Positions 1-64,000 of a stretch of 64,000 nucleotides of DNA are shown piece after piece. The notes beneath the pieces are model-generated. The model was not told where the DNA came from. It made no database searches and saw nothing but the letters and a program-made list of their open reading frames with translations. The stretch's first letter is position 1; every line of letters begins with the position of its first letter. Origin of the DNA: Rhodocytophaga rosea (GTDB lineage Bacteria; Bacteroidota; Bacteroidia; Cytophagales; 172606-1); NCBI RefSeq assembly GCF_010119975.1, contig NZ_CP048222.1, forward strand, positions 496,001 through 560,000, written 5' to 3'. Both the position numbers and the translations under genes were made by a program.

Positions 1-597
1 GACCGGGCTATCCGCCTACCTTCCATCCCTAAAGTACACAAACTGCCAGCGGTCCTCAGTAAGCAGGAAGTCAAAGCTCTGCTCAAAGCACCCCGTCTGT
101 TAAAGCACCGGGTGCTGCTGGCCTTAATCTATTCAGCAGGCCTTCGCATGCAGGAAGTATGCCGGCTTGAGATCTCAGATTTAGATTTTGACCGCATGCA
201 GATCCACATTCGCCAAAGCAAAGGAAGAAAAGACCGCTATGTACCCCTCTCCCAGCTGATGAAAAGAGGACTGCTCTCCTACCTGTCTGCCTGCAAACCC
301 CACTACTACCTCTTCAATGGCAAGGAATATGGCTCGCAGCTCAGCCGCAAAGGCGTGCAATGGCTCATGCAGGATGCAGTTAGTAAAGCGGGCATCAAAA
401 AGAAAGGCATCTGTGTACATACCCTGCGCCATTCCTATGCCACCCATCTGCTAGAAGATGGATTGGATATTGTCTCCATCAAAGAACTTTTAGGCCATAG
501 CTTCCTGGAAACTACCCTTGTATATCTGCACATGGCAGGACTTGGCAGAAAAGCTCCTTTCTCTCCTCTAGATACCCTCTATACAAAGGAGGCATGA
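1..597 (+). CDS. Tyrosine recombinase/integrase, 5' end cut by window
   Basis: The reading frame is open from base 1, so the N-terminal SAM-like domain lies outside the window; the first internal start (GTG at 112) is not the real one. The visible 198 residues hold the catalytic core of a XerC/D-type tyrosine recombinase: the first Arg in SAGLR, then HTLRHSYATH (His-x-x-Arg box), LGH (second His) and the nucleophile Tyr in TLVYLH. Strand breakage and rejoining through a 3'-phosphotyrosine is family knowledge. The stop overlaps the start of the next gene (ATGA at 594-597), so it is translationally coupled to an IS91-type transposase. Integrase-like genes upstream of the transposase are known in some IS91-family elements, so I read it as an accessory gene of that element rather than a chromosome-dimer resolvase. 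Confidence 0.85.
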   Translation, partial: DRAIRLPSIPKVHKLPAVLSKQEVKALLKAPRLLKHRVLLALIYSAGLRMQEVCRLEISDLDFDRMQIHIRQSKGRKDRYVPLSQLMKRGLLSYLSACKPHYYLFNGKEYGSQLSRKGVQWLMQDAVSKAGIKKKGICVHTLRHSYATHLLEDGLDIVSIKELLGHSFLETTLVYLHMAGLGRKAPFSPLDTLYTKEA

Positions 598-1766
598 AGC
601 CTGCCCTAGAGTTAGCCCATATACTGTCGGCTCACTTACATGAGTTTATGGCCACGCATGCAGTCTCTGCTCACAAGTTCTCCACCCTAAAGGCGATTGA
701 GCATTGCCGTACTGCCAGACTAGGCGGCCATATAGATGCCTGTGATAGTTGTGGCTACCTGCGTATTAGCTACAACAGCTGCCGCAACAGACACTGCCCT
801 AAGTGTCAGACTACCAATCGTGAAAAGTGGATTATGCAAAGGGAGGCAGACCTGTTACCGGTCAGCTACTTTCATGTGGTCTTCACCTTGCCCCACTCCC
901 TTAATCTATTGTGCCTGCAGTATCCCCAAGAACTCTATGCTTTGCTCTTCAAGACAGCCTGGTCTACGATCAACAGCTTTGCCAATAATCCCAAGCATCT
1001 GGGTGCTAAAACAGGTATGATCTCCATTCTGCACACCTGGGGACAGAACCTCTCACTGCATCCACATCTGCATTGTATTGTGCCGGGTGGAGGGATCTCT
1101 GGGAGTGGCCACTGGAAAAAGGCCAGAAGTACAGGTAAATATCTTTTCCCGGTCAAAGCACTCAGTAAAGTGTTCCGTGCTCGCTATGTCTCACTACTGA
1201 GAAGCTTTCTTTCTGCTAATAAAGCACAGGTGGATAATGGGCTATGGAAAGAGTTATTTGCCAAAGACTGGGTGGTATACTGTAAAAGGCCTTTCTTAGG
1301 TCCTGCTCAGGTGATTGAATATCTGGGACGTTACACCCACAAAGTAGCTATCTCCAATCACCGCCTCCAAAGTATAGAGGATGGCAAGGTGAGCTTCGCT
1401 TACAAAGATTACCGGCAAGAAGCAGCAAAGAAAACCATGAGTTTGGAGGCTACTGAGTTCATCAGGCGTTTCAGCCTGCACATTCTGCCACCAAAGTTTG
1501 TCCGCATCCGCCACTATGGCATTTTGTCTTCCAAAGCAAAAGCCCATGATTTAGCACTGGCCAGACAAGATTTGAGAGTAGCTACGCCGGAAAAAAGAGT
1601 GTCGGACTGGAAAAGCATCTGCAAAGAACGCTTAGGCTATGATATAGACCTGTGTCCTTGCTGCAGCAAAGGCCGCATGAGAGAAATCTTGCGCTTTGAA
1701 GCAGCCCGTTCCCCACCTGATAGGGCTTACCTGCTATCGATAGCTTTACACTTGAAAACTGCCTGA
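594..1766 (+). CDS. IS91-family Y2 transposase
   Basis: A 390-residue HUH-type (rolling-circle) transposase. The N-terminus carries a Cys-rich zinc-binding domain (Cys 50, 53, 63, 68 and 71, including CRNRHCPKC). The metal-binding HUH motif is HPHLHC (His 158 and 160). The two-tyrosine motif is YLGRYTHK (Tyr 243 and 247), with the spacing expected for IS91 Y2 enzymes. The gene overlaps the upstream recombinase by 4 bases. Length and all catalytic residues are intact, so the element may be active. Family members transpose by single-strand rolling-circle transfer without making target duplications, so no direct repeats are expected. Confidence 0.93.
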   Translation: MKPALELAHILSAHLHEFMATHAVSAHKFSTLKAIEHCRTARLGGHIDACDSCGYLRISYNSCRNRHCPKCQTTNREKWIMQREADLLPVSYFHVVFTLPHSLNLLCLQYPQELYALLFKTAWSTINSFANNPKHLGAKTGMISILHTWGQNLSLHPHLHCIVPGGGISGSGHWKKARSTGKYLFPVKALSKVFRARYVSLLRSFLSANKAQVDNGLWKELFAKDWVVYCKRPFLGPAQVIEYLGRYTHKVAISNHRLQSIEDGKVSFAYKDYRQEAAKKTMSLEATEFIRRFSLHILPPKFVRIRHYGILSSKAKAHDLALARQDLRVATPEKRVSDWKSICKERLGYDIDLCPCCSKGRMREILRFEAARSPPDRAYLLSIALHLKTA

Positions 1767-1993
1767 GTAGAATAAAAAAGCCACTCAAAAAATTGGCCGG
1801 GAAAGTTATTGCCCATGTTGGAATATAGTCACCTTACTTGGAGCCAACACGGCTGCTCAGTTTACAAATAGTGAGATCTTTTCTCTTCCTTTTTTTACAC
1901 TATCTTCTTTTAGTGTACTACCGCTTCACCCAGAAGCTTCTTCTCTATTGATTGATTCCCCATAAATAAGGGCAGGTTAAACCACCCGGTTTC

Positions 1994-2052
1994 GTGCAAC
2001 ACAGGGTTCATGGTGGGTTAAGACCACCCCATGAACCCTTATATGTTGGCGG
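1994..2052 (-). repeat. attC-like palindrome downstream of lipoprotein gene
   Basis: Read on the minus strand this 59-base site starts with CCGCCAAC, continues into a hairpin (GGGTTCATGG at 2004-2013 pairs with CCATGAACCC at 2029-2038) and ends with GTTGCAC at 2000-1994. The outer CAAC...GTTG pair plus an inner stem is the architecture of integron attC sites (RYYYAAC ... GTTRRRY), though the core bases match only partly. It overlaps the stop codon of the minus-strand gene that follows. It could instead be a simple transcription terminator or an IS91 end. Confidence 0.45.
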
Positions 2053-2704
2053 AAGTTTTTATTTCATTTTTTAATATGTCGAAGTATATCCATTGGCCTT
2101 CTGAATCATAGACATCAAAAGAGAAGTCCTTTCTATAATCCACCCCTCGAGTTATAGTTGCTGAAAAGTAGCCTGCTGCATGTGAATGCAACTCGCTTCC
2201 CTTTAAGGAATAACGTAATAACAATTCTAAGTAATCTGTAATGGATTGAGAGGCACTTTCCGAAAGGGGTAAAGTTTGCTGCGCTTTCCTGAAATACTTT
2301 CTACCATATTCATCAAAATTGCATACAACTGAGTCTTGAATTAAAGTACATTCAAGGATTGAATCTTTTCTGAAAACATTTATGTATTCCCTATTTCCTC
2401 CAAACTCACCACAATCCACAAATTCAGCATATAACTTAAGGGTATCATTGCGGCCTAAATCGCCTAAGGCTTGATTAGACTGCGTATGGTCAAGTGGTTG
2501 ATCTTTTCTACACTCGGTTGTCAGCAAAGTTGTAGCATTCATTGATTTATCAAATTTTACATATCTTCCATACGCAATTTTTAGCGAATCATAAATTATT
2601 GCAGATGCACTAGAATCCCTTTGCTCGTTTTTGAGATCTCTATTTGTCGAACTGTTACAGCTAGTTAGTATTACTAGACCTATCACAAGAGTCCATGATT
2701 TCAT
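2039..2704 (-). CDS. Lone lipoprotein of unknown function
   Basis: 221 residues with a short signal peptide and lipobox (ILTSC, Cys 16), so a lipoprotein of the cell envelope. I do not recognise the mature part. It holds three further cysteines, in TECRKDQ, VDCGEFGG and ECTLI, and one in VVCNFDEYGRKYF, with a beta-rich look; disulfides are possible. The gene stands alone between an IS91 element and an unrelated plus-strand gene. It is bounded precisely by a 12-base perfect inverted repeat (2041-2052 and 2722-2733), each copy adjoining a hairpin, which suggests it moved as a cassette. Confidence 0.72.
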   Translation of the reverse strand: MKSWTLVIGLVILTSCNSSTNRDLKNEQRDSSASAIIYDSLKIAYGRYVKFDKSMNATTLLTTECRKDQPLDHTQSNQALGDLGRNDTLKLYAEFVDCGEFGGNREYINVFRKDSILECTLIQDSVVCNFDEYGRKYFRKAQQTLPLSESASQSITDYLELLLRYSLKGSELHSHAAGYFSATITRGVDYRKDFSFDVYDSEGQWIYFDILKNEIKTSANI

Positions 2705-2721
2705 TGTTTATATTATAATTA

Positions 2722-2772
2722 CCGCCAACATATGTATCCCCGAAACGCTTATTATTTATTACGGGGATACAC
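2722..2772 (-). repeat. Palindrome upstream of lipoprotein gene, partner of 1994-2052
   Basis: CCGCCAACATAT at 2722-2733 is the exact reverse complement of 2041-2052 on the far side of the gene. It is followed by a perfect 10-base stem (TGTATCCCCG ... CGGGGATACA) around a 19-base AT-rich loop. Together the two sites frame the lipoprotein gene. The outer core box (AAC) expected of a complete attC site is not evident here, so the cassette reading is tentative. Confidence 0.4.
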
Positions 2773-2975
2773 CCAATATAGCAAATACCCGAAACTTTTG
2801 AAATGGATATAGAAAGTAGATATCACTTAACACAGCAAGTTCTTTACTTATCCCAGGAAAAAATTGAACACAGGCTATAAACCAATCCGTTGTTTAGTAT
2901 GCAAAATCATTTTTCTGAGGTATATTGCCTATCGAGTACTGAGTTATTAACCGTCCACCTCTACCTACCACACCC

Positions 2976-4211
2976 ATGAAAGATAATACGGCGAATCTTC
3001 CTTTCCGAAAATCATGCCCTGCCAGAGTATATATTTTTAGTAGCTTGAGTTTGTTCATCATTGCTCTCTTCCCTGTTGAATTGTGTGCCCAGAAAAAAAG
3101 CAAACCAGCTCCGGCAGCCAGTATCAGCTTTAAAAAAGAGGTGCTTACCGATGTGTTCATTGCAGAAGGTGTGGCTGTTGGTGATGTGAATAAAGATGGC
3201 CGCACCGATGTACTGGCTGGTGCTTACTGGTTTGAAGCACCTACCTGGACAAAGCATGAACTTGCCCAGCCAGAAACATTTTACTACGACAAAGGATACA
3301 GTAATGCTTTTATCAGCCAGACGCTGGATGTAAACCTGGATGGATGGACGGACTTTGTGCGGATTGGGTTTCCGGGAAAAGAGGTGCTATGGTTTGAAAA
3401 TCCGCAGAATAAAGCCGGGCATTGGAAAACACATCTCATTGATTCTACGCTGGGCAATGAATCAGCCGGCTTTTATGATATTGATGGCGATGGAAGGCTG
3501 GATATTCTGGGAGCCGATGTAAAAACAGGCCAGATGTGCTGGTTTAAAGCACCTGCTGCCAAAAAAGAAACCCAGTGGAAGAAGTTTCCGATCAGCCAGG
3601 AAAAAAGCCCCGGAACCAGTAATTTTTCGCATGGGTTGGGTGTGGGTGATGTAAATAAAGATGGCCGCCAGGATATAATTATTAAAGAGGGCTGGTGGGA
3701 AGCCCCAACCAACCGGCAACAAGCCAACTGGATGTTTCATGCAGCTAACTTAGGAGAAGCCTGTGCCCAGATGTATGCCTTTGACGTGGACAAAGATGGC
3801 GACCAGGATATAATTACTTCCTCTGCCCATCAACTCGGTATGTGGTGGTATGAGCAGACGCAGGAATCAGAAAGCACGCCGAAATGGACAATGCATACGA
3901 TCTCCGAACAGTTTGCCCAGACACATGGACTGGCCTTTGCAGATATCAACTCTGATGGTACACCCGACCTGATCACCGGCAAACGGTATTTTGCCCATAT
4001 GGGAAAAGACCCAGGCGAACTGGAACCACCTGTGATATACTGGTTTGAGTTTAAACCCGGCAAGCAACCTTCCTTCACTGGCCACCAGATCGATGATGCT
4101 TCGGGCGTAGGTGTTCATGTAATTGCCGAAGATATCTCCCGCGATGGCCTGATTGATATTGTGATTGCCAATAAAAAAGGCGTGTTTGTATTTACACAGG
4201 AGCGCAAATAA
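2976..4211 (+). CDS. FG-GAP/VCBS-repeat beta-propeller protein, exported
   Basis: 411 residues with a signal peptide (hydrophobic core about residues 18-36, ending CAQ). The mature part is built of about seven repeats with a calcium-binding loop of the form D-x-[ND]-x-DG: GDVNKDGRTD, DVNLDGWTD, DIDGDGRLD, GDVNKDGRQD, DVDKDGDQD, DINSDGTPD and DISRDGLID. Several are followed by an aromatic WFEAP-like strand. Seven repeats fit one seven-bladed propeller. Such proteins are periplasmic or cell-surface and may bind polysaccharide or protein partners; no catalytic motif is visible. It is a single-gene unit with its own terminator. Confidence 0.85.
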   Translation: MKDNTANLPFRKSCPARVYIFSSLSLFIIALFPVELCAQKKSKPAPAASISFKKEVLTDVFIAEGVAVGDVNKDGRTDVLAGAYWFEAPTWTKHELAQPETFYYDKGYSNAFISQTLDVNLDGWTDFVRIGFPGKEVLWFENPQNKAGHWKTHLIDSTLGNESAGFYDIDGDGRLDILGADVKTGQMCWFKAPAAKKETQWKKFPISQEKSPGTSNFSHGLGVGDVNKDGRQDIIIKEGWWEAPTNRQQANWMFHAANLGEACAQMYAFDVDKDGDQDIITSSAHQLGMWWYEQTQESESTPKWTMHTISEQFAQTHGLAFADINSDGTPDLITGKRYFAHMGKDPGELEPPVIYWFEFKPGKQPSFTGHQIDDASGVGVHVIAEDISRDGLIDIVIANKKGVFVFTQERK

Positions 4212-4270
4212 AGATCGGAAGTTGGAAGTTTTACATGAGCTAACTGAAATTTCTGGTATATTATTTAACC

Positions 4271-4312
4271 AAAGCGAGGGAATTACTTCTCTCGCTTTAT
4301 TTATTCCTTTTA
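4271..4312 (+). terminator. Probable intrinsic terminator after FG-GAP gene
   Basis: AAAGCGAG (4271-4278) pairs with CTCGCTTT (4291-4298). The stem extends inward through GAA/TTC around a TTAC loop, and an interrupted T-rich stretch follows. Confidence 0.55.
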
Positions 4313-4419
4313 CCGCCAAAACCGGACAATTACTGTTCGTTTCTGAACATATTTTCTAACTAATAATTTGATAAGAAACCACTGCATTAGTTAAATTACG
4401 GCTTTTTCTGCTTTGGCAG

Positions 4420-4427
4420 TATATTTG
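4420..4427 (+). promoter_or_regulatory. Candidate -7 promoter element for padR-like gene
   Basis: TATATTTG matches the Bacteroidota -7 consensus TAnnTTTG and lies 33 bases before the ATG of the PadR-type gene. A clear -33 TTTG at the right distance is not seen, so this is a weak call. Confidence 0.35.
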
Positions 4428-4459
4428 TTCGACAAAATCAAATGAAATAGAAAAAGCCC

Positions 4460-4795
4460 ATGAAAAGAGTATATCTGGGAGAGTTTGAAGAACTGGTACT
4501 GCTTACTACTGCCATACTTCAGGAGGAGGCATACGGCGTTACCATTACGCAGGAAATCGAAGAGCAAACCGGCCGGATCGTAGATTTCAGCACCGTACAT
4601 ACCACACTCAAGCGTCTGGAGGAAAAAGGCTTTCTCTCTTCGCAAATGGGCGGCGCTACTGCCGAACGGGGTGGCCGCAGAAAACGCTTTTTTTCACTTA
4701 CCACAACTGGTGTTCAAGCCTTACATGAGATTCAGCAAGTGCGTACCAGACTATGGTCGCAGGTTCCGGCTACGATCCAGCTAAAAGGCATCTGA
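4460..4795 (+). CDS. PadR-family transcriptional regulator
   Basis: 111 residues forming a winged helix-turn-helix of the PadR type: the N-terminal helices (LGEFEELVLLTTAIL, YGVTITQEIEEQTG), a recognition helix region (STVHTTLKRLEEKGFL) and the basic wing GGRRKRFFSLTTTG. Small PadR regulators of this kind usually sit directly before FtsX/MacB-type permease genes in Bacteroidota and control them, and this one lies 111 bases before such a gene. The ligand is unknown. Confidence 0.9.
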   Translation: MKRVYLGEFEELVLLTTAILQEEAYGVTITQEIEEQTGRIVDFSTVHTTLKRLEEKGFLSSQMGGATAERGGRRKRFFSLTTTGVQALHEIQQVRTRLWSQVPATIQLKGI

Positions 4796-4906
4796 TTATT
4801 CATACTCATTAATGTGAGCACCAGGTTTTACTAAAGAGATATAGCGCTAAAATTCAGGCATATATAATCGTAATACTTAGTACACTCTACACAATCTGCA
4901 TTTGTT

Positions 4907-7606
4907 ATGGCTGCAACGGACAAAAAACATATCCCTCCCCGCTGGGCAGAAAAATTACTGGAATGGTACTGTCCGGCTGAATCGCTGGAAGAAGTGCAGG
5001 GAGATTTACAGGAATTATACATATACTGGGTAGATACGCATGGCAAATCAGAAGCAAACCGCTGTTACATCTGGTGTGCCTTCCGTTTGGCCCGTCCTTT
5101 CCAGCAGAAACAACCGATACGTTCGCATTTACAACCTAATACTTTTGGTATGATAAGCCATTACTTAAAAATCGCCCTGCGAAATACTTCCCGGCAAAAG
5201 GCTTTTTCCTTCATCAATATTTCCGGACTGGCACTGGGTTTAGCCTGTAGTCTGCTGATCGGGCTATATGTCCAGGACGAATACAGCTACGACCGCCATT
5301 GGACAAACAGCGGCCGGATTTTCAGGCTCAATCAAACCAGCCGGTTCGAACAGGAGCAGAAAGCATCTACTGTTGCCCTGCCAGCCGGCCCGGCAATTGC
5401 ACGTTCAGTCACTGGCGTAGAAGCGGTCACCAGGTTATTCATCCGGAGTGGTAGCATACAGATCCTGGCAAACCAGGGACAGAAAGCCAGGTTATTTCAG
5501 GAACGGGAAGTAGCCATGGTAGATTCATCTTTTTTCAAGGTATTTTCCCTGCCATTGCTCTACGGAAATCCGGCAACAGCCTTAAATACACCAGCTAGTG
5601 TGGTCATCTCCAGGGAAATGGCGCAGAAATATTTCGGCGATAGTAATCCCATGGGTAAAGTGTTGCGCTATGAAAATATAGCCGATCTAACCATTACCGG
5701 CGTATTTGCTGATCTGCCCCGGAACACAGATTTTACCTTTGATTTCCTGGTCAATTTTGACATCCTGTTTGCCGTGGAGCAGCCCTCTATTGCTGAATTT
5801 ATGCAGAAAGACTGGTTATATAATCCGGCAGAAATCTTTTTGAAACTATCACCGGCCAGCAGTACCGCGCAGGTAGAAGCTCAATTTCCGAAACTGCTCG
5901 AACAAAGCGGAGATGACCGGGTAAAAGCGCATATACAATATTATTTACAAGCCCTGCCTGAGGTTCATTTGTATTCAGGAGAACTCATTGGTGTCCCAAG
6001 CAGGGGAAGCATTCAATTTGTGGTGTTACTCTCAGCCATAGCCGGACTTACATTGCTGGTAGCTTGTTTTAATTATATCAATTTGAATACTGCACAGGCA
6101 CTCCGCCGGGCAAAAGAAGTAGGCTTACGCAAAACCCTGGGAGCCGCCAGAAGCCAGCTGGTCGGGCAGTTTATGGGAGAAGCTTTTCTACAATCTATAC
6201 TGGCTTTTTGCCTGGCTATATTACTGGCCTATATACTGCTGCCCTTCCTGAATGAATTAGGAGACAAACAGTATGTGTTTCCGGATTTTCTCCATCCGCA
6301 ATTGCTGTTATTTGCAACCGCTTTATTAGTTCTTACAGCTTTACTTTCCGGCGCCTATCCGGCCTTGTTTACTTCCGGTTTTTTGCCGGTTGTTGCCTTG
6401 CGGGGAAAAATCAGCCAGGCTGTTTCCAATAAGCAGAGATTACGGCAAGTACTGGTGATTGTGCAGTTCAGCGTAACCCTGGTACTGATTACAGCTACTA
6501 TCGTTATTTATCAGCAGGTAAGTTATTTACGCAATAAACCATTGGGTTTCCAAAAAGAGCAGGTAGTAGTGATTCCCCTGTTTGGCAGTGGTAACTCGGT
6601 GAATATATCGCAGGGGGTAGATGGCCCTTTCCGCATGCGGATGAATACATTTGAACAAGCCCTTTCTCAGAACATACGTATTCAGGGCAGTACTGCATTA
6701 TCGGCAATGCCTGGGAGTGGATACTTACGTTCGCTGGTCGTGCCGGAAGGATATACGGAGCAGAGCAATATTTTTGTATCCTGGGTTTCGGTCGATTACG
6801 ATTTTCTGCCTACGCTCCATATTCCGTTTCTGGCCGGACGGAATTTTTCCAAAGAAACCGGAACAGACCATTTGCAGGCGTTTGTTATCAATGAATCGGC
6901 TGCCAGAACATTTGGATATGCTTCTGCTGAAGAGGCGGTAGGCAGACCCATTCAACGGGGTGGAGAAGGCGGAAAAAAAGGAATAATTATCGGCGTGGTA
7001 AATGATTTTAATTTTAATTCTTTGGACCAGCCCATGGAACCGCTGATTATTGACATTGAAGTGCCCAGGTTCGGCGTATTCGCCGTTACTATTGCTTCAG
7101 ACCATATCCCTGAAACGTTAGCACAGCTAAAAGAACAATGGGAAGCCTTTTTTCCTGAACGGGTATTTGAATATACCTTTCTGGATGAAAACCTGGATGC
7201 ACAATATAACCGGCAGGAAAAATTAAGCCGCTTATTATCCGTTTTTTCGGGCTTATCCATTCTGATTTCCTGCCTGGGTTTATTCGGACTGGCAGCGTAT
7301 ATCACCTATCAGCGTTCCCATGAAATTGGTATCCGGAAAGTACTGGGGGCAAGTACCGGCAGCCTGGTGGCCTTGCTTTCACGGGATTTTATACGGCTGG
7401 TATTGCTTGCCAACCTGATTGCCATTCCGCTGGGCTGGTATTTGCTTCACCAGTGGCTGGAAACATTTGCAAACCGCATTTCCCTGCAACCCTGGGTATT
7501 TATTGGTGTCGGCGTATGTACCCTGCTCATCGCTTTCCTTACGGTTTCTTCCCAGACTTTTAAAGCTTCTGCCATGAATCCGGTGAAGACTATCCGCAGG
7601 GAATAA
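4907..7606 (+). CDS. MacB/FtsX-type ABC transporter permease with permease prefix domain
   Basis: 899 residues. Residues 1-75 are a soluble prefix domain (RWAEKLLEWYCPAE, EEVQGDLQELY) found in permeases paired with PadR regulators. Then come a transmembrane helix near 100-120, a large MacB-type periplasmic domain, three helices with the FtsX motif (LRRAKEVGLRKTLGA), a second periplasmic domain and a final FtsX block (SHEIGIRKVLGAS). This duplicated FtsX layout is typical of Bacteroidota. It would act as the inner-membrane half of a mechanotransmission ABC complex, exporting or releasing an unknown substrate; no ATPase gene is adjacent. Confidence 0.92.
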   Translation: MAATDKKHIPPRWAEKLLEWYCPAESLEEVQGDLQELYIYWVDTHGKSEANRCYIWCAFRLARPFQQKQPIRSHLQPNTFGMISHYLKIALRNTSRQKAFSFINISGLALGLACSLLIGLYVQDEYSYDRHWTNSGRIFRLNQTSRFEQEQKASTVALPAGPAIARSVTGVEAVTRLFIRSGSIQILANQGQKARLFQEREVAMVDSSFFKVFSLPLLYGNPATALNTPASVVISREMAQKYFGDSNPMGKVLRYENIADLTITGVFADLPRNTDFTFDFLVNFDILFAVEQPSIAEFMQKDWLYNPAEIFLKLSPASSTAQVEAQFPKLLEQSGDDRVKAHIQYYLQALPEVHLYSGELIGVPSRGSIQFVVLLSAIAGLTLLVACFNYINLNTAQALRRAKEVGLRKTLGAARSQLVGQFMGEAFLQSILAFCLAILLAYILLPFLNELGDKQYVFPDFLHPQLLLFATALLVLTALLSGAYPALFTSGFLPVVALRGKISQAVSNKQRLRQVLVIVQFSVTLVLITATIVIYQQVSYLRNKPLGFQKEQVVVIPLFGSGNSVNISQGVDGPFRMRMNTFEQALSQNIRIQGSTALSAMPGSGYLRSLVVPEGYTEQSNIFVSWVSVDYDFLPTLHIPFLAGRNFSKETGTDHLQAFVINESAARTFGYASAEEAVGRPIQRGGEGGKKGIIIGVVNDFNFNSLDQPMEPLIIDIEVPRFGVFAVTIASDHIPETLAQLKEQWEAFFPERVFEYTFLDENLDAQYNRQEKLSRLLSVFSGLSILISCLGLFGLAAYITYQRSHEIGIRKVLGASTGSLVALLSRDFIRLVLLANLIAIPLGWYLLHQWLETFANRISLQPWVFIGVGVCTLLIAFLTVSSQTFKASAMNPVKTIRRE

Positions 7607-7723
7607 GCCGGTAATTAAAACTAGTATAAAGTATAGCAGTAAAAGTCTTTGACATACACCTCTTGCTCTGCTTTAAACATTATACCTCAAACGCTGAATT
7701 ACTTATTAATGCCGGTAACTGGC

Positions 7724-8053
7724 CTAGTCAGGATTGGTATGTGTCCAGATGGAGTTGTAGATGACAGGCCTGAATTCAGTGGCAATAGAAGCGGCTTGTT
7801 TCATGTGTTTCTGGGCTTCTTCATTTCTCAGCATATTCAGAAAATCTTCCAGGGTTGCCCATTGTGCATAATTGGTTACCGTTTTTTTATCGCCGCTGCT
7901 ATGCAGGTTAGCCGAAATATATCCAGGCAGATGGCACATCACTTTTTCAGTGGCTTCCTTCAGGACTTCGAATAATTCCTGGTGTTTATCGGGTGTTACT
8001 GTAAAAACATTAATCAGGGTACAATAGTGATTTGAATCATCAATGGTAGTCAT
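7724..8053 (-). CDS. Antibiotic biosynthesis monooxygenase (ABM) domain protein
   Basis: 109 residues with one ABM ferredoxin-like fold. The first strand is LINVFTVTPDKHQELFEVL, the middle part has MCHLPGYISANLHSS, and the conserved NYAQWATLEDF leads to the final helix. Family members are small dimeric, cofactor-free oxygenases or heme/quinone-binding proteins; the substrate cannot be told here. It is the last gene of a minus-strand run of small single-domain genes. Confidence 0.85.
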   Translation of the reverse strand: MTTIDDSNHYCTLINVFTVTPDKHQELFEVLKEATEKVMCHLPGYISANLHSSGDKKTVTNYAQWATLEDFLNMLRNEEAQKHMKQAASIATEFRPVIYNSIWTHTNPD

Positions 8054-8212
8054 AGCAAGGAGTATAGGATTTGGGAAAGCAGGTAGTATTGCCCGGCAGG
8101 CTAACTGGCTTTATAACGGAACAGGCAAAGTTCTCGTTGCTTAGCAAAGAGGTATTTCTCAGGGTACCTATCACTATTCTGACCTCAGGTACTTCTATAT
8201 CACTGGCAAACT

Positions 8213-8629
8213 TTACTTTTCCTCGTGATCGGTTCCCTGGTAAATCCACATAGACTGGGTTTCGCCGGCTTTTACAAATCCGCATTTCTGATAGAAATCT
8301 ACGGCTCTGCCATCAGCTACCAGGACTTGCTGGTGAAAATGCCCGTATTTTTCCTGCATTTTATTCATGATCATCCTTCCAATTCCCTGTCCCTGATAGG
8401 CAGGGTGCACCAGTAAATGGGGATAATATACTACCAGAAAACCATCCGACAACGCATTTCCCAGTCCTACCAGTTGCTCTCCAGCCCAGGCCGTTATGAG
8501 CGAATGAGAATGCATCAGTCCCTGAAATAACAGATCCGGTTTTTTAGCAGACGACCAGTCGTTGGACTGATATAAGGAAATCACGGCTGCTTTGTCTATA
8601 TTAAAATCTTCTCTCAGAAGTATGCGCAT
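8213..8629 (-). CDS. GNAT-family N-acetyltransferase
   Basis: 138 residues with the GNAT acetyl-CoA-binding motif A in LLVHPAYQGQGIGRMIMNKM (Q-x-x-G-x-G), preceded by the beta-strand FLVVYYPHL. The C-terminal FYQKCGFVKAG matches motif B. The acceptor substrate is unknown. It lies 33 bases downstream of another GNAT gene, probably in one transcript. Confidence 0.88.
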   Translation of the reverse strand: MRILLREDFNIDKAAVISLYQSNDWSSAKKPDLLFQGLMHSHSLITAWAGEQLVGLGNALSDGFLVVYYPHLLVHPAYQGQGIGRMIMNKMQEKYGHFHQQVLVADGRAVDFYQKCGFVKAGETQSMWIYQGTDHEEK

Positions 8630-8662
8630 AGGTGTTTCTTAAAATACCAGAAATGTGTCATT

Positions 8663-9187
8663 CTATGTTTTTATCATGGGTGTATTGCCGAATAACTGGA
8701 GTTGTTCTTGGCTACTGGGTGGATAAACAGTTTTAATAAAGCGGAATCCGAGTTTTTCTAACAGCCGGATGGATCTGGTATTTTCTGGCAAAGCGATAGC
8801 CCAAAGTTGTGGAATGGAGAACTGCTCTGTTGCATATTTTATTATTTCGCTTGCTATTTCGTATGCATATCCCTTACCATAATATGCAGGCAAAAACGCA
8901 AACCCGATATCCGGATGTTCCAGATAGTCCCGTTTAATAAGGCCACATAGGCCAATGGCATTGAAGTCTTCTTTCCGTTCCACCAGCCATAATCCGAATC
9001 CATGTTGTTTATAGCTGCTAAAAGGCCCTTTCTCCAGGTATTGCAAAGCCTGCGCCTTTGTTTTTACCTGCCGGTCGCCAATAAATTTTATCCATCCCGG
9101 GCTGTTGAGCAGCTCAAGGATAAAGTCTGTATCATGTATTGTTAATTCTCTTGCTTTGAGGCGTTGGGTTTCTGCAATATATTTCAT
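8663..9187 (-). CDS. RimJ/RimL-like GNAT acetyltransferase
   Basis: 174 residues of the RimJ/RimL-type GNAT class (ETQRLKARELTIHD start). The acetyl-CoA loop is FLPAYYGKGYAYE and the C-terminal signature is NTRSIRLLEKLGFRF. The class acetylates protein N-termini or small molecules; the target is not predictable. Together with the next gene it forms a GNAT pair. Confidence 0.88.
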   Translation of the reverse strand: MKYIAETQRLKARELTIHDTDFILELLNSPGWIKFIGDRQVKTKAQALQYLEKGPFSSYKQHGFGLWLVERKEDFNAIGLCGLIKRDYLEHPDIGFAFLPAYYGKGYAYEIASEIIKYATEQFSIPQLWAIALPENTRSIRLLEKLGFRFIKTVYPPSSQEQLQLFGNTPMIKT

Positions 9188-9323
9188 TACCTGTGAATCT
9201 GTTCTTATGTAACAAGTAGTTTAGGGCTGCTATAATAATGACAATACCGGAAATAGCGGATGTTCATGCAGGTAATTGATTTTTTGTAATTTTATAATGA
9301 ACAGACAGATTTTATTAGTTTAC

Positions 9324-10313
9324 CTATTTTACTATATGCAAGCGTTGGGCTTCTCTTTCAATTTCGCAAATTTTAGCCACAATTTCATCAGGAAACCACA
9401 ATGGAGTTTTGATACCATCTGCATTTTTGCTTCTGGCTCCCAGATGAAACAGCCTCATTAATAGCGTAAAATAAGGTACTAATTCCAGCTCCAAAGAGGT
9501 TAAGGGCAACAGCTGAGAATAGCTTTCTAAAAAGGAAGTGATATTGTTTTTCTGGTGCCGCTCATAAAAACAGAAACTGCCTATATCATACAATAAAAAA
9601 CCATTCCCACTAAAATCAAAGTCAAACATTGTCACCTTATCAGTACCCGGTTCGATAAATATGTTTTCGTAATGAGGATCTCCATGGCATATACCAGTTT
9701 TCAATTCCTTTCGTACAATGGGAGTCAATTGCCGGGTTAGGATTTCAAAAATTTGTTCAAGTTTCCGGTATACGTCCAGGTAAGTTGGTAATATGGTTTG
9801 AATAGCCTGGCGTGTTCCATCCAGAATACTTGTAACGGAGTAGTTTCTTTGCAAATGGCTAACGTGCTCACCCTGCGTGATCTGATGCATCTGCGCCATA
9901 TAGCTTCCAAACAGAGAAGCCTCCCTGGGGCTAAGTGAGGACAATTTTTCTCCAGCCGCATACGAGAACAAAACGGCCAATCGCTCCCCTTCCGGACTGA
10001 TTATTCTATGAATGAAAATTCCCTGTTTGTCGGCAATAGGAAAAGATACTGAAAGCCCTTGTGCATGCAAAAACAGGAGTACCTGTAATTCAGCCTCTAC
10101 CTGCTCAAAGGTTTTCCACCCGGCTCTATAAATTCTTAAAACATATGTTACAGACGTATCTTGTACCAGATAGGTGTCATGCATCCCCTGATATAAAAAC
10201 AGCACCTTTACTTGCCCGGAATGCGGATAAAAAGCCAGTAATTCCTGTTGTAAAGCCTGGGATGAAATGACCGAATAAGATACGGGAAGAGTCAAAACTG
10301 GGCTTGTATGCAT
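9324..10313 (-). CDS. APH/SrkA-type phosphotransferase (kinase-like)
   Basis: About 329 residues from the ATG at 10313. The frame stays open upstream to 10427, but the 38 extra residues look unlike the family. The catalytic loop is CHGDPHYEN (His 210, Asp 212, Asn 217) and the metal-binding motif MFDFDFSG (Asp 231/233), as in aminoglycoside phosphotransferase, homoserine kinase II and stress-response kinase A families. The N-lobe begins with VKVLFLYQGMHDTYLV. The cytoplasmic substrate could be a small molecule or protein Ser/Thr; nothing here decides it. Confidence 0.82.
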   Translation of the reverse strand: MHTSPVLTLPVSYSVISSQALQQELLAFYPHSGQVKVLFLYQGMHDTYLVQDTSVTYVLRIYRAGWKTFEQVEAELQVLLFLHAQGLSVSFPIADKQGIFIHRIISPEGERLAVLFSYAAGEKLSSLSPREASLFGSYMAQMHQITQGEHVSHLQRNYSVTSILDGTRQAIQTILPTYLDVYRKLEQIFEILTRQLTPIVRKELKTGICHGDPHYENIFIEPGTDKVTMFDFDFSGNGFLLYDIGSFCFYERHQKNNITSFLESYSQLLPLTSLELELVPYFTLLMRLFHLGARSKNADGIKTPLWFPDEIVAKICEIEREAQRLHIVK

Positions 10314-10471
10314 AATTTTGCAAGTATTATTCAGGCACATACCTCGTGAGAAATAGTTAAACTTCCCTGTGTTCAAAGGCAATTGCTTTACACAGGCATT
10401 ATTTTGCAGCTTGAGGCATGCTAACAATAAACTTGTAAGGGCAGCTTGTTGAATGAAACATCAGACAATTT

Positions 10472-10774
10472 TCACAGTAAGTTTCCTTCAATCAATAGAA
10501 TCTTCTCTACAGACTGATCTTTTAAAGGCAGGTGCTGGCGTCTTTCCTTATCATCCCGGTAGCTTTCGAAATCCTTTCTGGACTGAAAAGAAACCAGATG
10601 AATCTCATAGGGTTGTCCCATGGTGCTGGCAATTACATTGTTCTGTGTTGGCCTTATCCGGTAAAGCAACTCGCCGTTATGTCTGCTGACTAAAGGTAAT
10701 ACCTGGTCCTCGAACTTGTGAAACAGCTCTGCCTGGCCTTCTTTTAGGAATATGAGTTGGGTATAATAGATCAT
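10472..10774 (-). CDS. DUF1330-type small protein
   Basis: 100 residues with a ferredoxin-like fold: IYYTQLIFLKEGQAELFHKFE, then PYEIHLVSFQSRKDFESYRDD and a short C-terminal strand. This matches the dimeric alpha-beta barrel DUF1330 group. Its function is unknown; no catalytic residues are recognisable. Confidence 0.65.
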   Translation of the reverse strand: MIYYTQLIFLKEGQAELFHKFEDQVLPLVSRHNGELLYRIRPTQNNVIASTMGQPYEIHLVSFQSRKDFESYRDDKERRQHLPLKDQSVEKILLIEGNLL

Positions 10775-10909
10775 ATATTAAAATAGAGTTACGCTTGGCC
10801 TGTAAAATAGCGATTTAGATTGTTTCTACAGATAATTGTGAAACAAATATATAGTTCACTTATGGTTAATATCTGAATCATTTTCAGTGGGCGTTTTTAT
10901 GTAAAAAAC

Positions 10910-11425
10910 TCACAAGTTATCTTCTGCTCTTTCAACCCAGCCAGGCGTTTTATGTATGGCCTCACGTAAAAGCAAATTCAATTGTGCCGTATGATGTTGC
11001 ACATGCCTCATATTATAAAATAGTATTTCCAGCACAGAGTAATTCATATCGCCGCCTTCCTCTATCCATCGTTCTGTTGATTTTTCCTCAGTCAATCCTG
11101 CAATTAACCTCTGGCACTTCTCGCGGCTATAGTGAAGATAGTCGAGTAATTCCTTTTTACTATAGATTCTGTCTGGGATTACATCTCCTATCGCCTCGTC
11201 TGCTATTAGGTCCGAGGTGGCGATCGTGAAAGGCAAGGGGGATGAAAAGTTTGACGGTGGATGGGTAAGGTAATAATCCAGAAATACCAGACAATGATAG
11301 GCATTGTAAAAAAACTTTTTGTCGGTATACCAGTATTCGTCGGGCCATAATATGATTGCATTTTTCAGCATATCAATGCTTGCTCCGAATTGTTTCCATA
11401 CACTTTCTTTTAATTCTTGAAACAT
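10910..11425 (-). CDS. DinB-family putative metal-dependent enzyme
   Basis: 171 residues with a four-helix-bundle DinB/YfiT fold. Likely metal-binding histidines are in NAYHCLVF (helix 2) and MRHVQHHTAQLN (helix 4). Related enzymes act in thiol (bacillithiol or mycothiol) transfer or damage response. It lies among small detoxification-like genes. Substrate unknown. Confidence 0.85.
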   Translation of the reverse strand: MFQELKESVWKQFGASIDMLKNAIILWPDEYWYTDKKFFYNAYHCLVFLDYYLTHPPSNFSSPLPFTIATSDLIADEAIGDVIPDRIYSKKELLDYLHYSREKCQRLIAGLTEEKSTERWIEEGGDMNYSVLEILFYNMRHVQHHTAQLNLLLREAIHKTPGWVERAEDNL

Positions 11426-11525
11426 ATTTATTTATTATTGAAATAAGTGGCAGATTATTAAATAAGGCTATATGCACAGCCATTTTCAGCTATATATCTA
11501 ACTGAGAGCATTAATCATTGTTTTT

Positions 11526-11999
11526 TCATTCAATCAGGTTTACTTCCATATATTTTGTACCAGTAATAGGGTTAAACCGGTAGGGAGCAATTTCATAAAA
11601 TCCTTCATTCGTGTATAAATGAATAGCTGACAGCATGGTTGGCAAGGTATCCAGTCTCATTTTTGCATACCCAAGTTCTTTGCCAACATTAATCGCCTTT
11701 CTCAACAATTGCCTTCCCAGGCCAAGTCCTCTGGCTTCGGTTCTCAGATACATTCTTTTAAGCTCACAGATAGAATTTTCCAGCTTTCTGATGCCAAAAC
11801 AACCCATAGGTATTTTATCATCGGTATAAGCAATAAAGAGTGCGCCATAAGGTCTAGCGTATTCCTGGGATATATTCTCAATTTCTTTGTTAAAATTTTG
11901 AAAAGATAGGTCCACACCAAGTTGCGAAGCGTATTCTTTAAACAGATCAGCCGCTACCAGGTATTCATTCTCAGTCTGTACCTCTTTTATTTCAATCAT
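11526..11999 (-). CDS. GNAT-family N-acetyltransferase
   Basis: 157 residues. The acetyl-CoA-binding motif is LRTEARGLGLGRQLLRKAI (R-x-x-G-x-G class) after the strand CELKRMYL, and the C-terminus has IHLYTNEGFYEIAPY. The acceptor is unknown. It is transcribed with its minus-strand neighbours, 23 bases downstream of the GH140-like gene. Confidence 0.9.
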   Translation of the reverse strand: MIEIKEVQTENEYLVAADLFKEYASQLGVDLSFQNFNKEIENISQEYARPYGALFIAYTDDKIPMGCFGIRKLENSICELKRMYLRTEARGLGLGRQLLRKAINVGKELGYAKMRLDTLPTMLSAIHLYTNEGFYEIAPYRFNPITGTKYMEVNLIE

Positions 12000-12022
12000 C
12001 TGTACTTCGGATTACTGGCGAG

Positions 12023-13420
12023 CTAATACTTCCGGATCATGCTACTAGAGGCAGGTGAGCTATATTTCATTTCTGCATCGTCCAGCACCAATACCCAGTC
12101 ACTATGGTCAGGCTCTTGTGTAGGCTCAAATTTCATCAAGGTTTTTTTGTTCAATGTACCGATTTTCTGAGCGTCTCCGGTTTTGGGATTATACCACCAG
12201 GCGATAATCCGTTTGCTGCTGATACCAGACATATCAAGCTCAATTTCTTTAGTGAGGGGCAAATACACCAGTATAAATTTACCCTTACTATCTCGTAATA
12301 CTTCGATCCTTTGCGCGGCCTCTCCTTGCCCTTGTGTAATTATATTGGCATCAGGCACACGATTTTCGGATGGCCTCGATTCTATTAATTGCCGCAGATA
12401 GCCTGCCTGAAAAGCGCCTGGTCTATCCAGTGCATTCACCCATCCCCGGTCAGGAAAATTTAAGGCTTCTACCCTTTCGTTGAAAAACTGCCAGATAGCA
12501 TGATGACCATAGCTAACACCAAAAGCTCCGGCAAACACAGAACGGTAGAGTTGCTTACGGACATCGTAATCTCTGAAATAGCCATTATCTACATTCCATT
12601 TTGGCCAGGGGCTTACCGGGTGATCTTCATAATTTGGCTCAGAATCCAACGTAGGCTTCGCGGGCGATAAGGATCTGTCTTTTTTCACCATATCCCATAC
12701 CGGCGCATCTTTACGTCCATGGCTGGATTGTATCATATTAAAATCAAGCCATGGTTCTGTATGCAGCCATTCAGACGATGAACGTTCGCCATTTGGATGA
12801 TACGTGATCAGGCATTTTTGATTAGTGCCCTCTATAATACCTTTTGCCATTTCTCTCCAGATAGGTTTAAAATCCTGGGTATTCGTTGTGGCGGCTTTAT
12901 CTCCTCCCAGTACCCAGATGATATTCGTATGTTGTGCATACCTGCTACCCAGCCATTTACCTATCGTATTGGCCTGTAAGCTATTTAACTCTCCGGATAC
13001 GACAAGGTCGCCCCAGGTAGGCACCATTGCCAGATACATATTTCTTTCTAGGGCATACTGTAATGTACTGTCAATAATGGTAAAGTACTTATCGTTTGGA
13101 ACCCACTGACCGTTGAGCGGGTGTAACATCATTTCCCCATACCGGTTCTGTTTTCCCACATCGTTGAGCGTGAGACAACTCACCTGAATGACATTGAAAC
13201 CTTTGGCTGCCCGGTTATCCAGATACATTTTGATTTCATTTAAGGTAAGCCTGCTAAATAGTTCCCAGGCAGTATCACCCAGCCAGAAAAAGGGTTTCCC
13301 ATTTGCATATTGCAGGCTTCTCCCATTCTGGCTCACTTGCAGACGGTATTTTTCCTGTGCAACAGTGGAGAGAACAAATGTGCAGGTTATAACTATAGCG
13401 AGTATTACTATTTTTTTCAT
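12023..13420 (-). CDS. GH140-like (DUF4038) secreted glycoside hydrolase
   Basis: 465 residues with a signal peptide (about 1-21, ending VAQ). The N-terminal domain starts with the DUF4038 signature (GKPFFWLGDTAWELF) and continues as a TIM barrel (GFNVIQVSCLT, NIIWVLGGD, LITYHPNGE). The C-terminal 90 residues form the collagen-binding-like domain common in this family. Characterised GH140 members are apiosidases acting on rhamnogalacturonan II; whether this enzyme shares that specificity is not evident. No SusCD pair or other pectinase gene is adjacent. Confidence 0.85.
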   Translation of the reverse strand: MKKIVILAIVITCTFVLSTVAQEKYRLQVSQNGRSLQYANGKPFFWLGDTAWELFSRLTLNEIKMYLDNRAAKGFNVIQVSCLTLNDVGKQNRYGEMMLHPLNGQWVPNDKYFTIIDSTLQYALERNMYLAMVPTWGDLVVSGELNSLQANTIGKWLGSRYAQHTNIIWVLGGDKAATTNTQDFKPIWREMAKGIIEGTNQKCLITYHPNGERSSSEWLHTEPWLDFNMIQSSHGRKDAPVWDMVKKDRSLSPAKPTLDSEPNYEDHPVSPWPKWNVDNGYFRDYDVRKQLYRSVFAGAFGVSYGHHAIWQFFNERVEALNFPDRGWVNALDRPGAFQAGYLRQLIESRPSENRVPDANIITQGQGEAAQRIEVLRDSKGKFILVYLPLTKEIELDMSGISSKRIIAWWYNPKTGDAQKIGTLNKKTLMKFEPTQEPDHSDWVLVLDDAEMKYSSPASSSMIRKY

Positions 13421-13674
13421 TCCCTAATCGTTCATCTGAAAACAGGTAACCATAATAGGTCAAATACAAATGAATTGCAATAGCAGCAAGCTATATTCTG
13501 GCTGGAATCATGGAAAAACCAATCGAATACAGAAACAGAGAATCGGAAATTCCTACTTGTTGATTCATACTACCTTGAAACCGGATTGCACTTTTATGGT
13601 AACATTTGTTCTGCCAGCTACAGGATATACGCCTTTCAACTCGTAACTTGCAGATCAATCATGAAGGCTGCCCC

Positions 13675-15879
13675 TTGAAAAAACCAAAGATCCTGCTGAT
13701 TACACCTCCGCTCACCCAGATCAATACACCTTATCCGGCAACGGCTTATATCAAGGGTTTTCTGGGCCAGAAAGGGTTTGAGGTGGTACAGGCCGACTTA
13801 GGAATTGAACTCATTCTGCGCTTATTTTCAAGAAAAGGCTTGCAGGAAGTGTTTACCATCGCCAGGCAATCGCCTGCCGCGGCACTTCCGCCGTTCAGCC
13901 GCCTGTTACATCTGGAGAAGAATTACCTGCAAACGATAGATTCGGTCATCCGCTTTTTACAAGGGAAAGACGCTACTCTTGCCACCCGCATCAGTTACGG
14001 AGGTTTTCTGCCAGAAGGAGGACGTTTCGAAACACTGGAAGACCTGGAATGGGCTTTTGGCAGCATGGGTATTGCCGACCGGGCCAAATTCCTGTGTACC
14101 TTATATCTCGAAGACCTGGGCGATCTGATCACGGCCTGCGTAAGTCCATATTTTGGGTTTAGCCGCTATGCCGAAAAACTGGCACTATCTGTCACTTCGT
14201 TCAATCCGCTGGAAAATGCGCTCAACGAGCTGCCCACCCTTACCGACCGCTTGCTGGAAGAAATTTTGCAAGAATATCTGAACCTGGTTCAGCCAGATCT
14301 GGTGGGTTTTTCAGTACCTTTTCCGGGAAATGTATATGCCGCCCTGCGTTGTGCCAGAATGATCAAACAAACCCAACCTCACATACAAACGCTGATGGGC
14401 GGTGGTTACGTAAATACAGAACTGCGCAGCCTGAAGGAGTCCCGGATTTTTAAATACATTGATTATATTACCCTCGATGATGGAGAAAGCCCACTCTTGC
14501 GTATTATCGAGCACTGGCAAGGATTACGCTCCCAGGAAAATCTGCACCGGACGTTTATATTGCATCAGGGGGAAGTAGCCTTTTTCAATGGTTGCCAGCA
14601 GCGTGACATTGCCCACACCGAAGTAGGTACACCCGATTATTCAGACCTTCCTTTAGACAAATATCTCCAGGTAATTGAAATCGCTAACCCCATGCACCGG
14701 CTCTGGAACGATGGCCGCTGGAACAAACTTACGGTGGCTCATGGCTGCTACTGGAAAAAATGCTCCTTCTGCGATATTACCCTCGATTATATCAGCCGCT
14801 ACGAAACTGCTCCGGCTGCTTTACTTGTCGACCGTATTGAAACCATTATCGCCCAGACCGGCGAAACCGGTTTCCACTTTGTGGATGAAGCGGCTCCTCC
14901 CCTGGCTTTACGTGATCTGGCCATTGAGATTCTGAAACGGGGTATTTCTATTTCCTGGTGGACCAATATCCGCTTTGAGAAAACATTCAGCCCGGATCTC
15001 TGCCGTTTGCTGGCTGCTTCCGGCTGCATTGCTGTTTCCGGCGGATTGGAAGTAGCTTCTGACCGTTTGCTGGCATTGATGGAAAAAGGCGTTACCGTAG
15101 AACAGGTAGCAAAAGTAGCTCATGCCTTTACGCAGGCGGGCATCATGGTACATGCTTACCTCATGTATGGCTTTCCTACCCAGACCACCCAGGAAACCAT
15201 CGATTCCCTGGAAGTAGTACGCCAGCTAATGGAAAATGGTGTAATTCAATCCGGGTTCTGGCACCGCTTCTCTATGACGGCCCATAGTCCGGTAGGTAAA
15301 AATCCGGCAAAATACCAGGTACATGCCATTGGTCCGGAAGCTGGTTTGTTTGCCAATAACGATCTGATTCATGAGGACCCTACTGGTGGCAATCATGAAC
15401 AATTTGCAGAAGGGCTTTCCAAAGCTATGTTTAATTATATGCATGGGGTGTTTTTTGAAGAACCCGTCAACTACTGGTTTTCTTTCCGTACCCCCCGGAC
15501 CACTATTCCTTCTCAACTGATTAACCGGGCACTTTCATTGCCAGCCAAAAGTGATCTGCTTCGATTAAATAGCCGGGTACTCTGGCTGGGAAGTTTACCA
15601 CAGGTGCAATATTACATTGAGAATAAAAAGGGGAAAGCCAGAACGATTGCCTTAATTACTTTCTATAACCAGACGGAAGATATAGAGATTAAACTGCCGG
15701 AAGAACAAGCCAGATGGCTACTAACCCTATTTCCTCAACTCATGCCTGAATCTGAAAAGCCTGTCCTGTTAAAAGACCTGGTGCACTCCTTTCCGGTTTC
15801 GGCTATTCACACATTTGAATCATTTATTGGGCAAACTGCCTGGAAAACGTTACGCTCCACTGGATTGGTGCTTGTTTAA
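13675..15879 (+). CDS. Cobalamin-binding-type radical SAM protein with Cx4Cx2C motif
   Basis: About 734 residues from TTG at 13675; the frame is open to 13606 but no ATG is in frame. The N-terminus (KKPKILLITPPLTQ) begins a B12-binding-like Rossmann domain, completed by DLVGFSVPF and TLMGGGYVNTE. The radical SAM core has its cluster motif at residues 358-366, AHGCYWKKCSFCD: Cys-x4-Cys-x2-Cys, not the usual Cx3Cx2C. Then come HFVDEAAPP, ISWWTNIRFE and VSGGLEVASD as in radical SAM barrels. An out-of-frame ATG (13661) opens a five-codon ORF whose TGA overlaps the TTG; one more C in the run at 13671-13674 would fuse it in frame. Substrate unknown; no partner gene adjacent. Confidence 0.82.
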   Translation: MKKPKILLITPPLTQINTPYPATAYIKGFLGQKGFEVVQADLGIELILRLFSRKGLQEVFTIARQSPAAALPPFSRLLHLEKNYLQTIDSVIRFLQGKDATLATRISYGGFLPEGGRFETLEDLEWAFGSMGIADRAKFLCTLYLEDLGDLITACVSPYFGFSRYAEKLALSVTSFNPLENALNELPTLTDRLLEEILQEYLNLVQPDLVGFSVPFPGNVYAALRCARMIKQTQPHIQTLMGGGYVNTELRSLKESRIFKYIDYITLDDGESPLLRIIEHWQGLRSQENLHRTFILHQGEVAFFNGCQQRDIAHTEVGTPDYSDLPLDKYLQVIEIANPMHRLWNDGRWNKLTVAHGCYWKKCSFCDITLDYISRYETAPAALLVDRIETIIAQTGETGFHFVDEAAPPLALRDLAIEILKRGISISWWTNIRFEKTFSPDLCRLLAASGCIAVSGGLEVASDRLLALMEKGVTVEQVAKVAHAFTQAGIMVHAYLMYGFPTQTTQETIDSLEVVRQLMENGVIQSGFWHRFSMTAHSPVGKNPAKYQVHAIGPEAGLFANNDLIHEDPTGGNHEQFAEGLSKAMFNYMHGVFFEEPVNYWFSFRTPRTTIPSQLINRALSLPAKSDLLRLNSRVLWLGSLPQVQYYIENKKGKARTIALITFYNQTEDIEIKLPEEQARWLLTLFPQLMPESEKPVLLKDLVHSFPVSAIHTFESFIGQTAWKTLRSTGLVLV

Positions 15880-15903
15880 TAAAAGGTTAACTTTTTATTG
15901 AAA

Positions 15904-16626
15904 ATGGAGAAAGAAAATATAAATCTGGAGTTACTGGATTTACTACAGCAGCATGGAATACAGGCTGCACTGGTTAACGGGCAAGTCAAAGTAAAAACCC
16001 ACCCACAGCTTACCATTGACTCACAGGTAAACTTTCAGGAGTATCCCCAAGGTGTTGCTTCCCAACTGGATGTATTAGTTGAGACACCAGACCAGCAAAT
16101 TGTGGAATGCTTTGGAGACATTGGGGAAACCAAACAACAAGCCAGGCAAAACAATATAAAAAACTTCTGCCGGAATTCTTTTCATCCGCTTATCGCTTGT
16201 TTTTTTGATTATCCAATACAGGACATAAATGTAGAAACCTGGCAGATCGACTCCCAGACTTATCAGGTTTATATCGGGAATTATGGCACAAAGTCAAATG
16301 CAGGAGTTGTAAAAGGTATTCCTGATACCTTATTCTCCCAACTGGAAAACTACATCAAACAAATCCCTTTTAATCAATCCTATCATTGGATCAGGTGGTA
16401 TATCCGATACAATCAGGGCGTAGTAGATCCTATTGAGTTTTTAATAGATAATCAGCCGGATGAAGGAGGCAGTAAGGTGATAGAAGCCATACAATGGCCC
16501 AGATCTGATGGGTATTATAGTGTTCGTCAGTTTATCCTACTGAAGAAAATTACCAGGTCAACATCATATTCAGTTGAAGTCCGCAGAAATAGTATATGGT
16601 CCTGGTTAAAAAGTTTAGGTAAATAA
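15904..16626 (+). CDS. DUF6348-like protein of unknown function
   Basis: 240 residues from the ATG at 15904; an in-frame TTG two codons upstream is less likely. It is cytoplasmic, with no signal peptide or membrane segment. The central part (QLDVLVETPDQQIVECFGDIG, NNIKNFCRNSFHPLIACFF) and the later WIRWYIRY resemble the DUF6348 family as I remember it. The gene starts 24 bases after the radical SAM gene, so the two may be co-transcribed. Function unknown. Confidence 0.65.
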   Translation: MEKENINLELLDLLQQHGIQAALVNGQVKVKTHPQLTIDSQVNFQEYPQGVASQLDVLVETPDQQIVECFGDIGETKQQARQNNIKNFCRNSFHPLIACFFDYPIQDINVETWQIDSQTYQVYIGNYGTKSNAGVVKGIPDTLFSQLENYIKQIPFNQSYHWIRWYIRYNQGVVDPIEFLIDNQPDEGGSKVIEAIQWPRSDGYYSVRQFILLKKITRSTSYSVEVRRNSIWSWLKSLGK

Positions 16627-16638
16627 ACCATTAATAAT

Positions 16639-17397
16639 TCAATAGGTTGCTCTCCCTCCGGAAATATCAAAGATAAAACCTGTATTAAAACTAGCCTCTT
16701 TGGAAACAATCCAGGCAGACAGGGCAGCTACTTCTTCTACAGTGCCCATGCGTTTCATTGGAATTTTGGCCGTCATATAGGCAAGCTGCTCGGGGGCTGT
16801 ATCGGCATTCATGGCTGTTTTAATCACGGCTGGTGCCAGTCCGTTTACGGTAATGCCGGTTTCTGCATATTCTTTTCCTATTCCTTTTACCAGACCAATC
16901 ACCCCTGCTTTGGTAGCCGAATAGCCTGCCATATACGGATTACCCTCTTTGCCGGCAATAGAGGCAATGAGCAGAATGCGCCCATACTTATTCTTTTCCA
17001 TCACCGGCAAGCAGTATTTAGTTATCAGAAAAGCGCCTCTCAGATTTACCTGATATACCTTATCGAAATCTTCCACCGAATAATCAGTAATCCCAGTGCT
17101 GGTAGGTCCGACGATACCTGCAGCATTCACCATAATATCTAAACGGCCAAATGCTTTTTCAACTGCTTGTATGCCTTGCTGTACCTGGGTTTCCTGGGAA
17201 ATATCCACCATATAACCTTTTACAGAAGTATAGTCCTGTGTTTGAAGGGAATCTACCGTTCGATCAAGAGCTTGGTTATTGAGGTCAAATAGGGCAACGC
17301 TGCCTCCTTCTGAAACAATTCTGGTGGCAATGGCTTTTCCTATGCCATCAGCCCCACCGGTAATAATGGCAACCTGGCCTTTGAATCTGTCGGACAT
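16639..17397 (-). CDS. Short-chain dehydrogenase/reductase (SDR)
   Basis: 252 residues of a classical SDR. The NAD(P)-binding motif is TGGADGIG near residue 14, the acidic FDLNNQ at the end of strand 2 suggests NAD preference, and NAAG is present. The catalytic Ser lies in LLIASIAG and the Tyr-Lys pair in YSATKAG. The C-terminus (TGFIFDISGGRATY) is typical of the FabG/3-oxoacyl reductase-like group. Substrate unknown. It ends 12 bases from the convergent DUF6348-like gene. Confidence 0.92.
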   Translation of the reverse strand: MSDRFKGQVAIITGGADGIGKAIATRIVSEGGSVALFDLNNQALDRTVDSLQTQDYTSVKGYMVDISQETQVQQGIQAVEKAFGRLDIMVNAAGIVGPTSTGITDYSVEDFDKVYQVNLRGAFLITKYCLPVMEKNKYGRILLIASIAGKEGNPYMAGYSATKAGVIGLVKGIGKEYAETGITVNGLAPAVIKTAMNADTAPEQLAYMTAKIPMKRMGTVEEVAALSAWIVSKEASFNTGFIFDISGGRATY

Positions 17398-17435
17398 ACG
17401 ATAATTTGCTATAAGAATAATTTCAAAATTTCAAT

Positions 17436-17532
17436 ATGGATAACGCCGATGTATGCGTCGTTTAAATTTACCTTGGTTTTAATAAATAATAAAAATTTAA
17501 ATGACGCATACATACTGTTGTACGCCGTTGTC
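17436..17532 (-). repeat. Long palindrome downstream of DUF5990 gene, attC-like
   Basis: GTATGCGTCGTTTAAATTT (about 17453-17471) pairs with AAATTTAAATGACGCATAC (about 17491-17509) with one mismatch out of 19, around an AT-rich loop. Outside it are AACGCC on the left and GTTGTACGCC on the right, giving an asymmetric two-box structure like an integron attC site. The outer box (TTGTACGCC) is nearly the inverse of GGCATACAAG at 18041-18050 on the other side of the gene. A plain bidirectional terminator is the alternative. Confidence 0.45.
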
Positions 17533-17547
17533 GGTTCTATTTTTCGT

Positions 17548-18048
17548 CTATAAATGTTTAATATGCCAGCCTGCAAAAGGCTTAACGGTTGCACAGTTTG
17601 GGCCTCCGTCCCTGCCCGTTCCAGGAACACTAGTTTGTAGCATTGATTTGCCGCTTAGCGAATCAATGTCCGTCCAGGTAATTCCTGCTAAAGGGATCTT
17701 AAGCCGTCTTGACCAAGTTGTATCAGATTGGCCAGCATACGTTCCGATGTCGATATATACAAACTTGTTATCTCCGGAGCCTTGAACAAAACTGCCTGAC
17801 AATTTGGGAAATTTGTCTTTTTTTCTGTCACCCTTGACTTCAAGTGTAAAAGCAAAAGTTAAATCGTTGGATGTAGAAATTTGTTTTTGCACTGTTTCGT
17901 AATTGTTACCAGATCCCTTTTGCAGGCCAAAAACTACGGCTGGCGTAGGTTTAATAAGAATGATTTGAAGTGTTATTTCAGATTCCACTTTATCAACGAA
18001 GTTAGTAAGGCTTGTCAAGTTACCGGTTTCAATTAAAATGGCATACAA
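17548..18048 (-). CDS. DUF5990-family protein
   Basis: 166 residues, soluble. Recognisable DUF5990 blocks are VVFGLQKGSG, FVYIDIGTYAGQ, WSRRLKIPL and the C-terminal GRDGGPNCATVKPFAGW. The predicted start is a TTG (18048), because no in-frame ATG exists before the conserved part; this TTG lies inside the inverted-repeat box that bounds the gene. Function unknown. The gene is enclosed by palindromes on both sides and is unrelated to its neighbours, as expected for a mobile cassette gene. Confidence 0.85.
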   Translation of the reverse strand: MYAILIETGNLTSLTNFVDKVESEITLQIILIKPTPAVVFGLQKGSGNNYETVQKQISTSNDLTFAFTLEVKGDRKKDKFPKLSGSFVQGSGDNKFVYIDIGTYAGQSDTTWSRRLKIPLAGITWTDIDSLSGKSMLQTSVPGTGRDGGPNCATVKPFAGWHIKHL

Positions 18049-18117
18049 GGGTTTGGCTATGCGGCTTGCGACCGATAAGGGAGCATTTTCGCATAGCTGG
18101 TGTATAGCACGTTTAAG
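18041..18117 (-). repeat. Two-stem palindrome between esterase and DUF5990 genes, attC-like
   Basis: On the plus strand an outer pair, GGCATAC (18041-18047) with GTATAGC (about 18102-18108), encloses an inner perfect stem, GCTATGCG with CGCATAGC, around a 26-base loop. The unequal spacers (about 9 and 4 bases) between outer and inner stems are characteristic of attC sites. It fills the whole gap between the esterase stop codon and the DUF5990 start. Core sequences deviate from the canonical RYYYAAC/GTTRRRY. Confidence 0.45.
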
Positions 18118-19203
18118 TTATTTGAATTTTAAATATGTATCAAAAAAGGGCAGCATTTCATTTAAAGCCCTTCCGTCATCTGTCCAAAGTTTATTGCTGT
18201 GACTTCCAATATACTCTTCTGCATAATGTGCAACCCCCCGGTTTTCCAGCATTTGACTAAAAATTTTGCAGGAAACAGGGATATGAGTAAATTCTTCATT
18301 TCTTCCCCAATCCAATTTTAAGGCTCTGAGCTTCTTTAAATCTTCAACATGATCATCAACCATTCCAATTACCGAATTTTTGTTCCAAAGTTTCAGAACT
18401 TCATCTTCAACGATCAGGCTGTCCTTTTCATATCTGTAGGGTAAATCAGCATAAAAAGGTGGTTTGTTAGGGTTGGGGGAATACGTCCGTCCCATAGCGA
18501 CTAAGGTATTAGGTAAAAATTCGTTCCAGCCTGTGATCAGTTCTTCCCGTGATTTAATTTCCTGAACTCGTTTAAATGCGTTACTTTTTATACCAATATC
18601 TTCTACAATAGCTAATGTTGCCGGTGACAAGGAATACACACTGGAAAATACATCAGGGAAAAGCATCCCCATCTTAATTGCCCCCTGTCCCCCCATTGAA
18701 TGACCGGAAATCCCTCGGCTTTCCCACTCCGGAATAGTCCTGTATTTCTTATCAATAAAATTAACAAGGTCAATTCCAGTGAAATCAGCCCATTTCCCAG
18801 TAAATGATGAATTTGTGATATAACTTCCTCTATATAAGGTATGATGATCGGGCATTACTACAATAACCGGCCTGATTTTACTGGTAGCAATAGCTTTGTC
18901 AAGCACTTTGTCAAAGTGGGTTCTGGCAATCATCATGCTATCACTCCAGGTAAAGCCGTGTAAATAGTAAATAACCGGATACCTTTGTTTGCCTTTCTCA
19001 TAACCAGCTGGGAGATAAATGGTAACCCTCCGGGTAGGATTTTCTCCACCTTTATTCTCTAATGATGCTGAATACAGATGGTCGAATACCACTTTACCTT
19101 GGGGATATTGTGCATATACCATGTGCCCGAGTAATAAAAGCGTAAACAGTAAACTTGGCATCTTTTTTCTCATGGGAATTGATTTTGTATTTTTCATTTT
19201 CAT
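18118..19203 (-). CDS. Secreted esterase, alpha/beta hydrolase (esterase D/Fes type)
   Basis: 361 residues with a signal peptide (hydrophobic stretch about 16-31, ending VYAQ). The alpha/beta-hydrolase core shows RVTIYLPAGYEKG, YPVIYYLHGF (oxyanion region), the nucleophile elbow SGHSMGGQGA (Ser) and a late VAHYAEEYIGSHS with the probable catalytic His. It resembles PF00756 esterases that act on acylated or feruloylated sugars or on S-formylglutathione; the signal peptide argues for an extracellular substrate. It is followed at once by an attC-like palindrome. Confidence 0.85.
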   Translation of the reverse strand: MKMKNTKSIPMRKKMPSLLFTLLLLGHMVYAQYPQGKVVFDHLYSASLENKGGENPTRRVTIYLPAGYEKGKQRYPVIYYLHGFTWSDSMMIARTHFDKVLDKAIATSKIRPVIVVMPDHHTLYRGSYITNSSFTGKWADFTGIDLVNFIDKKYRTIPEWESRGISGHSMGGQGAIKMGMLFPDVFSSVYSLSPATLAIVEDIGIKSNAFKRVQEIKSREELITGWNEFLPNTLVAMGRTYSPNPNKPPFYADLPYRYEKDSLIVEDEVLKLWNKNSVIGMVDDHVEDLKKLRALKLDWGRNEEFTHIPVSCKIFSQMLENRGVAHYAEEYIGSHSNKLWTDDGRALNEMLPFFDTYLKFK

Positions 19204-19472
19204 GTGCTACAACAATTATAAATACGCAACTCAACTGCTACCTTTTACATTAAACATTACTATACTTACTCATCCCAGATTGAGGTATACTTTCGCTTAA
19301 GCAATATGAAAAGAATATTGTACTGTTTCCAGCAAAGGTTTTAATTTTTTATAGCCTGCTTAATTCAATATCACCCGGTCTGTAAATTTTATATTCAAAT
19401 ACCTTATTTTGTTATAGGACAAATCCTTGCTTCTTTATAAATTGCTAAGAAGCCTACAAATCTTGCCTGATC

Positions 19473-20939
19473 ATGTTGCGAACTTTATTGCTGTTTTTTC
19501 ACCTGATACTCTTTTGTCTGTTACTTACCTATTGTAAACCTGTTTCTGAACATCAATCCGGAGAATCTGCCGTTTCCACCGACAGCAGTCTGGTAGAAGC
19601 CTGGGTTACTTACGGAGACCAGAGTGCCTTACTGGAAAGGCAGAACCAGCCCATCCATTTTCAGCAGGATACTTCTAAAGCTACGCCAGTGATTATGGTA
19701 GATGCTTCACAGAAATTTCAGCAGATGGAAGGTTTTGGCGCTTCTCTTACCGGATCATCAGCTTTTGTGATTAACCAGAAACTAAGTTCCAGCCAGCGCA
19801 AAGAATTATTGCAGGAACTGTTTACCAGCCAGGGAATTAATCTGAGTTACATCCGCATGACGATTGGCGCTTCCGATTTTTCTCTCAGCAATTATACCTA
19901 TCACGACATTGATACCAGCCTGAAAGACCCTGAACTGGAAAAGTTTTCCATTGAACCCGACCAGGAAGATGTAGTTCCGGTGCTCAAAGATATATTTGAT
20001 TTACAGCCTTCCATCAAACTCATGGGTACGCCCTGGAGTCCGCCCAGCTGGATGAAAAGCAGCAAAAACTTTATTGGGGGCAAGCTACTTCCGGAAGCCT
20101 ATGATGCGTATGCTAGCTATTTTGTAAAATACATTCAGGCATTTGCAAGTGAAGGAATTACCGTAGATGCCGTTACCATTCAAAATGAGCCTCAGTTTGA
20201 AGCCAGGTATCCCAGTCTGCTGATGAGTGCGGCTGAGCAAGCGCAGTTTATCAAAAATCACTTAGGTCCTGCCTTCTCTAAAAACAAAATCAACTCCAAA
20301 ATTGTCGTATACGACCACAACTGGGATACTCCCCAGTATCCGATTGAGATTATGAATGATGCGGAGGCAAAAAAATATGTAGCTGGCTCAGCGTTTCATT
20401 GTTATGCCGGAAAAGTGGAAGATATGTCGAAAGTACATGAAGCCCATCCGGATAAGGGATTGTATTTTACAGAATGCTCTGGCGGCGAATGGGCACCTGT
20501 TTTCGGAGATAACCTCAAATGGTCGGTGGGCAATTTAATTATTGGTGCTACCCGGAACTGGTCGAAAAATGTATTGCTCTGGAATCTGGCCCTGGATGAA
20601 AATCACGGACCTACCAACCGGGGTTGTATGGATTGCCGGGGCGTAGTTACTGTTAATTCAAAAACCGGTGATATTACCAGAAATGTGGAATATTACATTT
20701 TAGGTCACGCCAGCAAATTTATAAAACCCGGCGCTTACCGGATTGCATCTACTGAAAAAACCGCAAATGCCCTGCAACATGTAGTTTTTCTTAATCCGGA
20801 TGGTTCCAGAGCGATGATTGTACTGAATTCCGGTACCACTTATCAGACTTTCCATGTACAGGAACAAGGACGCAGTTTTCCTTTTTCACTCAAAGCCGGA
20901 GGAGTTGCTACATTGGTGTGGAGAGGGCTCAAAAGCTAG
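19473..20939 (+). CDS. GH30-family glycoside hydrolase, lipoprotein
   Basis: 488 residues. A signal peptide with lipobox (LLTYC, Cys 21) predicts surface or periplasmic anchoring. GH30 features: FGASLTGSSA, PWSPPSWMK, the acid/base Glu 239 in TIQNEPQ, the nucleophile Glu 334 in YFTECSGGEW, and a C-terminal beta-sandwich. This pattern fits the glucosylceramidase/beta-1,6-glucanase branch (GH30_1 to GH30_3), with both catalytic acids intact. The next gene, also a putative glycosidase, may act on the same glycan. Confidence 0.93.
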   Translation: MLRTLLLFFHLILFCLLLTYCKPVSEHQSGESAVSTDSSLVEAWVTYGDQSALLERQNQPIHFQQDTSKATPVIMVDASQKFQQMEGFGASLTGSSAFVINQKLSSSQRKELLQELFTSQGINLSYIRMTIGASDFSLSNYTYHDIDTSLKDPELEKFSIEPDQEDVVPVLKDIFDLQPSIKLMGTPWSPPSWMKSSKNFIGGKLLPEAYDAYASYFVKYIQAFASEGITVDAVTIQNEPQFEARYPSLLMSAAEQAQFIKNHLGPAFSKNKINSKIVVYDHNWDTPQYPIEIMNDAEAKKYVAGSAFHCYAGKVEDMSKVHEAHPDKGLYFTECSGGEWAPVFGDNLKWSVGNLIIGATRNWSKNVLLWNLALDENHGPTNRGCMDCRGVVTVNSKTGDITRNVEYYILGHASKFIKPGAYRIASTEKTANALQHVVFLNPDGSRAMIVLNSGTTYQTFHVQEQGRSFPFSLKAGGVATLVWRGLKS

Positions 20940-21173
20940 TGGGCTGATGGTTGAAGGATAAGATATACTGACAACCGAATGTTGTAAGTGAATGTTGAAT
21001 ATCTAACAAGGAACATCCAATTATAAAGGCATATTTCTCGATATTGATTTGATCGATACCTTGCTTTTCTTCAAAATCTTCTGTCACTTAGTAAACCTGC
21101 TTTTCTTACTTTCTAAATAATTTTTACAAGTAGATACTTGTGCCAATCCGCCTTATTTTCATAGCTTTCAACT

Positions 21174-23318
21174 ATGAATTACCGATGCTGTACTTTTTTA
21201 CTATTTCTCCTTTTTTGTTTTTCTACAAGTATTGCACAAAAACAAGCGGTTTCTTCTGCCCAAAGTCAAGATAAATGGCCTGCTTCCCTTTCCTGGTGGA
21301 AACCCAATAACCTGCGGGTGATCCAAACGAATTTGCCAGCCTATGAAGCCGCCACCTTGCATCCGGATTCTCTGCTTAAAGACCTCACCGATTTTTCAGC
21401 CAATACGCTGATTATTAATGCAGGAGGGATTATGGCTTTTTATCCGACCAAACTTGATTTTCAGTATATCAATCCATATATGAAGCCCAGCATGCTGGGC
21501 GATGTGATTAAAAAGTGCCATCAGCAAGGCATCAGGGTAATGGTCAGGTTTGATTTCAGCCGGGTGCACGAAAGTATATTTAAACAACACCCCGACTGGT
21601 GTTATATTTCTCCCAAAGGCGAACGGATTATTAATACCGATATGTATGTGGTATCCATTAATGCCCCCTATGTACAAGACCGGGCTTTCCGGATCATTGA
21701 AGAAGTAATTGATTTGTATCCGGTAGACGGTATATTTCTGAATATGCCAGGGTATCAGGTAAATAATCCCTACGAAGGCAAATACCACGGCATTGACCAG
21801 AATGACTATGACAAAAAACGGTTTGCTGAATACAGCAAAGGTTTGGCATTGCCTGTGGAAGAAAATAAAGCAGATCCTGTTTTTCAGAAATACCAGGAAT
21901 TTAAAAAATACACAACCAGCGATTGGTCACAGCGGCTGCATAAGCTGGTAAAATCTAAAAATCCGCAGATTGCCATTTGCACCTATATGGATCAGTATGT
22001 GGATATTATCCGGCACGAATCACAAACCAATAGTTTGCCTTACTGGCCGTATATGTCGTCGGATAATGTAAGCAATGCGGTAAACTCCTATCCGGAACAT
22101 GTAATCAGCAATGCGAGTATTCAGCAAATATCTTTTCAATCACGTTATAATGCCGTTGAGCCGGAAGAAACAGCCATCCGTTTGTATGAGAATATGGCCA
22201 ATGGTTCCGGCCTGGATGTGAGTTTGATGGGCGATTTACGGGGCTATGAAGATGAGCGCAATTTTGAGGTGATAAAAAAAGTGTATGCGCTCCATAAAAA
22301 AAATGAGCCCTATTTTGGTAAGTATATATCGGTGGCAAACATAGCCGTGATTGCTCCAGGTACATGGCCAAGCGGAGAAGCCATGCAGGAATACAGGGGC
22401 ATCCAGCTCATGCTCAAAGAAGCCCATATTCCTTTCGACATTATTGAAGATGCCCAGATAGGAAACCTGCCGGAGAAAATCAAACAATACAAGCTTCTCG
22501 TTCTTCCCGAAATCACGTATCTCAATGATAAATCTATACAAGTGTTAAAGCAAGCCAGTCAGCAAGGCACCCATCTGATTGCCACCAACCGGACTTTATT
22601 TAATGATGAAAAAGTACTGTTTGAGCTGTTCGGAGCAAAAATCATAAACAAAGATCATGAGGGCAGTGGCTTTTATCTGAATCCGGAGAACAAGGAAGTA
22701 TTTAAACGGTTTGACAAACAAAAAATGCTTTTCTGGAAGTTTAACCTGGGTTTATACGATTTATCCGCAGCCGATTCCAGATTTCTGCCCATCCTGACCA
22801 AAGGAAGACCGGGGCCACCGGAAATTATCGGAGGACATGACCCATCCGGATATTATGCCATGGGCGTAAAAAATCACAACCAAAGCAAATCCGTGATTTT
22901 ACCTATAAACCTGGGGAAATTATATTACCTGCATGGATACGAGCAACATAAAAACATCTTACTGGACGTGATTGATCACATTTTTCCGGAAGCCACCCAA
23001 CTCATACAGACCAATGCACCCGCAAGAGTTGAAGTCATTCTTCAAAAGTATATTAAAAACACGCCAAAAAAATTATTGAAAAAATCAGAAGATGGAATGA
23101 TCCTGCACCTGATTAACCTGACCGGATTCAGCGGCAATACCTATTTTGAGCCATTGCCAGTAAATAACCTTACATTCCGTATAAGGTCCGATATTAGGCC
23201 TTCCAAACTATTTTCTATGGTAGCTGAACGCCCTCTTGTATTCACCTGGAAAGATGGATTTCTGGAATTTACAGTAAATACACTAGGTGCTTACGAAGGA
23301 ATCGTGATTGATAAATAA
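21174..23318 (+). CDS. Putative glycoside hydrolase (GHL6-like barrel plus GH42M-like domain)
   Basis: 714 residues with a signal peptide (about 1-21, ending SIAQ). Residues 35-330 look like a TIM barrel of the hypothetical glycosyl hydrolase 6 type (VRFDFSRVHESIF, HPDWCYISPKGE, DGIFLNMPGY). Residues 385-500 resemble the beta-galactosidase trimerisation/GATase-like domain (YKLLVLPEITYLND, ASQQGTHLIATN). A beta-sandwich tail follows (MILHLINLTGFSG). The barrel position that often carries a catalytic Glu or Asp has NMPGY here, so activity is uncertain. It lies 234 bases after the GH30 gene on the same strand. Confidence 0.7.
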   Translation: MNYRCCTFLLFLLFCFSTSIAQKQAVSSAQSQDKWPASLSWWKPNNLRVIQTNLPAYEAATLHPDSLLKDLTDFSANTLIINAGGIMAFYPTKLDFQYINPYMKPSMLGDVIKKCHQQGIRVMVRFDFSRVHESIFKQHPDWCYISPKGERIINTDMYVVSINAPYVQDRAFRIIEEVIDLYPVDGIFLNMPGYQVNNPYEGKYHGIDQNDYDKKRFAEYSKGLALPVEENKADPVFQKYQEFKKYTTSDWSQRLHKLVKSKNPQIAICTYMDQYVDIIRHESQTNSLPYWPYMSSDNVSNAVNSYPEHVISNASIQQISFQSRYNAVEPEETAIRLYENMANGSGLDVSLMGDLRGYEDERNFEVIKKVYALHKKNEPYFGKYISVANIAVIAPGTWPSGEAMQEYRGIQLMLKEAHIPFDIIEDAQIGNLPEKIKQYKLLVLPEITYLNDKSIQVLKQASQQGTHLIATNRTLFNDEKVLFELFGAKIINKDHEGSGFYLNPENKEVFKRFDKQKMLFWKFNLGLYDLSAADSRFLPILTKGRPGPPEIIGGHDPSGYYAMGVKNHNQSKSVILPINLGKLYYLHGYEQHKNILLDVIDHIFPEATQLIQTNAPARVEVILQKYIKNTPKKLLKKSEDGMILHLINLTGFSGNTYFEPLPVNNLTFRIRSDIRPSKLFSMVAERPLVFTWKDGFLEFTVNTLGAYEGIVIDK

Positions 23319-23349
23319 GGAATGAAATCTCAAAACCGTTTGTCACTTC

Positions 23350-23673
23350 CTATGCCTGCGGGTTATTAAACACAAAACCGGTTCCTTCTTCACTATCTTC
23401 ATAATCTATTTCTAGGCCAAGCAGATACATCAGGTGTTTTTTCTCAATAATTACAGGAATATCTTCATGCATGTAGGTATCATCACCGGTTTTAGCTTTG
23501 TCAAAACCCAGCAGAAAAGAAGCACCGCTGCAGCCTCCGCCCTTGATACCAATACGCAGCCCATACTCCTGGTGCGATGCTAATTTGTGCTCCATAATAG
23601 CTTTTACCTGTACAATAGCTCTGGGAGTAAGCGTAAGCGGTAGAATTTTATTGGTTAAGGAAATCATAAACAA
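23350..23673 (-). CDS. A-type Fe-S carrier (HesB/IscA-like) lacking the C-terminal CGC
   Basis: 107 residues of the IscA/ErpA/SufA fold: LTLTPRAIVQVKAIM, YGLRIGIKGGGCSGASF with the first conserved Cys, and the late GTGFVFNNPQA. In typical A-type proteins this last block continues into C-G-C, the other two cluster ligands. Here a TAG stop follows NPQA directly, and no Cys-rich continuation is visible downstream in any frame. It may need another partner for cluster binding, or be a Bacteroidota paralogue with a different role. It is convergent with the preceding hydrolase gene. Confidence 0.85.
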   Translation of the reverse strand: MFMISLTNKILPLTLTPRAIVQVKAIMEHKLASHQEYGLRIGIKGGGCSGASFLLGFDKAKTGDDTYMHEDIPVIIEKKHLMYLLGLEIDYEDSEEGTGFVFNNPQA

Positions 23674-23705
23674 ACAGGCTTTATTTTATTTGCAAGGTAA
23701 ATAGT

Positions 23706-23738
23706 TTTGTATGCAACGCATAAATTTACTTACATTTG
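23706..23738 (+). promoter_or_regulatory. Bacteroidota-type promoter for gene at 23786
   Basis: TTTG (23706-23709) and TACATTTG (23731-23738, consensus TAnnTTTG) are separated by 21 bases and lie 48 bases before the ATG. A second -7-like box, TAGTTTTG, overlaps the -33 element. Confidence 0.5.
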
Positions 23739-23785
23739 AAACACACATCTTCCTAAATAAATTCTGTTGACCAACAAGGCCATTT

Positions 23786-24310
23786 ATGGAAATAATATTC
23801 GCTGATTTCATTAAAATACTGCTCCCTGCTGCCATTGTATTATATGCCATGTTTCTCACGGTGCGGGCTTTTCTCAACAAAGAACTTGAAAGAAAACTAG
23901 TGGAAGTAAAATTACGGAGTACAGAAGTAGTGCTGCCGGTGCGCCTGCAGGCCTACGAACGTATGTGCCTATTTCTGGAACGTATTTCACCCAACAATTT
24001 GATATTAAGGCTAAACAATGATGTATTTTCTGCCATCGAACTGCATCATGTGCTCTTGTCCGAAATCCGGGAAGAATACAACCACAATGTGTCGCAGCAA
24101 GTGTATATGAGCGATGAAGCCTGGAACCAGGTACGCTCTGCCATGGAAGAAATTATTTCCATCATTAACAATGCCGCCGCACAGGTACATGCAGAAGGCC
24201 GGAGTATGGATCTGGCAAAAGCTATTTTTGAGATCATTATCCAGCAGGAACTGAATCCGACCAGCAAAGCACTCAGGTTTGTCAAAGATGAAATCCGTCA
24301 GAGTTTTTGA
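23786..24310 (+). CDS. Conserved membrane-anchored hypothetical protein
   Basis: 174 residues with one N-terminal transmembrane helix (about 8-30), then a charged, largely helical domain (NKELERKLVEVKLRS, LQAYERMCLFLERISP, MSDEAWNQVRSAMEEII). No cysteine pattern or catalytic motif is visible. It resembles small conserved Bacteroidota proteins of unknown function. It has its own promoter and is not obviously in an operon. Confidence 0.7.
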   Translation: MEIIFADFIKILLPAAIVLYAMFLTVRAFLNKELERKLVEVKLRSTEVVLPVRLQAYERMCLFLERISPNNLILRLNNDVFSAIELHHVLLSEIREEYNHNVSQQVYMSDEAWNQVRSAMEEIISIINNAAAQVHAEGRSMDLAKAIFEIIIQQELNPTSKALRFVKDEIRQSF

Positions 24311-24640
24311 GTTGCAGAAGCAAATAATATTTTTTTGTAAGGAATGATAAAGTAAAATCGACAAAATTTTGTATTCCAATGTCTGGCTGGTATATAATGC
24401 TAGCCTTCAAAGCATTGGTATCTGAAATGAAACTGGAGTTGTACCTGCTTCAATAAAAAAACCAATCTATTGTATCACAAATCTTTATCGAGCCGTATAT
24501 AATTCAATCTGTATAAAATAGAGAAGTAAATAAAAAAATATGTATCTTAGTCGGTACATGTATTCCATTTAATTACTCATTTTACCTTTACTACGAAAGC
24601 ACTTTTTTGCGTTACATACACTGTGTAGTTTGCAGCGTTT
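24311..24640. other. Intergenic region without gene
   Basis: 330 AT-rich bases between the membrane-anchored protein and the LytTR regulator. No ORF with coding character, strong hairpin or full Bacteroidota promoter was seen. Only a near-match TAGTTTG occurs about 20 bases before the next ATG. Confidence 0.5.
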
Positions 24641-25534
24641 ATGAAAACAATTCATTATCCTGATCTCTGGTTACGTCTGTTAGGCATCCCATTTCTGGCT
24701 GCATTTCTTAGGCATTTTGGTGCTACTGAGTCGCTTTATGAACTTTTTCAGAATAAGGGATACTACATTGACCTCACCTGGAATTTACTGATTGTAACTG
24801 CTTTGTGGGAAACAAACCGGTATATTATCCGGCTCATGGACAAACGCTATTCGTGGGTATACCAGCCTATCGAACGTTTTCTGGTGCAGGCTGGCCTGGT
24901 GCTGGCTATTTCCTTCATCGAAGTAACCGGACTGGTATACCTGTACAATGATGTGTTGTTAGGCAGGGTCACCATGTTCAATGTGGATGGACTTATGGCA
25001 CTGGACTTGTCACTTACATTTGTATTTGTGGTTCTGATCAATTTTATCTATACCGGCATGTATCTGGTGCATTATCACTTTCTGGTAATAGAGCGGCTGG
25101 TACAGGAAAGAGATGAAGCCATCCGGGTGGCTGAAAAACTTAAACTTGATAGCCTGTATAACGAAAATACCGAAGCCAAGCCCAATCCTTACCAGGAACA
25201 TCTGATTGTGAATTACGGACATGCTTTTGTACCATTGCTTTCTAATGAAATCGCTTATATTTTCCGGATCAACGAAAAAAGCCACCTTCGCACGTTTGAA
25301 GGTAAGGAATATACATCCAACTCATCCCTGGAAAGCCTGGAAACGCTGATGAACCCTTCCTTGTTCTTCCGCATCAATCATCATATGCTGGCACATGTGC
25401 GCTCCATCCGCAAGTGTAAAACTGATACCCAGGGGAAACTGGAAGTAGAATTTACCCCTGCTTTTCCACAGGAAGTATTTGTTAGCCGCAGAAAAGCCTC
25501 AGAATTTAAAGAATGGCTGGGAAAGAAAATCTAA
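24641..25534 (+). CDS. Membrane-bound LytTR-family DNA-binding regulator
   Basis: 297 residues. Four hydrophobic helices fill residues 8-145, followed by a short coiled linker (ERDEAIRVAEKLKLDSL). The C-terminal domain, about 185-295, is LytTR: FVPLLSNEIAYIFRINEKSH, then FFRINHHMLAHVRSIRK and QEVFVSRRKASEFKEWL. It is therefore a one-component regulator that could sense membrane or small-molecule signals and bind DNA directly. Targets unknown. Confidence 0.88.
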   Translation: MKTIHYPDLWLRLLGIPFLAAFLRHFGATESLYELFQNKGYYIDLTWNLLIVTALWETNRYIIRLMDKRYSWVYQPIERFLVQAGLVLAISFIEVTGLVYLYNDVLLGRVTMFNVDGLMALDLSLTFVFVVLINFIYTGMYLVHYHFLVIERLVQERDEAIRVAEKLKLDSLYNENTEAKPNPYQEHLIVNYGHAFVPLLSNEIAYIFRINEKSHLRTFEGKEYTSNSSLESLETLMNPSLFFRINHHMLAHVRSIRKCKTDTQGKLEVEFTPAFPQEVFVSRRKASEFKEWLGKKI

Positions 25535-25619
25535 ATCCTGCTATCGCCCTTAAGAATCCTGTTTTAAATTTTCTGTCAGATAGCTAAGTTTACAGCCATA
25601 ATTTTTGAAAAGGCTTTTT

Positions 25620-26912
25620 ATGGACTATCAGCAGGCAATAGCGTATTTGTATCAACAACTTCCCATGTTTCACCGCATTGGAAAAGCTGCCTACAAAGCC
25701 GACCTGCAAAATACGATCGCTCTCTGTGAACACCTGGGCAATCCCCAGCATACATTCCGTTCCATACATGTAGCTGGCACCAATGGAAAAGGCAGTACTT
25801 CTCACCTGCTGGCGGCCATTTTACAGGCAGCTGGCTACAAAACCGGCCTGTATACATCGCCCCACCTGAAATCATTTACAGAACGCATCCGCATCAATGG
25901 ACAGGAAATCTCACAGCACTCAGTTGTCCGGTTTATAGAGCAGCATCAGGATTTTATTGAAAAGATTCAGCCTTCATTTTTTGAATTAACAGTTGGGATG
26001 GCTTTTCATGAATTTTCCTCCCAGCAGGTTGATGTAGCCATAATTGAAGTTGGTCTGGGCGGACGGTTAGATTCAACCAATGTGATCCTGCCTCAGCTTT
26101 CGGTAATTACCAATATCAGTTTTGACCATCAGGATATTCTGGGAGATACCCTGCCACAGATCGCTTTTGAAAAAGCGGGTATTATCAAACCAGATATTCC
26201 GGTTATTATTAGTGAATACCAGCCGGAAACAGCCTCTGTTTTTATAGAAAAAGCCCGCCAGGAGAATTCACCTGTTTATTTTGCTGACGAAACATTCAAG
26301 ATTGAATATACCGGGCATAGTGATGAATATTTGTGGGTGAACGTGTGGAGAAAAGGGGAGTTATACTTGAAAGAACTGGCTTGCGGACTTATGGGAGAAT
26401 ACCAGCTAAAGAATCTGGCCGGTGTATGTCAAGCAGCCGAACAACTCCAACAGCTGGGGTATTATCTTTCTGAACAGTCCATTCGGGATGGAATAGCACA
26501 GGTAACTACCCTGACAGGTTTGAAAGGCAGGTGGCAGAAACTTCAAATAAATCCACTCATAATTTGTGATACAGGCCATAACGAAGCAGGTATCCGGGAA
26601 GTAGTGCTGAATATCCGGAAGCAACCGTTCGAAAAATTATTCATAGTTTTGGGTGTGGTAAAAGACAAAGACTTGTCCCACATACTGCCTTTACTACCCA
26701 CAGAGGCGTATTATTTCTTCTGCCAGGCAAACATTCCCAGGGCATTGCCGGCACATTTACTTCAGATGCAAGCTTTGGCGTTTGGCCTCAGTGGAGAAAG
26801 TATTCCCGATGTAAACCAGGCCATTCAGGCTGCAAAAGCTAAAGCTAATCCACAGGATATGATTTTCATCGGAGGCAGCACCTTTGTAGTCGCAGAAATA
26901 GAAGAGCTATGA
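25620..26912 (+). CDS. folC: Folylpolyglutamate/dihydrofolate synthase
   Basis: 430 residues from the ATG at 25620 (MDYQQAIAYL); an in-frame TTG 15 bases earlier is less likely. It is an ATP-dependent Mur-ligase-type enzyme adding glutamate to folates. The P-loop is HVAGTNGKGST, substrate and metal motifs include YTSPHLKSFTERI and EVGLGGRLDSTN, and later NISFDHQDILG; the C-terminal Mur-ligase domain has GRWQ and DTGHNEAGI. Length is normal for FolC. Cytoplasmic, folate metabolism. Confidence 0.95.
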   Translation: MDYQQAIAYLYQQLPMFHRIGKAAYKADLQNTIALCEHLGNPQHTFRSIHVAGTNGKGSTSHLLAAILQAAGYKTGLYTSPHLKSFTERIRINGQEISQHSVVRFIEQHQDFIEKIQPSFFELTVGMAFHEFSSQQVDVAIIEVGLGGRLDSTNVILPQLSVITNISFDHQDILGDTLPQIAFEKAGIIKPDIPVIISEYQPETASVFIEKARQENSPVYFADETFKIEYTGHSDEYLWVNVWRKGELYLKELACGLMGEYQLKNLAGVCQAAEQLQQLGYYLSEQSIRDGIAQVTTLTGLKGRWQKLQINPLIICDTGHNEAGIREVVLNIRKQPFEKLFIVLGVVKDKDLSHILPLLPTEAYYFFCQANIPRALPAHLLQMQALAFGLSGESIPDVNQAIQAAKAKANPQDMIFIGGSTFVVAEIEEL

Positions 26913-27016
26913 TAAATGAATCGTCAATATAAATTAATCAATCCTACTGACAACCACTGCCCAATAACCATAACCGATAACCCATCTTTCCCAATTACGT
27001 ACATACCTGCATTCAC

Positions 27017-27679
27017 ATGGCAAGACAAAAATTGATACGATTTCAGGAAAACACCGAAAAACATAACCTACTGGAACCCGGCAAACCCATTTATGAATCC
27101 ATAAAAGGCCAGTGGCATTCTCTGTATTTTAAAAACAATAACCCCATCGTGCTCGAACTGGCCTGTGGCCGGGGAGAATATACGACCGGACTTGCCTTGC
27201 AGATTCCTTCCAGAAACTATGTAGGCATAGATGTAAAAGGTGACCGTTTGTGGAAAGGCGCTGTGGTTGCTGAAAGCCAGGGTTCAACCAATGTTGTTTT
27301 CCTGCGGACACAAATACAGTTGCTGGAAAATTTCTTTGCCCCAGGTGAAGCCGCTGAAATATGGATTACCTTCCCTGACCCCAGGAAAAAGGACCGTCAT
27401 GCCAAGCGAAGGCTGACCCATCCCAGGTTTCTAAACATTTATAAAAATATTATTGGCCCAAACCAGCCTGTTCACCTGAAAACAGATAACACAGATCTGT
27501 TTGAATACACCCTGGAAGTGTTAAAGGAATTTCCGGTGAAAGATTTGGCATATACCCATGATCTCTATCATTCGGACCTGACCAGGTATCATTACGGCAT
27601 AAAAACCCGTTTTGAGCAGAAATATGCAGACAATGGGCAGAACATTCATTATCTGCAATTTAAATTCTTAGAAACCTAA
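27017..27679 (+). CDS. trmB: tRNA (guanine46-N7)-methyltransferase
   Basis: 220 residues of the TrmB family, which methylates N7 of G46 in tRNA with SAM. The SAM-binding motif is VLELACGRGEYTTGLA, then VGIDVKGDRLWKGA. The catalytic region is WITFPDPRKKDRHAKRRLT and the C-terminal block is HLKTDNTDLFEY. It is full length. The lipocalin gene starts 12 bases downstream, so the two are probably co-transcribed. Confidence 0.95.
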   Translation: MARQKLIRFQENTEKHNLLEPGKPIYESIKGQWHSLYFKNNNPIVLELACGRGEYTTGLALQIPSRNYVGIDVKGDRLWKGAVVAESQGSTNVVFLRTQIQLLENFFAPGEAAEIWITFPDPRKKDRHAKRRLTHPRFLNIYKNIIGPNQPVHLKTDNTDLFEYTLEVLKEFPVKDLAYTHDLYHSDLTRYHYGIKTRFEQKYADNGQNIHYLQFKFLET

Positions 27680-27691
27680 CCTAATCTAATT

Positions 27692-28234
27692 ATGAGTATT
27701 GTAAATAAACCAGCTTTTCGAATATCTGTAGGATTAGTAGTTGCAGCCGTTCTGGTAGCAGCAGCCCGAAGAAAAAAACACGCTCCATTGGCCGTTGCCC
27801 CTTATGTTGATTTAAACAAATATGTAGGAGAATGGTATGAAATAGCCAGATTGCCTGCTTCTTTTGAAAAAGATTGTTATGCTACTAAAGCCAGATATAC
27901 CCTGCAAGCAGATGGAAGTGTAAAAGTGGAAAATTCCTGCCATAAAGGCGGTGTGGAAGGAAAAGTCAAGCAAACAACCGGTAAAGCAATGGTAGTAGAT
28001 CCTGTAACCAATGCGAAACTGAAAGTTCAGTTTTTCTGGCCTTTTTCGGGAGATTACTGGATTCTGGAAGTGGGTCCGGATTATGAGTATGCAGTAGTAG
28101 GAGAACCTTCCCGTGAATACTTATGGATTCTCAGCCGCCAGCCGGTGTTAGATAAAGTAGTACTCAACAGCTTGCTGCAACGGGCAAAAGCCAAAGGATT
28201 TGATACTAGTCAGCTGATCTTCACCAGACATTAA
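27692..28234 (+). CDS. Lipocalin-family protein (Blc-like)
   Basis: 180 residues. The N-terminus has a hydrophobic segment (about 10-24) followed by RRKKH but no lipobox Cys, so it is membrane-anchored rather than a lipoprotein like E. coli Blc. The lipocalin signature is YVGEWYEIARLPASFEK, then CYATKARYTL, WPFSGDYWILEV and YLWILSRQPVL. Blc-type lipocalins bind lysophospholipids or fatty acids and help envelope maintenance. It ends in a strong terminator. Confidence 0.9.
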   Translation: MSIVNKPAFRISVGLVVAAVLVAAARRKKHAPLAVAPYVDLNKYVGEWYEIARLPASFEKDCYATKARYTLQADGSVKVENSCHKGGVEGKVKQTTGKAMVVDPVTNAKLKVQFFWPFSGDYWILEVGPDYEYAVVGEPSREYLWILSRQPVLDKVVLNSLLQRAKAKGFDTSQLIFTRH

Positions 28235-28263
28235 TCATAAATACTATTGCCTGAATTCTTTTC

Positions 28264-28299
28264 AATAGAGATAAGTCATATACTTATCTCTATTTTTTT
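28264..28299 (+). terminator. Strong intrinsic terminator after lipocalin gene
   Basis: A perfect 13-base stem, AATAGAGATAAGT (28264-28276) with ACTTATCTCTATT (28282-28294), has a 5-base loop and a run of seven T overlapping its end. Confidence 0.85.
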
Positions 28300-28643
28300 A
28301 CTCTACTCAAAAGCTATTAGCTGACAATCCTCTTCTACCTTACAACTTATACTTTTTCAAAATGAGTATTGTGTATTTCAATACATAGATTTAATTGATT
28401 TACAGTATACTTCTACCAACTATTTACGAACCACCAACAACGATTTAGGAGTATAATACATAACCCATATTATTTTGTAATTATCCCGTATAAACTGCCT
28501 ATTACTTCTTTGAACATCCAGAGAAATATCTATATATTTACCTTCCGGCATTATGTCAGCAGTCATGAAATTTCATACCATGCTTATTAGCCTAAAGCTG
28601 TACAAGCTGCCTTTAATCCAAACTTTACCTAATTTTTAGCGAT
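28300..28643. other. Intergenic region without gene
   Basis: 344 AT-rich bases between the lipocalin terminator and the PQQ dehydrogenase gene. Presumably it carries that gene's promoter, but no exact TTTG...TAnnTTTG pair was found, and no ORF or stable hairpin. Confidence 0.5.
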
Positions 28644-30800
28644 ATGAAGAGGTTTTTATTCCCTCTGTTTTTTTTGTCTTTGCTGAATCTACTGAGCAGT
28701 TGTGAGCAGAACGAAAAGTCAACGGCTGATACAGTATCTTCCGGAAAAGACTGGCCGGAGTACTTAGGCGGCCCGGACCGTAATCATTATTCTACCCTCA
28801 CACAGATCACGACAGGAAATGTAAGTCAACTCAAATTAGCCTGGCAATACCATACCAAAGATTCTGGGCAGATCCAGTGTAATCCCATTATTGTAGATGG
28901 GCGGTTGTATGCCATGACGGCAACAACACAACCATTTGCGATTGAAGCGGCTACCGGGAAAGAAATCTGGAAATGGCAGGATACAGCCAAAACCAATGGC
29001 CTCAGCACCAGCCGGGGCGTTACCTACTGGGAAAAAGGAACTGACAAACGCATATTATTCACCCGTGGACACTGGTTATATGCAATCGATGCGATTACCG
29101 GCAAAGCGGTATTATCATTTGGAGAACAAGGGCGTACCAGTTTAAAAGCCGGATTAGGCGAAGCGGCTAAGGATAAATTTGTAATCTCTAACACCCCAGG
29201 CACTGTGTTTGAAGACCTAATCATCATGCCCATGCGTTTGTCGGAAGGTGCTGATGCCGCTCCCGGACATGTACAGGCATTTAACATCGAAACCGGAAAA
29301 CTGGCCTGGGTATTTCATACCATTCCTCAGCCGGGAGAACTTGGTTATGATACCTGGCCGGCAGAAACCTATAAGAATCCGGAAGTAGGCGCTGCCAATA
29401 ACTGGTCTGGCATGTCGATAGACCGGAACCGGGGCATTGTGTATGTTCCCACTGGTTCGGCAGCGTTTGATTTTTACGGCGGAAACCGCAAAGGAGAAAA
29501 CCTGTTTGCCAATTGTTTGCTTGCTTTGGAAGCCAGAACTGGCAAACGTATCTGGCATTATCAGTTTGTCCACCACGATATACTCGACCGTGATCCCCCT
29601 GCCCCACCTAACCTGCTCACTGTTACCCATAACGGCAAAAAAATCGATGCGGTAGCCCAGGTAACCAAACAGGGTTATGTGTTTGTATTTGACAGGGAAA
29701 ATGGAACGCCTTTATTTCCCATACAGGAAGTACCCATGCCTGCTTCAGATATTCCGGGAGAGGAAGCCTGGCCTACCCAGCCCATTCCTACCAAACCGGC
29801 TCCCTATGCCCGGCAGACACTCACAGAAAAAGATATTAGTCCATATGCAGAAAACAGAGATACATTAATTGCAGCGGTGAAAAAAAGCCGTTCAGAAGGA
29901 CCCTTTACTCCCTTAAGTAAACAAGGTACGATTATCTTCCCTGGCCTGGATGGAGGGGCAGAATGGGGAGGATCGGCTGTAGACCCTGATGGCATTATCT
30001 ATATTAACAGCAATGAGATGGCCTGGATCATCAATCTCAATACCAAAGAATCTGATGATAAACTGGCTCAGTTAACGCCAGGGCAACGCTTGTATACTAC
30101 CAATTGTTCGTCTTGTCATGGGGCTGAACGCAAAGGAAATGCAGAGAGCGGCTTCCCTGCGCTGGTAGATGTAAGAACCCGCCGGAGCCGCGAATATGTA
30201 CAAACAGTAATTACACAAGGCAAAGGCATGATGCCAGGTTTTGCGCGTTTATCGGCCCAGGAAAAACAGTCGCTCATGGCTTTTTTATTTGGAGATGAAG
30301 AACAGGACCGCGAGCCAGAAGAAGCACAAAAGAAAGAACCCGGATTAAGTAAAGCTGAACAGGCAAAATCAGGCGTACCTTACAAAATTTCAGGTTATAC
30401 CAAGTTTCTGGATAAAAAAGGATATCCGGCTGTTGCACCTCCCTGGGGAACCTTAAATGCCATAGACCTGAATACTGGTGAATATGTCTGGAAAACAGTT
30501 CTGGGTGAACATCCGAAACTAACGGCAGAAGGCATACCCCCCACTGGTACAGAGAGTTATGGCGGACCAGTGGTAACCGCAGGAGGTGTATTATTTATTG
30601 CCGGTACGCTGGATGCCAAACTGAGGGCCTTCGACAAAAAAACAGGGAAACTACTCTGGGAAACGCCACTTCCTGCAGCCGGTTTTGCTACCCCTAGTAC
30701 CTATGAGGTAAATGGGAAACAGTATATTGTAGTAGCCTGCGGAGGCACCAAACTAGGCGCTCCCAAAGGAGAAAGTTATGTAGCTTTTGCCTTGCCGTAA
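28644..30800 (+). CDS. PQQ-dependent dehydrogenase with embedded cytochrome c domain, lipoprotein
   Basis: 718 residues with a lipobox (LLSSC, Cys 20). The body is an eight-bladed quinoprotein propeller of the glucose-dehydrogenase type: WPEYLGGPDRNHYS, repeated tryptophan-docking motifs (ATGKEIWKW, ETGKLAWVF, RTGKRIWHY, NTGEYVWKT, KTGKLLWET) and PGLDGGAEWGGSAVDPD. Inserted before the last blades is a cytochrome c domain with heme motif CSSCH (Cys 488, Cys 491, His 492) and a probable Met ligand in GKGMMPGF. It would oxidise a sugar or alcohol in the periplasm and pass electrons through its own heme. Substrate unknown. Confidence 0.9.
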   Translation: MKRFLFPLFFLSLLNLLSSCEQNEKSTADTVSSGKDWPEYLGGPDRNHYSTLTQITTGNVSQLKLAWQYHTKDSGQIQCNPIIVDGRLYAMTATTQPFAIEAATGKEIWKWQDTAKTNGLSTSRGVTYWEKGTDKRILFTRGHWLYAIDAITGKAVLSFGEQGRTSLKAGLGEAAKDKFVISNTPGTVFEDLIIMPMRLSEGADAAPGHVQAFNIETGKLAWVFHTIPQPGELGYDTWPAETYKNPEVGAANNWSGMSIDRNRGIVYVPTGSAAFDFYGGNRKGENLFANCLLALEARTGKRIWHYQFVHHDILDRDPPAPPNLLTVTHNGKKIDAVAQVTKQGYVFVFDRENGTPLFPIQEVPMPASDIPGEEAWPTQPIPTKPAPYARQTLTEKDISPYAENRDTLIAAVKKSRSEGPFTPLSKQGTIIFPGLDGGAEWGGSAVDPDGIIYINSNEMAWIINLNTKESDDKLAQLTPGQRLYTTNCSSCHGAERKGNAESGFPALVDVRTRRSREYVQTVITQGKGMMPGFARLSAQEKQSLMAFLFGDEEQDREPEEAQKKEPGLSKAEQAKSGVPYKISGYTKFLDKKGYPAVAPPWGTLNAIDLNTGEYVWKTVLGEHPKLTAEGIPPTGTESYGGPVVTAGGVLFIAGTLDAKLRAFDKKTGKLLWETPLPAAGFATPSTYEVNGKQYIVVACGGTKLGAPKGESYVAFALP

Positions 30801-30868
30801 TGTTAAGAGTTTTATCTGTGTGTGGGTTGATGGTAATTTGATTAAAGGCAAAAGTGAGTATCTAAGAG

Positions 30869-31297
30869 ATGAAGGGATACGAAAAAGTTTATTCTTATGT
30901 TTGGTATGATGGAGTAAGAAGTGGAGTGGCTGATTTTAATGGTCAACCTTACTATTTCGAATCCCAATGGGAAGATCTGAATAATCTAGGACCTGACAGC
31001 TTTAAGCTAAGCCCTATATCAAAAGATTTACTTTCTATTGTCATTGAAGATTGGCGATTATGGAAGAAGTTAGAACAAGCATATAAACAAGGCCTGGTTT
31101 CTCAGCATACACATCCTTTCTTACAAGCCGATGCATTAGAGGGTAAAAAGCTCGACCAGTTATTGAAAGATGGGTTAAAAATTGATGAGACCAATCATGT
31201 GAAGGCCAGAGCAGACTTTGAAGTGGCAAAAGGACAAGAATTTGTATCAAGTGGAATTGATTTTATAGTTAAATGGATAATAATTAAGGAAGAATAA
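30869..31297 (+). CDS. Hypothetical protein
   Basis: 142 residues, no signal peptide, no membrane segment. It opens with VYSYVWYDGVRSGVADFNGQ, a beta-rich start, followed by charged helical parts (LEQAYKQGLVSQHTH, LDQLLKDGLKIDETNHVKARA). I do not recognise a family. It is 68 bases downstream of the PQQ dehydrogenase gene and ends before a bidirectional terminator, so the two may share a transcript. Confidence 0.65.
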   Translation: MKGYEKVYSYVWYDGVRSGVADFNGQPYYFESQWEDLNNLGPDSFKLSPISKDLLSIVIEDWRLWKKLEQAYKQGLVSQHTHPFLQADALEGKKLDQLLKDGLKIDETNHVKARADFEVAKGQEFVSSGIDFIVKWIIIKEE

Positions 31298-31437
31298 CTA
31301 TCACCAATAACCGATAAGCCAATAACTAGTCCTTTTAAGGCTCTATTTTTCACTTAAGGCACCAATATGACTTAAGGCCTGATATATTGAAAGCTAAGTA
31401 TATTGTATTCACATCTGTATATGTGTAATAGAAAAGT

Positions 31438-31473
31438 AAAAGGCACCCAAAGTATATGCTTCGGGTGCCTTTT
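31438..31473. terminator. Bidirectional terminator between convergent genes
   Basis: AAAAGGCACCC (31438-31448) pairs perfectly with GGGTGCCTTTT (31463-31473); T/A-rich flanks allow use on both strands. It separates the hypothetical gene (plus) from the zinc peptidase gene (minus). Confidence 0.85.
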
Positions 31474-31495
31474 TTAATTTAACATTATTTAAAAT

Positions 31496-32332
31496 TTATA
31501 AGGATTCATTAAAAGTATCCCCCTGGTCAATGTCGCCGGATTGAAAGCCTTTTTTGAACCATAACATCCGTTGCTGGGAAGTGCCATGCGTAAAAGCATC
31601 GGGTACTACATAGCCTTGAGAGCGTTGCTGAATACGGTCGTCGCCAACGGCACTGGCTGCATTCAACGCCTCTTCTACATCACCGGATTCCAGGATTTGT
31701 TTGGATTTCTGGGCATGATGCGCCCATACACCTGCCAGAAAATCTGCCTGTAATTCCAGCCGCACCGATAGATCATTGGCCTGGCTTTTACTGCCTCCTT
31801 GTTGCATCTGGCGTACTTTTTCGGCGATCCCTAATTGCTGCTGAATATGATGGCCTACTTCATGGGCAATTACATAGGCCATTGCAAAATCTCCCGGCGC
31901 CTCAAACCGGCTTTGCAGTTCGTCATAAAAACTTAAATCGATGTATACTTTTTCATCCAGGGGGCAGTAAAAAGGACCGGATGCTGCCGTGGCTGTACCA
32001 CAACCAGACTGATCGGTGCCAGAAAATAAGACCAGTTTTGGCTCCTGGTAATCGCGGTTGAGCTGCTCCTGAAAAATCTTGTTCCAGATATCTTCTGTAT
32101 CCTGTAATACTACACCCACAAACTGTGCCCTGGAATCCTGCTCGGCATCAGTTTCCTGACTGGCAGGGGGCTGGTTTTGTGTAGAAGTAATATCGCTCAG
32201 GTCGCCACCGCCAAAAAAGAAACTTAAAAGAGCTATAATTATTCCGCCAATGCCTCCACCAACTGCTAACTTACCACCCATTCCCCGGCGGTCCTCTACG
32301 TTGCCACTTTGTTGTCTACCTATCCATTTCAT
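31496..32332 (-). CDS. YpfJ-type neutral zinc metallopeptidase
   Basis: 278 residues of the YpfJ/KPN_02809 family. Residues 1-25 are basic (MKWIGRQQSGNVEDRRGMGG), followed by a transmembrane helix (about 27-45). The catalytic domain carries the zincin motif AHEVGHHIQQQLG with the third ligand expected in ELQADFLAGVWAHHA. GCGTATAASGPFYCP is the conserved disulfide region. It is probably an inner-membrane-anchored periplasmic protease of unknown substrate. Confidence 0.93.
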   Translation of the reverse strand: MKWIGRQQSGNVEDRRGMGGKLAVGGGIGGIIIALLSFFFGGGDLSDITSTQNQPPASQETDAEQDSRAQFVGVVLQDTEDIWNKIFQEQLNRDYQEPKLVLFSGTDQSGCGTATAASGPFYCPLDEKVYIDLSFYDELQSRFEAPGDFAMAYVIAHEVGHHIQQQLGIAEKVRQMQQGGSKSQANDLSVRLELQADFLAGVWAHHAQKSKQILESGDVEEALNAASAVGDDRIQQRSQGYVVPDAFTHGTSQQRMLWFKKGFQSGDIDQGDTFNESL

Positions 32333-32691
32333 GTGAGTATCTGTTTAAATTTGAGGTTTATATGTTCTGGATAATATACTCAAAATGCAGCAAAATAGTT
32401 AGTATAATATTTTACTTTACGGAAATTCGCAATATGTTATTTATTCAATTCACAGATATAACATATAAATTATACAGAAAAATTTCCTCAGGGTTTGTTT
32501 GCCTTATAGTAAAATTTAATACATTTAACTTAATCCTGACACTAAACTTTATAGCTTTAATTTACAATACACTTTAACTGAAAAAGTATATATGGCCGAC
32601 GTATATACAAAAATTGATGAAGGGCAAGTAAAAGAACAGGATGACAATTAAATTCTTCTCTGTTGCTCAAAAACAATAAAATATCATTTTC
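32333..32691. other. Intergenic region without supported gene
   Basis: 359 bases between divergent genes, so it should contain both promoters. A 19-codon ORF (32592-32651) ends 40 bases before the next gene, with no support beyond an ATG. No exact promoter pair was found. Confidence 0.45.
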
Positions 32692-33156
32692 ATGAAAGAG
32701 ATACAACTGATTTTCCGCTTTCTGCTCGGAGGCGGCTGGTGGACTATATGGTACGGATTATTTTACCTGATCGTAATCACCGGGAATTTTATCTTTTTTA
32801 ATGAAATCTACGACTGGACGAAAAAAGGCCAGAGTGGACCTGCAGGCGGGGCTCTATTTATGAGCCTGGTTTCTATGGGTGGCCTTCCCCTTCTGGCGTT
32901 TTTTTGCTTACACCTGCTGTTTGCCTTTTTCCGGAGCGCTAACTCAGCTGTATATCTGGTAATCTTCGGGGTGATTGTATGTATTGCCCTACTGGTATGG
33001 ATGATTGCAGGAGCAGCCAGTATTGCAGAAGCCAGATATACTGCCTTTGTGTGGTATTATATTGCCTTGTTTGTATTTATTTTCATTAACCTGGCTTTAC
33101 TTTGGATTTCAAGGCAAAAAAGTGAACTGGGTTCTGTTATTCCTTTTCTGCCGTGA
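32692..33156 (+). CDS. Small four-helix integral membrane protein
   Basis: 154 residues with about four transmembrane helices (near 20-38, 58-82, 88-110 and 120-143). The first loop has FNEIYDWTKKGQSGPAGGALF. No family recognised; no transport or catalytic motif visible. Transcribed alone. Confidence 0.7.
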   Translation: MKEIQLIFRFLLGGGWWTIWYGLFYLIVITGNFIFFNEIYDWTKKGQSGPAGGALFMSLVSMGGLPLLAFFCLHLLFAFFRSANSAVYLVIFGVIVCIALLVWMIAGAASIAEARYTAFVWYYIALFVFIFINLALLWISRQKSELGSVIPFLP

Positions 33157-33172
33157 GAAAATATAGTATACT

Positions 33173-33562
33173 CTATTTACTCTTGTAAGCTTGCAGGCAT
33201 TGATAGATCTCCATTTGATTTTTCTGGATATAATCGAAGAAATTTAAAAATGACTCGGATTGATATATTTCTGCAATTTTTGCCTCTATCTGATTTCCGT
33301 AATCAGCTGTATTGTCTTTATCAGTAAAGTTTAGGCCAGGATTCTGGTTTAAATAATGAATGCCTATGCCTGGATAAGTCGATCCATGAAAGTTAATTTT
33401 AACAACATCAATTTCAATACACAGGCTTCTTATTTCAGTATTCTTTCTCAATTCATGAACTAACCAATGCATAATTGAATATTTCAATTCATCATGTGCC
33501 GTAACCATTCCCATCACCTGATTTAGAAATTCACTATCCAGCAGAAGTTGGTATCCTTTCAT
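33173..33562 (-). CDS. Hypothetical protein
   Basis: 129 residues, soluble, with a mixed alpha/beta pattern (LKYSIMHWLVHELRKNTEIR, IEIDVVKINFHGSTYPGIGI) and a helical C-terminus. Family not recognised. It stands at the end of the minus-strand block that begins with the SusCD-sulfatase locus but has no obvious link to it. Confidence 0.6.
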   Translation of the reverse strand: MKGYQLLLDSEFLNQVMGMVTAHDELKYSIMHWLVHELRKNTEIRSLCIEIDVVKINFHGSTYPGIGIHYLNQNPGLNFTDKDNTADYGNQIEAKIAEIYQSESFLNFFDYIQKNQMEIYQCLQAYKSK

Positions 33563-33615
33563 GGGTTGAATAGAATTTCTTATTACAATGCTTCAAATTT
33601 TTTGAACACGATTGA

Positions 33616-34422
33616 CTACCGGCTGAGCAAACCGGCATCGATTACCAGTTGAGAACCAGTCATATAGCGGCCACCTTCGGAGACTAAGTACAGGACAGCT
33701 CTTGCCACATCCTCAGGCTCTACCCACGGCACATCCAGCAGATTACCAGCCGAACGTTCGGCAATTGCCTGTGGCGTAGTGCCTTCCAGAAAGGCGAGTC
33801 CATCGTTCATGGGCGTATTTACGCCAGTCGGATGAATAGAATTTACCCGGATATTAAATACGGCCAGCTCAATGGCCCAGGATTTGGTTAAGCCTACCAA
33901 TCCCCATTTAGAAGCGGCATAATGGCTCAGCCTGCCCATCCCCCGCATTCCGGCAATCGAGGAGTTGTTAATAATGCTTCCATTCTTTTGTTTGATCATT
34001 AATGGAATGATTCGTCGGGCTACCATCCAGGCGCCTTTCAGATTAATATCCATCATGGCATCCCAGGAATCTTCATCTAATTCATGGGCCAGACCATAGG
34101 CACAAATGCCGGCATTGTTGAATAAAATATCAATCCTTCCAAAAGCGAACTGAGCCTGTTCTACAGCCTGTACAATATCTGCATCCTGCCGTACATCCCC
34201 CTTATGGATTAAACAAATCACTCCTGATTGTTCACATTCCCCTTTCAGGCTTTGCAACTCATCTTCTGACCCCATTTCATAACCAGGATATTCCATTCTT
34301 CTGGCAATGTCAAAGGCTATTATATGTACCCCTTCCCTGGCCAAAGCTAAGGCGGTGGCTCGTCCCTGTCCATGGGCAGCGCCGGTTATAAAAGCTACTT
34401 TATCTTTAAGGTATTCAGACAT
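33616..34422 (-). CDS. SDR oxidoreductase resembling the mycofactocin-coupled group
   Basis: 268 residues. The cofactor motif is TGAAHGQGRATALALA, followed by FDIARRMEYPGYEMGSEDEL, an insertion that in the mycofactocin-associated SDR group helps bind NAD tightly. NNAG, NNSSIAG (Ser), YAASKWG (Tyr-Lys) and HPTGVNTPM complete the active site. Mycofactocin genes are mainly actinobacterial and none is seen here, so ordinary NAD-dependent alcohol oxidation is likely. Substrate unknown; it lies 108 bases after the AhpD-like gene. Confidence 0.85.
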   Translation of the reverse strand: MSEYLKDKVAFITGAAHGQGRATALALAREGVHIIAFDIARRMEYPGYEMGSEDELQSLKGECEQSGVICLIHKGDVRQDADIVQAVEQAQFAFGRIDILFNNAGICAYGLAHELDEDSWDAMMDINLKGAWMVARRIIPLMIKQKNGSIINNSSIAGMRGMGRLSHYAASKWGLVGLTKSWAIELAVFNIRVNSIHPTGVNTPMNDGLAFLEGTTPQAIAERSAGNLLDVPWVEPEDVARAVLYLVSEGGRYMTGSQLVIDAGLLSR

Positions 34423-34530
34423 ATATGCTGGTGGGTTTAATGAAACAAATCTGGTTTCTGGTAGTAGCTGTCACTACCGGAAACATAAACTTATGTAGAA
34501 AGAATGTGGGGAACAAGCAAATGAATGGCT

Positions 34531-35073
34531 TTATACTGTTCTGGTAAGGGTAGAGGTATAGGGGTATAAATATTCGTCTATTTCTACTTCCAGCACATTG
34601 TTGAAAATATTCGTGGCGATCATTTGTCCGGCGAAAGCAACCAGAATTACTATCTGTGGTTTGGAATATAATTGTTCTATCTGACGGTATAGTTCATCAG
34701 GCACCTGGCCGGTTTGCTGGGCAATTGTACTGCCAAAATCAAGCAGGAGTTGTTCCTGTGGAGTAAGTTGCAGTTCTTCCGGATTTTCACCGGCATCCAT
34801 AATAATCTTGCGAAAAAATGTCGTGCATAAAGGGCAGTTGCTGGCATGAGAAATGGCATGGGCATATAGATAAGCCATTCGTCCGCCCAGGATTTTCTTT
34901 ACTTCCTCATACAATGGATACCACTGCATATACACTTCAAAAGCCACCAGCGAATGGCCCAAGGTGGCTTTCATATTGGTGATTCTGGCAGTATACTCTT
35001 TTACATGCTTTTCAAAAGCCGCTTTAGTATCCGGAGGTACCTGGGAAATATTTACTGGATGTATTCTTGGCAT
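34531..35073 (-). CDS. Carboxymuconolactone decarboxylase/AhpD-like protein
   Basis: 180 residues, all-helical. The AhpD-type redox motif is HASNCPLCTTFFRKI (Cys-x2-Cys), which in the family provides peroxidase or disulfide reductase activity. Upstream YPLYEEVKKILGGRMAYLYAHAIS fits the preceding helix, and a second core repeat follows (LLLDFGSTIAQQTG). It lies 166 bases after the FGE gene on the same strand. A role supporting FGE redox chemistry is possible but unproven. Confidence 0.82.
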   Translation of the reverse strand: MPRIHPVNISQVPPDTKAAFEKHVKEYTARITNMKATLGHSLVAFEVYMQWYPLYEEVKKILGGRMAYLYAHAISHASNCPLCTTFFRKIIMDAGENPEELQLTPQEQLLLDFGSTIAQQTGQVPDELYRQIEQLYSKPQIVILVAFAGQMIATNIFNNVLEVEIDEYLYPYTSTLTRTV

Positions 35074-35239
35074 AGCTTTTTAGGTTGGTTAGTAAATACA
35101 TAAACTATATTTTGTAGCAGAAGTGAATATTCTACCATCCATCGCTGTTGGATAGTATCTCTGCTGTAAAGCATGTATAAAACTAACAAACCTTCCCGAA
35201 ATAAATAATTCTTTTTGTTTGTTTTATCTAACCTGCTTC

Positions 35240-36505
35240 CTAGCTTTTATCCTTCACACAGCGGAAACCTGTATGGGAAAGCCCGGTATCCGGACTGCTT
35301 TTCATGCGGGCAGAAACTCGGTAAGAGCTGCAATAGGAATCGTGGCATAGGAATGAACCACCCCGCTGCACTCTTTTAGGAACAGTAGGTTCCTCAGGGT
35401 CATAACTGCTGGCTGGGCCTTTGGGATTCTTCACGCCTTCCGGCTTATTAGTGGTCTGATAGTAATCATGGCGGTAAAAGTCGCTGCACCATTCCCATAC
35501 ATTTCCGGCCATATCGAACAAGCCATAGCCATTGGGAGCAAATGATTTTACCGGAGCGGCTCCATAAAACTGGTCTTTCAGGGTATTCTGGTCCGGGAAA
35601 CGGCCTTGCCAGGTATTGGCTTTGATCTTGCCTTTTTCAATGTGTTCATTACCCCAGGGATATACTTCATTCTGTAATCCTCCTCTGGCCGCCCATTCCC
35701 ACTCTGCTTCGGTCGGCAAGCGTTTACCAGCCCATTTTGCATAGGCTACGGCATCGTCCCAGGATACATGTACCACCGGATGGTTTTCTTTGCCTTTAAT
35801 ACTGCTGTTGGGTCCTTCCGGATGTTTCCAGTCGGCTCCGGCTACCCATTTCCACCACTGAGAATAATCGTTTAATGCTACTTGTTGCACCGGGGCAGAA
35901 AAGACCAGAGAGCTGGCCACCAGTACATCATCTGAGGGTTTGGGTGTTCCAGGAGGCAATTGCTTCTTAATCTCTTCCCAGTCTGGTTTGCGTTCTGCAG
36001 TGGAAACATAGCCGGTAGCTTTTACAAAAGCAGCAAACTGGGCATTAGTTACTTCATGGGTATCCATCCAGAAACCCTCTACTGATACTTTATGTTTAGG
36101 AAACTCATCTTTGCGGGATTCCTGGTTATCTGCTCCCATCTGAAAGGTACCTGCCGGAATTAAGACCATCCCTGTTGTAGCCATTTCTTCGCTAACCTCA
36201 CTTACTGTTTCTATGGTAGCTTTGCTGTTGGTTTGCTGCACAGCGAACCGATCCGGAATATTGCTATGGCAAGACAGGCTGTCGTTGGTTGCATTGGATA
36301 TAAGAGAAGACGAATCAGCTTTTTCAACATCAGCTGTAGTATTTTCCTGTGATGATTGGCAAGAATTAAACACAAGACTCATTCCCAACATCAGTGAAAC
36401 TAGAATTAAATAAGATTTTGCTTCAGGCAAGAAAATAGTAATTCTTCCGGAAAACTTCACCGGAAGATTGGTTATAGATTGGGTTGTTGATTCAATATTT
36501 TTCAT
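35240..36505 (-). CDS. Formylglycine-generating enzyme-type sulfatase maturation lipoprotein
   Basis: 421 residues from the ATG at 36505; a start at 36535 inside the previous gene is possible. A long N-terminal region leads to a hydrophobic segment with lipobox LVFNSC. The FGE-sulfatase domain begins with MVLIPAGTFQMGAD and shows FWMDTHEVTNAQFAAFV, HPVVHVSWDDAVAYAKW, WEWAARGG and GNVWEWCSD. The C-terminal GGSFLCHDSYCSSYRVSAR keeps both active-site cysteines (Cys-x4-Cys, near 387 and 392), so it should be a copper-dependent FGE converting sulfatase Cys to formylglycine. It follows a sulfatase gene by 22 bases; lipid anchoring implies maturation at the envelope. Confidence 0.92.
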   Translation of the reverse strand: MKNIESTTQSITNLPVKFSGRITIFLPEAKSYLILVSLMLGMSLVFNSCQSSQENTTADVEKADSSSLISNATNDSLSCHSNIPDRFAVQQTNSKATIETVSEVSEEMATTGMVLIPAGTFQMGADNQESRKDEFPKHKVSVEGFWMDTHEVTNAQFAAFVKATGYVSTAERKPDWEEIKKQLPPGTPKPSDDVLVASSLVFSAPVQQVALNDYSQWWKWVAGADWKHPEGPNSSIKGKENHPVVHVSWDDAVAYAKWAGKRLPTEAEWEWAARGGLQNEVYPWGNEHIEKGKIKANTWQGRFPDQNTLKDQFYGAAPVKSFAPNGYGLFDMAGNVWEWCSDFYRHDYYQTTNKPEGVKNPKGPASSYDPEEPTVPKRVQRGGSFLCHDSYCSSYRVSARMKSSPDTGLSHTGFRCVKDKS

Positions 36506-36527
36506 TACAAAATAAATAAACACTAAA

Positions 36528-37949
36528 TTACTCATTTGTGGAAGCAGTTTTAGCCTTCCGTTCCAGGTATTTTTTCTTATGACTTTCGTCGGCAGCCATA
36601 CGTTGCACCAGTGCCTTGGGAGTAGGCTCTATCGTAGCCACATATTTTTGCATAGAAGCCAGGAGTTCTTTAGCTTTTGCGGGATTTGTTTTTAGTAAAT
36701 TAGTCTGCTCCCCTACATCTTGTTTCAGGTTAAACAGCAAGGTATCATGCGGAGCCAGGTCTTTCACACCTAGTATACCTTTGTTTCCAGGATACGGAAA
36801 CTTAATTTTCCAGTCGCCTTTGCGGTATGCCTGAATCTGGCCATTGAAATAATACAGCAACTCATCTCCTTTGCGTTTGCCGGTTCCGGTCAGTACGGGT
36901 GTGATGTCTTCTCCGTCCAGTGGATTTTTAGGCCTGTAATTAGTGGCACCAGCTATCTTGAGGAAAGTCGGAAAAAAATCAAAATGAGTAGCCAGGTTGT
37001 CATATACCGTTCCCGCTTTAATTTTTCCAGGCCATGCAGCTACGGTTGGCACTCTCATTCCCCCTTCAAATGTAGTCTGTTTTCCCTCCCTTAATGGACC
37101 GGGCGAACCGCCTTCTACATCAAATGCCAGCCAGGGACCATTATCGCTTGTAAAAATGATCAGTGTATTTTCTTCGAGGCCATTTTTCTGTAACGCTTGC
37201 AGTACTTGCCCTACACTCCAGTCTAGTTCCTCAATTACATCGCCATACAAGCCTCTTTTAGATTTACCCTCAAACTCAGGAGATGCATAAATCGGCACAT
37301 GGGGCATAGAATGAGCCAGATACAGAAAGAAAGGCTTACTCTTATTTTTATTGATGAATTTAACAGCTTCTTCTGTATACACTTTCGTTGTATACCGCTG
37401 ATCTACCGGATATTCGGCTACTTCATTGCCCCGGATGTACGCCGTTCCCATCATGTCGTTGCTATAAGGAATACCGAAATATTCATCGAAGCCATTTTGT
37501 AAGGGAAGAAATTGTTTGTGATGCCCCAGGTGCCATTTTCCAACTATACTCGTAGTATAGCCTTGTTCTTTGAGCGCTTCGGCCATGGTTACTTCAGCGG
37601 CGGGAATACCTGTAAAGCTTTCCGGAAAAAATACCCCATCAATTCCCATTCTTCTGGGATACCGGCCAGTTAACAAGCCTGCCCTGGTCGGACTGCAAAC
37701 CGGAGAAGGGGTATAGAATCCGGTAAACTTGATTCCTTTTTTTGCAATTCCGTCAATATGAGGGGTACGGATGTCGGTAGCACCAAAAGCGCCAATATCT
37801 CCATAGCCGAGATCGTCAGCCATAATCAGCACAATATTAGGTTTAGATGCAGCTGCAAGTACGTTTTCTTCTTTCCTGGGAAGAAAAGCCGTGAGGGCTC
37901 CGGTAATTAATATGACTATTAGTATAGCCAGAATAGTTCTGGGTTTCAT
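36528..37949 (-). CDS. Sulfatase (family S1, Cys-type)
   Basis: 473 residues with a signal or anchor segment (5-22). The metal-binding start is KPNIVLIMADDLGYGDIG and the maturation site is CSPTR (Cys 85 to Arg 89), the residue converted to formylglycine. Further family motifs are VGKWHLGHHKQFLP and FTSDNGPW. The length is normal. It hydrolyses sulfate esters in the periplasm or outside. The FGE gene lies immediately downstream. A 360-base gap with a repeat separates it from the rest of the locus, so it may have its own promoter. Confidence 0.94.
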   Translation of the reverse strand: MKPRTILAILIVILITGALTAFLPRKEENVLAAASKPNIVLIMADDLGYGDIGAFGATDIRTPHIDGIAKKGIKFTGFYTPSPVCSPTRAGLLTGRYPRRMGIDGVFFPESFTGIPAAEVTMAEALKEQGYTTSIVGKWHLGHHKQFLPLQNGFDEYFGIPYSNDMMGTAYIRGNEVAEYPVDQRYTTKVYTEEAVKFINKNKSKPFFLYLAHSMPHVPIYASPEFEGKSKRGLYGDVIEELDWSVGQVLQALQKNGLEENTLIIFTSDNGPWLAFDVEGGSPGPLREGKQTTFEGGMRVPTVAAWPGKIKAGTVYDNLATHFDFFPTFLKIAGATNYRPKNPLDGEDITPVLTGTGKRKGDELLYYFNGQIQAYRKGDWKIKFPYPGNKGILGVKDLAPHDTLLFNLKQDVGEQTNLLKTNPAKAKELLASMQKYVATIEPTPKALVQRMAADESHKKKYLERKAKTASTNE

Positions 37950-37994
37950 AAGGTTTAAGGTGTGTTATTTTAATATTGTAATGAAAGTAAATAT

Positions 37995-38175
37995 TTATTT
38001 CCGCTTCACATTGCGCCGTCCTTACTTTCTTTGTCATTGCTACAAAGAAAGTAAACAATTCAACATCTAGAATTCTCGAGGCGAGAGCCGAAGAGAACCA
38101 ACGTAGTTGTCAATGCTTCCTCGCTCAGGGCTAACGCAATGCCCGCTGTTTTTTCGGGCCATCACGCATGGAATT
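37995..38175. repeat. Probable dispersed palindromic (REP-like) element
   Basis: A 12-base perfect stem, TTACTTTCTTTG (38022-38033) with CAAAGAAAGTAA (38043-38054), has a 9-base loop. It is followed by a small TCTCG/CGAGA hairpin (38074-38086) and a GCCCG/CGGGC hairpin near 38130-38150. The GC content is higher than in surrounding intergenic DNA. Bacteroidota genomes often carry similar CTTTCTTTG...CAAAGAAAG extragenic repeats. It sits between the hydroxylase and sulfatase genes and may also act as a transcript-processing or termination site. The rest of the 37950-38309 gap shows nothing. Confidence 0.5.
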
Positions 38176-38309
38176 TTGTTTTATATTTTTATTTATTGAG
38201 TTAGGTTATTTAGGTCTTCAGGCTAAACAGAATGCTATTACAGCTATTTCCAATTACTCATTGTGTTAGAAATTATACTCTTCTAATCATTAATTTTTGA
38301 TTATCTAAT

Positions 38310-39146
38310 TTATTCCGCTAGCTCGCTGCCTTTTTTGTTGGATTTGACAAGGGGATAGAGTACCTGGGAATACCAGGGATCATCCGCATAGTCTTCCAGG
38401 CCATATTGTTCTGGGTATTTACGGGTGATTTTAGCAGTGCCGAATATCACATCCCACAGGAAAAACATATTGCCATAATTTCCATGGTAATGCCCTACCC
38501 CATCCCGTTCGTGGGCGGCATGGTGGGCATGGTGGGTAGCAGGTGTAGAGATGGTCCGTTCCATTACCCAGGCAATCGGGTGTAGCCATTTGATGTCATA
38601 AAAAGGTTTGTCCCATTTGATGCTTGAATGCGCCATCATTGTGATGAGGCCTTTAATCCCTCTGGCAAACAAAGCCGGCACTCCTAAGCCCAAAAATACC
38701 AGGGTGGTCGTTACATAGGTTTGCGGAAACAAAATAGTATAGAAAAATCCTTGCCGGCTGGCCATAGCCATGCCCATATACGGGGCAGAATGGTGGGTAC
38801 GGTGGAATTTCCATAGCCATGGCACTTCATGGTGCAGGCGGTGATACCAGTACTGGGTAAGGTCGTCGGCAATACAAATGATAATGAATCCCCACCAGAA
38901 AGGCACCCAGGTAAATATATTTTTGAATTCAGGCAACACTTTAGGAAGTAGTTGCAAGGCAAAATAAGATACGAGCACAGGCACGATCAGTTTCCCGAAC
39001 AGGATACTGGCCAGGTCAACGAGTTTGTCATTGGTTTTCCATTTTTTGTACAGGCCAAATGAAAATTCCAGGATACCTACCGTAAATAAGATAGCAGTTA
39101 AACCCCAGGTATTCAGGTTTTTAAAAACAAGTGTAATGAAATCCAT
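38310..39146 (-). CDS. Sterol desaturase/fatty acid hydroxylase-family membrane enzyme
   Basis: 278 residues, several transmembrane helices. The di-iron histidine boxes of the family are all present: HRLHHEVPW, HRTHHSAPY and, near the C-terminus, HATHHAHHAAH-like boxes in TPATHHAHHAAHERDG followed by GHYHGNYG. It would hydroxylate or desaturate a lipid or sterol-like substrate with O2 at the inner membrane. It sits inside the sulfatase locus, which could hint at a lipid or sterol sulfate target, but that is only inference. Confidence 0.9.
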   Translation of the reverse strand: MDFITLVFKNLNTWGLTAILFTVGILEFSFGLYKKWKTNDKLVDLASILFGKLIVPVLVSYFALQLLPKVLPEFKNIFTWVPFWWGFIIICIADDLTQYWYHRLHHEVPWLWKFHRTHHSAPYMGMAMASRQGFFYTILFPQTYVTTTLVFLGLGVPALFARGIKGLITMMAHSSIKWDKPFYDIKWLHPIAWVMERTISTPATHHAHHAAHERDGVGHYHGNYGNMFFLWDVIFGTAKITRKYPEQYGLEDYADDPWYSQVLYPLVKSNKKGSELAE

Positions 39147-39220
39147 AATGGCTAATAAGGTTTAAGCGAATAATGATAATAAAAATTGGATGATTTGAAT
39201 CGAATGTGGATTCCGGCTTC

Positions 39221-39400
39221 TTAATTATCCACCACTTGTAATTGTTCTTTTGGCGCAGCTGCGGCAGAAGGTTCATCCTGAAATTTCTTAGCAATAAGCA
39301 AGAGTGCGCATACAGTAAGTACCGGAATCAGGTACAAAGCCAGGGTAACTAATACCTTTTTAAACAGAATGATAAAGTCTTTGCCAGCGATTGTATTCAT
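39221..39400 (-). CDS. Small single-pass membrane protein
   Basis: 59 residues from the ATG at 39400 (MNTIAGKDF); an upstream in-frame ATG at 39433 would add 11 residues. One transmembrane helix (LVTLALYLIPVLTVCALLLIA), then a short tail rich in Ala, Pro and acidic residues (DEPSAAAAPKEQ). No family recognised. It lies between a sulfatase and the hydroxylase gene with gaps of about 93 and 74 bases, so it is probably co-transcribed and may be an accessory subunit. Confidence 0.6.
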   Translation of the reverse strand: MNTIAGKDFIILFKKVLVTLALYLIPVLTVCALLLIAKKFQDEPSAAAAPKEQLQVVDN

Positions 39401-39493
39401 GGGTATAACAGTTAAATAGTTAGTTTTTTTCAAAACATGGAAGCCAGAGAACAGTAAAAATTAATTTTTTATGCTCCGGCTTCCAGTTTTAGC

Positions 39494-41080
39494 CTATATC
39501 GGGAAGAAGTATTTTTCACCGTTTACTTCTATTGTAGAATTTGTCCGGTGAGGCCAGGTGGGCGTTTGCAGTTTACTTTCCCAGGTTTTTAAATCAGCCA
39601 GCAATTCTTTTACTTTTTCCGGATGTTCGGCACACAAATCTTTGGTTTCGGAGCGATCTTTGGCCAGGTTGAAAAGCAGTTGTTTGCCGTTACGTTCATT
39701 GATATACAGCTTGTAATCTCCTTTGCGGATGGCTTTTGAATAGCCACTGCGCCAGTACAACGTTTCATGCGGAGCTCCTTGTTTCTGGTTGTTGAGGAAG
39801 GGCAATAAATTTACGCCATCATATTCCCGGTCTGTGGGCAGTTTTACTCCAGCGGCAGCCGCAACGGTAGGGAAAATATCCAGGTTACTTACCGGCAACG
39901 TATACTCTTTACCAGCCGTGATTTTACCGGGATACTTGATAAAATAGGGTACCGAATAGCCTCCTTCAAAATGGGAAAGTTTTCCTCCTCTCAAGGGTGC
40001 ATTATCAGTGCCTCTGGTATACGTAGCACCGCCATTATCGCTGGTGAAAACAATGATGGTATTCTTGTCAAGCCCTAAATCTTTCAGTTTCTGGTGAATC
40101 CGGCCAACGGCATTATCCAGACCTGTGATCATGCCATAATATACCCGTTTGGTAGAATCACTCACATTCGGATATTTGTCAAAGTCGCTTTGTTTGGCCT
40201 GGAAAGGATCGTGAGGTGCATTAAAGGGCAGATACAAAAAGAACGGATTGGTTTTATTCTGCTCAATATAAGCAATGGCTTCATCAGCAAATTTGTCTGT
40301 CAGGTATTGTTTTTCATCTACATCCTGGTTGTTTCGCACCAGCCGGTTGGAGCCATTCCGGTGCCAGGCAGCCGATTCACTCAATGCCCAGGGTAAATGT
40401 TTATCCACTACCGAAGGATCGGATTCTGGAGAGTATAAGGTTAAGCCGCTGTAAAAGCCATAATGATAATCAAAACCACGTTGCTGCGGATAAAAACCTT
40501 CTGTTTCGCCCACATGCCATTTGCCAATAATAGCTGTTTTATACCCGTTTTGTTTCAATAGTTTGGCCAGAGAAATTTCAGATTCTGGTAAGCCTTTCCC
40601 AATTTTATTGAAAGCTTCTTCATCAATTCCCGGCTCTCGTGATGAGCCGACCTTTGCTTGAAAAGCCAGTAATTTCTGCATTTGTTCCGGAGAAGGTTTT
40701 TGACCTGTATTTTGCGGTACCAGAAACTCAAAACCAAAGCGCTGCTGGTACCGGCCTGTCAATAAACCGGCTCTGGATGGGCTGCAAATAGGTGCAGAAG
40801 AATAGGCCTGTGTAAAGCGGATTCCTTCTTTACCAAGTGCATCAATATTGGGCGTTTGAACAATTTTATTCCCATAGGAAGCCAGGTCGGTATAACCCAG
40901 GTCATCGGCCAGGATTACTACAATATTAGGTTTGGTTGCTGCCTGTATACTGGCAGGAAGGCTTTTCTTACCAGGAGTTTTATCCTTGTATGTAAAAGCA
41001 GTAATCAGGAAAACAGCAAGGGTTACCGCCAGACTTAGTGCGGCAAATAGGGCATCCTTTCGTTTTTTATGAAATTTCAT
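39494..41080 (-). CDS. Sulfatase (family S1, Cys-type)
   Basis: 528 residues with an N-terminal basic region and hydrophobic segment (about 12-31). The metal-site start is KPNIVVILADDLGYTDLAS and the maturation motif CSPSR (Cys 99 to Arg 103). Other sulfatase blocks are AIIGKWHVGETEGFYPQ, TSDNGGATY and RGGKLSHFEGGYSVPYFI. Full length, catalytic residues intact. It starts 27 bases after a frameshifted small gene in the same operon. Confidence 0.94.
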   Translation of the reverse strand: MKFHKKRKDALFAALSLAVTLAVFLITAFTYKDKTPGKKSLPASIQAATKPNIVVILADDLGYTDLASYGNKIVQTPNIDALGKEGIRFTQAYSSAPICSPSRAGLLTGRYQQRFGFEFLVPQNTGQKPSPEQMQKLLAFQAKVGSSREPGIDEEAFNKIGKGLPESEISLAKLLKQNGYKTAIIGKWHVGETEGFYPQQRGFDYHYGFYSGLTLYSPESDPSVVDKHLPWALSESAAWHRNGSNRLVRNNQDVDEKQYLTDKFADEAIAYIEQNKTNPFFLYLPFNAPHDPFQAKQSDFDKYPNVSDSTKRVYYGMITGLDNAVGRIHQKLKDLGLDKNTIIVFTSDNGGATYTRGTDNAPLRGGKLSHFEGGYSVPYFIKYPGKITAGKEYTLPVSNLDIFPTVAAAAGVKLPTDREYDGVNLLPFLNNQKQGAPHETLYWRSGYSKAIRKGDYKLYINERNGKQLLFNLAKDRSETKDLCAEHPEKVKELLADLKTWESKLQTPTWPHRTNSTIEVNGEKYFFPI

Positions 41081-41107
41081 AGAGTCGTTTGGTTATAGGA
41101 TTGAGGG

Positions 41108-41514
41108 TTACTGGCCTAAGAAATTGCCTTCTACTAGCCACTGCGATAAATGAACTGGTACATATCCGGAAGCGTAATCCTTTTTCACTTCCAGATATTC
41201 CAGGTACTGGGAAACTTTATTGAAAGCAAGGGTGAGATCGTCGATAATATCGATACTGTCTGCTGCCGTGGTGCGGATAGAAAGCGTAGTTTCATTATCA
41301 GCGTGCGGGGTGCAATTTCAATCACCAGGGTATCAGTAGCATCCAGCAATTGCACAAATACTTCTGTTGCTGCATCACTTATAGATAATACCAGCAGAAA
41401 ATGATTGTCTTTGAGCCTGGTAGCTTTTTTTACAAATGGATGAAGCTGCAGAAAATGCAGGATATCATTGGATTGTGTAGAAGGACGTATATGTGTTGAT
41501 TTGATCAGTGTCAT
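41108..41514 (-). pseudogene. Small gene interrupted by a one-base frameshift
   Basis: From ATG 41514 one frame codes MTLIKSTHIRPS and continues to LVIEIAP. Just past the C4 run (plus-strand G4 at 41307-41310) the coding character moves to another frame: it reads ADNETTLSIRTTAADSIDI, continues through AFNKVSQYLEYLEVKKDYASG and ends ...SQWLVEGNFLGQ with TAA at 41108. Adding one C restores a 135-residue protein. Without it the ORF runs to a poor C-terminus at 41185. Sequencing error, a recent mutation and programmed slippage are all possible. Family not recognised; soluble, in the sulfatase operon. Confidence 0.65.
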
Positions 41515-41653
41515 GCGTGTAAAATATGAATGGTTAATAAAAAGGAATAAAGAATTACTTACAGAAATGAGTTCTGGCAAGCGCAACATCGAAATTCCGA
41601 TTCTAGAAGCATTACATTTTTACCCATGGAATTAGCTGGTTGAAGTGTTGTTG

Positions 41654-43300
41654 TTAATTGTTACGCTGACTGACTACAGCCCAATCCTGTACGCCTGCTT
41701 TTTGTGTCCAGGCAGTATAAAGACCAATCAGTTCGTTCAGTTTTTCAGGATTTGTCTGGCTTACATCGTTGAGTTCGGTGCGGTCAGCTTCAATGTCGAA
41801 TAAGCGCCAGCGGTTTTCAGGATAACTGGACACAATTTTCCATTTGCCTTGCCGTACTGCCCGGTTTCCCTGGTGTTCCCAATACAATACTTCATGTCCG
41901 GCCCAGGGCTTGCCTTCCAGCACATTCCGCAGGGAAATTCCTTCGGCAGGAGTGATAACATTTCCTTTTACAGTTTTAGGATATTTCGCACCAGCCAGGT
42001 CAAAAATGGTTGCTTGTACATCTATCAAATGGGCAGGCTGATTATTGATAGAGCCCCCTTTGATCACACCTGGCAAATAGGCGATAAATGGACTGCTGAT
42101 GCCGCCTTCATGTTCCCAGTGTTTAAAAGACTGAAAAGGTGTATTACTGGCATTGGCCCAGTTGTATTCATAGGTCACAAAAGACTGCGGATGGTCGGCT
42201 GGCAAGTTTTTCACCTGTTTGGTTACTTCAGGCGTTTGTTTCCAGAGTGGAAAGGCATATTCGTGACTTGCCCCATTATCCGACATAAACAACACCAGTG
42301 TATTCTGATCCGCACCAATTTCTTTGAGTTTATCCAGAATGCGGCCCACGTTCTGATCTACCCTATCAACCATGGCAGCAAAAACCGCCATCTTCAAATC
42401 CCAGGCATTTTGTTCCGAAGCCCGTAACTGGTTCCAGGCTGGCACCAGCGAATCTCTGGGCGAAAGCTTCCATTCCGGTTTGATGATGCCCAGTTTCAGC
42501 AGTTTCTGATACCGTTCCGAACGGATTACATCCCAGCCTTTTTTGTATTTGCCCCGGTACTTTTCTATATCTTCCGGCAATGCCTGCAAAGGAAAATGAG
42601 GCGCTGTATAGGTAACATGCAGGTAAAATGGTTTCTTTTCTGCTTTGGCTTCATCCAGGAATTTCAGGGCATAATCGGTGAATTCATTGGTGAGGTAATA
42701 GCCGTCTGGTTTTGCTTCCGTTAAGTAGTTATCCAGTTTTTGCCCATTCAGAATGAAATAATCATGTTCGCGCAATTTGAAAGGATGCGGATAAAAATAA
42801 TTGCTGGTTCCTCCGATCAGGCTGAAAGTACGGTCGAAGCCTCTGGCAGAAGGCCACTGATCTGGCTCATTACCAATATGCCACTTTCCCGACAAAGCTG
42901 TAAAATAACCTTGTGTTTTCAGTCCTTCGGCAATGGTAATGCTGTTTTTACTCAAATACCCTTGGTAAGCCGGTGATCCCAGATTCAAATTCATACTCCC
43001 TACTCCTGCCTGATGCGGATACAAGCCGGTGAGCAGCGCCGCCCGGCTGGGGCAGCAGCGGGAAGTATTATAGAACTGCGTCAGCCGCAAACCGCCTTGT
43101 GCCAGCTTATCTAAATTGGGTGTATTAATTTCAGAACCATAGCAGCCAATATCCGAAAACCCCAGGTCGTCTACCAAAATGACTACAAAATTAGGTTTGG
43201 CAGGTTTTGCTTTTCTAATACCTTCTCTCTGCGGCACCGACTGGATAAAAACGGTACTCACCAGCAATAAGGCAATAATCAAGATTTTAGGTTTATACAT
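41654..43300 (-). CDS. Arylsulfatase-type sulfatase (family S1, possibly S1_4)
   Basis: 548 residues with a signal peptide (about 4-22). It opens with KPNFVVILVDDLGFSDIGCYG and has the maturation motif CCPSR (Cys 82 to Arg 86), followed by LSGKWHIGNEPDQWPSARGF and MSDNGASHEYAFPLW. The layout, with a long insertion before MSDNG, resembles the S1_4 arylsulfatase group, whose Pseudomonas member is known to be induced by sulfur starvation. It lies 70 bases after the SusD gene, in the same transcription direction. Confidence 0.94.
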   Translation of the reverse strand: MYKPKILIIALLLVSTVFIQSVPQREGIRKAKPAKPNFVVILVDDLGFSDIGCYGSEINTPNLDKLAQGGLRLTQFYNTSRCCPSRAALLTGLYPHQAGVGSMNLNLGSPAYQGYLSKNSITIAEGLKTQGYFTALSGKWHIGNEPDQWPSARGFDRTFSLIGGTSNYFYPHPFKLREHDYFILNGQKLDNYLTEAKPDGYYLTNEFTDYALKFLDEAKAEKKPFYLHVTYTAPHFPLQALPEDIEKYRGKYKKGWDVIRSERYQKLLKLGIIKPEWKLSPRDSLVPAWNQLRASEQNAWDLKMAVFAAMVDRVDQNVGRILDKLKEIGADQNTLVLFMSDNGASHEYAFPLWKQTPEVTKQVKNLPADHPQSFVTYEYNWANASNTPFQSFKHWEHEGGISSPFIAYLPGVIKGGSINNQPAHLIDVQATIFDLAGAKYPKTVKGNVITPAEGISLRNVLEGKPWAGHEVLYWEHQGNRAVRQGKWKIVSSYPENRWRLFDIEADRTELNDVSQTNPEKLNELIGLYTAWTQKAGVQDWAVVSQRNN

Positions 43301-43370
43301 GATGCGGAATATATCGGGGTTATATTTTTTTCGTTACCAACTTTTTAAATCATTATCCAATGACAATTGA

Positions 43371-44867
43371 CTATTTATCCCACCACAATCTGGGTTCCTG
43401 GTAATTGGAAGCACCTGGCAATTGTTTGTTTAGTGATTGCTCATTCTGCGGATAAGGAAATCTTCTGGGAATTTGTCCGTTGGGATTTAAGCTGTGCGTT
43501 GCATTTACAGCCAGAGGAACTTCCGGATAGCCAGTTCGGCGGTAATCAATCCAGGGTTCAACCTGCAAAAACAGCGCAATATATTTCTGGGTAATTACTG
43601 TTTTTAAATCCTGCTGGAAATCGCCGGTCAACATAGCTTTTGCTGCCAGATAAGCTGCCCTTTTTTCAGCCGTAGCATTTGGGTCAGAAGCATTGGTAAT
43701 TACTTTATTGAAAGAAGCAGTAATAGCTTCGTTTAAGGCAATCTGCGCTTTTGGATCAGTTTGATTCAGAATTAATCTGGCTTCTGCTTCAATAAACTTT
43801 GCTTCAGGATAGGTAATAAACGCCACCGGGGATGTAGCCGACCCATAATAAGAACCGATCAGCGAAAAGGCGCCAGGAATACCGGCAATTCCTCCCTGGT
43901 ATTTGCCAGATTGCAAAGCCGTAGCAAAATAAGCCCTGCGTGGATCAACCAGACTGGCGGCATCTTTGGTACTCGGGTCAGTTACTTCATTGCCATTCAG
44001 CAGGTTTACAAAAGAAGCACCAAGCCCTACCCAACCTGGACGAGAGGTATTCTGCTGGTAGAAAGGATTCGCATTTGTCTGAGCGGCACCAAATACCACC
44101 TGTACATCTCCGGCATTAGAAGAAATCCCTCTGTATTTTCCGTCCGGTCCTCCTTCATATAGGTAAGATAAGGCTTTGGTAGCCGCTTCGGTAGGATTTA
44201 CTTTACTTAAGTGTAAGGCATGTCTGGCTTTTAAAGTCCAGGCGGCTGCCAGCCAGTTTTGAACATTTCCTTTGAATATTAAATCATCAGAACCGGGAGG
44301 CGCCGTGATGAATGAACCCGCAGGCTGACTTAAATCGGTAATAGCTGAATCCAGAATAGCCTGGATACCTTCGTACACCTGCTGTTGTGAATCGTAAGCA
44401 GGTGCTGTATTGGCACTTCCTTTTAAAGACTGGCTAAACGGTACATCTCCGAAAGAATCGGTTAAGGTACCATAGGTGAAAGCAGTCAGCACTCTGGCAA
44501 TTCCTGTGTAATAGGGTGCATTAGCAGCTTTGCTTTTTTCGATGATGATATTTAACTCATTTAAATTATTGGTGTAAAAGTTCACCCAAAACCCATTAAA
44601 CCGGCCAGGAATGGAAGTATAATTATCATTAGAGGTAGCATCTCCGTTAGAACCGGCTGTCTGTTGTACAACAGTTGCAGCTAATAAGCCAGCATCCAGG
44701 CCTAAATTATAAGCAAGTGTACCTTGTGCACCAGTCAATATCACGCTTAAAGGAGCATCTGCAGGCGCATTCGGATTTTCATTCACTTCCTGAAGCTCGC
44801 AGGAGGAAATGACCAACATCATCAGGGCAAGAACAACTATATAGATAGGAAATAATTTCGTTTTCAT
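43371..44867 (-). CDS. SusD/RagB-type nutrient-binding outer-membrane lipoprotein
   Basis: 498 residues from the ATG at 44867; a start at 44921 would overlap SusC and add a non-family extension. The lipobox is VISSC; CELQEVNENPNAP follows. The body is SusD-like (the second SusD family, PF12771-type): QGTLAYNLGLDAG, RFNGFWVNFYTNNLNELN, and a TPR-rich helical scaffold with FTYGTLTDSFGDVPFS. It forms the lid of a SusCD importer on the cell surface. The lipobox Cys is its only cysteine. The gene starts 26 bases after SusC. Confidence 0.93.
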   Translation of the reverse strand: MKTKLFPIYIVVLALMMLVISSCELQEVNENPNAPADAPLSVILTGAQGTLAYNLGLDAGLLAATVVQQTAGSNGDATSNDNYTSIPGRFNGFWVNFYTNNLNELNIIIEKSKAANAPYYTGIARVLTAFTYGTLTDSFGDVPFSQSLKGSANTAPAYDSQQQVYEGIQAILDSAITDLSQPAGSFITAPPGSDDLIFKGNVQNWLAAAWTLKARHALHLSKVNPTEAATKALSYLYEGGPDGKYRGISSNAGDVQVVFGAAQTNANPFYQQNTSRPGWVGLGASFVNLLNGNEVTDPSTKDAASLVDPRRAYFATALQSGKYQGGIAGIPGAFSLIGSYYGSATSPVAFITYPEAKFIEAEARLILNQTDPKAQIALNEAITASFNKVITNASDPNATAEKRAAYLAAKAMLTGDFQQDLKTVITQKYIALFLQVEPWIDYRRTGYPEVPLAVNATHSLNPNGQIPRRFPYPQNEQSLNKQLPGASNYQEPRLWWDK

Positions 44868-44892
44868 GAGAATTGACTTAATAAGAGCATGA

Positions 44893-47800
44893 TTAAAAAG
44901 TAAGATTGATAGAAGCACCATAACTGCGGGTGTTCGGAGTAGTCCAGAAATCGATACCAGAGAAGTTGGTCAAACCATTGCGGGTGCCTAAATCCGGGTC
45001 AGAACCAGTATAGTTGGTAGACAGCAGGAAGTTTCTGGCCGTAAGTGTCAGGCTGGCTTTAGTTAATTTCAGCGGAGCAATTAATTTTTCTGGTAAGCTG
45101 TAAGTAAAGTTTACGTCCCGTAAGCGCAGCCAGTACAGGTTTTTCTCGATGTATAAACCCTGAATATCAAACGTGCGGCGGTACCATGCCTGCCCGATTT
45201 TTACATTAATATCATTAGCGGTTCCTTCGCCATTTTTCACGCCATCAAATACATGATCCTGGCCCCGGTTTTCGGTAGATTTGTCTACGCCATTAAATAC
45301 CATCTGCAAATGGGGTGCATTGAATATATCAAAGCCATAGCGGGTATCCAGGAAGAAGGAGAAAGCGAAGTTCTTATAGGTAAATTCATTCCGCAAACCT
45401 GCATTGAATTTAGGATTAGGATCACCGATTTGGGTAAACGAAGGATTTACAATAGGATAACCGTAGTTTGAATTCGGCGTTCCATTGGCCAGTACCGGAC
45501 TATCATCGATCAATACTTTGCCCTCTTCATTTTTCTTTACATCAATCCCATAAAATACACCATATGGCTGACCTACCATTCCTCTGGCTTCCATCCAGAT
45601 TCCTCCCAGGCTTACATTATCAATTCCTTCTGCCAGAGACAATACTTTGCTGATATTTTTAGAATACACTAAGGTCGCATCCCAGCGGAAACTTCCAGGT
45701 GTTTGAATAGGAGTGGCATTTAAGGTAATTTCTACGCCCCGGTTAGAGATTTCCCCGGCATTAATTAAACTGAACTGCGAACCGGTTGAGGAAGGAATCG
45801 CTACCGGAATAATCTGATCTTTACTCAGGTTATGGTAATACACTGCCTCAATGCCTGCCCTATTGTTAAGGAAACGCAGGTCTGTACCCAATTCCCAGGT
45901 ACTGATTCTCTCTGGTTTCAGGTTAGGGTTTCCTAAAGTATTGGAATAGCTCAAGCCTGCCTGATTGTTGAACGGATAGGTAACGCCACCCTGAATCCAT
46001 CCGGTTGTATTGGAATTGGTATAATACGTTTGTAAAGAATACGGATCAGCATCATTACCCACCTGCGCATACGTAGCCCTCACTTTTCCAGAAGACAACC
46101 ATCCGCTGCTTAAGCCCAAGGCATCGGTAAATACCCAGCTGGTATTTATCGAAGGATAAAAGAAGGAATTCTTGCCTTTAGCCAGGGTAGAAGTCCACTC
46201 ATTGCGGCCAGTTAATTCCACAAACAGCCAGTTTCTGTAATCCAGCCTAACGTCTGCATAGCCGGCTACTAATCTTCTGCGGATGGTCTGGTTGAAGGAA
46301 GTGGACGTAGAGGCATTGGATATATTAAAATTTCCAGGAACAATCAGTCCATCTCCCCTAGTATTGATCTGATTCCGGAATGAGTTATAAAAATTGTGTC
46401 CCAGTAAAACCGTCAAATTCAAATCTCCGCCTAGTTCCGGAGCAATGGTGAAAATCAGATCGGTATTGTAATCCCTGCGTGTATAATTTACATCGTTAAT
46501 TGTACCAGTAGGCACCCCGGAAGTTCCCCGGCTGAATCCGCCTTTGCGTACATCCGTATAGCTATCTATTCCATAGCGGAAGGTTGATTTGAGCCAGGGC
46601 AGTATTTCATAATTGGCTTCTGTAAAACTAATAAAGCGGTTTACTTCATCATTTTGCGGATTCATATTCAGCGACCAGTAGGGACTGTCCCAGCCCCGGC
46701 CATTGGCATAGGAACGGGAATCGCCCCAGGGTTTGGCATTCGTAGCTGGCAAGCGGTAAGCATTAGGATTGTTCCAGGGTTCATCCAGGCCGTTGGTAAT
46801 ATCAAAGTTGGGTGAGGTATTCATTAAAGCCCGAACTACGTTGGTATTAAATCCACCCATTAAAGCCCGGTTATTGGCTCCGGAGTTGATAAAGTTTATG
46901 CCTCCTGCGATTTTGAACTTATCGGTTACATTATAATCTCCATTGAAACGGAAAGTAGTCCGGAAGAAATCGGTGGTCGGAATAACGCCAGTCTGGTATA
47001 AACGGCCTACTGAAAAATAGTATCCGGCTTTTTCTGTATTGCCATACACACTTACATGGTGGCTTTGGGTTTTTCCTTTCAGATAAAAATTATCGACATT
47101 ATCATAGCGGTTTACCGGAATACCGTTAGAACGGGGATCATTTTGCCCGACAATCAGGCCGTTTTTATCAAATTGACTGGGAATATCTGAATAGGTAAGT
47201 GTATCCAGCAGCGCACCCCAGCTTTCATCCGAACCGGTTTGTCCAGGAAGAATATACTGGCCGTTTAGTCCATTAGAGAAATTGTTCTGTTGCGGTTGTA
47301 CCCGGCGGTTAATTTCATCTACTGTAAAAGAACCGGAATATGACACATTGAAGCTTTTATCGGTCAGCCTGGTGCCTCTTTTGGTTGTCAGAATAACGGC
47401 TCCGTTGGCTGCCCGGATGCCGTATAGTGCAGCGGCAGCCGGTCCTTTCAGTACAGTAACTGATTCAATATCATCACTGTTGATATCTACGGCCCGGTTA
47501 GAAGGCGTAGCCAGAGAATTCACGTTGGTAATATTTCCCAGAATATCCTGAATGGAGTTATCTACCGGAATGCCATCTACAATGAATAAAGGCGAATTAT
47601 TGCCCAGCAACGAAGAATTTCCCCGGATACGGATAGAGGCTGACCCGCCGGGAGAACCACCACTGTTCCCAATCTGTACACCGGCAACTTTACCGCTCAG
47701 CGCTTGTACTACATTAGGTTCCCGGGCATTTACAATATCCTTGCCTTTTACTTCCGCTACGCTATACCCCAGGGCTTTGGTTTTACTTTCAATACCTACC

Positions 47801-48117
47801 GCTGTTACTACTACCTCTTCCAGCAACTGGTCATCGGACAGGAGTGAAATATCAATCGCAGAACGGTTATTAATGGTAACTTCCTGTGTTTTAAAGCCCA
47901 CAAAACTGAATATAAGTATATTGTTTCCTGGAACTGTTTTTATAGCGTAGTTTCCTTCTGCATCGGTTACAGTGCCACTGGTGGTATTTTTAAAGAATAC
48001 GTTTACGCCCGGCAGCAACTCGCCTTTGGCATCTTTCACCTTGCCTGTAATGGTGCCATCCTGCGCATATATGCCAATGCCGGACAATAGAAAGACGATG
48101 AGTAATATATTTTTCAT
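44893..48117 (-). CDS. SusC/RagA-family TonB-dependent outer-membrane transporter
   Basis: 1074 residues. Signal peptide 1-18 (ending IYAQ), then a carboxypeptidase-regulatory-like domain (GTITGKVKDAKGELLPGVNV) to about 95, the TonB-box region EEVVVTAVG, and the plug with the SusC signature RIRGNSSLLGNNSPLFIVDG. The beta-barrel follows to the end, YGASINLTF. It imports oligomers with its SusD partner, energised by TonB/ExbBD. I see no cysteine in the whole protein. No ECF sigma/anti-sigma pair or hybrid two-component sensor is nearby. Instead, a poly-Cys leader ORF lies 190 bases upstream. Confidence 0.96.
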   Translation of the reverse strand: MKNILLIVFLLSGIGIYAQDGTITGKVKDAKGELLPGVNVFFKNTTSGTVTDAEGNYAIKTVPGNNILIFSFVGFKTQEVTINNRSAIDISLLSDDQLLEEVVVTAVGIESKTKALGYSVAEVKGKDIVNAREPNVVQALSGKVAGVQIGNSGGSPGGSASIRIRGNSSLLGNNSPLFIVDGIPVDNSIQDILGNITNVNSLATPSNRAVDINSDDIESVTVLKGPAAAALYGIRAANGAVILTTKRGTRLTDKSFNVSYSGSFTVDEINRRVQPQQNNFSNGLNGQYILPGQTGSDESWGALLDTLTYSDIPSQFDKNGLIVGQNDPRSNGIPVNRYDNVDNFYLKGKTQSHHVSVYGNTEKAGYYFSVGRLYQTGVIPTTDFFRTTFRFNGDYNVTDKFKIAGGINFINSGANNRALMGGFNTNVVRALMNTSPNFDITNGLDEPWNNPNAYRLPATNAKPWGDSRSYANGRGWDSPYWSLNMNPQNDEVNRFISFTEANYEILPWLKSTFRYGIDSYTDVRKGGFSRGTSGVPTGTINDVNYTRRDYNTDLIFTIAPELGGDLNLTVLLGHNFYNSFRNQINTRGDGLIVPGNFNISNASTSTSFNQTIRRRLVAGYADVRLDYRNWLFVELTGRNEWTSTLAKGKNSFFYPSINTSWVFTDALGLSSGWLSSGKVRATYAQVGNDADPYSLQTYYTNSNTTGWIQGGVTYPFNNQAGLSYSNTLGNPNLKPERISTWELGTDLRFLNNRAGIEAVYYHNLSKDQIIPVAIPSSTGSQFSLINAGEISNRGVEITLNATPIQTPGSFRWDATLVYSKNISKVLSLAEGIDNVSLGGIWMEARGMVGQPYGVFYGIDVKKNEEGKVLIDDSPVLANGTPNSNYGYPIVNPSFTQIGDPNPKFNAGLRNEFTYKNFAFSFFLDTRYGFDIFNAPHLQMVFNGVDKSTENRGQDHVFDGVKNGEGTANDINVKIGQAWYRRTFDIQGLYIEKNLYWLRLRDVNFTYSLPEKLIAPLKLTKASLTLTARNFLLSTNYTGSDPDLGTRNGLTNFSGIDFWTTPNTRSYGASINLTF

Positions 48118-48163
48118 GATCGCTTATGCAAACTTTTGATTTGTGTATGATTAATTATTAGAC

Positions 48164-48202
48164 AAAAAAGAGTCAGGCTACTCATACATAGATGTATGTA
48201 GC
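48164..48202 (-). promoter_or_regulatory. Hairpin and U-run between leader ORF and SusC, possible attenuator
   Basis: On the minus strand GCTACATACAT (from 48202) pairs with ATGTATGAGTAGC (to 48177) with a two-base bulge. CTGACTC and six T (48169-48164) follow. A short GAGT/ACTC stem directly abuts the T-run and would compete with the larger hairpin. It lies about 105 bases after the leader stop codon and 46 bases before SusC. It is not a textbook terminator, since 7 bases separate stem and T-run. Confidence 0.35.
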
Positions 48203-48307
48203 TACAACTGCCTATTCACCCACCTTGCCAGGATCGGAAAATAGAGTATAGTAAAATAAAGTTGTGATTAGTTTAAGACTGAATAGCTTCGAGCCTTAAC
48301 AAGGAAA

Positions 48308-48409
48308 TTAACAACAACAGCAACAACAAGGCTGGTCAGAGTAGAGAACCGGAACCAGGGAAGTTCGGGAAATAGTTTTGTGATGTTGTCTTTGTACAGT
48401 GATTCGCAT
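48308..48409 (-). CDS. Cysteine-rich leader peptide (six terminal Cys codons)
   Basis: A 34-codon ORF below usual gene-calling limits. It starts at ATG 48409 (MRITVQRQHHK...), continues with TISRTSLVPVLYSDQP and ends in six consecutive cysteine codons (TGT TGT TGC TGT TGT TGT, 48328-48311) followed directly by TAA. A run of one amino acid at the end of a tiny ORF ahead of a biosynthetic or uptake operon is the classic form of an attenuation leader peptide. Here ribosomes would stall when Cys-tRNA is short. It lies 190 bases before SusC of a sulfatase locus and about 130 bases after a predicted transcription start. The ORF is certain; expression and regulatory role are inferred. Confidence 0.75.
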   Translation of the reverse strand: MRITVQRQHHKTISRTSLVPVLYSDQPCCCCCC

Positions 48410-48545
48410 GGGTAAAAGGTTTAAGTCAGGTTTACTAAAGGTGCTTCTGCAATTGCAGCAGACACTAAAACTTGGTTTCGTATTTATTATGGATAAAGCT
48501 GTTTGTTACAGCAGCCTGTCCTACCTTATACTTTCAATTATATTG

Positions 48546-48576
48546 CAAAATTATAAGCACTTTTTATTTATCCAAA
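48546..48576 (-). promoter_or_regulatory. Bacteroidota-type promoter for leader-susCD-sulfatase operon
   Basis: On the minus strand TTTG (48576-48573) and TAATTTTG (48553-48546) match the -33/-7 consensus TTTG ... TAnnTTTG with the favoured 19-base spacer. Transcription would begin near 48540, giving an untranslated stretch of about 130 bases before the leader ATG. That stretch holds a small palindrome (GCAATTGC core, about 48451-48469). Confidence 0.6.
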
Positions 48577-48773
48577 CAAAAGTCTATAATATTTATAGAC
48601 TTAATGAACATTATGTGAAAAAATCTTTATTTTGGCTAAAGCAAAGGAATATTTATTCCCGTAGATTCAGTAGATTGAGCCACACAAATCAAGTCTTCTC
48701 ATGATGAAGAGCAGCTAAAGAATTTTATTTGGCATTATTTATGCGATTATTAAGCAAATTCTGCAAACACATG

Positions 48774-49196
48774 ATGCGTACCTTTAAAATGAAAGATTTT
48801 TTACTTTTACTTTTAACAATTAGTTTATTCACATTTACCGGACATACTTTGCAGGCTCAGAGTGATGTTACCAATGGAGCTAAAGCTGCCTTAAAAAGCG
48901 GAAACTCCCGGGAACTTGCCAAGTATTTCAACAGCAGCATTGAACTTATTGTGGAAGCCGAAAATGTGGACATGGATAAAGTGAGTAATGCCCAGGCTGA
49001 ACTGATTCTGAAAACCTTCTTCCAGAAGTATCCGGCTAAAGATTTTACCTATGGACACCAGGGTTCATCCCCGGAAGGCTTGCAGTACAGTACTGGCACT
49101 TACCAGTCAGCAAATGGCTCCTTTCTGGTGTATATGGTGGTGAAACAATTTGGCGGCAAATATTTAATTGACCGCATTGATTTCCGCAATCAGTAA
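48774..49196 (+). CDS. DUF4783-family exported protein
   Basis: 140 residues from the ATG at 48774; the frame continues upstream to a TTG at 48729, and an ATG at 48789 is also possible. Signal peptide to about LQAQ. The mature domain (NGAKAALKSGNSRELAKYFN, VSNAQAELILKTFFQKYPAKDF, YLIDRIDFRNQ) is the DUF4783 fold, related to NTF2-like proteins. Function unknown. In Bacteroidota it commonly precedes nadC, as it does here. Confidence 0.88.
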   Translation: MRTFKMKDFLLLLLTISLFTFTGHTLQAQSDVTNGAKAALKSGNSRELAKYFNSSIELIVEAENVDMDKVSNAQAELILKTFFQKYPAKDFTYGHQGSSPEGLQYSTGTYQSANGSFLVYMVVKQFGGKYLIDRIDFRNQ

Positions 49197-49220
49197 ATTA
49201 TTTAAAAACAATATGTATAC

Positions 49221-49249
49221 AGGCTATGAAAGATTTCATAGCCTTTTTT
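49221..49249 (+). terminator. Intrinsic terminator after DUF4783 gene
   Basis: AGGCTATGAAA (49221-49231) pairs with TTTCATAGCCT (49234-49244) and is followed by a run of T to 49249. Confidence 0.85.
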
Positions 49250-49264
49250 ATTTTGCAGCGTTTT

Positions 49265-49419
49265 AATAAGTCTGGAACCTGGATCACACAGATTTATGGA
49301 TTTTCACGATTAACTTCTCGCATCTATGATTTTGTGGATTTAAATATGAAAAGACAAAAGGATAAAAGAAAATCCTGTTAATCTTGTAAATCCGTGTAAT
49401 CCAGGTTCCAGACTTAATG
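49265..49419. repeat. Long imperfect inverted repeat before nadC
   Basis: The arm at 49265-49314 (TAAGTCTGGAACCTGGAT..., then ACA-GATTTA, then GATTAAC) is the near-inverse of the arm at 49377-49419 (GTTAATCTTGTAAATCCGTG, then TAATCCAGGTTCCAGACTTA). The two enclose about 62 bases. The sequence type, with ACGGATTT/AAATCCGTG modules, is a dispersed intergenic repeat frequently seen in Bacteroidota. No ORF inside. Confidence 0.7.
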
Positions 49420-49438
49420 ACCCATGACAACCTAAACC

Positions 49439-50302
49439 ATGACTTACAAGCTAGCCTATCTCTCGTCCGAAAAAATTCATCAATTCATTGCACAGTCGCT
49501 CCAGGAAGATGTAGGCGATGGCGATCATTCCTCATTGGCAGCTGTTCCGGCAGAGGCAGAAAACCGGGCTAAACTTATTATTAAAGATCAGGGAATACTG
49601 GCAGGTATAGAACTGGCCACACTTATTTTCGCCCAGGTAGATTCTTCTCTTATGGTAGACATATTGCTTCAAGATAGCTCACCGGTAAAATTTGGGGATA
49701 TTGGATTAACCGTATCAGGCAAGGCACGTTCCATTCTACAGGCAGAACGGCTGGTGCTTAACTGTATGCAGCGCATGAGCGGAATCGCTACCTATACACA
49801 TCAACTGACTGAAGCCATAAAGGGTACAAAAGCCAGGCTGCTGGATACCCGTAAAACCACTCCCCTCTTCCGGATGCTGGAAAAATGGGCGGTTGTGATC
49901 GGCGGCGGACTGAACCACCGTTTTGGCCTGTTCGACATGATCATTCTCAAAGACAACCATGTGGATTATGCCGGCGGCATCCGTCAGGCTATAGAATCTA
50001 CCAATGCCTACCTCAGTCAACACAACAAAGACCTGAAAATAGTGATTGAAACCCGTAACCTGGCAGAAGTGGAACAAGTACTGGAGACTGGAAATGTGTT
50101 CCGCATCATGCTGGATAATATGTCGCCTGCCCTGATGAAAGAAGCCATTCAGCTCATTAACGGACGTTATCCTACAGAAGCCTCTGGTGGCATTACCCTG
50201 GAAACCATTAAGGCGGTAGCCGAAAGCGGCGTAGATTTTATTTCGGTAGGTGCGCTAACACATTCCATCAGAAGTCTGGATATTAGCCTGAAAGCATATT
50301 AA
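49439..50302 (+). CDS. nadC: Nicotinate-nucleotide pyrophosphorylase (carboxylating)
   Basis: 287 residues. NadC converts quinolinate and PRPP to nicotinate mononucleotide in NAD synthesis. Family blocks: LQEDVGDGDHSS, LNCMQRMSGIATYT, RLLDTRKTTPLFRMLEKWAV, GGGLNHRFGLFDMIILKDNH, IVIETRNLAEVEQVL, IMLDNMSP, EASGGITLETI and the C-terminal DFISVGALTHS. The active-site Arg, Lys and His residues appear intact. No nadA or nadB in the window. Confidence 0.97.
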   Translation: MTYKLAYLSSEKIHQFIAQSLQEDVGDGDHSSLAAVPAEAENRAKLIIKDQGILAGIELATLIFAQVDSSLMVDILLQDSSPVKFGDIGLTVSGKARSILQAERLVLNCMQRMSGIATYTHQLTEAIKGTKARLLDTRKTTPLFRMLEKWAVVIGGGLNHRFGLFDMIILKDNHVDYAGGIRQAIESTNAYLSQHNKDLKIVIETRNLAEVEQVLETGNVFRIMLDNMSPALMKEAIQLINGRYPTEASGGITLETIKAVAESGVDFISVGALTHSIRSLDISLKAY

Positions 50303-50381
50303 CATTAAAATCATTACTCTTGAGTCAGAAACATTGGGCAGTCGTAGAATTTTTGTATTTTAAGATACAAACAGCTTTTCC

Positions 50382-50903
50382 TTGCAGCACATACGCAGAT
50401 ACAAAATCTTTTTCATTATTCTATGTATCATTCTGACTGGCTACCTGATTCCTCAACGGGTGGCTATACCGGTAAAAGGTGCTTCTCCCAGAGACTGGCA
50501 TCCAAAATCGTTCTGGTATTATCCCTGGGGAAAATCCATCACCCATAAAGGTGTAGATATTTTTGCCAAGGAAGGAACTTCAGTGATATCGGCAACACCT
50601 GGACTAGTAGTATATACCGGAGACATGGGCCGGGGAGGAAAAGTAGTATTGGTGCTTTCTTCCAAGTGGCGTATTCATTATTATGCTCACCTGAAAGAAT
50701 TTAAAACTTCTCCCTTACACTTTGTGAATACCGGTGAATCTGTTGGAACCGTAGGTACTACCGGAAATGCGGAAGGCAAAGAACCTCACCTGCATTATTC
50801 TATTTTTTCCATCATTCCTTTACCCTGGCGGATAGATAGTTCCATACAAGGCTGGTTGAAAATGTTCTTTCTCAATCCGATTGAGCTGATGAAGGAAAAG
50901 TAA
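50382..50903 (+). CDS. M23-family (LytM-like) peptidase
   Basis: 173 residues. The start is a TTG at 50382, as no in-frame ATG precedes the conserved domain. An N-terminal transmembrane or signal segment (7-23) is followed by a LytM domain: SITHKGVDIFAKEGT holds the zinc ligands His and Asp (HxxxD), and EPHLHYSIF the HxH motif. It is probably an envelope endopeptidase acting on peptidoglycan cross-bridges. Confidence 0.9.
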   Translation: MQHIRRYKIFFIILCIILTGYLIPQRVAIPVKGASPRDWHPKSFWYYPWGKSITHKGVDIFAKEGTSVISATPGLVVYTGDMGRGGKVVLVLSSKWRIHYYAHLKEFKTSPLHFVNTGESVGTVGTTGNAEGKEPHLHYSIFSIIPLPWRIDSSIQGWLKMFFLNPIELMKEK

Positions 50904-51018
50904 AATGAAATAATTAATTGACTCTAACTTCTATAACACAAATTCTTAAACCTTCATTACCAAAGACAACGGAGTAATTCATACCTTTGCGCCTGCGAAA
51001 AACTTATTGCACCTATCA

Positions 51019-51510
51019 ATGATCGTTAAAACACGTAAATACAAACTCGAAAACAGTACCTATATCAAGCTGGCCATGAAGCACCTGCTGCGAACCCAAT
51101 GGTACTGGGCAGCAGTACCTCTGGGAATTATCATTCTCAATGTCATTCTCAACCTTACTGGTGTATATCCCAACATCTGGATCTATTTTATGGCACCGCT
51201 GGCAATCGTCCTGTATCTGCTGTTCTGGGCTATTCAGTTTACCGGAGTTACCCAGCTGGAGCAGAATAAAGTATTATTTCAGAAATTACTCTATGAAATA
51301 GATGGCCGCCAGATTCTGATCAAACTCAATAGTAAAGAAGGCATGCAGATGAAGTGGGAAATGATAAAAAAAGCCTATAAAGAAAAAGACCATTTTCTGC
51401 TGGTTGTCTCCAAAGCACAATTTATTCACCTCCCCTACTCTATTTTCAATTCCGAAAACGACATTAAATTCACCGAATCGCTGCTGCGTCGGAAAAACCT
51501 GATTGCCTGA
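51019..51510 (+). CDS. YcxB-like membrane protein
   Basis: 163 residues from the ATG at 51019. Two transmembrane helices (about 30-50 and 55-75) precede a C-terminal PH-like domain: FQKLLYEIDGRQILIKLNSK, MKWEMIKKAYKEKDHFLLVV, QFIHLPYSIF. This layout matches the YcxB family. Function unknown. Confidence 0.7.
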   Translation: MIVKTRKYKLENSTYIKLAMKHLLRTQWYWAAVPLGIIILNVILNLTGVYPNIWIYFMAPLAIVLYLLFWAIQFTGVTQLEQNKVLFQKLLYEIDGRQILIKLNSKEGMQMKWEMIKKAYKEKDHFLLVVSKAQFIHLPYSIFNSENDIKFTESLLRRKNLIA

Positions 51511-51529
51511 GTGAGGCTCACAAATTTTT

Positions 51530-51561
51530 AGCCCGGCTGGTATACAGTTCCGGGCTTTTTT
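51530..51561 (+). terminator. Intrinsic terminator after YcxB-like gene
   Basis: AGCCCGG (51530-51536) pairs with CCGGGCT (51550-51556), with an inner CTG/CAG pair, and a run of T follows. Confidence 0.8.
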
Positions 51562-51639
51562 GTGTATAGATCGGATGGATTTCTCCAAATTTTTAACTAA
51601 AATTCTTCCTGGCAGTTAATAGCCCTATACTCCTTATAC

Positions 51640-52752
51640 ATGAAAGATGTAATTATTGTTGGCGGCGGACTGGCTGGACTGGTGAATGCAATTGTGCTTG
51701 CCAGAGCCGGATTGCAAGTTGTGTTGATCGAGAAAAAACAATATCCTTTCCATAAAGTATGCGGCGAATATATATCTAATGAAGTATTGCCCTTTTTCCA
51801 TTCACTGGGTATTTTTCCTGAACAACTAGGTGCATCTGCCATCAACCGTTTGCAGGTAAGTTCGCCTTCGGGCAACAATGTACTGAACATGCCTTTAGAC
51901 CTGGGAGGATTTGGCATCAGCCGCTATACACTGGATCATCATTTATATCAGATAGCTGTAAAAGCCGGGGTTACTTTCATACTCGGTAAAACAGCAGATA
52001 ACATTGATTTCAAAACCCATTTCCAGGTACAGTTGTCAGATGGTACCCAGCTGGAAAGCAATCTGGTGATCGGCGCCTTTGGCAAACGGTCCAAACTGGA
52101 TAAGCAACTAAACCGGGATTTTATTAATAAACGCTCGCCCTATGTAGGCGTCAAATACCACATCCAGACTGTTTTTCCCAGAGACCTGATCGCCCTGCAT
52201 AATTTTCAGGATGGCTATTGCGGCGTATGTGCCATTGAAGAAGGAAAATACAACCTGTGCTACCTCACGTCCAGGGATAATATAAAACGGTATGGTTCTA
52301 TTGAAGAAATGGAAAAGGAAACACTCTACAAAAATCCATTTATGCAAGCTATCCGGCAAAATGCCCGATTCCTGTATGAGAAACCAGAGGTGATCAATGA
52401 AATTTCTTTTTCACCAAAAAAAGCCGTAGAAAATCATATTCTTATGTCCGGGGATACTGCTGGCTTGATTACACCGCTATGCGGAAATGGAATGGCTATG
52501 GCGATTCATTCTGCCAAAATTTTATCGGGGCTTATTATTCTGTATTTTAAAGAGCAATGGACCAAGGAAAAACTTGAAATGCTGTACCAGCAGCAATGGA
52601 AACAGACGTTTGCCACCCGTTTATGGGTAGGCCGCCAAACACAACGCTTATTTGGCAGTGAATGGCTTTCCAGTATGGCTGTAAGAATACTGAAAACTGT
52701 AAAACCAGCCGCCAGACTTCTGGTAAAGCATACGCATGGAGAAGTGTTCTGA
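51640..52752 (+). CDS. FAD-dependent oxidoreductase of the geranylgeranyl reductase group
   Basis: 370 residues. The dinucleotide motif is IIVGGGLAGLVNAIVLA, with the acidic end of strand 2 in VVLIEKKQYPFHKVCGEYISNE, a GGR-type signature. The second FAD motif is HILMSGDTAGLITPLCGNGMA. In Bacteroidota such enzymes often accompany isoprenoid, quinone or aryl-polyene genes; here no such partner is adjacent, although a UbiA gene is 3.2 kb away. Substrate unknown. Confidence 0.88.
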   Translation: MKDVIIVGGGLAGLVNAIVLARAGLQVVLIEKKQYPFHKVCGEYISNEVLPFFHSLGIFPEQLGASAINRLQVSSPSGNNVLNMPLDLGGFGISRYTLDHHLYQIAVKAGVTFILGKTADNIDFKTHFQVQLSDGTQLESNLVIGAFGKRSKLDKQLNRDFINKRSPYVGVKYHIQTVFPRDLIALHNFQDGYCGVCAIEEGKYNLCYLTSRDNIKRYGSIEEMEKETLYKNPFMQAIRQNARFLYEKPEVINEISFSPKKAVENHILMSGDTAGLITPLCGNGMAMAIHSAKILSGLIILYFKEQWTKEKLEMLYQQQWKQTFATRLWVGRQTQRLFGSEWLSSMAVRILKTVKPAARLLVKHTHGEVF

Positions 52753-52858
52753 TACCTGTAATTCTTCAGATAAAACATCAGAAGAATATTAAACTTCCGT
52801 TATCAGGTTCATTACCTAAAGTATAAGAAATGAAAAAAACTATATCCATTCATATCAA

Positions 52859-52885
52859 AAGTGGTGGAAGTTATTTCCACCACTT
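52859..52885. terminator. Palindromic terminator between convergent genes
   Basis: AAGTGGTGGAA (52859-52869) pairs perfectly with TTCCACCACTT (52875-52885) around a 5-base loop. On the minus strand it is followed by T-rich sequence, so it best serves the minus-strand lipoprotein gene. Confidence 0.65.
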
Positions 52886-52983
52886 CTGAAGAGTCACCTG
52901 TTTATCACTTATACTAATTCAGCATCAGCCATACACCTGTTTACATACTACTGATTATTCTTACTCATAAACATAAAATTCGA

Positions 52984-53700
52984 TTAATCATTAGGTACAT
53001 AATACCTGGTTCCTATACCAAATACATCTTTGCCATCCGGATAGAAATAGAAAAATTTCTTTTCTACTGCTCCATTATTGAATTTGAGAATAATAGAATT
53101 GCCTTTTAATTCATAAGTACCTGCTTTATCCTGGCTGCTATAGGCAGTAAGGTTGCTTGTAGATCCGCCGCCGGTAGATTCATAGGTAAATTTATCGCCG
53201 TCAAAAGAAATAGTAGTGGCAGAAAAAATCATGACATCTCCGCCAAAGGCAACATTCCCTCCTCCGGAAATAGATTCATAGGAACCCTTAATTTTTTCGC
53301 CCGCTGTAGCAGCCTGGGTAGTAAACCACTCATCTTCTCCCCAGGTTTCGGTATCTCCATCACTCCAGGTAATAGAAAATTCATTGCCTTTTTTCTCCCA
53401 GGTTCCCCATTCTTTGGGTTCCTGTTGTTTAGACTTTGCTACATCCAGCTTATCAATGCTGGTATCCAGGTTTTGATAGATACTTCCGTCCTTGAATAAT
53501 AAGTATGGCCTGTATTCAGGGTAAAGAAATCCGCCAACGCCCATGGTATATTCTAAATGCAGGTAAATGCCTTCGGCTCCGGGAACATCCACAACTTTAC
53601 TGGCAGCCTGAACCTCGTCTTCTTTCTGGCAACTAAATAAAATAACATTCAGGGTGCTGATCAGTAATAAAAAGAAAAGAAAAAAACGTTTGGTTTTCAT
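52984..53700 (-). CDS. Lipoprotein of unknown function
   Basis: 238 residues with signal peptide and lipobox (ILFSC). The mature part is beta-rich and Gly/Ser/Thr-rich (EGIYLHLEYTMGVGGFLYPEY, GTWEKKGNEFSITWSDGD, TYELKGNSIILKFNNG), reminiscent of lipocalin-like sheets, and it ends with FGIGTRYYVPND. No enzyme motif seen. Related proteins occur as single genes in Cytophagales. Confidence 0.75.
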   Translation of the reverse strand: MKTKRFFLFFLLLISTLNVILFSCQKEDEVQAASKVVDVPGAEGIYLHLEYTMGVGGFLYPEYRPYLLFKDGSIYQNLDTSIDKLDVAKSKQQEPKEWGTWEKKGNEFSITWSDGDTETWGEDEWFTTQAATAGEKIKGSYESISGGGNVAFGGDVMIFSATTISFDGDKFTYESTGGGSTSNLTAYSSQDKAGTYELKGNSIILKFNNGAVEKKFFYFYPDGKDVFGIGTRYYVPND

Positions 53701-53881
53701 AGCTTTTGGGTTTAAAGGTGAACAAAAAACAATACCCTAAAAACGGGCAAAAGGCGCTAAAAGGCACAAATTCACCTACTACAAAAGTACTACTGGCTTC
53801 AAAAACAGTACTACAAACCTGCTACTGGTACCATAATCAGGTTCATTACTGGTTATTAAAGCCATTTAGCATATAAAATTA

Positions 53882-55756
53882 TTACAATTGCTGGATGAAG
53901 TTAACCAGGTCGGTTTCCTCCGGAAGATTGAGTTTTAGCTTGAGCCGGTAACGGGCCATCTGAATACTTTTGGGTTCTACATTGAGCAGGTGAGCCATTT
54001 CTTTGGTAGATAAATTCATCCGGATATAGGCACTTAGTTTCTGGTCTGCCGGGGTAAGGGTAGCCGGAGCAGTTTTATCCAGCTGGCTAAAAAAATCCGG
54101 GTGAACCTTTTCGAAATGCACCATAAATTTCTCAAAATCCTGTTCACTGGTGAGCCGGTTATCAATGAGTTTGCATACTTCTTTCAAATCCGGTTCCAGT
54201 CTGTTAGCCTGCGGAAGCATCGTTTGCAGGCGTGTTTTTATTTTCTGAAGGAAGCCACTTTGTTGTTCCAGCAAAAGTACATTGGTGGTTAGTTCCCGTT
54301 CTTTAAAATCCATTTCATTGCGAAACTGGATTTCCTGTACTTGGTTTAGTTCGGCTTGCAGGTACAATTCTTTCTGCAACCGCTCACGTTGCTTTTCGGC
54401 CAGTGCCTGTTTAAGCAGTGCTTTTTCCCGGGCTTCTTCTGAAAGTGCTGCTTTCTGGGACAATACTTTTTGTTTCAGGCGCAGCAGATAAAAAATCACA
54501 CCGGAAAGAAGTAAACCCATCGCTAAAAGGGCCAGGTATAAGATATTGCGATTCCGTTCAAAATGGTTTTCCTGCTCCAGGGAGGCAATCCGTGCCTCTT
54601 TTTTCTCGGTTTCATACTGCAAGCCCATCCTTTCGGCCATCTCTGTTTTTCCCAGATGATATATGCTGTCCTTTAGACTTACCAATTGTTGTTGATAGTC
54701 AAAAGCTTCCTGGAATTTTTTCTGATCGGCCGCCCAAGCCATCATGGCTTCATAGGTATCGGCAGCATACAAAGGATTTGTTTCCAGGGCGATGGGAAGT
54801 GCTTTCTGAAAATGTGGTAGGGCGGCAGCATAATTTTTCTGCCGGGTATAAATTTTCCCTAGTATGGTATTGCCCTGGCAAATGGCAGCTTGCAGATTTA
54901 CAGGTTCTGCCAATACCAGAGCCTGCAGAATAAGTGGCAAGGCTTCCTCATAATTTTCTTGCTGAAAATAAGTATTGCCCATGTTAAATATAACAGAAGG
55001 CTGCATAATCGGATTTTTAACCTTGCCGGCCTTTAATAGTTCATGCACTTGGTTGAGATATACCAAGGATGAATCCAGATAGGATGGTTGGTGATAGGTA
55101 TCAAACATGGTATTAAACGTAGCGGAAAAGTCAGTTAGAGCAACAGCCAGCATTTCGTAATCGGTATGTTCTCTGGCTACTTTCACCGCCTTATGATGAT
55201 AATCAATAGCCTTAGGGAACTGATGTAACGTTGCATAACTATTGGCAATACCTGTATAACTCTGGCTTACATTAGCCCAGTCCTGCTGCTTTTCCAGCAG
55301 GTCAACGGCTTTCAGGAAATTGGCAATGGCCTTTTCAGAAGCTTCAAACTTGCTGTAGGCAACCGCTATATTATAATATGTGAGGGCTATCAGGGTGTGT
55401 TTGCCTGCTTTTTCAAGATGAGGAAGGGCTTTCTGGTAAAGATCAATGGCTTTGTCGTATTCCTGGTGGTAACTGTAGGTTACTCCCTGATCCAGATAAC
55501 CTAATCCGATTCCTTTCGGGAAGTTGATTTTTTCTGCCAGTGTAAGTTCCTGTCGGGCATATTGTAAGGCTTTTTCTTTATGATGAATGTGATATTCCCA
55601 GGATAACTCACCCAGCACAATCACCTTTGACGAATCAGCAATATCAGCGCTTAATACCTGTTGAAGAGAGTCAATAACCTGTGTGTTCTGTGCAGATGCT
55701 TGAGGGCAATATAGCCATAATAACCCACCCAAACCCAGTAGAAATATCTGCTTCAT
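53882..55756 (-). CDS. TPR-repeat sensor-like protein with transmembrane helix and C-terminal HTH
   Basis: 624 residues. Signal peptide 1-22; about eight TPR motifs between 60 and 390 (IDLYQKALPHLEKAGKH, AIANFLKAVDLLEKQQDW, AIDYHHKAVKVAREHTDY and others). Then a transmembrane helix near 403-423 and a coiled coil (LSEEAREKALLKQALAEKQR) follow. The C-terminal 65 residues form a LuxR-like helix-turn-helix (LTPADQKLSAYIRMNLSTKE, VEPKSIQMARYRLKLKL). This architecture is a common Bacteroidota one-piece regulator linking a periplasmic TPR sensor to a cytoplasmic DNA-binding domain. Confidence 0.88.
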   Translation of the reverse strand: MKQIFLLGLGGLLWLYCPQASAQNTQVIDSLQQVLSADIADSSKVIVLGELSWEYHIHHKEKALQYARQELTLAEKINFPKGIGLGYLDQGVTYSYHQEYDKAIDLYQKALPHLEKAGKHTLIALTYYNIAVAYSKFEASEKAIANFLKAVDLLEKQQDWANVSQSYTGIANSYATLHQFPKAIDYHHKAVKVAREHTDYEMLAVALTDFSATFNTMFDTYHQPSYLDSSLVYLNQVHELLKAGKVKNPIMQPSVIFNMGNTYFQQENYEEALPLILQALVLAEPVNLQAAICQGNTILGKIYTRQKNYAAALPHFQKALPIALETNPLYAADTYEAMMAWAADQKKFQEAFDYQQQLVSLKDSIYHLGKTEMAERMGLQYETEKKEARIASLEQENHFERNRNILYLALLAMGLLLSGVIFYLLRLKQKVLSQKAALSEEAREKALLKQALAEKQRERLQKELYLQAELNQVQEIQFRNEMDFKERELTTNVLLLEQQSGFLQKIKTRLQTMLPQANRLEPDLKEVCKLIDNRLTSEQDFEKFMVHFEKVHPDFFSQLDKTAPATLTPADQKLSAYIRMNLSTKEMAHLLNVEPKSIQMARYRLKLKLNLPEETDLVNFIQQL

Positions 55757-55953
55757 TGTATGATATTAGAAGTCATAGGTTAATAAAAGTATTTGATTGT
55801 TAAAACGGCCAGACTGCCTTTCTAGTAGAAATAGAATCTATTTTTCATATGACTTGTACTTGTCTTACCTACCAACATGTTTCATGTAATTCAATAATCT
55901 GACAAATAGATCTAGCTAACCTGTTTTCTGAAGGCTTTCCCTTCTCTGTTTGC

Positions 55954-56823
55954 TTAATGAATTAACACCCAGAACAGCACAAAAAAGGCATTCATTCCGG
56001 TAGCCGTCAACTGGTTTAATCGCATGGTGGAACGAAAATTAGCGGCACTGTTATTTTTTAATACCCTGTAAAACCAAAGCAGAAAAAACACCAGTCCTGG
56101 ACTCAAGCAGACCACAAACAGCAGGAAATGAAAGGGAGCATAATAAGTATAGAAATAGTAAAAATACCCGGCCACCGACGACATAAACACAATAGCTGTA
56201 AAAATAAATGTTCCCCGTATACCCAGTAAGCGGCTTAATGTCATATCCCCACGACGGGCATCTTCGGCATGCTGGTATACCTGCGTCATCGGATACGAAC
56301 CCATCAGTAGAAAAGTAGTTAGCCCGGCAGGAATCAGTATTCTCGCTTGAAAAAGTTCTTCTACCGGGGTTTGATTGATTCCCTGGTATACCATTAAAAA
56401 AGTGAAAGCGCCCTGAAAGGTTCCAGCCAGAAACCAGCTGAGAATAGCATATTTTTTCAGCCGGATGCGTTCGTCGCTGTAAGCTTTGGAAACCAGGCCG
56501 TAGATAAACAATCCCAATACAAACCATCCTCCCAGAAAAATTCCGAGTAACATAGCTATTCCATCCAGCAGCAGGGATACGTATAATAGTTCTTTGCTTA
56601 CCGGCGGTGGGTCTTCCAGTCCGCCGATACTTTCTTCGTCTTTGTCATAATAGCTGTTATAGCCATTGCTTGCCGGATATAATAAAAAGTGAACGATAAA
56701 AAAAGCCAGTAGTACCCGCCATAGTTCAGGTTGAGGTGAAATGCTCCAGGCAAATAAAAATACCGGCATCAGGTAGAAGAAAAAAGGAATACGCAGGTGC
56801 AGCAAAGTAGACCGCTGAATCAT
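55954..56823 (-). CDS. UbiA-family prenyltransferase
   Basis: 289 residues with eight or nine transmembrane helices. The first Asp-rich motif region is YPASNGYNSYYDKDEESIGG and the second KAYSDERIRLKK, as in UbiA-type intramembrane prenyltransferases that join a polyprenyl diphosphate to an aromatic or other acceptor. The motifs diverge from MenA and UbiA, so the pathway is not clear. Single gene. Confidence 0.85.
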   Translation of the reverse strand: MIQRSTLLHLRIPFFFYLMPVFLFAWSISPQPELWRVLLAFFIVHFLLYPASNGYNSYYDKDEESIGGLEDPPPVSKELLYVSLLLDGIAMLLGIFLGGWFVLGLFIYGLVSKAYSDERIRLKKYAILSWFLAGTFQGAFTFLMVYQGINQTPVEELFQARILIPAGLTTFLLMGSYPMTQVYQHAEDARRGDMTLSRLLGIRGTFIFTAIVFMSSVAGYFYYFYTYYAPFHFLLFVVCLSPGLVFFLLWFYRVLKNNSAANFRSTMRLNQLTATGMNAFFVLFWVLIH

Positions 56824-57056
56824 AACCGGTAGAACTGAAGATTGTGTTCACAAGCTATAAAAATTACGCATACACTGTAGTTAGGATTTGAATAATTTGT
56901 ATAGAAATCCTTGCCAGCTTCGAAATGCCATCTTGGATGATAGAACATTTTCTGAAAAGCTCAACAGGAATGAGTACATTGTGTTTCATTCTGTTTGCTT
57001 ATTATGAGTGGCAGAAAAGAATCTAAAATCCCAGTTACAAACCAACCTGCAAACGT

Positions 57057-57419
57057 ATGACGCTACCTGTACAAATCATTGTCGGACTTGTTGCCCTGGA
57101 ACATATTTACATTTTATGGCTTGAAATGTTTGCCTGGACAAGCCGGGGTAAAAAGGTATTTAAGAGCTTTCCAGAACATTTATTTGAACCTACCAAAGCT
57201 TTGGCGGCCAATCAAGGCTTGTATAATGGATTTCTGGCGGCCGGATTGATCTGGTCATTACTCATTGAAGAGGCCAGCTGGTCGCAGAATATTGCAGTGT
57301 TTTTTCTTTCCTGTGTGGCAGTTGCAGCCATTTACGGAGGTTTAACCGCCGACAGGAAAATTTTTATTATCCAGGGATTATTACCGGTACTTGGCCTGTT
57401 GTGGATTGCATTCGCATAA
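57057..57419 (+). CDS. DUF1304-family membrane protein
   Basis: 120 residues, four transmembrane helices. Family blocks: LVALEHIYILWLEMFAWTS, ALAANQGLYNGFLAAGLIW and the final AAIYGGLTADRKIFIIQGL. Function unknown; probably an inner-membrane protein. Confidence 0.92.
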   Translation: MTLPVQIIVGLVALEHIYILWLEMFAWTSRGKKVFKSFPEHLFEPTKALAANQGLYNGFLAAGLIWSLLIEEASWSQNIAVFFLSCVAVAAIYGGLTADRKIFIIQGLLPVLGLLWIAFA

Positions 57420-57503
57420 ATTGCTGAAGCTATTCGCTTATAAATGTATAATGCCTTTCTGTATTATCAGCTCATTTCAAACATAATTTTCTGGCACTTT
57501 TTC

Positions 57504-57511
57504 TATATTTG
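57504..57511 (+). promoter_or_regulatory. Candidate -7 element for PLP-enzyme gene
   Basis: TATATTTG (TAnnTTTG consensus) lies 20 bases before the ATG at 57532. No matching -33 TTTG is found at the right spacing. Confidence 0.35.
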
Positions 57512-57531
57512 CCAGGCAAACCCCTATATGT

Positions 57532-58800
57532 ATGAACTCCTGGATCTCATCCTGGCAACAGTTTTTACTGGAACATCCTCCCTTACAGATTAAATACCCA
57601 TCTGAACCTTTACAGATTCCAAAAGTTTCCAGCGACGAACTCGCCAGCAATGAGCTTTTCTGGCAGGAAGTAAAAAACCGGTATCCACAACCAGATAGAT
57701 ATATCAACCTTAATAGCGGAGCTGTCAGTTCTTCTCCCCACATTGTAGAAAAGGCATTTACAGGGTATTATACCCTGGCCAACCGGATTCCCAGCTATTA
57801 CATTTTCAGGTATATGGAACAAGGCCGGGAGTTGATCCGGCAGGGTCTGGCTGGTCTGATTAACAGTTCACCGGAAGAAGTGACCATTCTTAGAAATACG
57901 ACGGAAGCCCTCAATAACCTGATATTTGGCATACAACTGGAAGCTGGCGATGAAGTAGTTGCCTGCAAACAGGATTATTCTAAAGCCATATCTTCCTGGA
58001 AACAGCGTGAGTTGCGTGACCATATCAAAACCAAGTGGATCAGTCTGGATGGTCCGGCAGAAACCGATGAGGAGATCATTGCTAAATTTGTAGGTGCCTT
58101 TACTGAAAAAACTAAAGTCCTGCATCTTACTCATGTTATCAACTGGAACGGGCAGATATTGCCGGTAAAAAAACTTATTCAGGAGGCAAAAAAACGCAAC
58201 ATTGCTGTCTTGCTTGATGCGGCCCATAGTTTTGGCCTGCTGGAAACAGATGTAAAAGCACTGGGCTGCGATTATTTTGTAACCGCCTTGCATAAATGGC
58301 TGTCTGGCCCGATCCCTTCAGCACTGATGTATATTCAAAAAGACAAGATACATGATGTGTGGCCGCTTGCCTCCAGCACGACACCTGCCTCTGATAACAT
58401 ACGTAAGTTTGAGGAATTGAGTATTCAACTCATGCCGGCCATAATCGCACTGGGATTTGCCATAGAATTTTACCTGCAACTGGGCAGAAATAACAAAGAA
58501 CAACGCTTACGTTACCTCCGAAACTACTGGGTTTCCCAGCTACAGGAACTCAATAGTTTCCATTTTCATACTCCGATACAAGCAGAAGAGCGTTGCTGTG
58601 TAATTGTGAATATAGCCCTCAATGGCTGGGAACCTGTTGCTCTGGATAAACACCTGCTGGAACAGTATAACATTCATGTAACTGCCGTAACCTGGGAAAA
58701 TATGCAAGGCATCCGGGTTACACCCAATGTATATACCACGCTGGAAGAGTTGCAGTTGATGGTTCATGCCTTGCAACAAACGAGTCGGGAAAGGTCTTAA
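57532..58800 (+). CDS. Class V aminotransferase-fold PLP-dependent enzyme
   Basis: 422 residues of the cysteine desulfurase/isopenicillin-N-epimerase-like branch. Motifs: YINLNSGAVSSSPH at the N-terminus, ILRNTTEALNNLI (phosphate binding), HVINWNGQILPV, LLDAAHSFGLL (Asp and His contacting PLP) and the Schiff-base Lys 255 in FVTALHKWLSGP. It is full length and cytoplasmic. The reaction cannot be assigned: transaminase, epimerase and lyase are all possible. Confidence 0.9.
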   Translation: MNSWISSWQQFLLEHPPLQIKYPSEPLQIPKVSSDELASNELFWQEVKNRYPQPDRYINLNSGAVSSSPHIVEKAFTGYYTLANRIPSYYIFRYMEQGRELIRQGLAGLINSSPEEVTILRNTTEALNNLIFGIQLEAGDEVVACKQDYSKAISSWKQRELRDHIKTKWISLDGPAETDEEIIAKFVGAFTEKTKVLHLTHVINWNGQILPVKKLIQEAKKRNIAVLLDAAHSFGLLETDVKALGCDYFVTALHKWLSGPIPSALMYIQKDKIHDVWPLASSTTPASDNIRKFEELSIQLMPAIIALGFAIEFYLQLGRNNKEQRLRYLRNYWVSQLQELNSFHFHTPIQAEERCCVIVNIALNGWEPVALDKHLLEQYNIHVTAVTWENMQGIRVTPNVYTTLEELQLMVHALQQTSRERS

Positions 58801-58877
58801 AGTGAGTCATACGCATACAAAAATCATCAGTTTGAACGTTTTATATATGGTCATTCTCCATCTAAATTGTTTACCTA

Positions 58878-59537
58878 ATGTGCGGAAGATACACACTTGT
58901 TAAAAAAGCGGAAGACATTGAAAAGCGCTTCCATGTCCAAATTGAAGAGGATTCAGTTCATCCTTCCTATAATGCAGCACCTTCACAAAATTTGCCTGTA
59001 ATCAGCAATTACAACCCTACCCTAGCAGCGTATTACAAGTGGGGACTGATTCCATTCTGGGCTAAAGATGCAGCCATTGGAAATAAATTAATTAATGCCA
59101 GAGCCGAGACATTACTGGAAAAACCTTCCTTCAAAAAAAGTCTGCAAAGCAAACGTTGCCTCGTAATTGCCGATGGATTTTATGAATGGCAGAAGAATGG
59201 AAAGACAAAACAACCTTACCGGATTACCTTGAAGGATAACGGCCTTTTTGCTTTTGCCGGTTTGTGGGATGAATGGAAAAATGAACAGGGAAACAAAGTC
59301 AGGTCTTTTACCATTATTACTACGTCTCCCAATTCGCTGATGGAATCTATTCATGACCGAATGCCGGTCATTCTAAAACCTGAGGATGAAAAAGATTGGC
59401 TTGGCACGAACTTAAGACCTGAGGATGCACTTGAATTATTACGGCCTTATAACGCTAAACAAATGCAAGCATACCAGGTGTCAAAGCTGGTGAACTCACC
59501 AGCTAATAATAATCCCGAACTCATCGAACATCTCTGA
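58878..59537 (+). CDS. SOS response-associated peptidase (YedK/HMCES)
   Basis: 219 residues. Cys 2 directly after the initiator Met (MCGRYTL) is the residue that forms a thiazolidine link to abasic sites in single-stranded DNA. Other conserved parts: PSYNAAPSQNLPV, NARAETLLEKPSF, RCLVIADGFYEW (catalytic Glu) and SIHDRMPVIL (His). It shields abasic sites at forks. Confidence 0.95.
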   Translation: MCGRYTLVKKAEDIEKRFHVQIEEDSVHPSYNAAPSQNLPVISNYNPTLAAYYKWGLIPFWAKDAAIGNKLINARAETLLEKPSFKKSLQSKRCLVIADGFYEWQKNGKTKQPYRITLKDNGLFAFAGLWDEWKNEQGNKVRSFTIITTSPNSLMESIHDRMPVILKPEDEKDWLGTNLRPEDALELLRPYNAKQMQAYQVSKLVNSPANNNPELIEHL

Positions 59538-59885
59538 TCTAAAACATTTTTTAATCTATTTACATAATATTTGAGTTCTTATTTGGAATGTTTCTAAATA
59601 GTGCCTTAATTTGAGCATTGTTTAGCTGGTTATTTCAATACAGGATGCTTGAAACAATATTGGCTTTTGGGTGCCGGTATTTGCAGATCGATTCCATTTC
59701 CAAGTTTTTCTCAATTGAATTTTTCTGCCGCATATACCAGTCATGTCTTGTCTTGCGGGTGAGAACTGCTAATGTATTTAATAAATTCAGCCATTGTACT
59801 TGAGATAATAACCGCATCCATCGGATTACTTTCCATCAGTTTGTGGCTATTATCTCCTATAAATTTTAATTAACCTTATCTTTTC
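59538..59885. other. Intergenic region, possible gene remnant
   Basis: 348 bases. A 60-codon minus-strand ORF (59635-59817, with KTRHDWYMRQKNS) has mild coding character but no recognised family and could be a decayed fragment. No convincing promoter or hairpin. Confidence 0.4.
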
Positions 59886-61130
59886 ATGAAAGTTTTTTTC
59901 CGGAATATCCATTTGTATCTGAGCCTTGGGGCTGGTTTAGTCATTATGGTCGTATGTGCCACTGGCGCCATCCTGGTATTTGAAAAAGAAATGCAAATGT
60001 GGCTATATCCGGAAAGATACCGGGTGGAATCTGGTTCCCAGGCAGTTTCCATCGAGCAGATGATTGCCGGTTTGAAAAAAAAAGTACCAGATGCCGAGGT
60101 AAATTCAATTAAAATCTTTACTGATCCATCGCGTACTGTCGAAGTAAGTTACCGGGAAGAGAAAAGTGAAGGAGAACATCAAATTGCTAAAGATGCGCCT
60201 GCCGGAAACAAAGCCGAAAAAAAGGGAGAGGTTCCTGATGTGAAAAAAGGGCCTGAAAAAGGGAAAGAAGGTGGCGGCCAGGCATTTATTAATCCGTATA
60301 CGGCACAAGTAGCAGCCTTGCAAAGTCAGCGCAGCCCTTTCTTTTTCTCAGTATTTTCACTACACCGCTGGCTTCTGGCGGGCGATACGGGTAAGCTAAT
60401 TGTTGGCATCAGCACTTCTGTTTTCTTATTTATATTAATTACCGGTATTATTCTCTGGTGGCCGCAAAACAAAAAGATTTTACAACAACGTCTGGCGCTG
60501 AAATGGAACGCTGGCTGGAAAAGACTTAACCATGACCTGCATATAGTGATCGGATTCTATAGCGCTATTTTCTTATTTGCTTTTGCCTTTACCGGATTAG
60601 CCTGGTCTTTCAAGTGGTTTAATGATGGTATTTATTGGGTAACTGGTACTGAAAATGTTCGTCCGGAACCGCCTAAATCTACTATCCAGGAAGGAACGAC
60701 TCCTATTTCCTGGGATGCTGCCTATGCACAAGTAAAAGCACAAATGCCGGAAGCAGAATTTTATACAATCAACTTTCCAAAAGAGACAGATGGTTCTGTG
60801 GCTGTAACCATTATGCCGGCAGATGCCATCCATGAACGGGCTACTAACCAATTGTTTTTTGATCAATATTCCGGTCAACTCATTAGCCAGTTATTATATG
60901 GAGAACGTAACCTGGGCCAACGGGTACGAGCAACTTTTTATCCGGTGCATGTAGGCTCTATTGGAGGATTACCAGGAAGGATCATTGCTTTTTTAGTTTG
61001 TATTGCCGGCGCTACGTTTCCTATAACTGGTGTAGTTCTATGGCTGAACCGCTTGCAAAAGAACAGGAAAAAAAGTAAGAAAAAACCTAACCCTACCCAG
61101 CCACAGGCGGCTACACAACGTATTGCATAA
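59886..61130 (+). CDS. PepSY-associated TM helix protein (iron-regulated type)
   Basis: 414 residues. A first transmembrane helix (about 10-32) is followed by a PepSY periplasmic domain with a Lys/Glu-rich insertion (about 100-135), then RSPFFFSVFSLHRWLLAGDTGK, helices near 172-195 and 220-245 (HDLHIVIGFYSAIFLF), a second PepSY domain and a last helix before a basic, Pro-rich tail. Conserved histidines in LHRW and NHDLH may bind heme, as in ferric-reductase-like members. It probably works in siderophore-iron reduction. Confidence 0.9.
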   Translation: MKVFFRNIHLYLSLGAGLVIMVVCATGAILVFEKEMQMWLYPERYRVESGSQAVSIEQMIAGLKKKVPDAEVNSIKIFTDPSRTVEVSYREEKSEGEHQIAKDAPAGNKAEKKGEVPDVKKGPEKGKEGGGQAFINPYTAQVAALQSQRSPFFFSVFSLHRWLLAGDTGKLIVGISTSVFLFILITGIILWWPQNKKILQQRLALKWNAGWKRLNHDLHIVIGFYSAIFLFAFAFTGLAWSFKWFNDGIYWVTGTENVRPEPPKSTIQEGTTPISWDAAYAQVKAQMPEAEFYTINFPKETDGSVAVTIMPADAIHERATNQLFFDQYSGQLISQLLYGERNLGQRVRATFYPVHVGSIGGLPGRIIAFLVCIAGATFPITGVVLWLNRLQKNRKKSKKKPNPTQPQAATQRIA

Positions 61131-61167
61131 GTTTGATAAGAGATTTAAATAAAAAGCAGAAAGGAAT

Positions 61168-61218
61168 AAAACTAAAAAGCCCTGCATGTGAAAGATCCAT
61201 GCAGGGCTTTTTAGTTTT
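61168..61218. terminator. Strong bidirectional terminator
   Basis: A perfect stem of at least 21 bases, from AAAACTAAAAAGCCC (61168) and its complement ending at 61218, has a 9-base loop and T/A runs on both sides. It lies between the convergent PepSY and lepB genes. Confidence 0.92.
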
Positions 61219-61225
61219 ATTTAGA

Positions 61226-62338
61226 TTAATGAATGAGTTTAAATAAGCGGTTCCAGCGGATTTTTTCCAGCATGCTTCCTTCTTGGTCTACTGATAACCA
61301 GATTATAAATGCTTTGCCGACAATGTGATCAGCAGGCACAAAACCCCAGAAACGGGAATCTAGCGAGTTATGCCGGTTATCGCCCATCATAAAATAATAA
61401 TCCTGCTTAAACGTATAGGTATCTGCCACTTTATCATTAATGTAAAGCTTTTCGTCTCTGATGCTTACTTTATCGTTGCCTTCATATTTACTGATGATCT
61501 CTTCATAGAGAATTACATTATTGGCATCCATCTTAATGGTCATTCCTTCTTTGGGAACCGTTAAAGGACCAAAAAAGTCTTCATTCCAATCGAATTTGGA
61601 AGAATTCGGAAATACTCTGGCATCTCCCTCATTAGGATTACGCTTGGTAAGAATTAATTCTTTTACAAAACTTTGAGATTTGAGACTTTGAGCAGTTTCA
61701 GGTGTAGTTAATACAATATATCCTCCCTGTACACTCTGGTATTCACTGATATCAAATTTGCGGAAAGTACGTTCATTTACCGTGTTTTCAGTAACCATAT
61801 AATAGCGGTACTGCATTTTAGGAGGATTTTCTGCCGGTTTGTCATTCACATACACCTGCAGATCCCGTACTTCCACTTTATCTCCCGGTATACCTATACA
61901 ACGTTTGATATAGTTGGTTTTTAAATCAGTTGGATAATCTTTGGTCTGGCCGGGTTCGCGGGGCGGATAGTTGAATACCACTACATCATTGTTTTTTACA
62001 CTACTGATGCCAGGCAGCCGGTATTGAGGAAGTTGTATCCAGTCTAAATAGGAAGGTATATCAGTCCCCCATATTTTCTGATGTGTTAGCGGAACCTGCA
62101 AAGGAGTTTTTGGGGTACGGGCTCCATAATGTATTTTGCTCACAAACAGAAAGTCGCCCACCAGAAGCGATTTTTCCATAGAAGGTGTAGGTATGGTAAA
62201 TGCTTCCAGAATCAGCCATCGGATCAGGGTTGCTGCTACCACTGCAAACACAATCGCATCTACCCACTCGCGGGTTTTTGATTTTGGCTTTCTTACTGGT
62301 TTGGAAGGTGCCTCTTTTTTAGTGGATAAAACATTCAT
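61226..62338 (-). CDS. lepB: Signal peptidase I
   Basis: 370 residues, the long Bacteroidota form. A basic N-terminus and transmembrane helix (26-46) are followed by the catalytic Ser 53 in IPTPSMEKSLL. Box C/D carries the general-base Lys 145 in TNYIKRCIGIPGDKVEVRD and box E is MMGDNRHNSLDSRFWGFVP. It cleaves signal peptides at the periplasmic face of the inner membrane. It is separated from dapB by about 160 bases. Confidence 0.96.
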   Translation of the reverse strand: MNVLSTKKEAPSKPVRKPKSKTREWVDAIVFAVVAATLIRWLILEAFTIPTPSMEKSLLVGDFLFVSKIHYGARTPKTPLQVPLTHQKIWGTDIPSYLDWIQLPQYRLPGISSVKNNDVVVFNYPPREPGQTKDYPTDLKTNYIKRCIGIPGDKVEVRDLQVYVNDKPAENPPKMQYRYYMVTENTVNERTFRKFDISEYQSVQGGYIVLTTPETAQSLKSQSFVKELILTKRNPNEGDARVFPNSSKFDWNEDFFGPLTVPKEGMTIKMDANNVILYEEIISKYEGNDKVSIRDEKLYINDKVADTYTFKQDYYFMMGDNRHNSLDSRFWGFVPADHIVGKAFIIWLSVDQEGSMLEKIRWNRLFKLIH

Positions 62339-62500
62339 CGATAATTCTTTATTTGTTAATGAAATGACTCAGCGTTTGTTAAAATTACGATTATTTAAGA
62401 TTACAGAACTTACTTTTTATATAGATAGTCCAAATTTTAAGTATTATACTTTCAGAATATAACCTATTATATCAAAAAATCTATCAATCTATACATCTGT

Positions 62501-63217
62501 TTAAAACTTCATCATGTCCTGCATATTGAAAACACCCTGCTTCCCCTGAATCCATTCTGCAGCCACTACTGCTCCCAGGGCAAAGCCTTCCCGGCTATGC
62601 GCTGTATGTTTAATCTCAATCGTATCTTCTTTAGACTCATAACGGATAGTATGTGTTCCTGGTACGCCAGCCTCTCTTAAAGAAATAATAGATAATAAAG
62701 ATGGTTCTGTTGCATGTTCGTTTACCCAGCCTTGTTTGCGGTCCATTGAATCAATAATATCTTTTGCCAGGCTCAAAGCTGTACCACTGGGGGCGTCTTT
62801 TTTTTCCGTATGGTGTATCTCTTCCATAGATACTTCATAATCTGTATAACGGTTCATTAAGTTTGACAGCACACGGTTGAGATGAAAAAATATATTAACC
62901 CCTAAACTATAATTGGAAGCATAAAAAAAGGCACCCGATTTCTGCATACATAATCTCTCCATTTCCTGTTTGCGGTGCAGCCAGCCAGTGGTACCACATA
63001 CAACTGGAATATGGTGTTCAAAACAATACGTCAGATTACTTACGGCCGATTCCGGAGAGCTGAATTCAATGGCAGCATCTACTGTAGCCGGATCTATCCC
63101 GGCTAGTTCATGCAGGTTATTCAAGTCTATTTTATGAGAAATGGTATGTCCCCGGCTAATGGCAACCCGTTCAAGCACCTTTCCCATTTTTCCATATCCT
63201 AACAAAATAATGTTCAT
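62501..63217 (-). CDS. dapB: 4-hydroxy-tetrahydrodipicolinate reductase
   Basis: 238 residues. The NAD(P)H motif is ILLGYGKMGKVLE at the N-terminus. PVVCGTTGWL, ASNYSLGVNIF and the substrate/catalytic block EIHHTEKKDAPSGTAL (His-His and Lys) follow. It is the second enzyme specific to lysine/diaminopimelate synthesis. It starts 3 bases after the DUF5683 gene, so it is in one operon with parB and DUF5683. Confidence 0.96.
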   Translation of the reverse strand: MNIILLGYGKMGKVLERVAISRGHTISHKIDLNNLHELAGIDPATVDAAIEFSSPESAVSNLTYCFEHHIPVVCGTTGWLHRKQEMERLCMQKSGAFFYASNYSLGVNIFFHLNRVLSNLMNRYTDYEVSMEEIHHTEKKDAPSGTALSLAKDIIDSMDRKQGWVNEHATEPSLLSIISLREAGVPGTHTIRYESKEDTIEIKHTAHSREGFALGAVVAAEWIQGKQGVFNMQDMMKF

Positions 63218-63220
63218 AAA

Positions 63221-63829
63221 TTATTTTAGGTGTAAAGTGAGTGAAACACCAGTTACCGGCAATCCGGCCACCTGGTCTACGGCAGGCTGTACTGACAGGC
63301 TCAGGTCATCCGACAGATCAAAATCTTTTAAATGTGCCGTAACATTGGCATCTACAATATTAAGCACATAGGTGAGTCCTGAAAGGATAACCGTAAAATC
63401 CCGGTTACGGCGATAATAATCTTTGGCCTGTTTCAGCCGGTCTAATGGAATAGCCGTACCAGTTGTTGGATACACAATAGGCAATTCCAGTTTACTTTCC
63501 GAAGCAGTCCGCTGGGTAATGTAGCGGTCACGCCAGATGATATAGTTCCTGTGATTATCTATAATGAAATACCCCAGAACTCCTACCCCAGCATACAAAA
63601 TAGGCAGTTTCCAATATTGTTTGGTATAGATCTGGCCTAATCCGGGTAATGCTGCCGAAAAAAGGGTGGCTTTCCGTGGATTATATCTTTTCCGGATGGC
63701 AATAGTTTTGGCAGCCGACTTACTTTCTTGTATAATAGTAGTGGTATCCGTTTGGGCAACTACGGCAGAAGTTGAAAAAGTTAAAAAGAAGCTGGTTATA
63801 CACACGACTATCCAGAATTTCATCAGCAT
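63221..63829 (-). CDS. DUF5683-family membrane protein
   Basis: 202 residues from the ATG at 63829, 4 bases after the parB stop; the frame is open to 63919 inside parB. A signal or first helix (about 4-25) is followed by the DUF5683 signature RKATLFSAALPGLGQIYTKQYWKLP, a transmembrane helix (YAGVGVLGYFII) and SGLTYVLNIVDANVTAHL. Function unknown. Conserved position between parB and dapB. Confidence 0.88.
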   Translation of the reverse strand: MLMKFWIVVCITSFFLTFSTSAVVAQTDTTTIIQESKSAAKTIAIRKRYNPRKATLFSAALPGLGQIYTKQYWKLPILYAGVGVLGYFIIDNHRNYIIWRDRYITQRTASESKLELPIVYPTTGTAIPLDRLKQAKDYYRRNRDFTVILSGLTYVLNIVDANVTAHLKDFDLSDDLSLSVQPAVDQVAGLPVTGVSLTLHLK

Positions 63830-63833
63830 ATCT

Positions 63834-64000
63834 CTACATATTAAGTAACTCAAGAATCCGGTTAAGGTCTTCCTGCGAAGAAAAGGGTATTTTGATTTCC
63901 CCTTTATTCTTTTCATCACTTTTTATATTCACTTTCGTGCCAAAGTGCGAAGAAAGCTTGGATTGTATCTGTACAAATTCATATTTCTGTGGATCTTTCT
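63834..64000 (-). CDS. parB: ParB/Spo0J chromosome-partitioning protein, C-terminal end only
   Basis: Only the last 55 residues are in the window: YEFVQIQSKLSSHFGTKV, then NIKSDEKNKGEIKIPF and the end DLNRILELLNM before TAG at 63834. This is the ParB C-terminal dimerisation domain (the lone HFGTKV, GEIKI, and LNRILELL pattern). The DNA-binding and CTPase parts lie beyond base 64000. Its place next to DUF5683 and dapB supports the call. Confidence 0.88.
   Translation of the reverse strand, partial: KDPQKYEFVQIQSKLSSHFGTKVNIKSDEKNKGEIKIPFSSQEDLNRILELLNM

Follow-up and report, generated by a model that had tools for sequence, protein, structure and literature searches.

A 33-codon open reading frame (ORF) that ends in six consecutive cysteine codons lies just upstream of an operon for a SusC/SusD-type outer membrane system and three sulfatases in Rhodocytophaga rosea. 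This ORF is very probably a cysteine-specific leader-peptide attenuator of the operon, one that would turn sulfur scavenging on when cysteine is short. Comparison across genomes brings out the ORF itself, its preference for terminal cysteine codons and its membership in a family of leaders found before genes of cysteine and sulfur metabolism. The window, by which we mean the whole stretch of DNA analysed, comprises 64,000 nt of contig NZ_CP048222.1 (assembly GCF_010119975.1, forward-strand positions 496,001-560,000), and its features are as follows.

48546..48576, minus strand: Bacteroidota-type promoter-like site TTTG-19-TAATTTTG, identified by motif match, about 136 nt upstream of the leader ORF start
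48308..48409, minus strand: 33-codon leader ORF, translation MRITVQRQHHKTISRTSLVPVLYSDQPCCCCCC followed by stop; an ORF of the same length with a Cys tail lies at R. aerolata L065:9665-9766
48311..48328, minus strand: six consecutive Cys codons (TGT TGT TGC TGT TGT TGT), directly before the TAA at 48308-48310
48164..48214, minus strand: candidate weak intrinsic terminator between leader and SusC, hairpin 48214-48172 and U6 tract 48169-48164, -10.6 kcal/mol
44893..48117, minus strand: SusC/RagA TonB-linked outer membrane protein, first gene of the operon (TIGR04056, 625 bits, cut-off 368)
43371..44921, minus strand: SusD-like lipoprotein (PF12771)
41654..43300, minus strand: sulfatase with CCPSR motif (PF00884 and motif)
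41185..41589, minus strand: 134-aa ORF without a family match; conservation in R. aerolata is weak (43% over 58 aa)
39494..41080, minus strand: sulfatase with CSPSR motif (PF00884 and motif)
38310..39146, minus strand: fatty acid hydroxylase superfamily protein (PF04116)
36528..37949, minus strand: sulfatase with CSPTR motif (PF00884 and motif)
35240..36535, minus strand: sulfatase-modifying-factor-domain protein (PF03781)

A cysteine-tailed ORF upstream of a SusCD-sulfatase operon

The ORF was first proposed in a reading made from the letters of the window (the sequence-only reading), and its start codon, frame, 33 residues, six Cys codons followed by TAA, and distance of 190 nt from the SusC ATG (A at 48117) all proved exact when the sequence was read again. 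Amino-acid leader-peptide regulators are marked by a small ORF ahead of their genes in which codons for a single amino acid follow one another, and this ORF, with six Cys before TAA, has that form. The run is far above chance expectation as judged by pattern searches of the 8.98-Mb genome with a reversed control: five Cys codons followed by TAA occur once, in the window leader, and four followed by TAA occur six times, with no match of the control pattern in either case. A search of the peptide against NCBIfam returned no family, and an Rfam search of positions 47900-48900 gave five matches, all far below gathering scores, with no riboswitch or T-box.

The downstream genes make up a SusCD-type locus, with a TIGR04056 match above cut-off, a PF12771 protein and three PF00884 sulfatases; the upstream neighbours of the operon are a DUF4783 gene and nadC. 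The sulfatases, and the leader itself, suggest that the operon would serve sulfur scavenging rather than carbon acquisition.

A simple promoter and terminator scan of the leader region returned five sigma-70-type sites (shuffle mean 3.6) and no terminator. The sequence-only reading had also placed a promoter, TTTG-19-TAATTTTG, upstream of the ORF. The site, which we take to follow the -33/-7 consensus, is present as described; taken alone it stands at chance level, with two such motifs in the window against 2.16 expected. The motif is enriched in a set of 68 leaders, occurring upstream of 15 of them including the window's, compared with 2 on the antisense strand and 1.1 in shuffles. This set was picked by hand from pattern matches of the order and phylum, the metY leaders and the R. 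aerolata SusC leader, and its counts describe that set, window included. In the same scan the motif was absent at the R. aerolata SusC leader and at the metY and AhpC/TSA leaders of the R. rosea genome.

The orthologous locus in Rhodocytophaga aerolata

R. aerolata (Cytophagales, Bacteroidota) carries the same operon, gene for gene. Protein identity to the window is 89% for SusC, 79% for SusD, 85, 79 and 83% for the sulfatases, and 43% over 58 residues for the small ORF; the SusC genes are 79% identical as DNA. Homology at the DNA level begins at the SusC start codon and nothing upstream of it is alignable: alignment of the two 700-nt upstream regions matched 383 of 621 columns (62% identity), and shuffles gave 59-66%. 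The upstream neighbours also differ, being Rrf2, ChrB and chromate-transporter genes in R. aerolata. Even so, a leader is present. It reads MNTPKNTQLSTLQVSAKCITNLKHAQGRCCCCR, is also 33 codons long, ends in CCCCR before its stop codon (CCCCCC in the window) and lies 195 nt before SusC, compared with 190 nt. The sole exact match of at least 10 nt at a corresponding place in the two 700-nt regions is a 14-nt segment, GTTGTTGCTGTTGT, within the Cys run.

We rejected the view that the R. aerolata leader is merely inherited flanking DNA, given that the two loci cease to be homologous at the SusC start codon and have different neighbouring genes. Since the two leaders share Cys tail, length and spacing despite upstream regions that cannot be aligned, these properties appear to have been kept, or to have evolved again, with the remainder free to vary. 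Lack of conservation at the orthologous locus had been set beforehand as grounds for abandoning the sensor hypothesis; what we found was a leader of equal length at near-equal spacing. Genome G001 of our set is the same R. aerolata record, so the orthologous comparison adds one species, not two.

The R. aerolata locus has additional features. A second Cys-tailed ORF, MKNPSPVEYVWYYPIAGNDIVHQAKKSQSKRRCCC (ending QSKRRCCC; L065:9298-9405), lies farther upstream of SusC, and a divergent second tRNA-Cys (gca) gene (L065:9473-9544), 81% identical to the other copy in that genome, sits between the two Cys-tailed ORFs, 67 nt behind the 9298-9405 ORF and 120 nt upstream of the SusC leader. The R. rosea genome gave one tRNA-Cys match, located elsewhere, and the window contains no tRNA.

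Other cysteine leaders in the R. rosea genome

A search of the R. rosea genome for four consecutive Cys codons, with no stop codon required, produced 65 matches, all of which were read. Those outside coding-length ORFs that have both an ATG and a gene behind are the window leader, two runs before a sulfite/nitrite-reductase-family gene and one before an AhpC/TSA gene; the others lie in or opposite coding-length ORFs or have no ATG before the run. With nearly all of its matches in these latter classes, the four-codon pattern without a stop was discarded as a search handle. When TAA is required, three of the six matches have an ATG (window, reductase-family gene, AhpC/TSA gene) and the three that lack one look like chance occurrences.

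The reductase-family gene (PF01077) is preceded by a leader, MIYKTNSITFCFVQMTKCCCACCCC, ending in CCCACCCC, and then by a second Cys-rich ORF, MMKHIHTTCCDTTCCCCYSTMERLCMG, which holds CCCC. It is followed by a tetrapyrrole methylase gene, and since this fits siroheme and assimilatory sulfite reduction, we read the PF01077 gene as a putative sulfite reductase. Each of its leaders has a terminator behind it, and a near copy of the terminator 3' arm follows the first ORF closely in one unit and falls within the last part of the second ORF in the other. Tandem Cys leaders, each with its own terminator, give the locus (L003/L250, C1:3918000-3932000) the appearance of a double attenuator. The same genome has a leader 138 nt upstream of metY, METLYSLSSQSVVCISGNSLDDLSYFLSVSIICCCH, which ends in IICCCH.

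The AhpC/TSA leader ends in TLTCRCCCC (L006/L249, C1:8674000-8682000). Behind the AhpC/TSA gene are genes for a short-chain dehydrogenase and an ATP-grasp protein with a weak resemblance to glutathione synthetase (PF02955, 24.7 bits), and the locus may mark an uncharacterised thiol pathway.

Cysteine leaders upstream of metY

The metY orthologues of the order were collected without regard to leaders. They are present in 75 of 118 genomes, and 70 upstream regions were read, the sample leaving out five of the 75 genomes and a second copy in G071. In 37 of the 70, an ATG-initiated ORF carried CCC among its nine final residues. For other amino acids, runs of this type reached at most three cases on the sense strand and six on the antisense strand (Leu in both), antisense Cys gave none, and shuffles averaged 0.07 for Cys. 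As for longer runs, at least four residues were found for Cys in 30 of 70 regions and for no other amino acid on either strand, with zero for antisense Cys and for shuffles, and at least five Cys were found in 19 of 70. The run is in contact with the stop codon in 23 of the 37 metY leaders and is followed by one to four residues in the remaining 14. The other 33 upstream regions, that of R. aerolata included, contain no CCC-tailed ORF. The numbers of Cys leaders are tied to the search criteria (ATG starts, a 700-nt limit, a nine-residue tail), and as the genomes are one per species yet related, they do not represent independent events.

Distribution of cysteine leaders in the order, phylum and class

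Of 390 genomes of the order, 70 contain five Cys codons followed by TAA; the reversed control gave eight matches. We classified 84 matches, leaving out seven from G021 that form a tandem repeat opposite a long ORF. Of these, 31 fall in or opposite ORFs of at least 150 aa, 7 lack a gene within 400 nt, and the other 46 are intergenic. The intergenic matches precede metY (22), cysH (5), genes of the sulfite/nitrite reductase family (2), cysS (1), another Cys/Met PLP enzyme (1), TonB-dependent receptors (2), RimK-like ATP-grasp genes (3), a YfhL ferredoxin (1), an NhaC-like gene (1) and other genes (8, five of them without an ATG). Thus 33 of the 46 precede cysteine, sulfur-assimilation or TonB-receptor genes. 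One of the two receptors is SusC of the window; the other, in G058, is near a reductase gene and scores below the SusC cut-off. Targets were named by HMM for representatives and by BLASTP to these for the others; the metY, cysH and cysS representatives reach NCBIfam cut-offs, and the reductase and PLP representatives fall below them.

In the phylum, 29 of 395 genomes have a match, with 33 among the matches listed against about 16 for the control, a raw ratio of about two. Of 29 loci read, 17 are in or opposite ORFs of at least 150 aa and 11 are leader-like. Four of the 11 precede PhyH-family genes and two precede cysS; the others stand before cysH, a tetrapyrrole methylase, a solute-binding protein, an ATP-grasp gene that the order sample also contains, and a hexapeptide transferase that by our reading may be serine acetyltransferase. 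Some of these names rest on likeness to a scanned representative. A class-wide search for six Cys codons followed by TAA or TGA matched in 61 of 395 genomes. Among 29 loci read, 18 are in or opposite ORFs of at least 150 aa and four are leader-like: a cysS gene and a PhyH gene already in the phylum set, the window, and one new locus, before an alpha/beta-hydrolase-fold gene that we read as a probable homoserine acetyltransferase. The small number of leader-like loci in the class sample indicates that the system is sparser outside Cytophagales and that TGA matches are mostly noise. As both wider samples yield few such loci, the distribution is uneven and densest in Cytophagales.

Several loci from these searches have unusual targets. 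In L246 (G058:C64:22000-37000) a TonB-dependent receptor gene with a six-Cys leader, a gene for a PF03601 membrane protein and a reductase-family gene with a seven-Cys leader stand in a row; this is another outer-membrane receptor in a cysteine-leader setting. Three genomes of a single family (L158, L168, L173) have leaders with five to seven terminal Cys before RimK-like ATP-grasp genes, whose products are candidate cysteine-using ligases. In four genomes of one genus (L264, L265, L266, L267), leaders with six to nine Cys after RM lie 51-53 nt before a PhyH-family dioxygenase gene. An eight-Cys leader precedes an NhaC-like transporter gene in L172 (G361:C1), and this protein is a possible sulfur-compound transporter.

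Across species, the amino acid of the run is matched to what the controlled genes supply: Cys leaders stand before metY, cysH, genes of the sulfite/nitrite reductase family and cysS, and before SusC in R. aerolata. For the sulfatases, we infer such a match between Cys and what the genes supply. Together with the R. aerolata leader, these similar leaders before cysteine and sulfur genes lend support to the proposal of the sequence-only reading that the ORF is a cysteine or sulfur sensor.

Cysteine leaders at relatives of the sulfatase and SusC genes

Relatives of the first sulfatase gave 53 matches among those listed; we read 40 upstream regions, treating the window and its R. aerolata ortholog separately and leaving 11. 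Cys-tailed ORFs occur in 2 of the 40, directly before the sulfatase gene in each case (ending in MVVSTISFFPGTCCCC and MVVSSISFLPGAFCCC), and the two belong to two species of one genus (g53) of another family. The other 38 have no Cys-tailed leader; a CCC-bearing ORF in L449, about 2.7 kb before the sulfatase, was not counted. Among the 40 regions there was also a single instance each of a Lys, an Arg and an Ala run. With Rhodocytophaga and the g53 genus, the link between cysteine leaders and sulfatases is present in two lineages. In a third g53 genome (L451, compared with L448 and L452), the Cys leader and spacer are missing and the promoter-side sequence is retained, which makes these loci a natural comparison for loss of control.

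For SusC, 61 of 70 relatives were read, nine loci with partial or edge matches being left out. R. aerolata was the only one of the 61 in which a run of at least four Cys ends a short ORF. Apart from R. aerolata (89% identical), the best segments of these relatives are 24-39% identical, and in the DNA around the loci a same-strand relative of the window sulfatases is found near SusC in only 2 of 70. The SusCD-sulfatase link is one that rests on two species. The search for Cys-tailed ORFs in Cytophagales that the sequence-only reading had proposed therefore gave a strong signal at cys genes, two cases among 40 sulfatases, and among 61 SusC relatives R. aerolata alone.

Folding of the leaders

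The candidate terminator hairpin between the window leader and SusC is weak (-10.6 kcal/mol, compared with -18.9 kcal/mol at the reductase locus of the same genome) and is missed by the simple scan described above; in the same folding test, nothing resembling a terminator hairpin was found at the R. aerolata SusC leader. Predicted pairing of the window terminator arm was 0.94 with a ribosome stalled on the first Cys codon, 0.81 with the ribosome at the stop codon and 0.88 with no ribosome. Because the fold does not switch with ribosome position, the classical attenuation scheme is unsupported at the window leader, and no trp-type antiterminator was found there. Folding of the entire window leader is not more stable than that of shuffled sequences (z -0.68).

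In folding, reductase unit 1 behaves as a trp-type leader would when the ribosome moves from the first Cys codon to the stop. A ribosome on the first Cys codon leaves the antiterminator to form, with terminator-arm pairing of 0.08; one on the last Cys codon or at the stop leaves the terminator to form, with pairing of 0.99. With no ribosome the value is 0.19, favouring the antiterminator, so the off state would need a ribosome near the stop codon. For unit 2 the terminator is more stable at every position tried, and an antiterminator fold (-22.4 kcal/mol) is available before the last arm is made.

Terminator-like hairpins of -10 kcal/mol or stronger lie between leader and gene in 11 of the 68 leaders, compared with 1.0 expected from shuffles, and are lacking in 57. 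Gaps between leader and gene have a median of 149 nt and a range of 51-455 nt (65 leaders). The first 50 nt behind the stop codon are about 61% pyrimidine, compared with 57% for the remainder of the gap (p 0.0004) and 53% in leaderless metY upstream regions (p 0.00003), in a comparison in which related sequences were only lightly filtered. An excess of C over G behind the stop is above that of leaderless metY upstream regions (p 0.001) and is not above that of the rest of the gap (p 0.69).

Proposed mechanism and alternatives

In the mechanism we favour, transcription would start at the predicted -33/-7-type promoter, about 130 nt upstream of the leader ORF, and a ribosome would translate the 33 codons. 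When charged tRNA-Cys is scarce, the ribosome would stall with uncharged tRNA-Cys on the terminal Cys codons, directly before the stop; the operon would then be on, and sulfate esters would be imported and desulfated as a source of sulfur. When cysteine is plentiful, the ribosome would reach the stop codon and expression would be cut off within the 190-nt spacer. For the cut-off we rank premature transcription termination first, at the weak intrinsic hairpin or through Rho, and control of SusC translation second. The proposed sensing step is one that comparison supports well. For the cut-off step, which comparison does not support in this way, premature termination would be the most likely form.

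Two alternatives keep the cysteine sensor and differ in how it would act. In one, the stalled or terminating ribosome would alter access to the SusC start with no premature termination. The 57 leaders with no terminator-like hairpin of at least -10 kcal/mol, and the lack of a terminator switch at the window and R. aerolata SusC leaders, fit such a mechanism, and passages of papers citing the mycobacterial case call that case translational (PMC9031893, PMC13236596). We nevertheless regard it as rather unlikely here, given the long gaps (190 nt in the window), a window leader that folds no better than shuffles, and the enrichment of strong hairpins to 11 of 68. In the other, release of the ribosome at the stop would bare a pyrimidine-rich Rho-loading stretch, which a stalled ribosome would cover, by analogy with tnaC. 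Contact of the Cys run with the stop in 23 of 37 metY leaders, which were found without using the pattern, and the pyrimidine-rich first 50 nt argue for this version; the shift is modest, however, and the excess of C over G does not exceed that seen elsewhere in the gap. We hold it as a tentative proposal, somewhat ahead of translational control.

The remaining alternatives dispense with the sensor. Short Cys-rich proteins exist, and the ORF, with its start and stop, could encode a metal- or redox-binding protein or a modified peptide that lies upstream of SusC by coincidence. It is only the Cys tail and length that are common to the two species, N-termini vary widely across leaders, and 33 of 46 intergenic ORFs ending in five Cys precede cysteine, sulfur-assimilation or TonB-receptor genes, all of which makes a functional small protein most improbable. 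Even less credible is a TGY microsatellite arising by chance or without function. Such repeats do arise in or opposite coding sequence, as seen in the 31 of 84 matches covered by ORFs of at least 150 aa, but the runs considered here are specific for Cys in one strand and frame, lie near a stop codon and before sulfur genes, have near-zero counterparts for other amino acids and in shuffles, and recur with the same geometry in R. aerolata. The cysteine-specific attenuator remains our preferred reading of the ORF.

On a broader scale, we lean towards the view that Cys-tailed leaders define a cysteine regulon of Bacteroidota, dense in Cytophagales and sparse elsewhere, which has been extended to capture at the outer membrane, with a Sus-type receptor and sulfatases switched by tRNA-Cys charging and not by substrate. 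Sulfatase genes of two lineages would have gained such leaders, one lineage being Rhodocytophaga and the other a genus of a different family, and the second tRNA-Cys of R. aerolata might be a local sensor under its own attenuator.

Comparison with known systems

The leader peptides of the trp, his and leu operons are the classical ribosome-mediated transcription attenuators, and they share with the leader described here a run of codons for one amino acid in a leader ORF before genes that supply it. In folding, the reductase leader of R. rosea also shares their 2:3 / 3:4 switch, whereas the window leader has a weak hairpin and no position-dependent switch. Attenuation by tnaC is Rho-dependent, with free tryptophan sensed through the nascent chain. 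A proposed stall near the stop and mildly pyrimidine-rich sequence behind it are points of likeness to tnaC; in contrast, the cue here would most simply be the charging of tRNA-Cys. Sus-type loci are usually discussed as responding to their own glycan, and the leader would tie a Sus-type uptake locus to sulfur status. It also offers a directly testable answer to how cysteine could be sensed in a large group of environmental bacteria, and an ORF ending in a Cys run provides a simple sequence handle for sulfur-acquisition genes whose substrate is not yet known.

Within Bacteroidota, passages of the literature describe leader-peptide-like attenuation candidates: strong clues for leader-peptide attenuation before amino-acid biosynthesis operons in Flavobacterium psychrophilum (PMC9723704), and leader-like ORFs and structured 5' regions in Bacteroides thetaiotaomicron (PMC7366714). 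The main-text passages of these papers name neither a cysteine leader nor a Sus-type target, and in the main text of the former cysteine appears once, for a protease; passages of PMC4833913 do not mention it. In open-licence PMC articles, a scope that takes in neither subscription journals nor preprints, no title or abstract opening among the matches listed concerned a leader peptide at a Sus-type locus or, in Bacteroidota, cysteine leaders of any kind, which agrees with the remark of the sequence-only reading that no described counterpart at a Sus-type locus was known to it.

The closest known system is that of mycobacteria, in which polycysteine leaderless short ORFs act as cysteine-responsive attenuators (Canestrari et al. 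2020, as presented in passages of PMC9031893, PMC9094748 and PMC13236596). According to these passages, contiguous Cys codons lie in a short upstream ORF and the speed of translation is proposed to follow cysteine supply and so control downstream genes. Compared with the ORFs as described there, the leader reported here belongs to another phylum, places its Cys run against the stop codon or close beside it, is followed by a long spacer, and has a Sus-type transporter and sulfatases as its target. Where those ORFs have a leaderless start, the window has a predicted 5' UTR of about 130 nt, and its genome has, in addition, tandem terminator units before the reductase gene. We conclude that the R. 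rosea leader is of the same kind as the mycobacterial polycysteine ORFs, with a target and in a phylum for which the open-licence PMC matches listed hold no description; it would bring leader-peptide control at scale to a phylum in which the passages cited above report candidates only.
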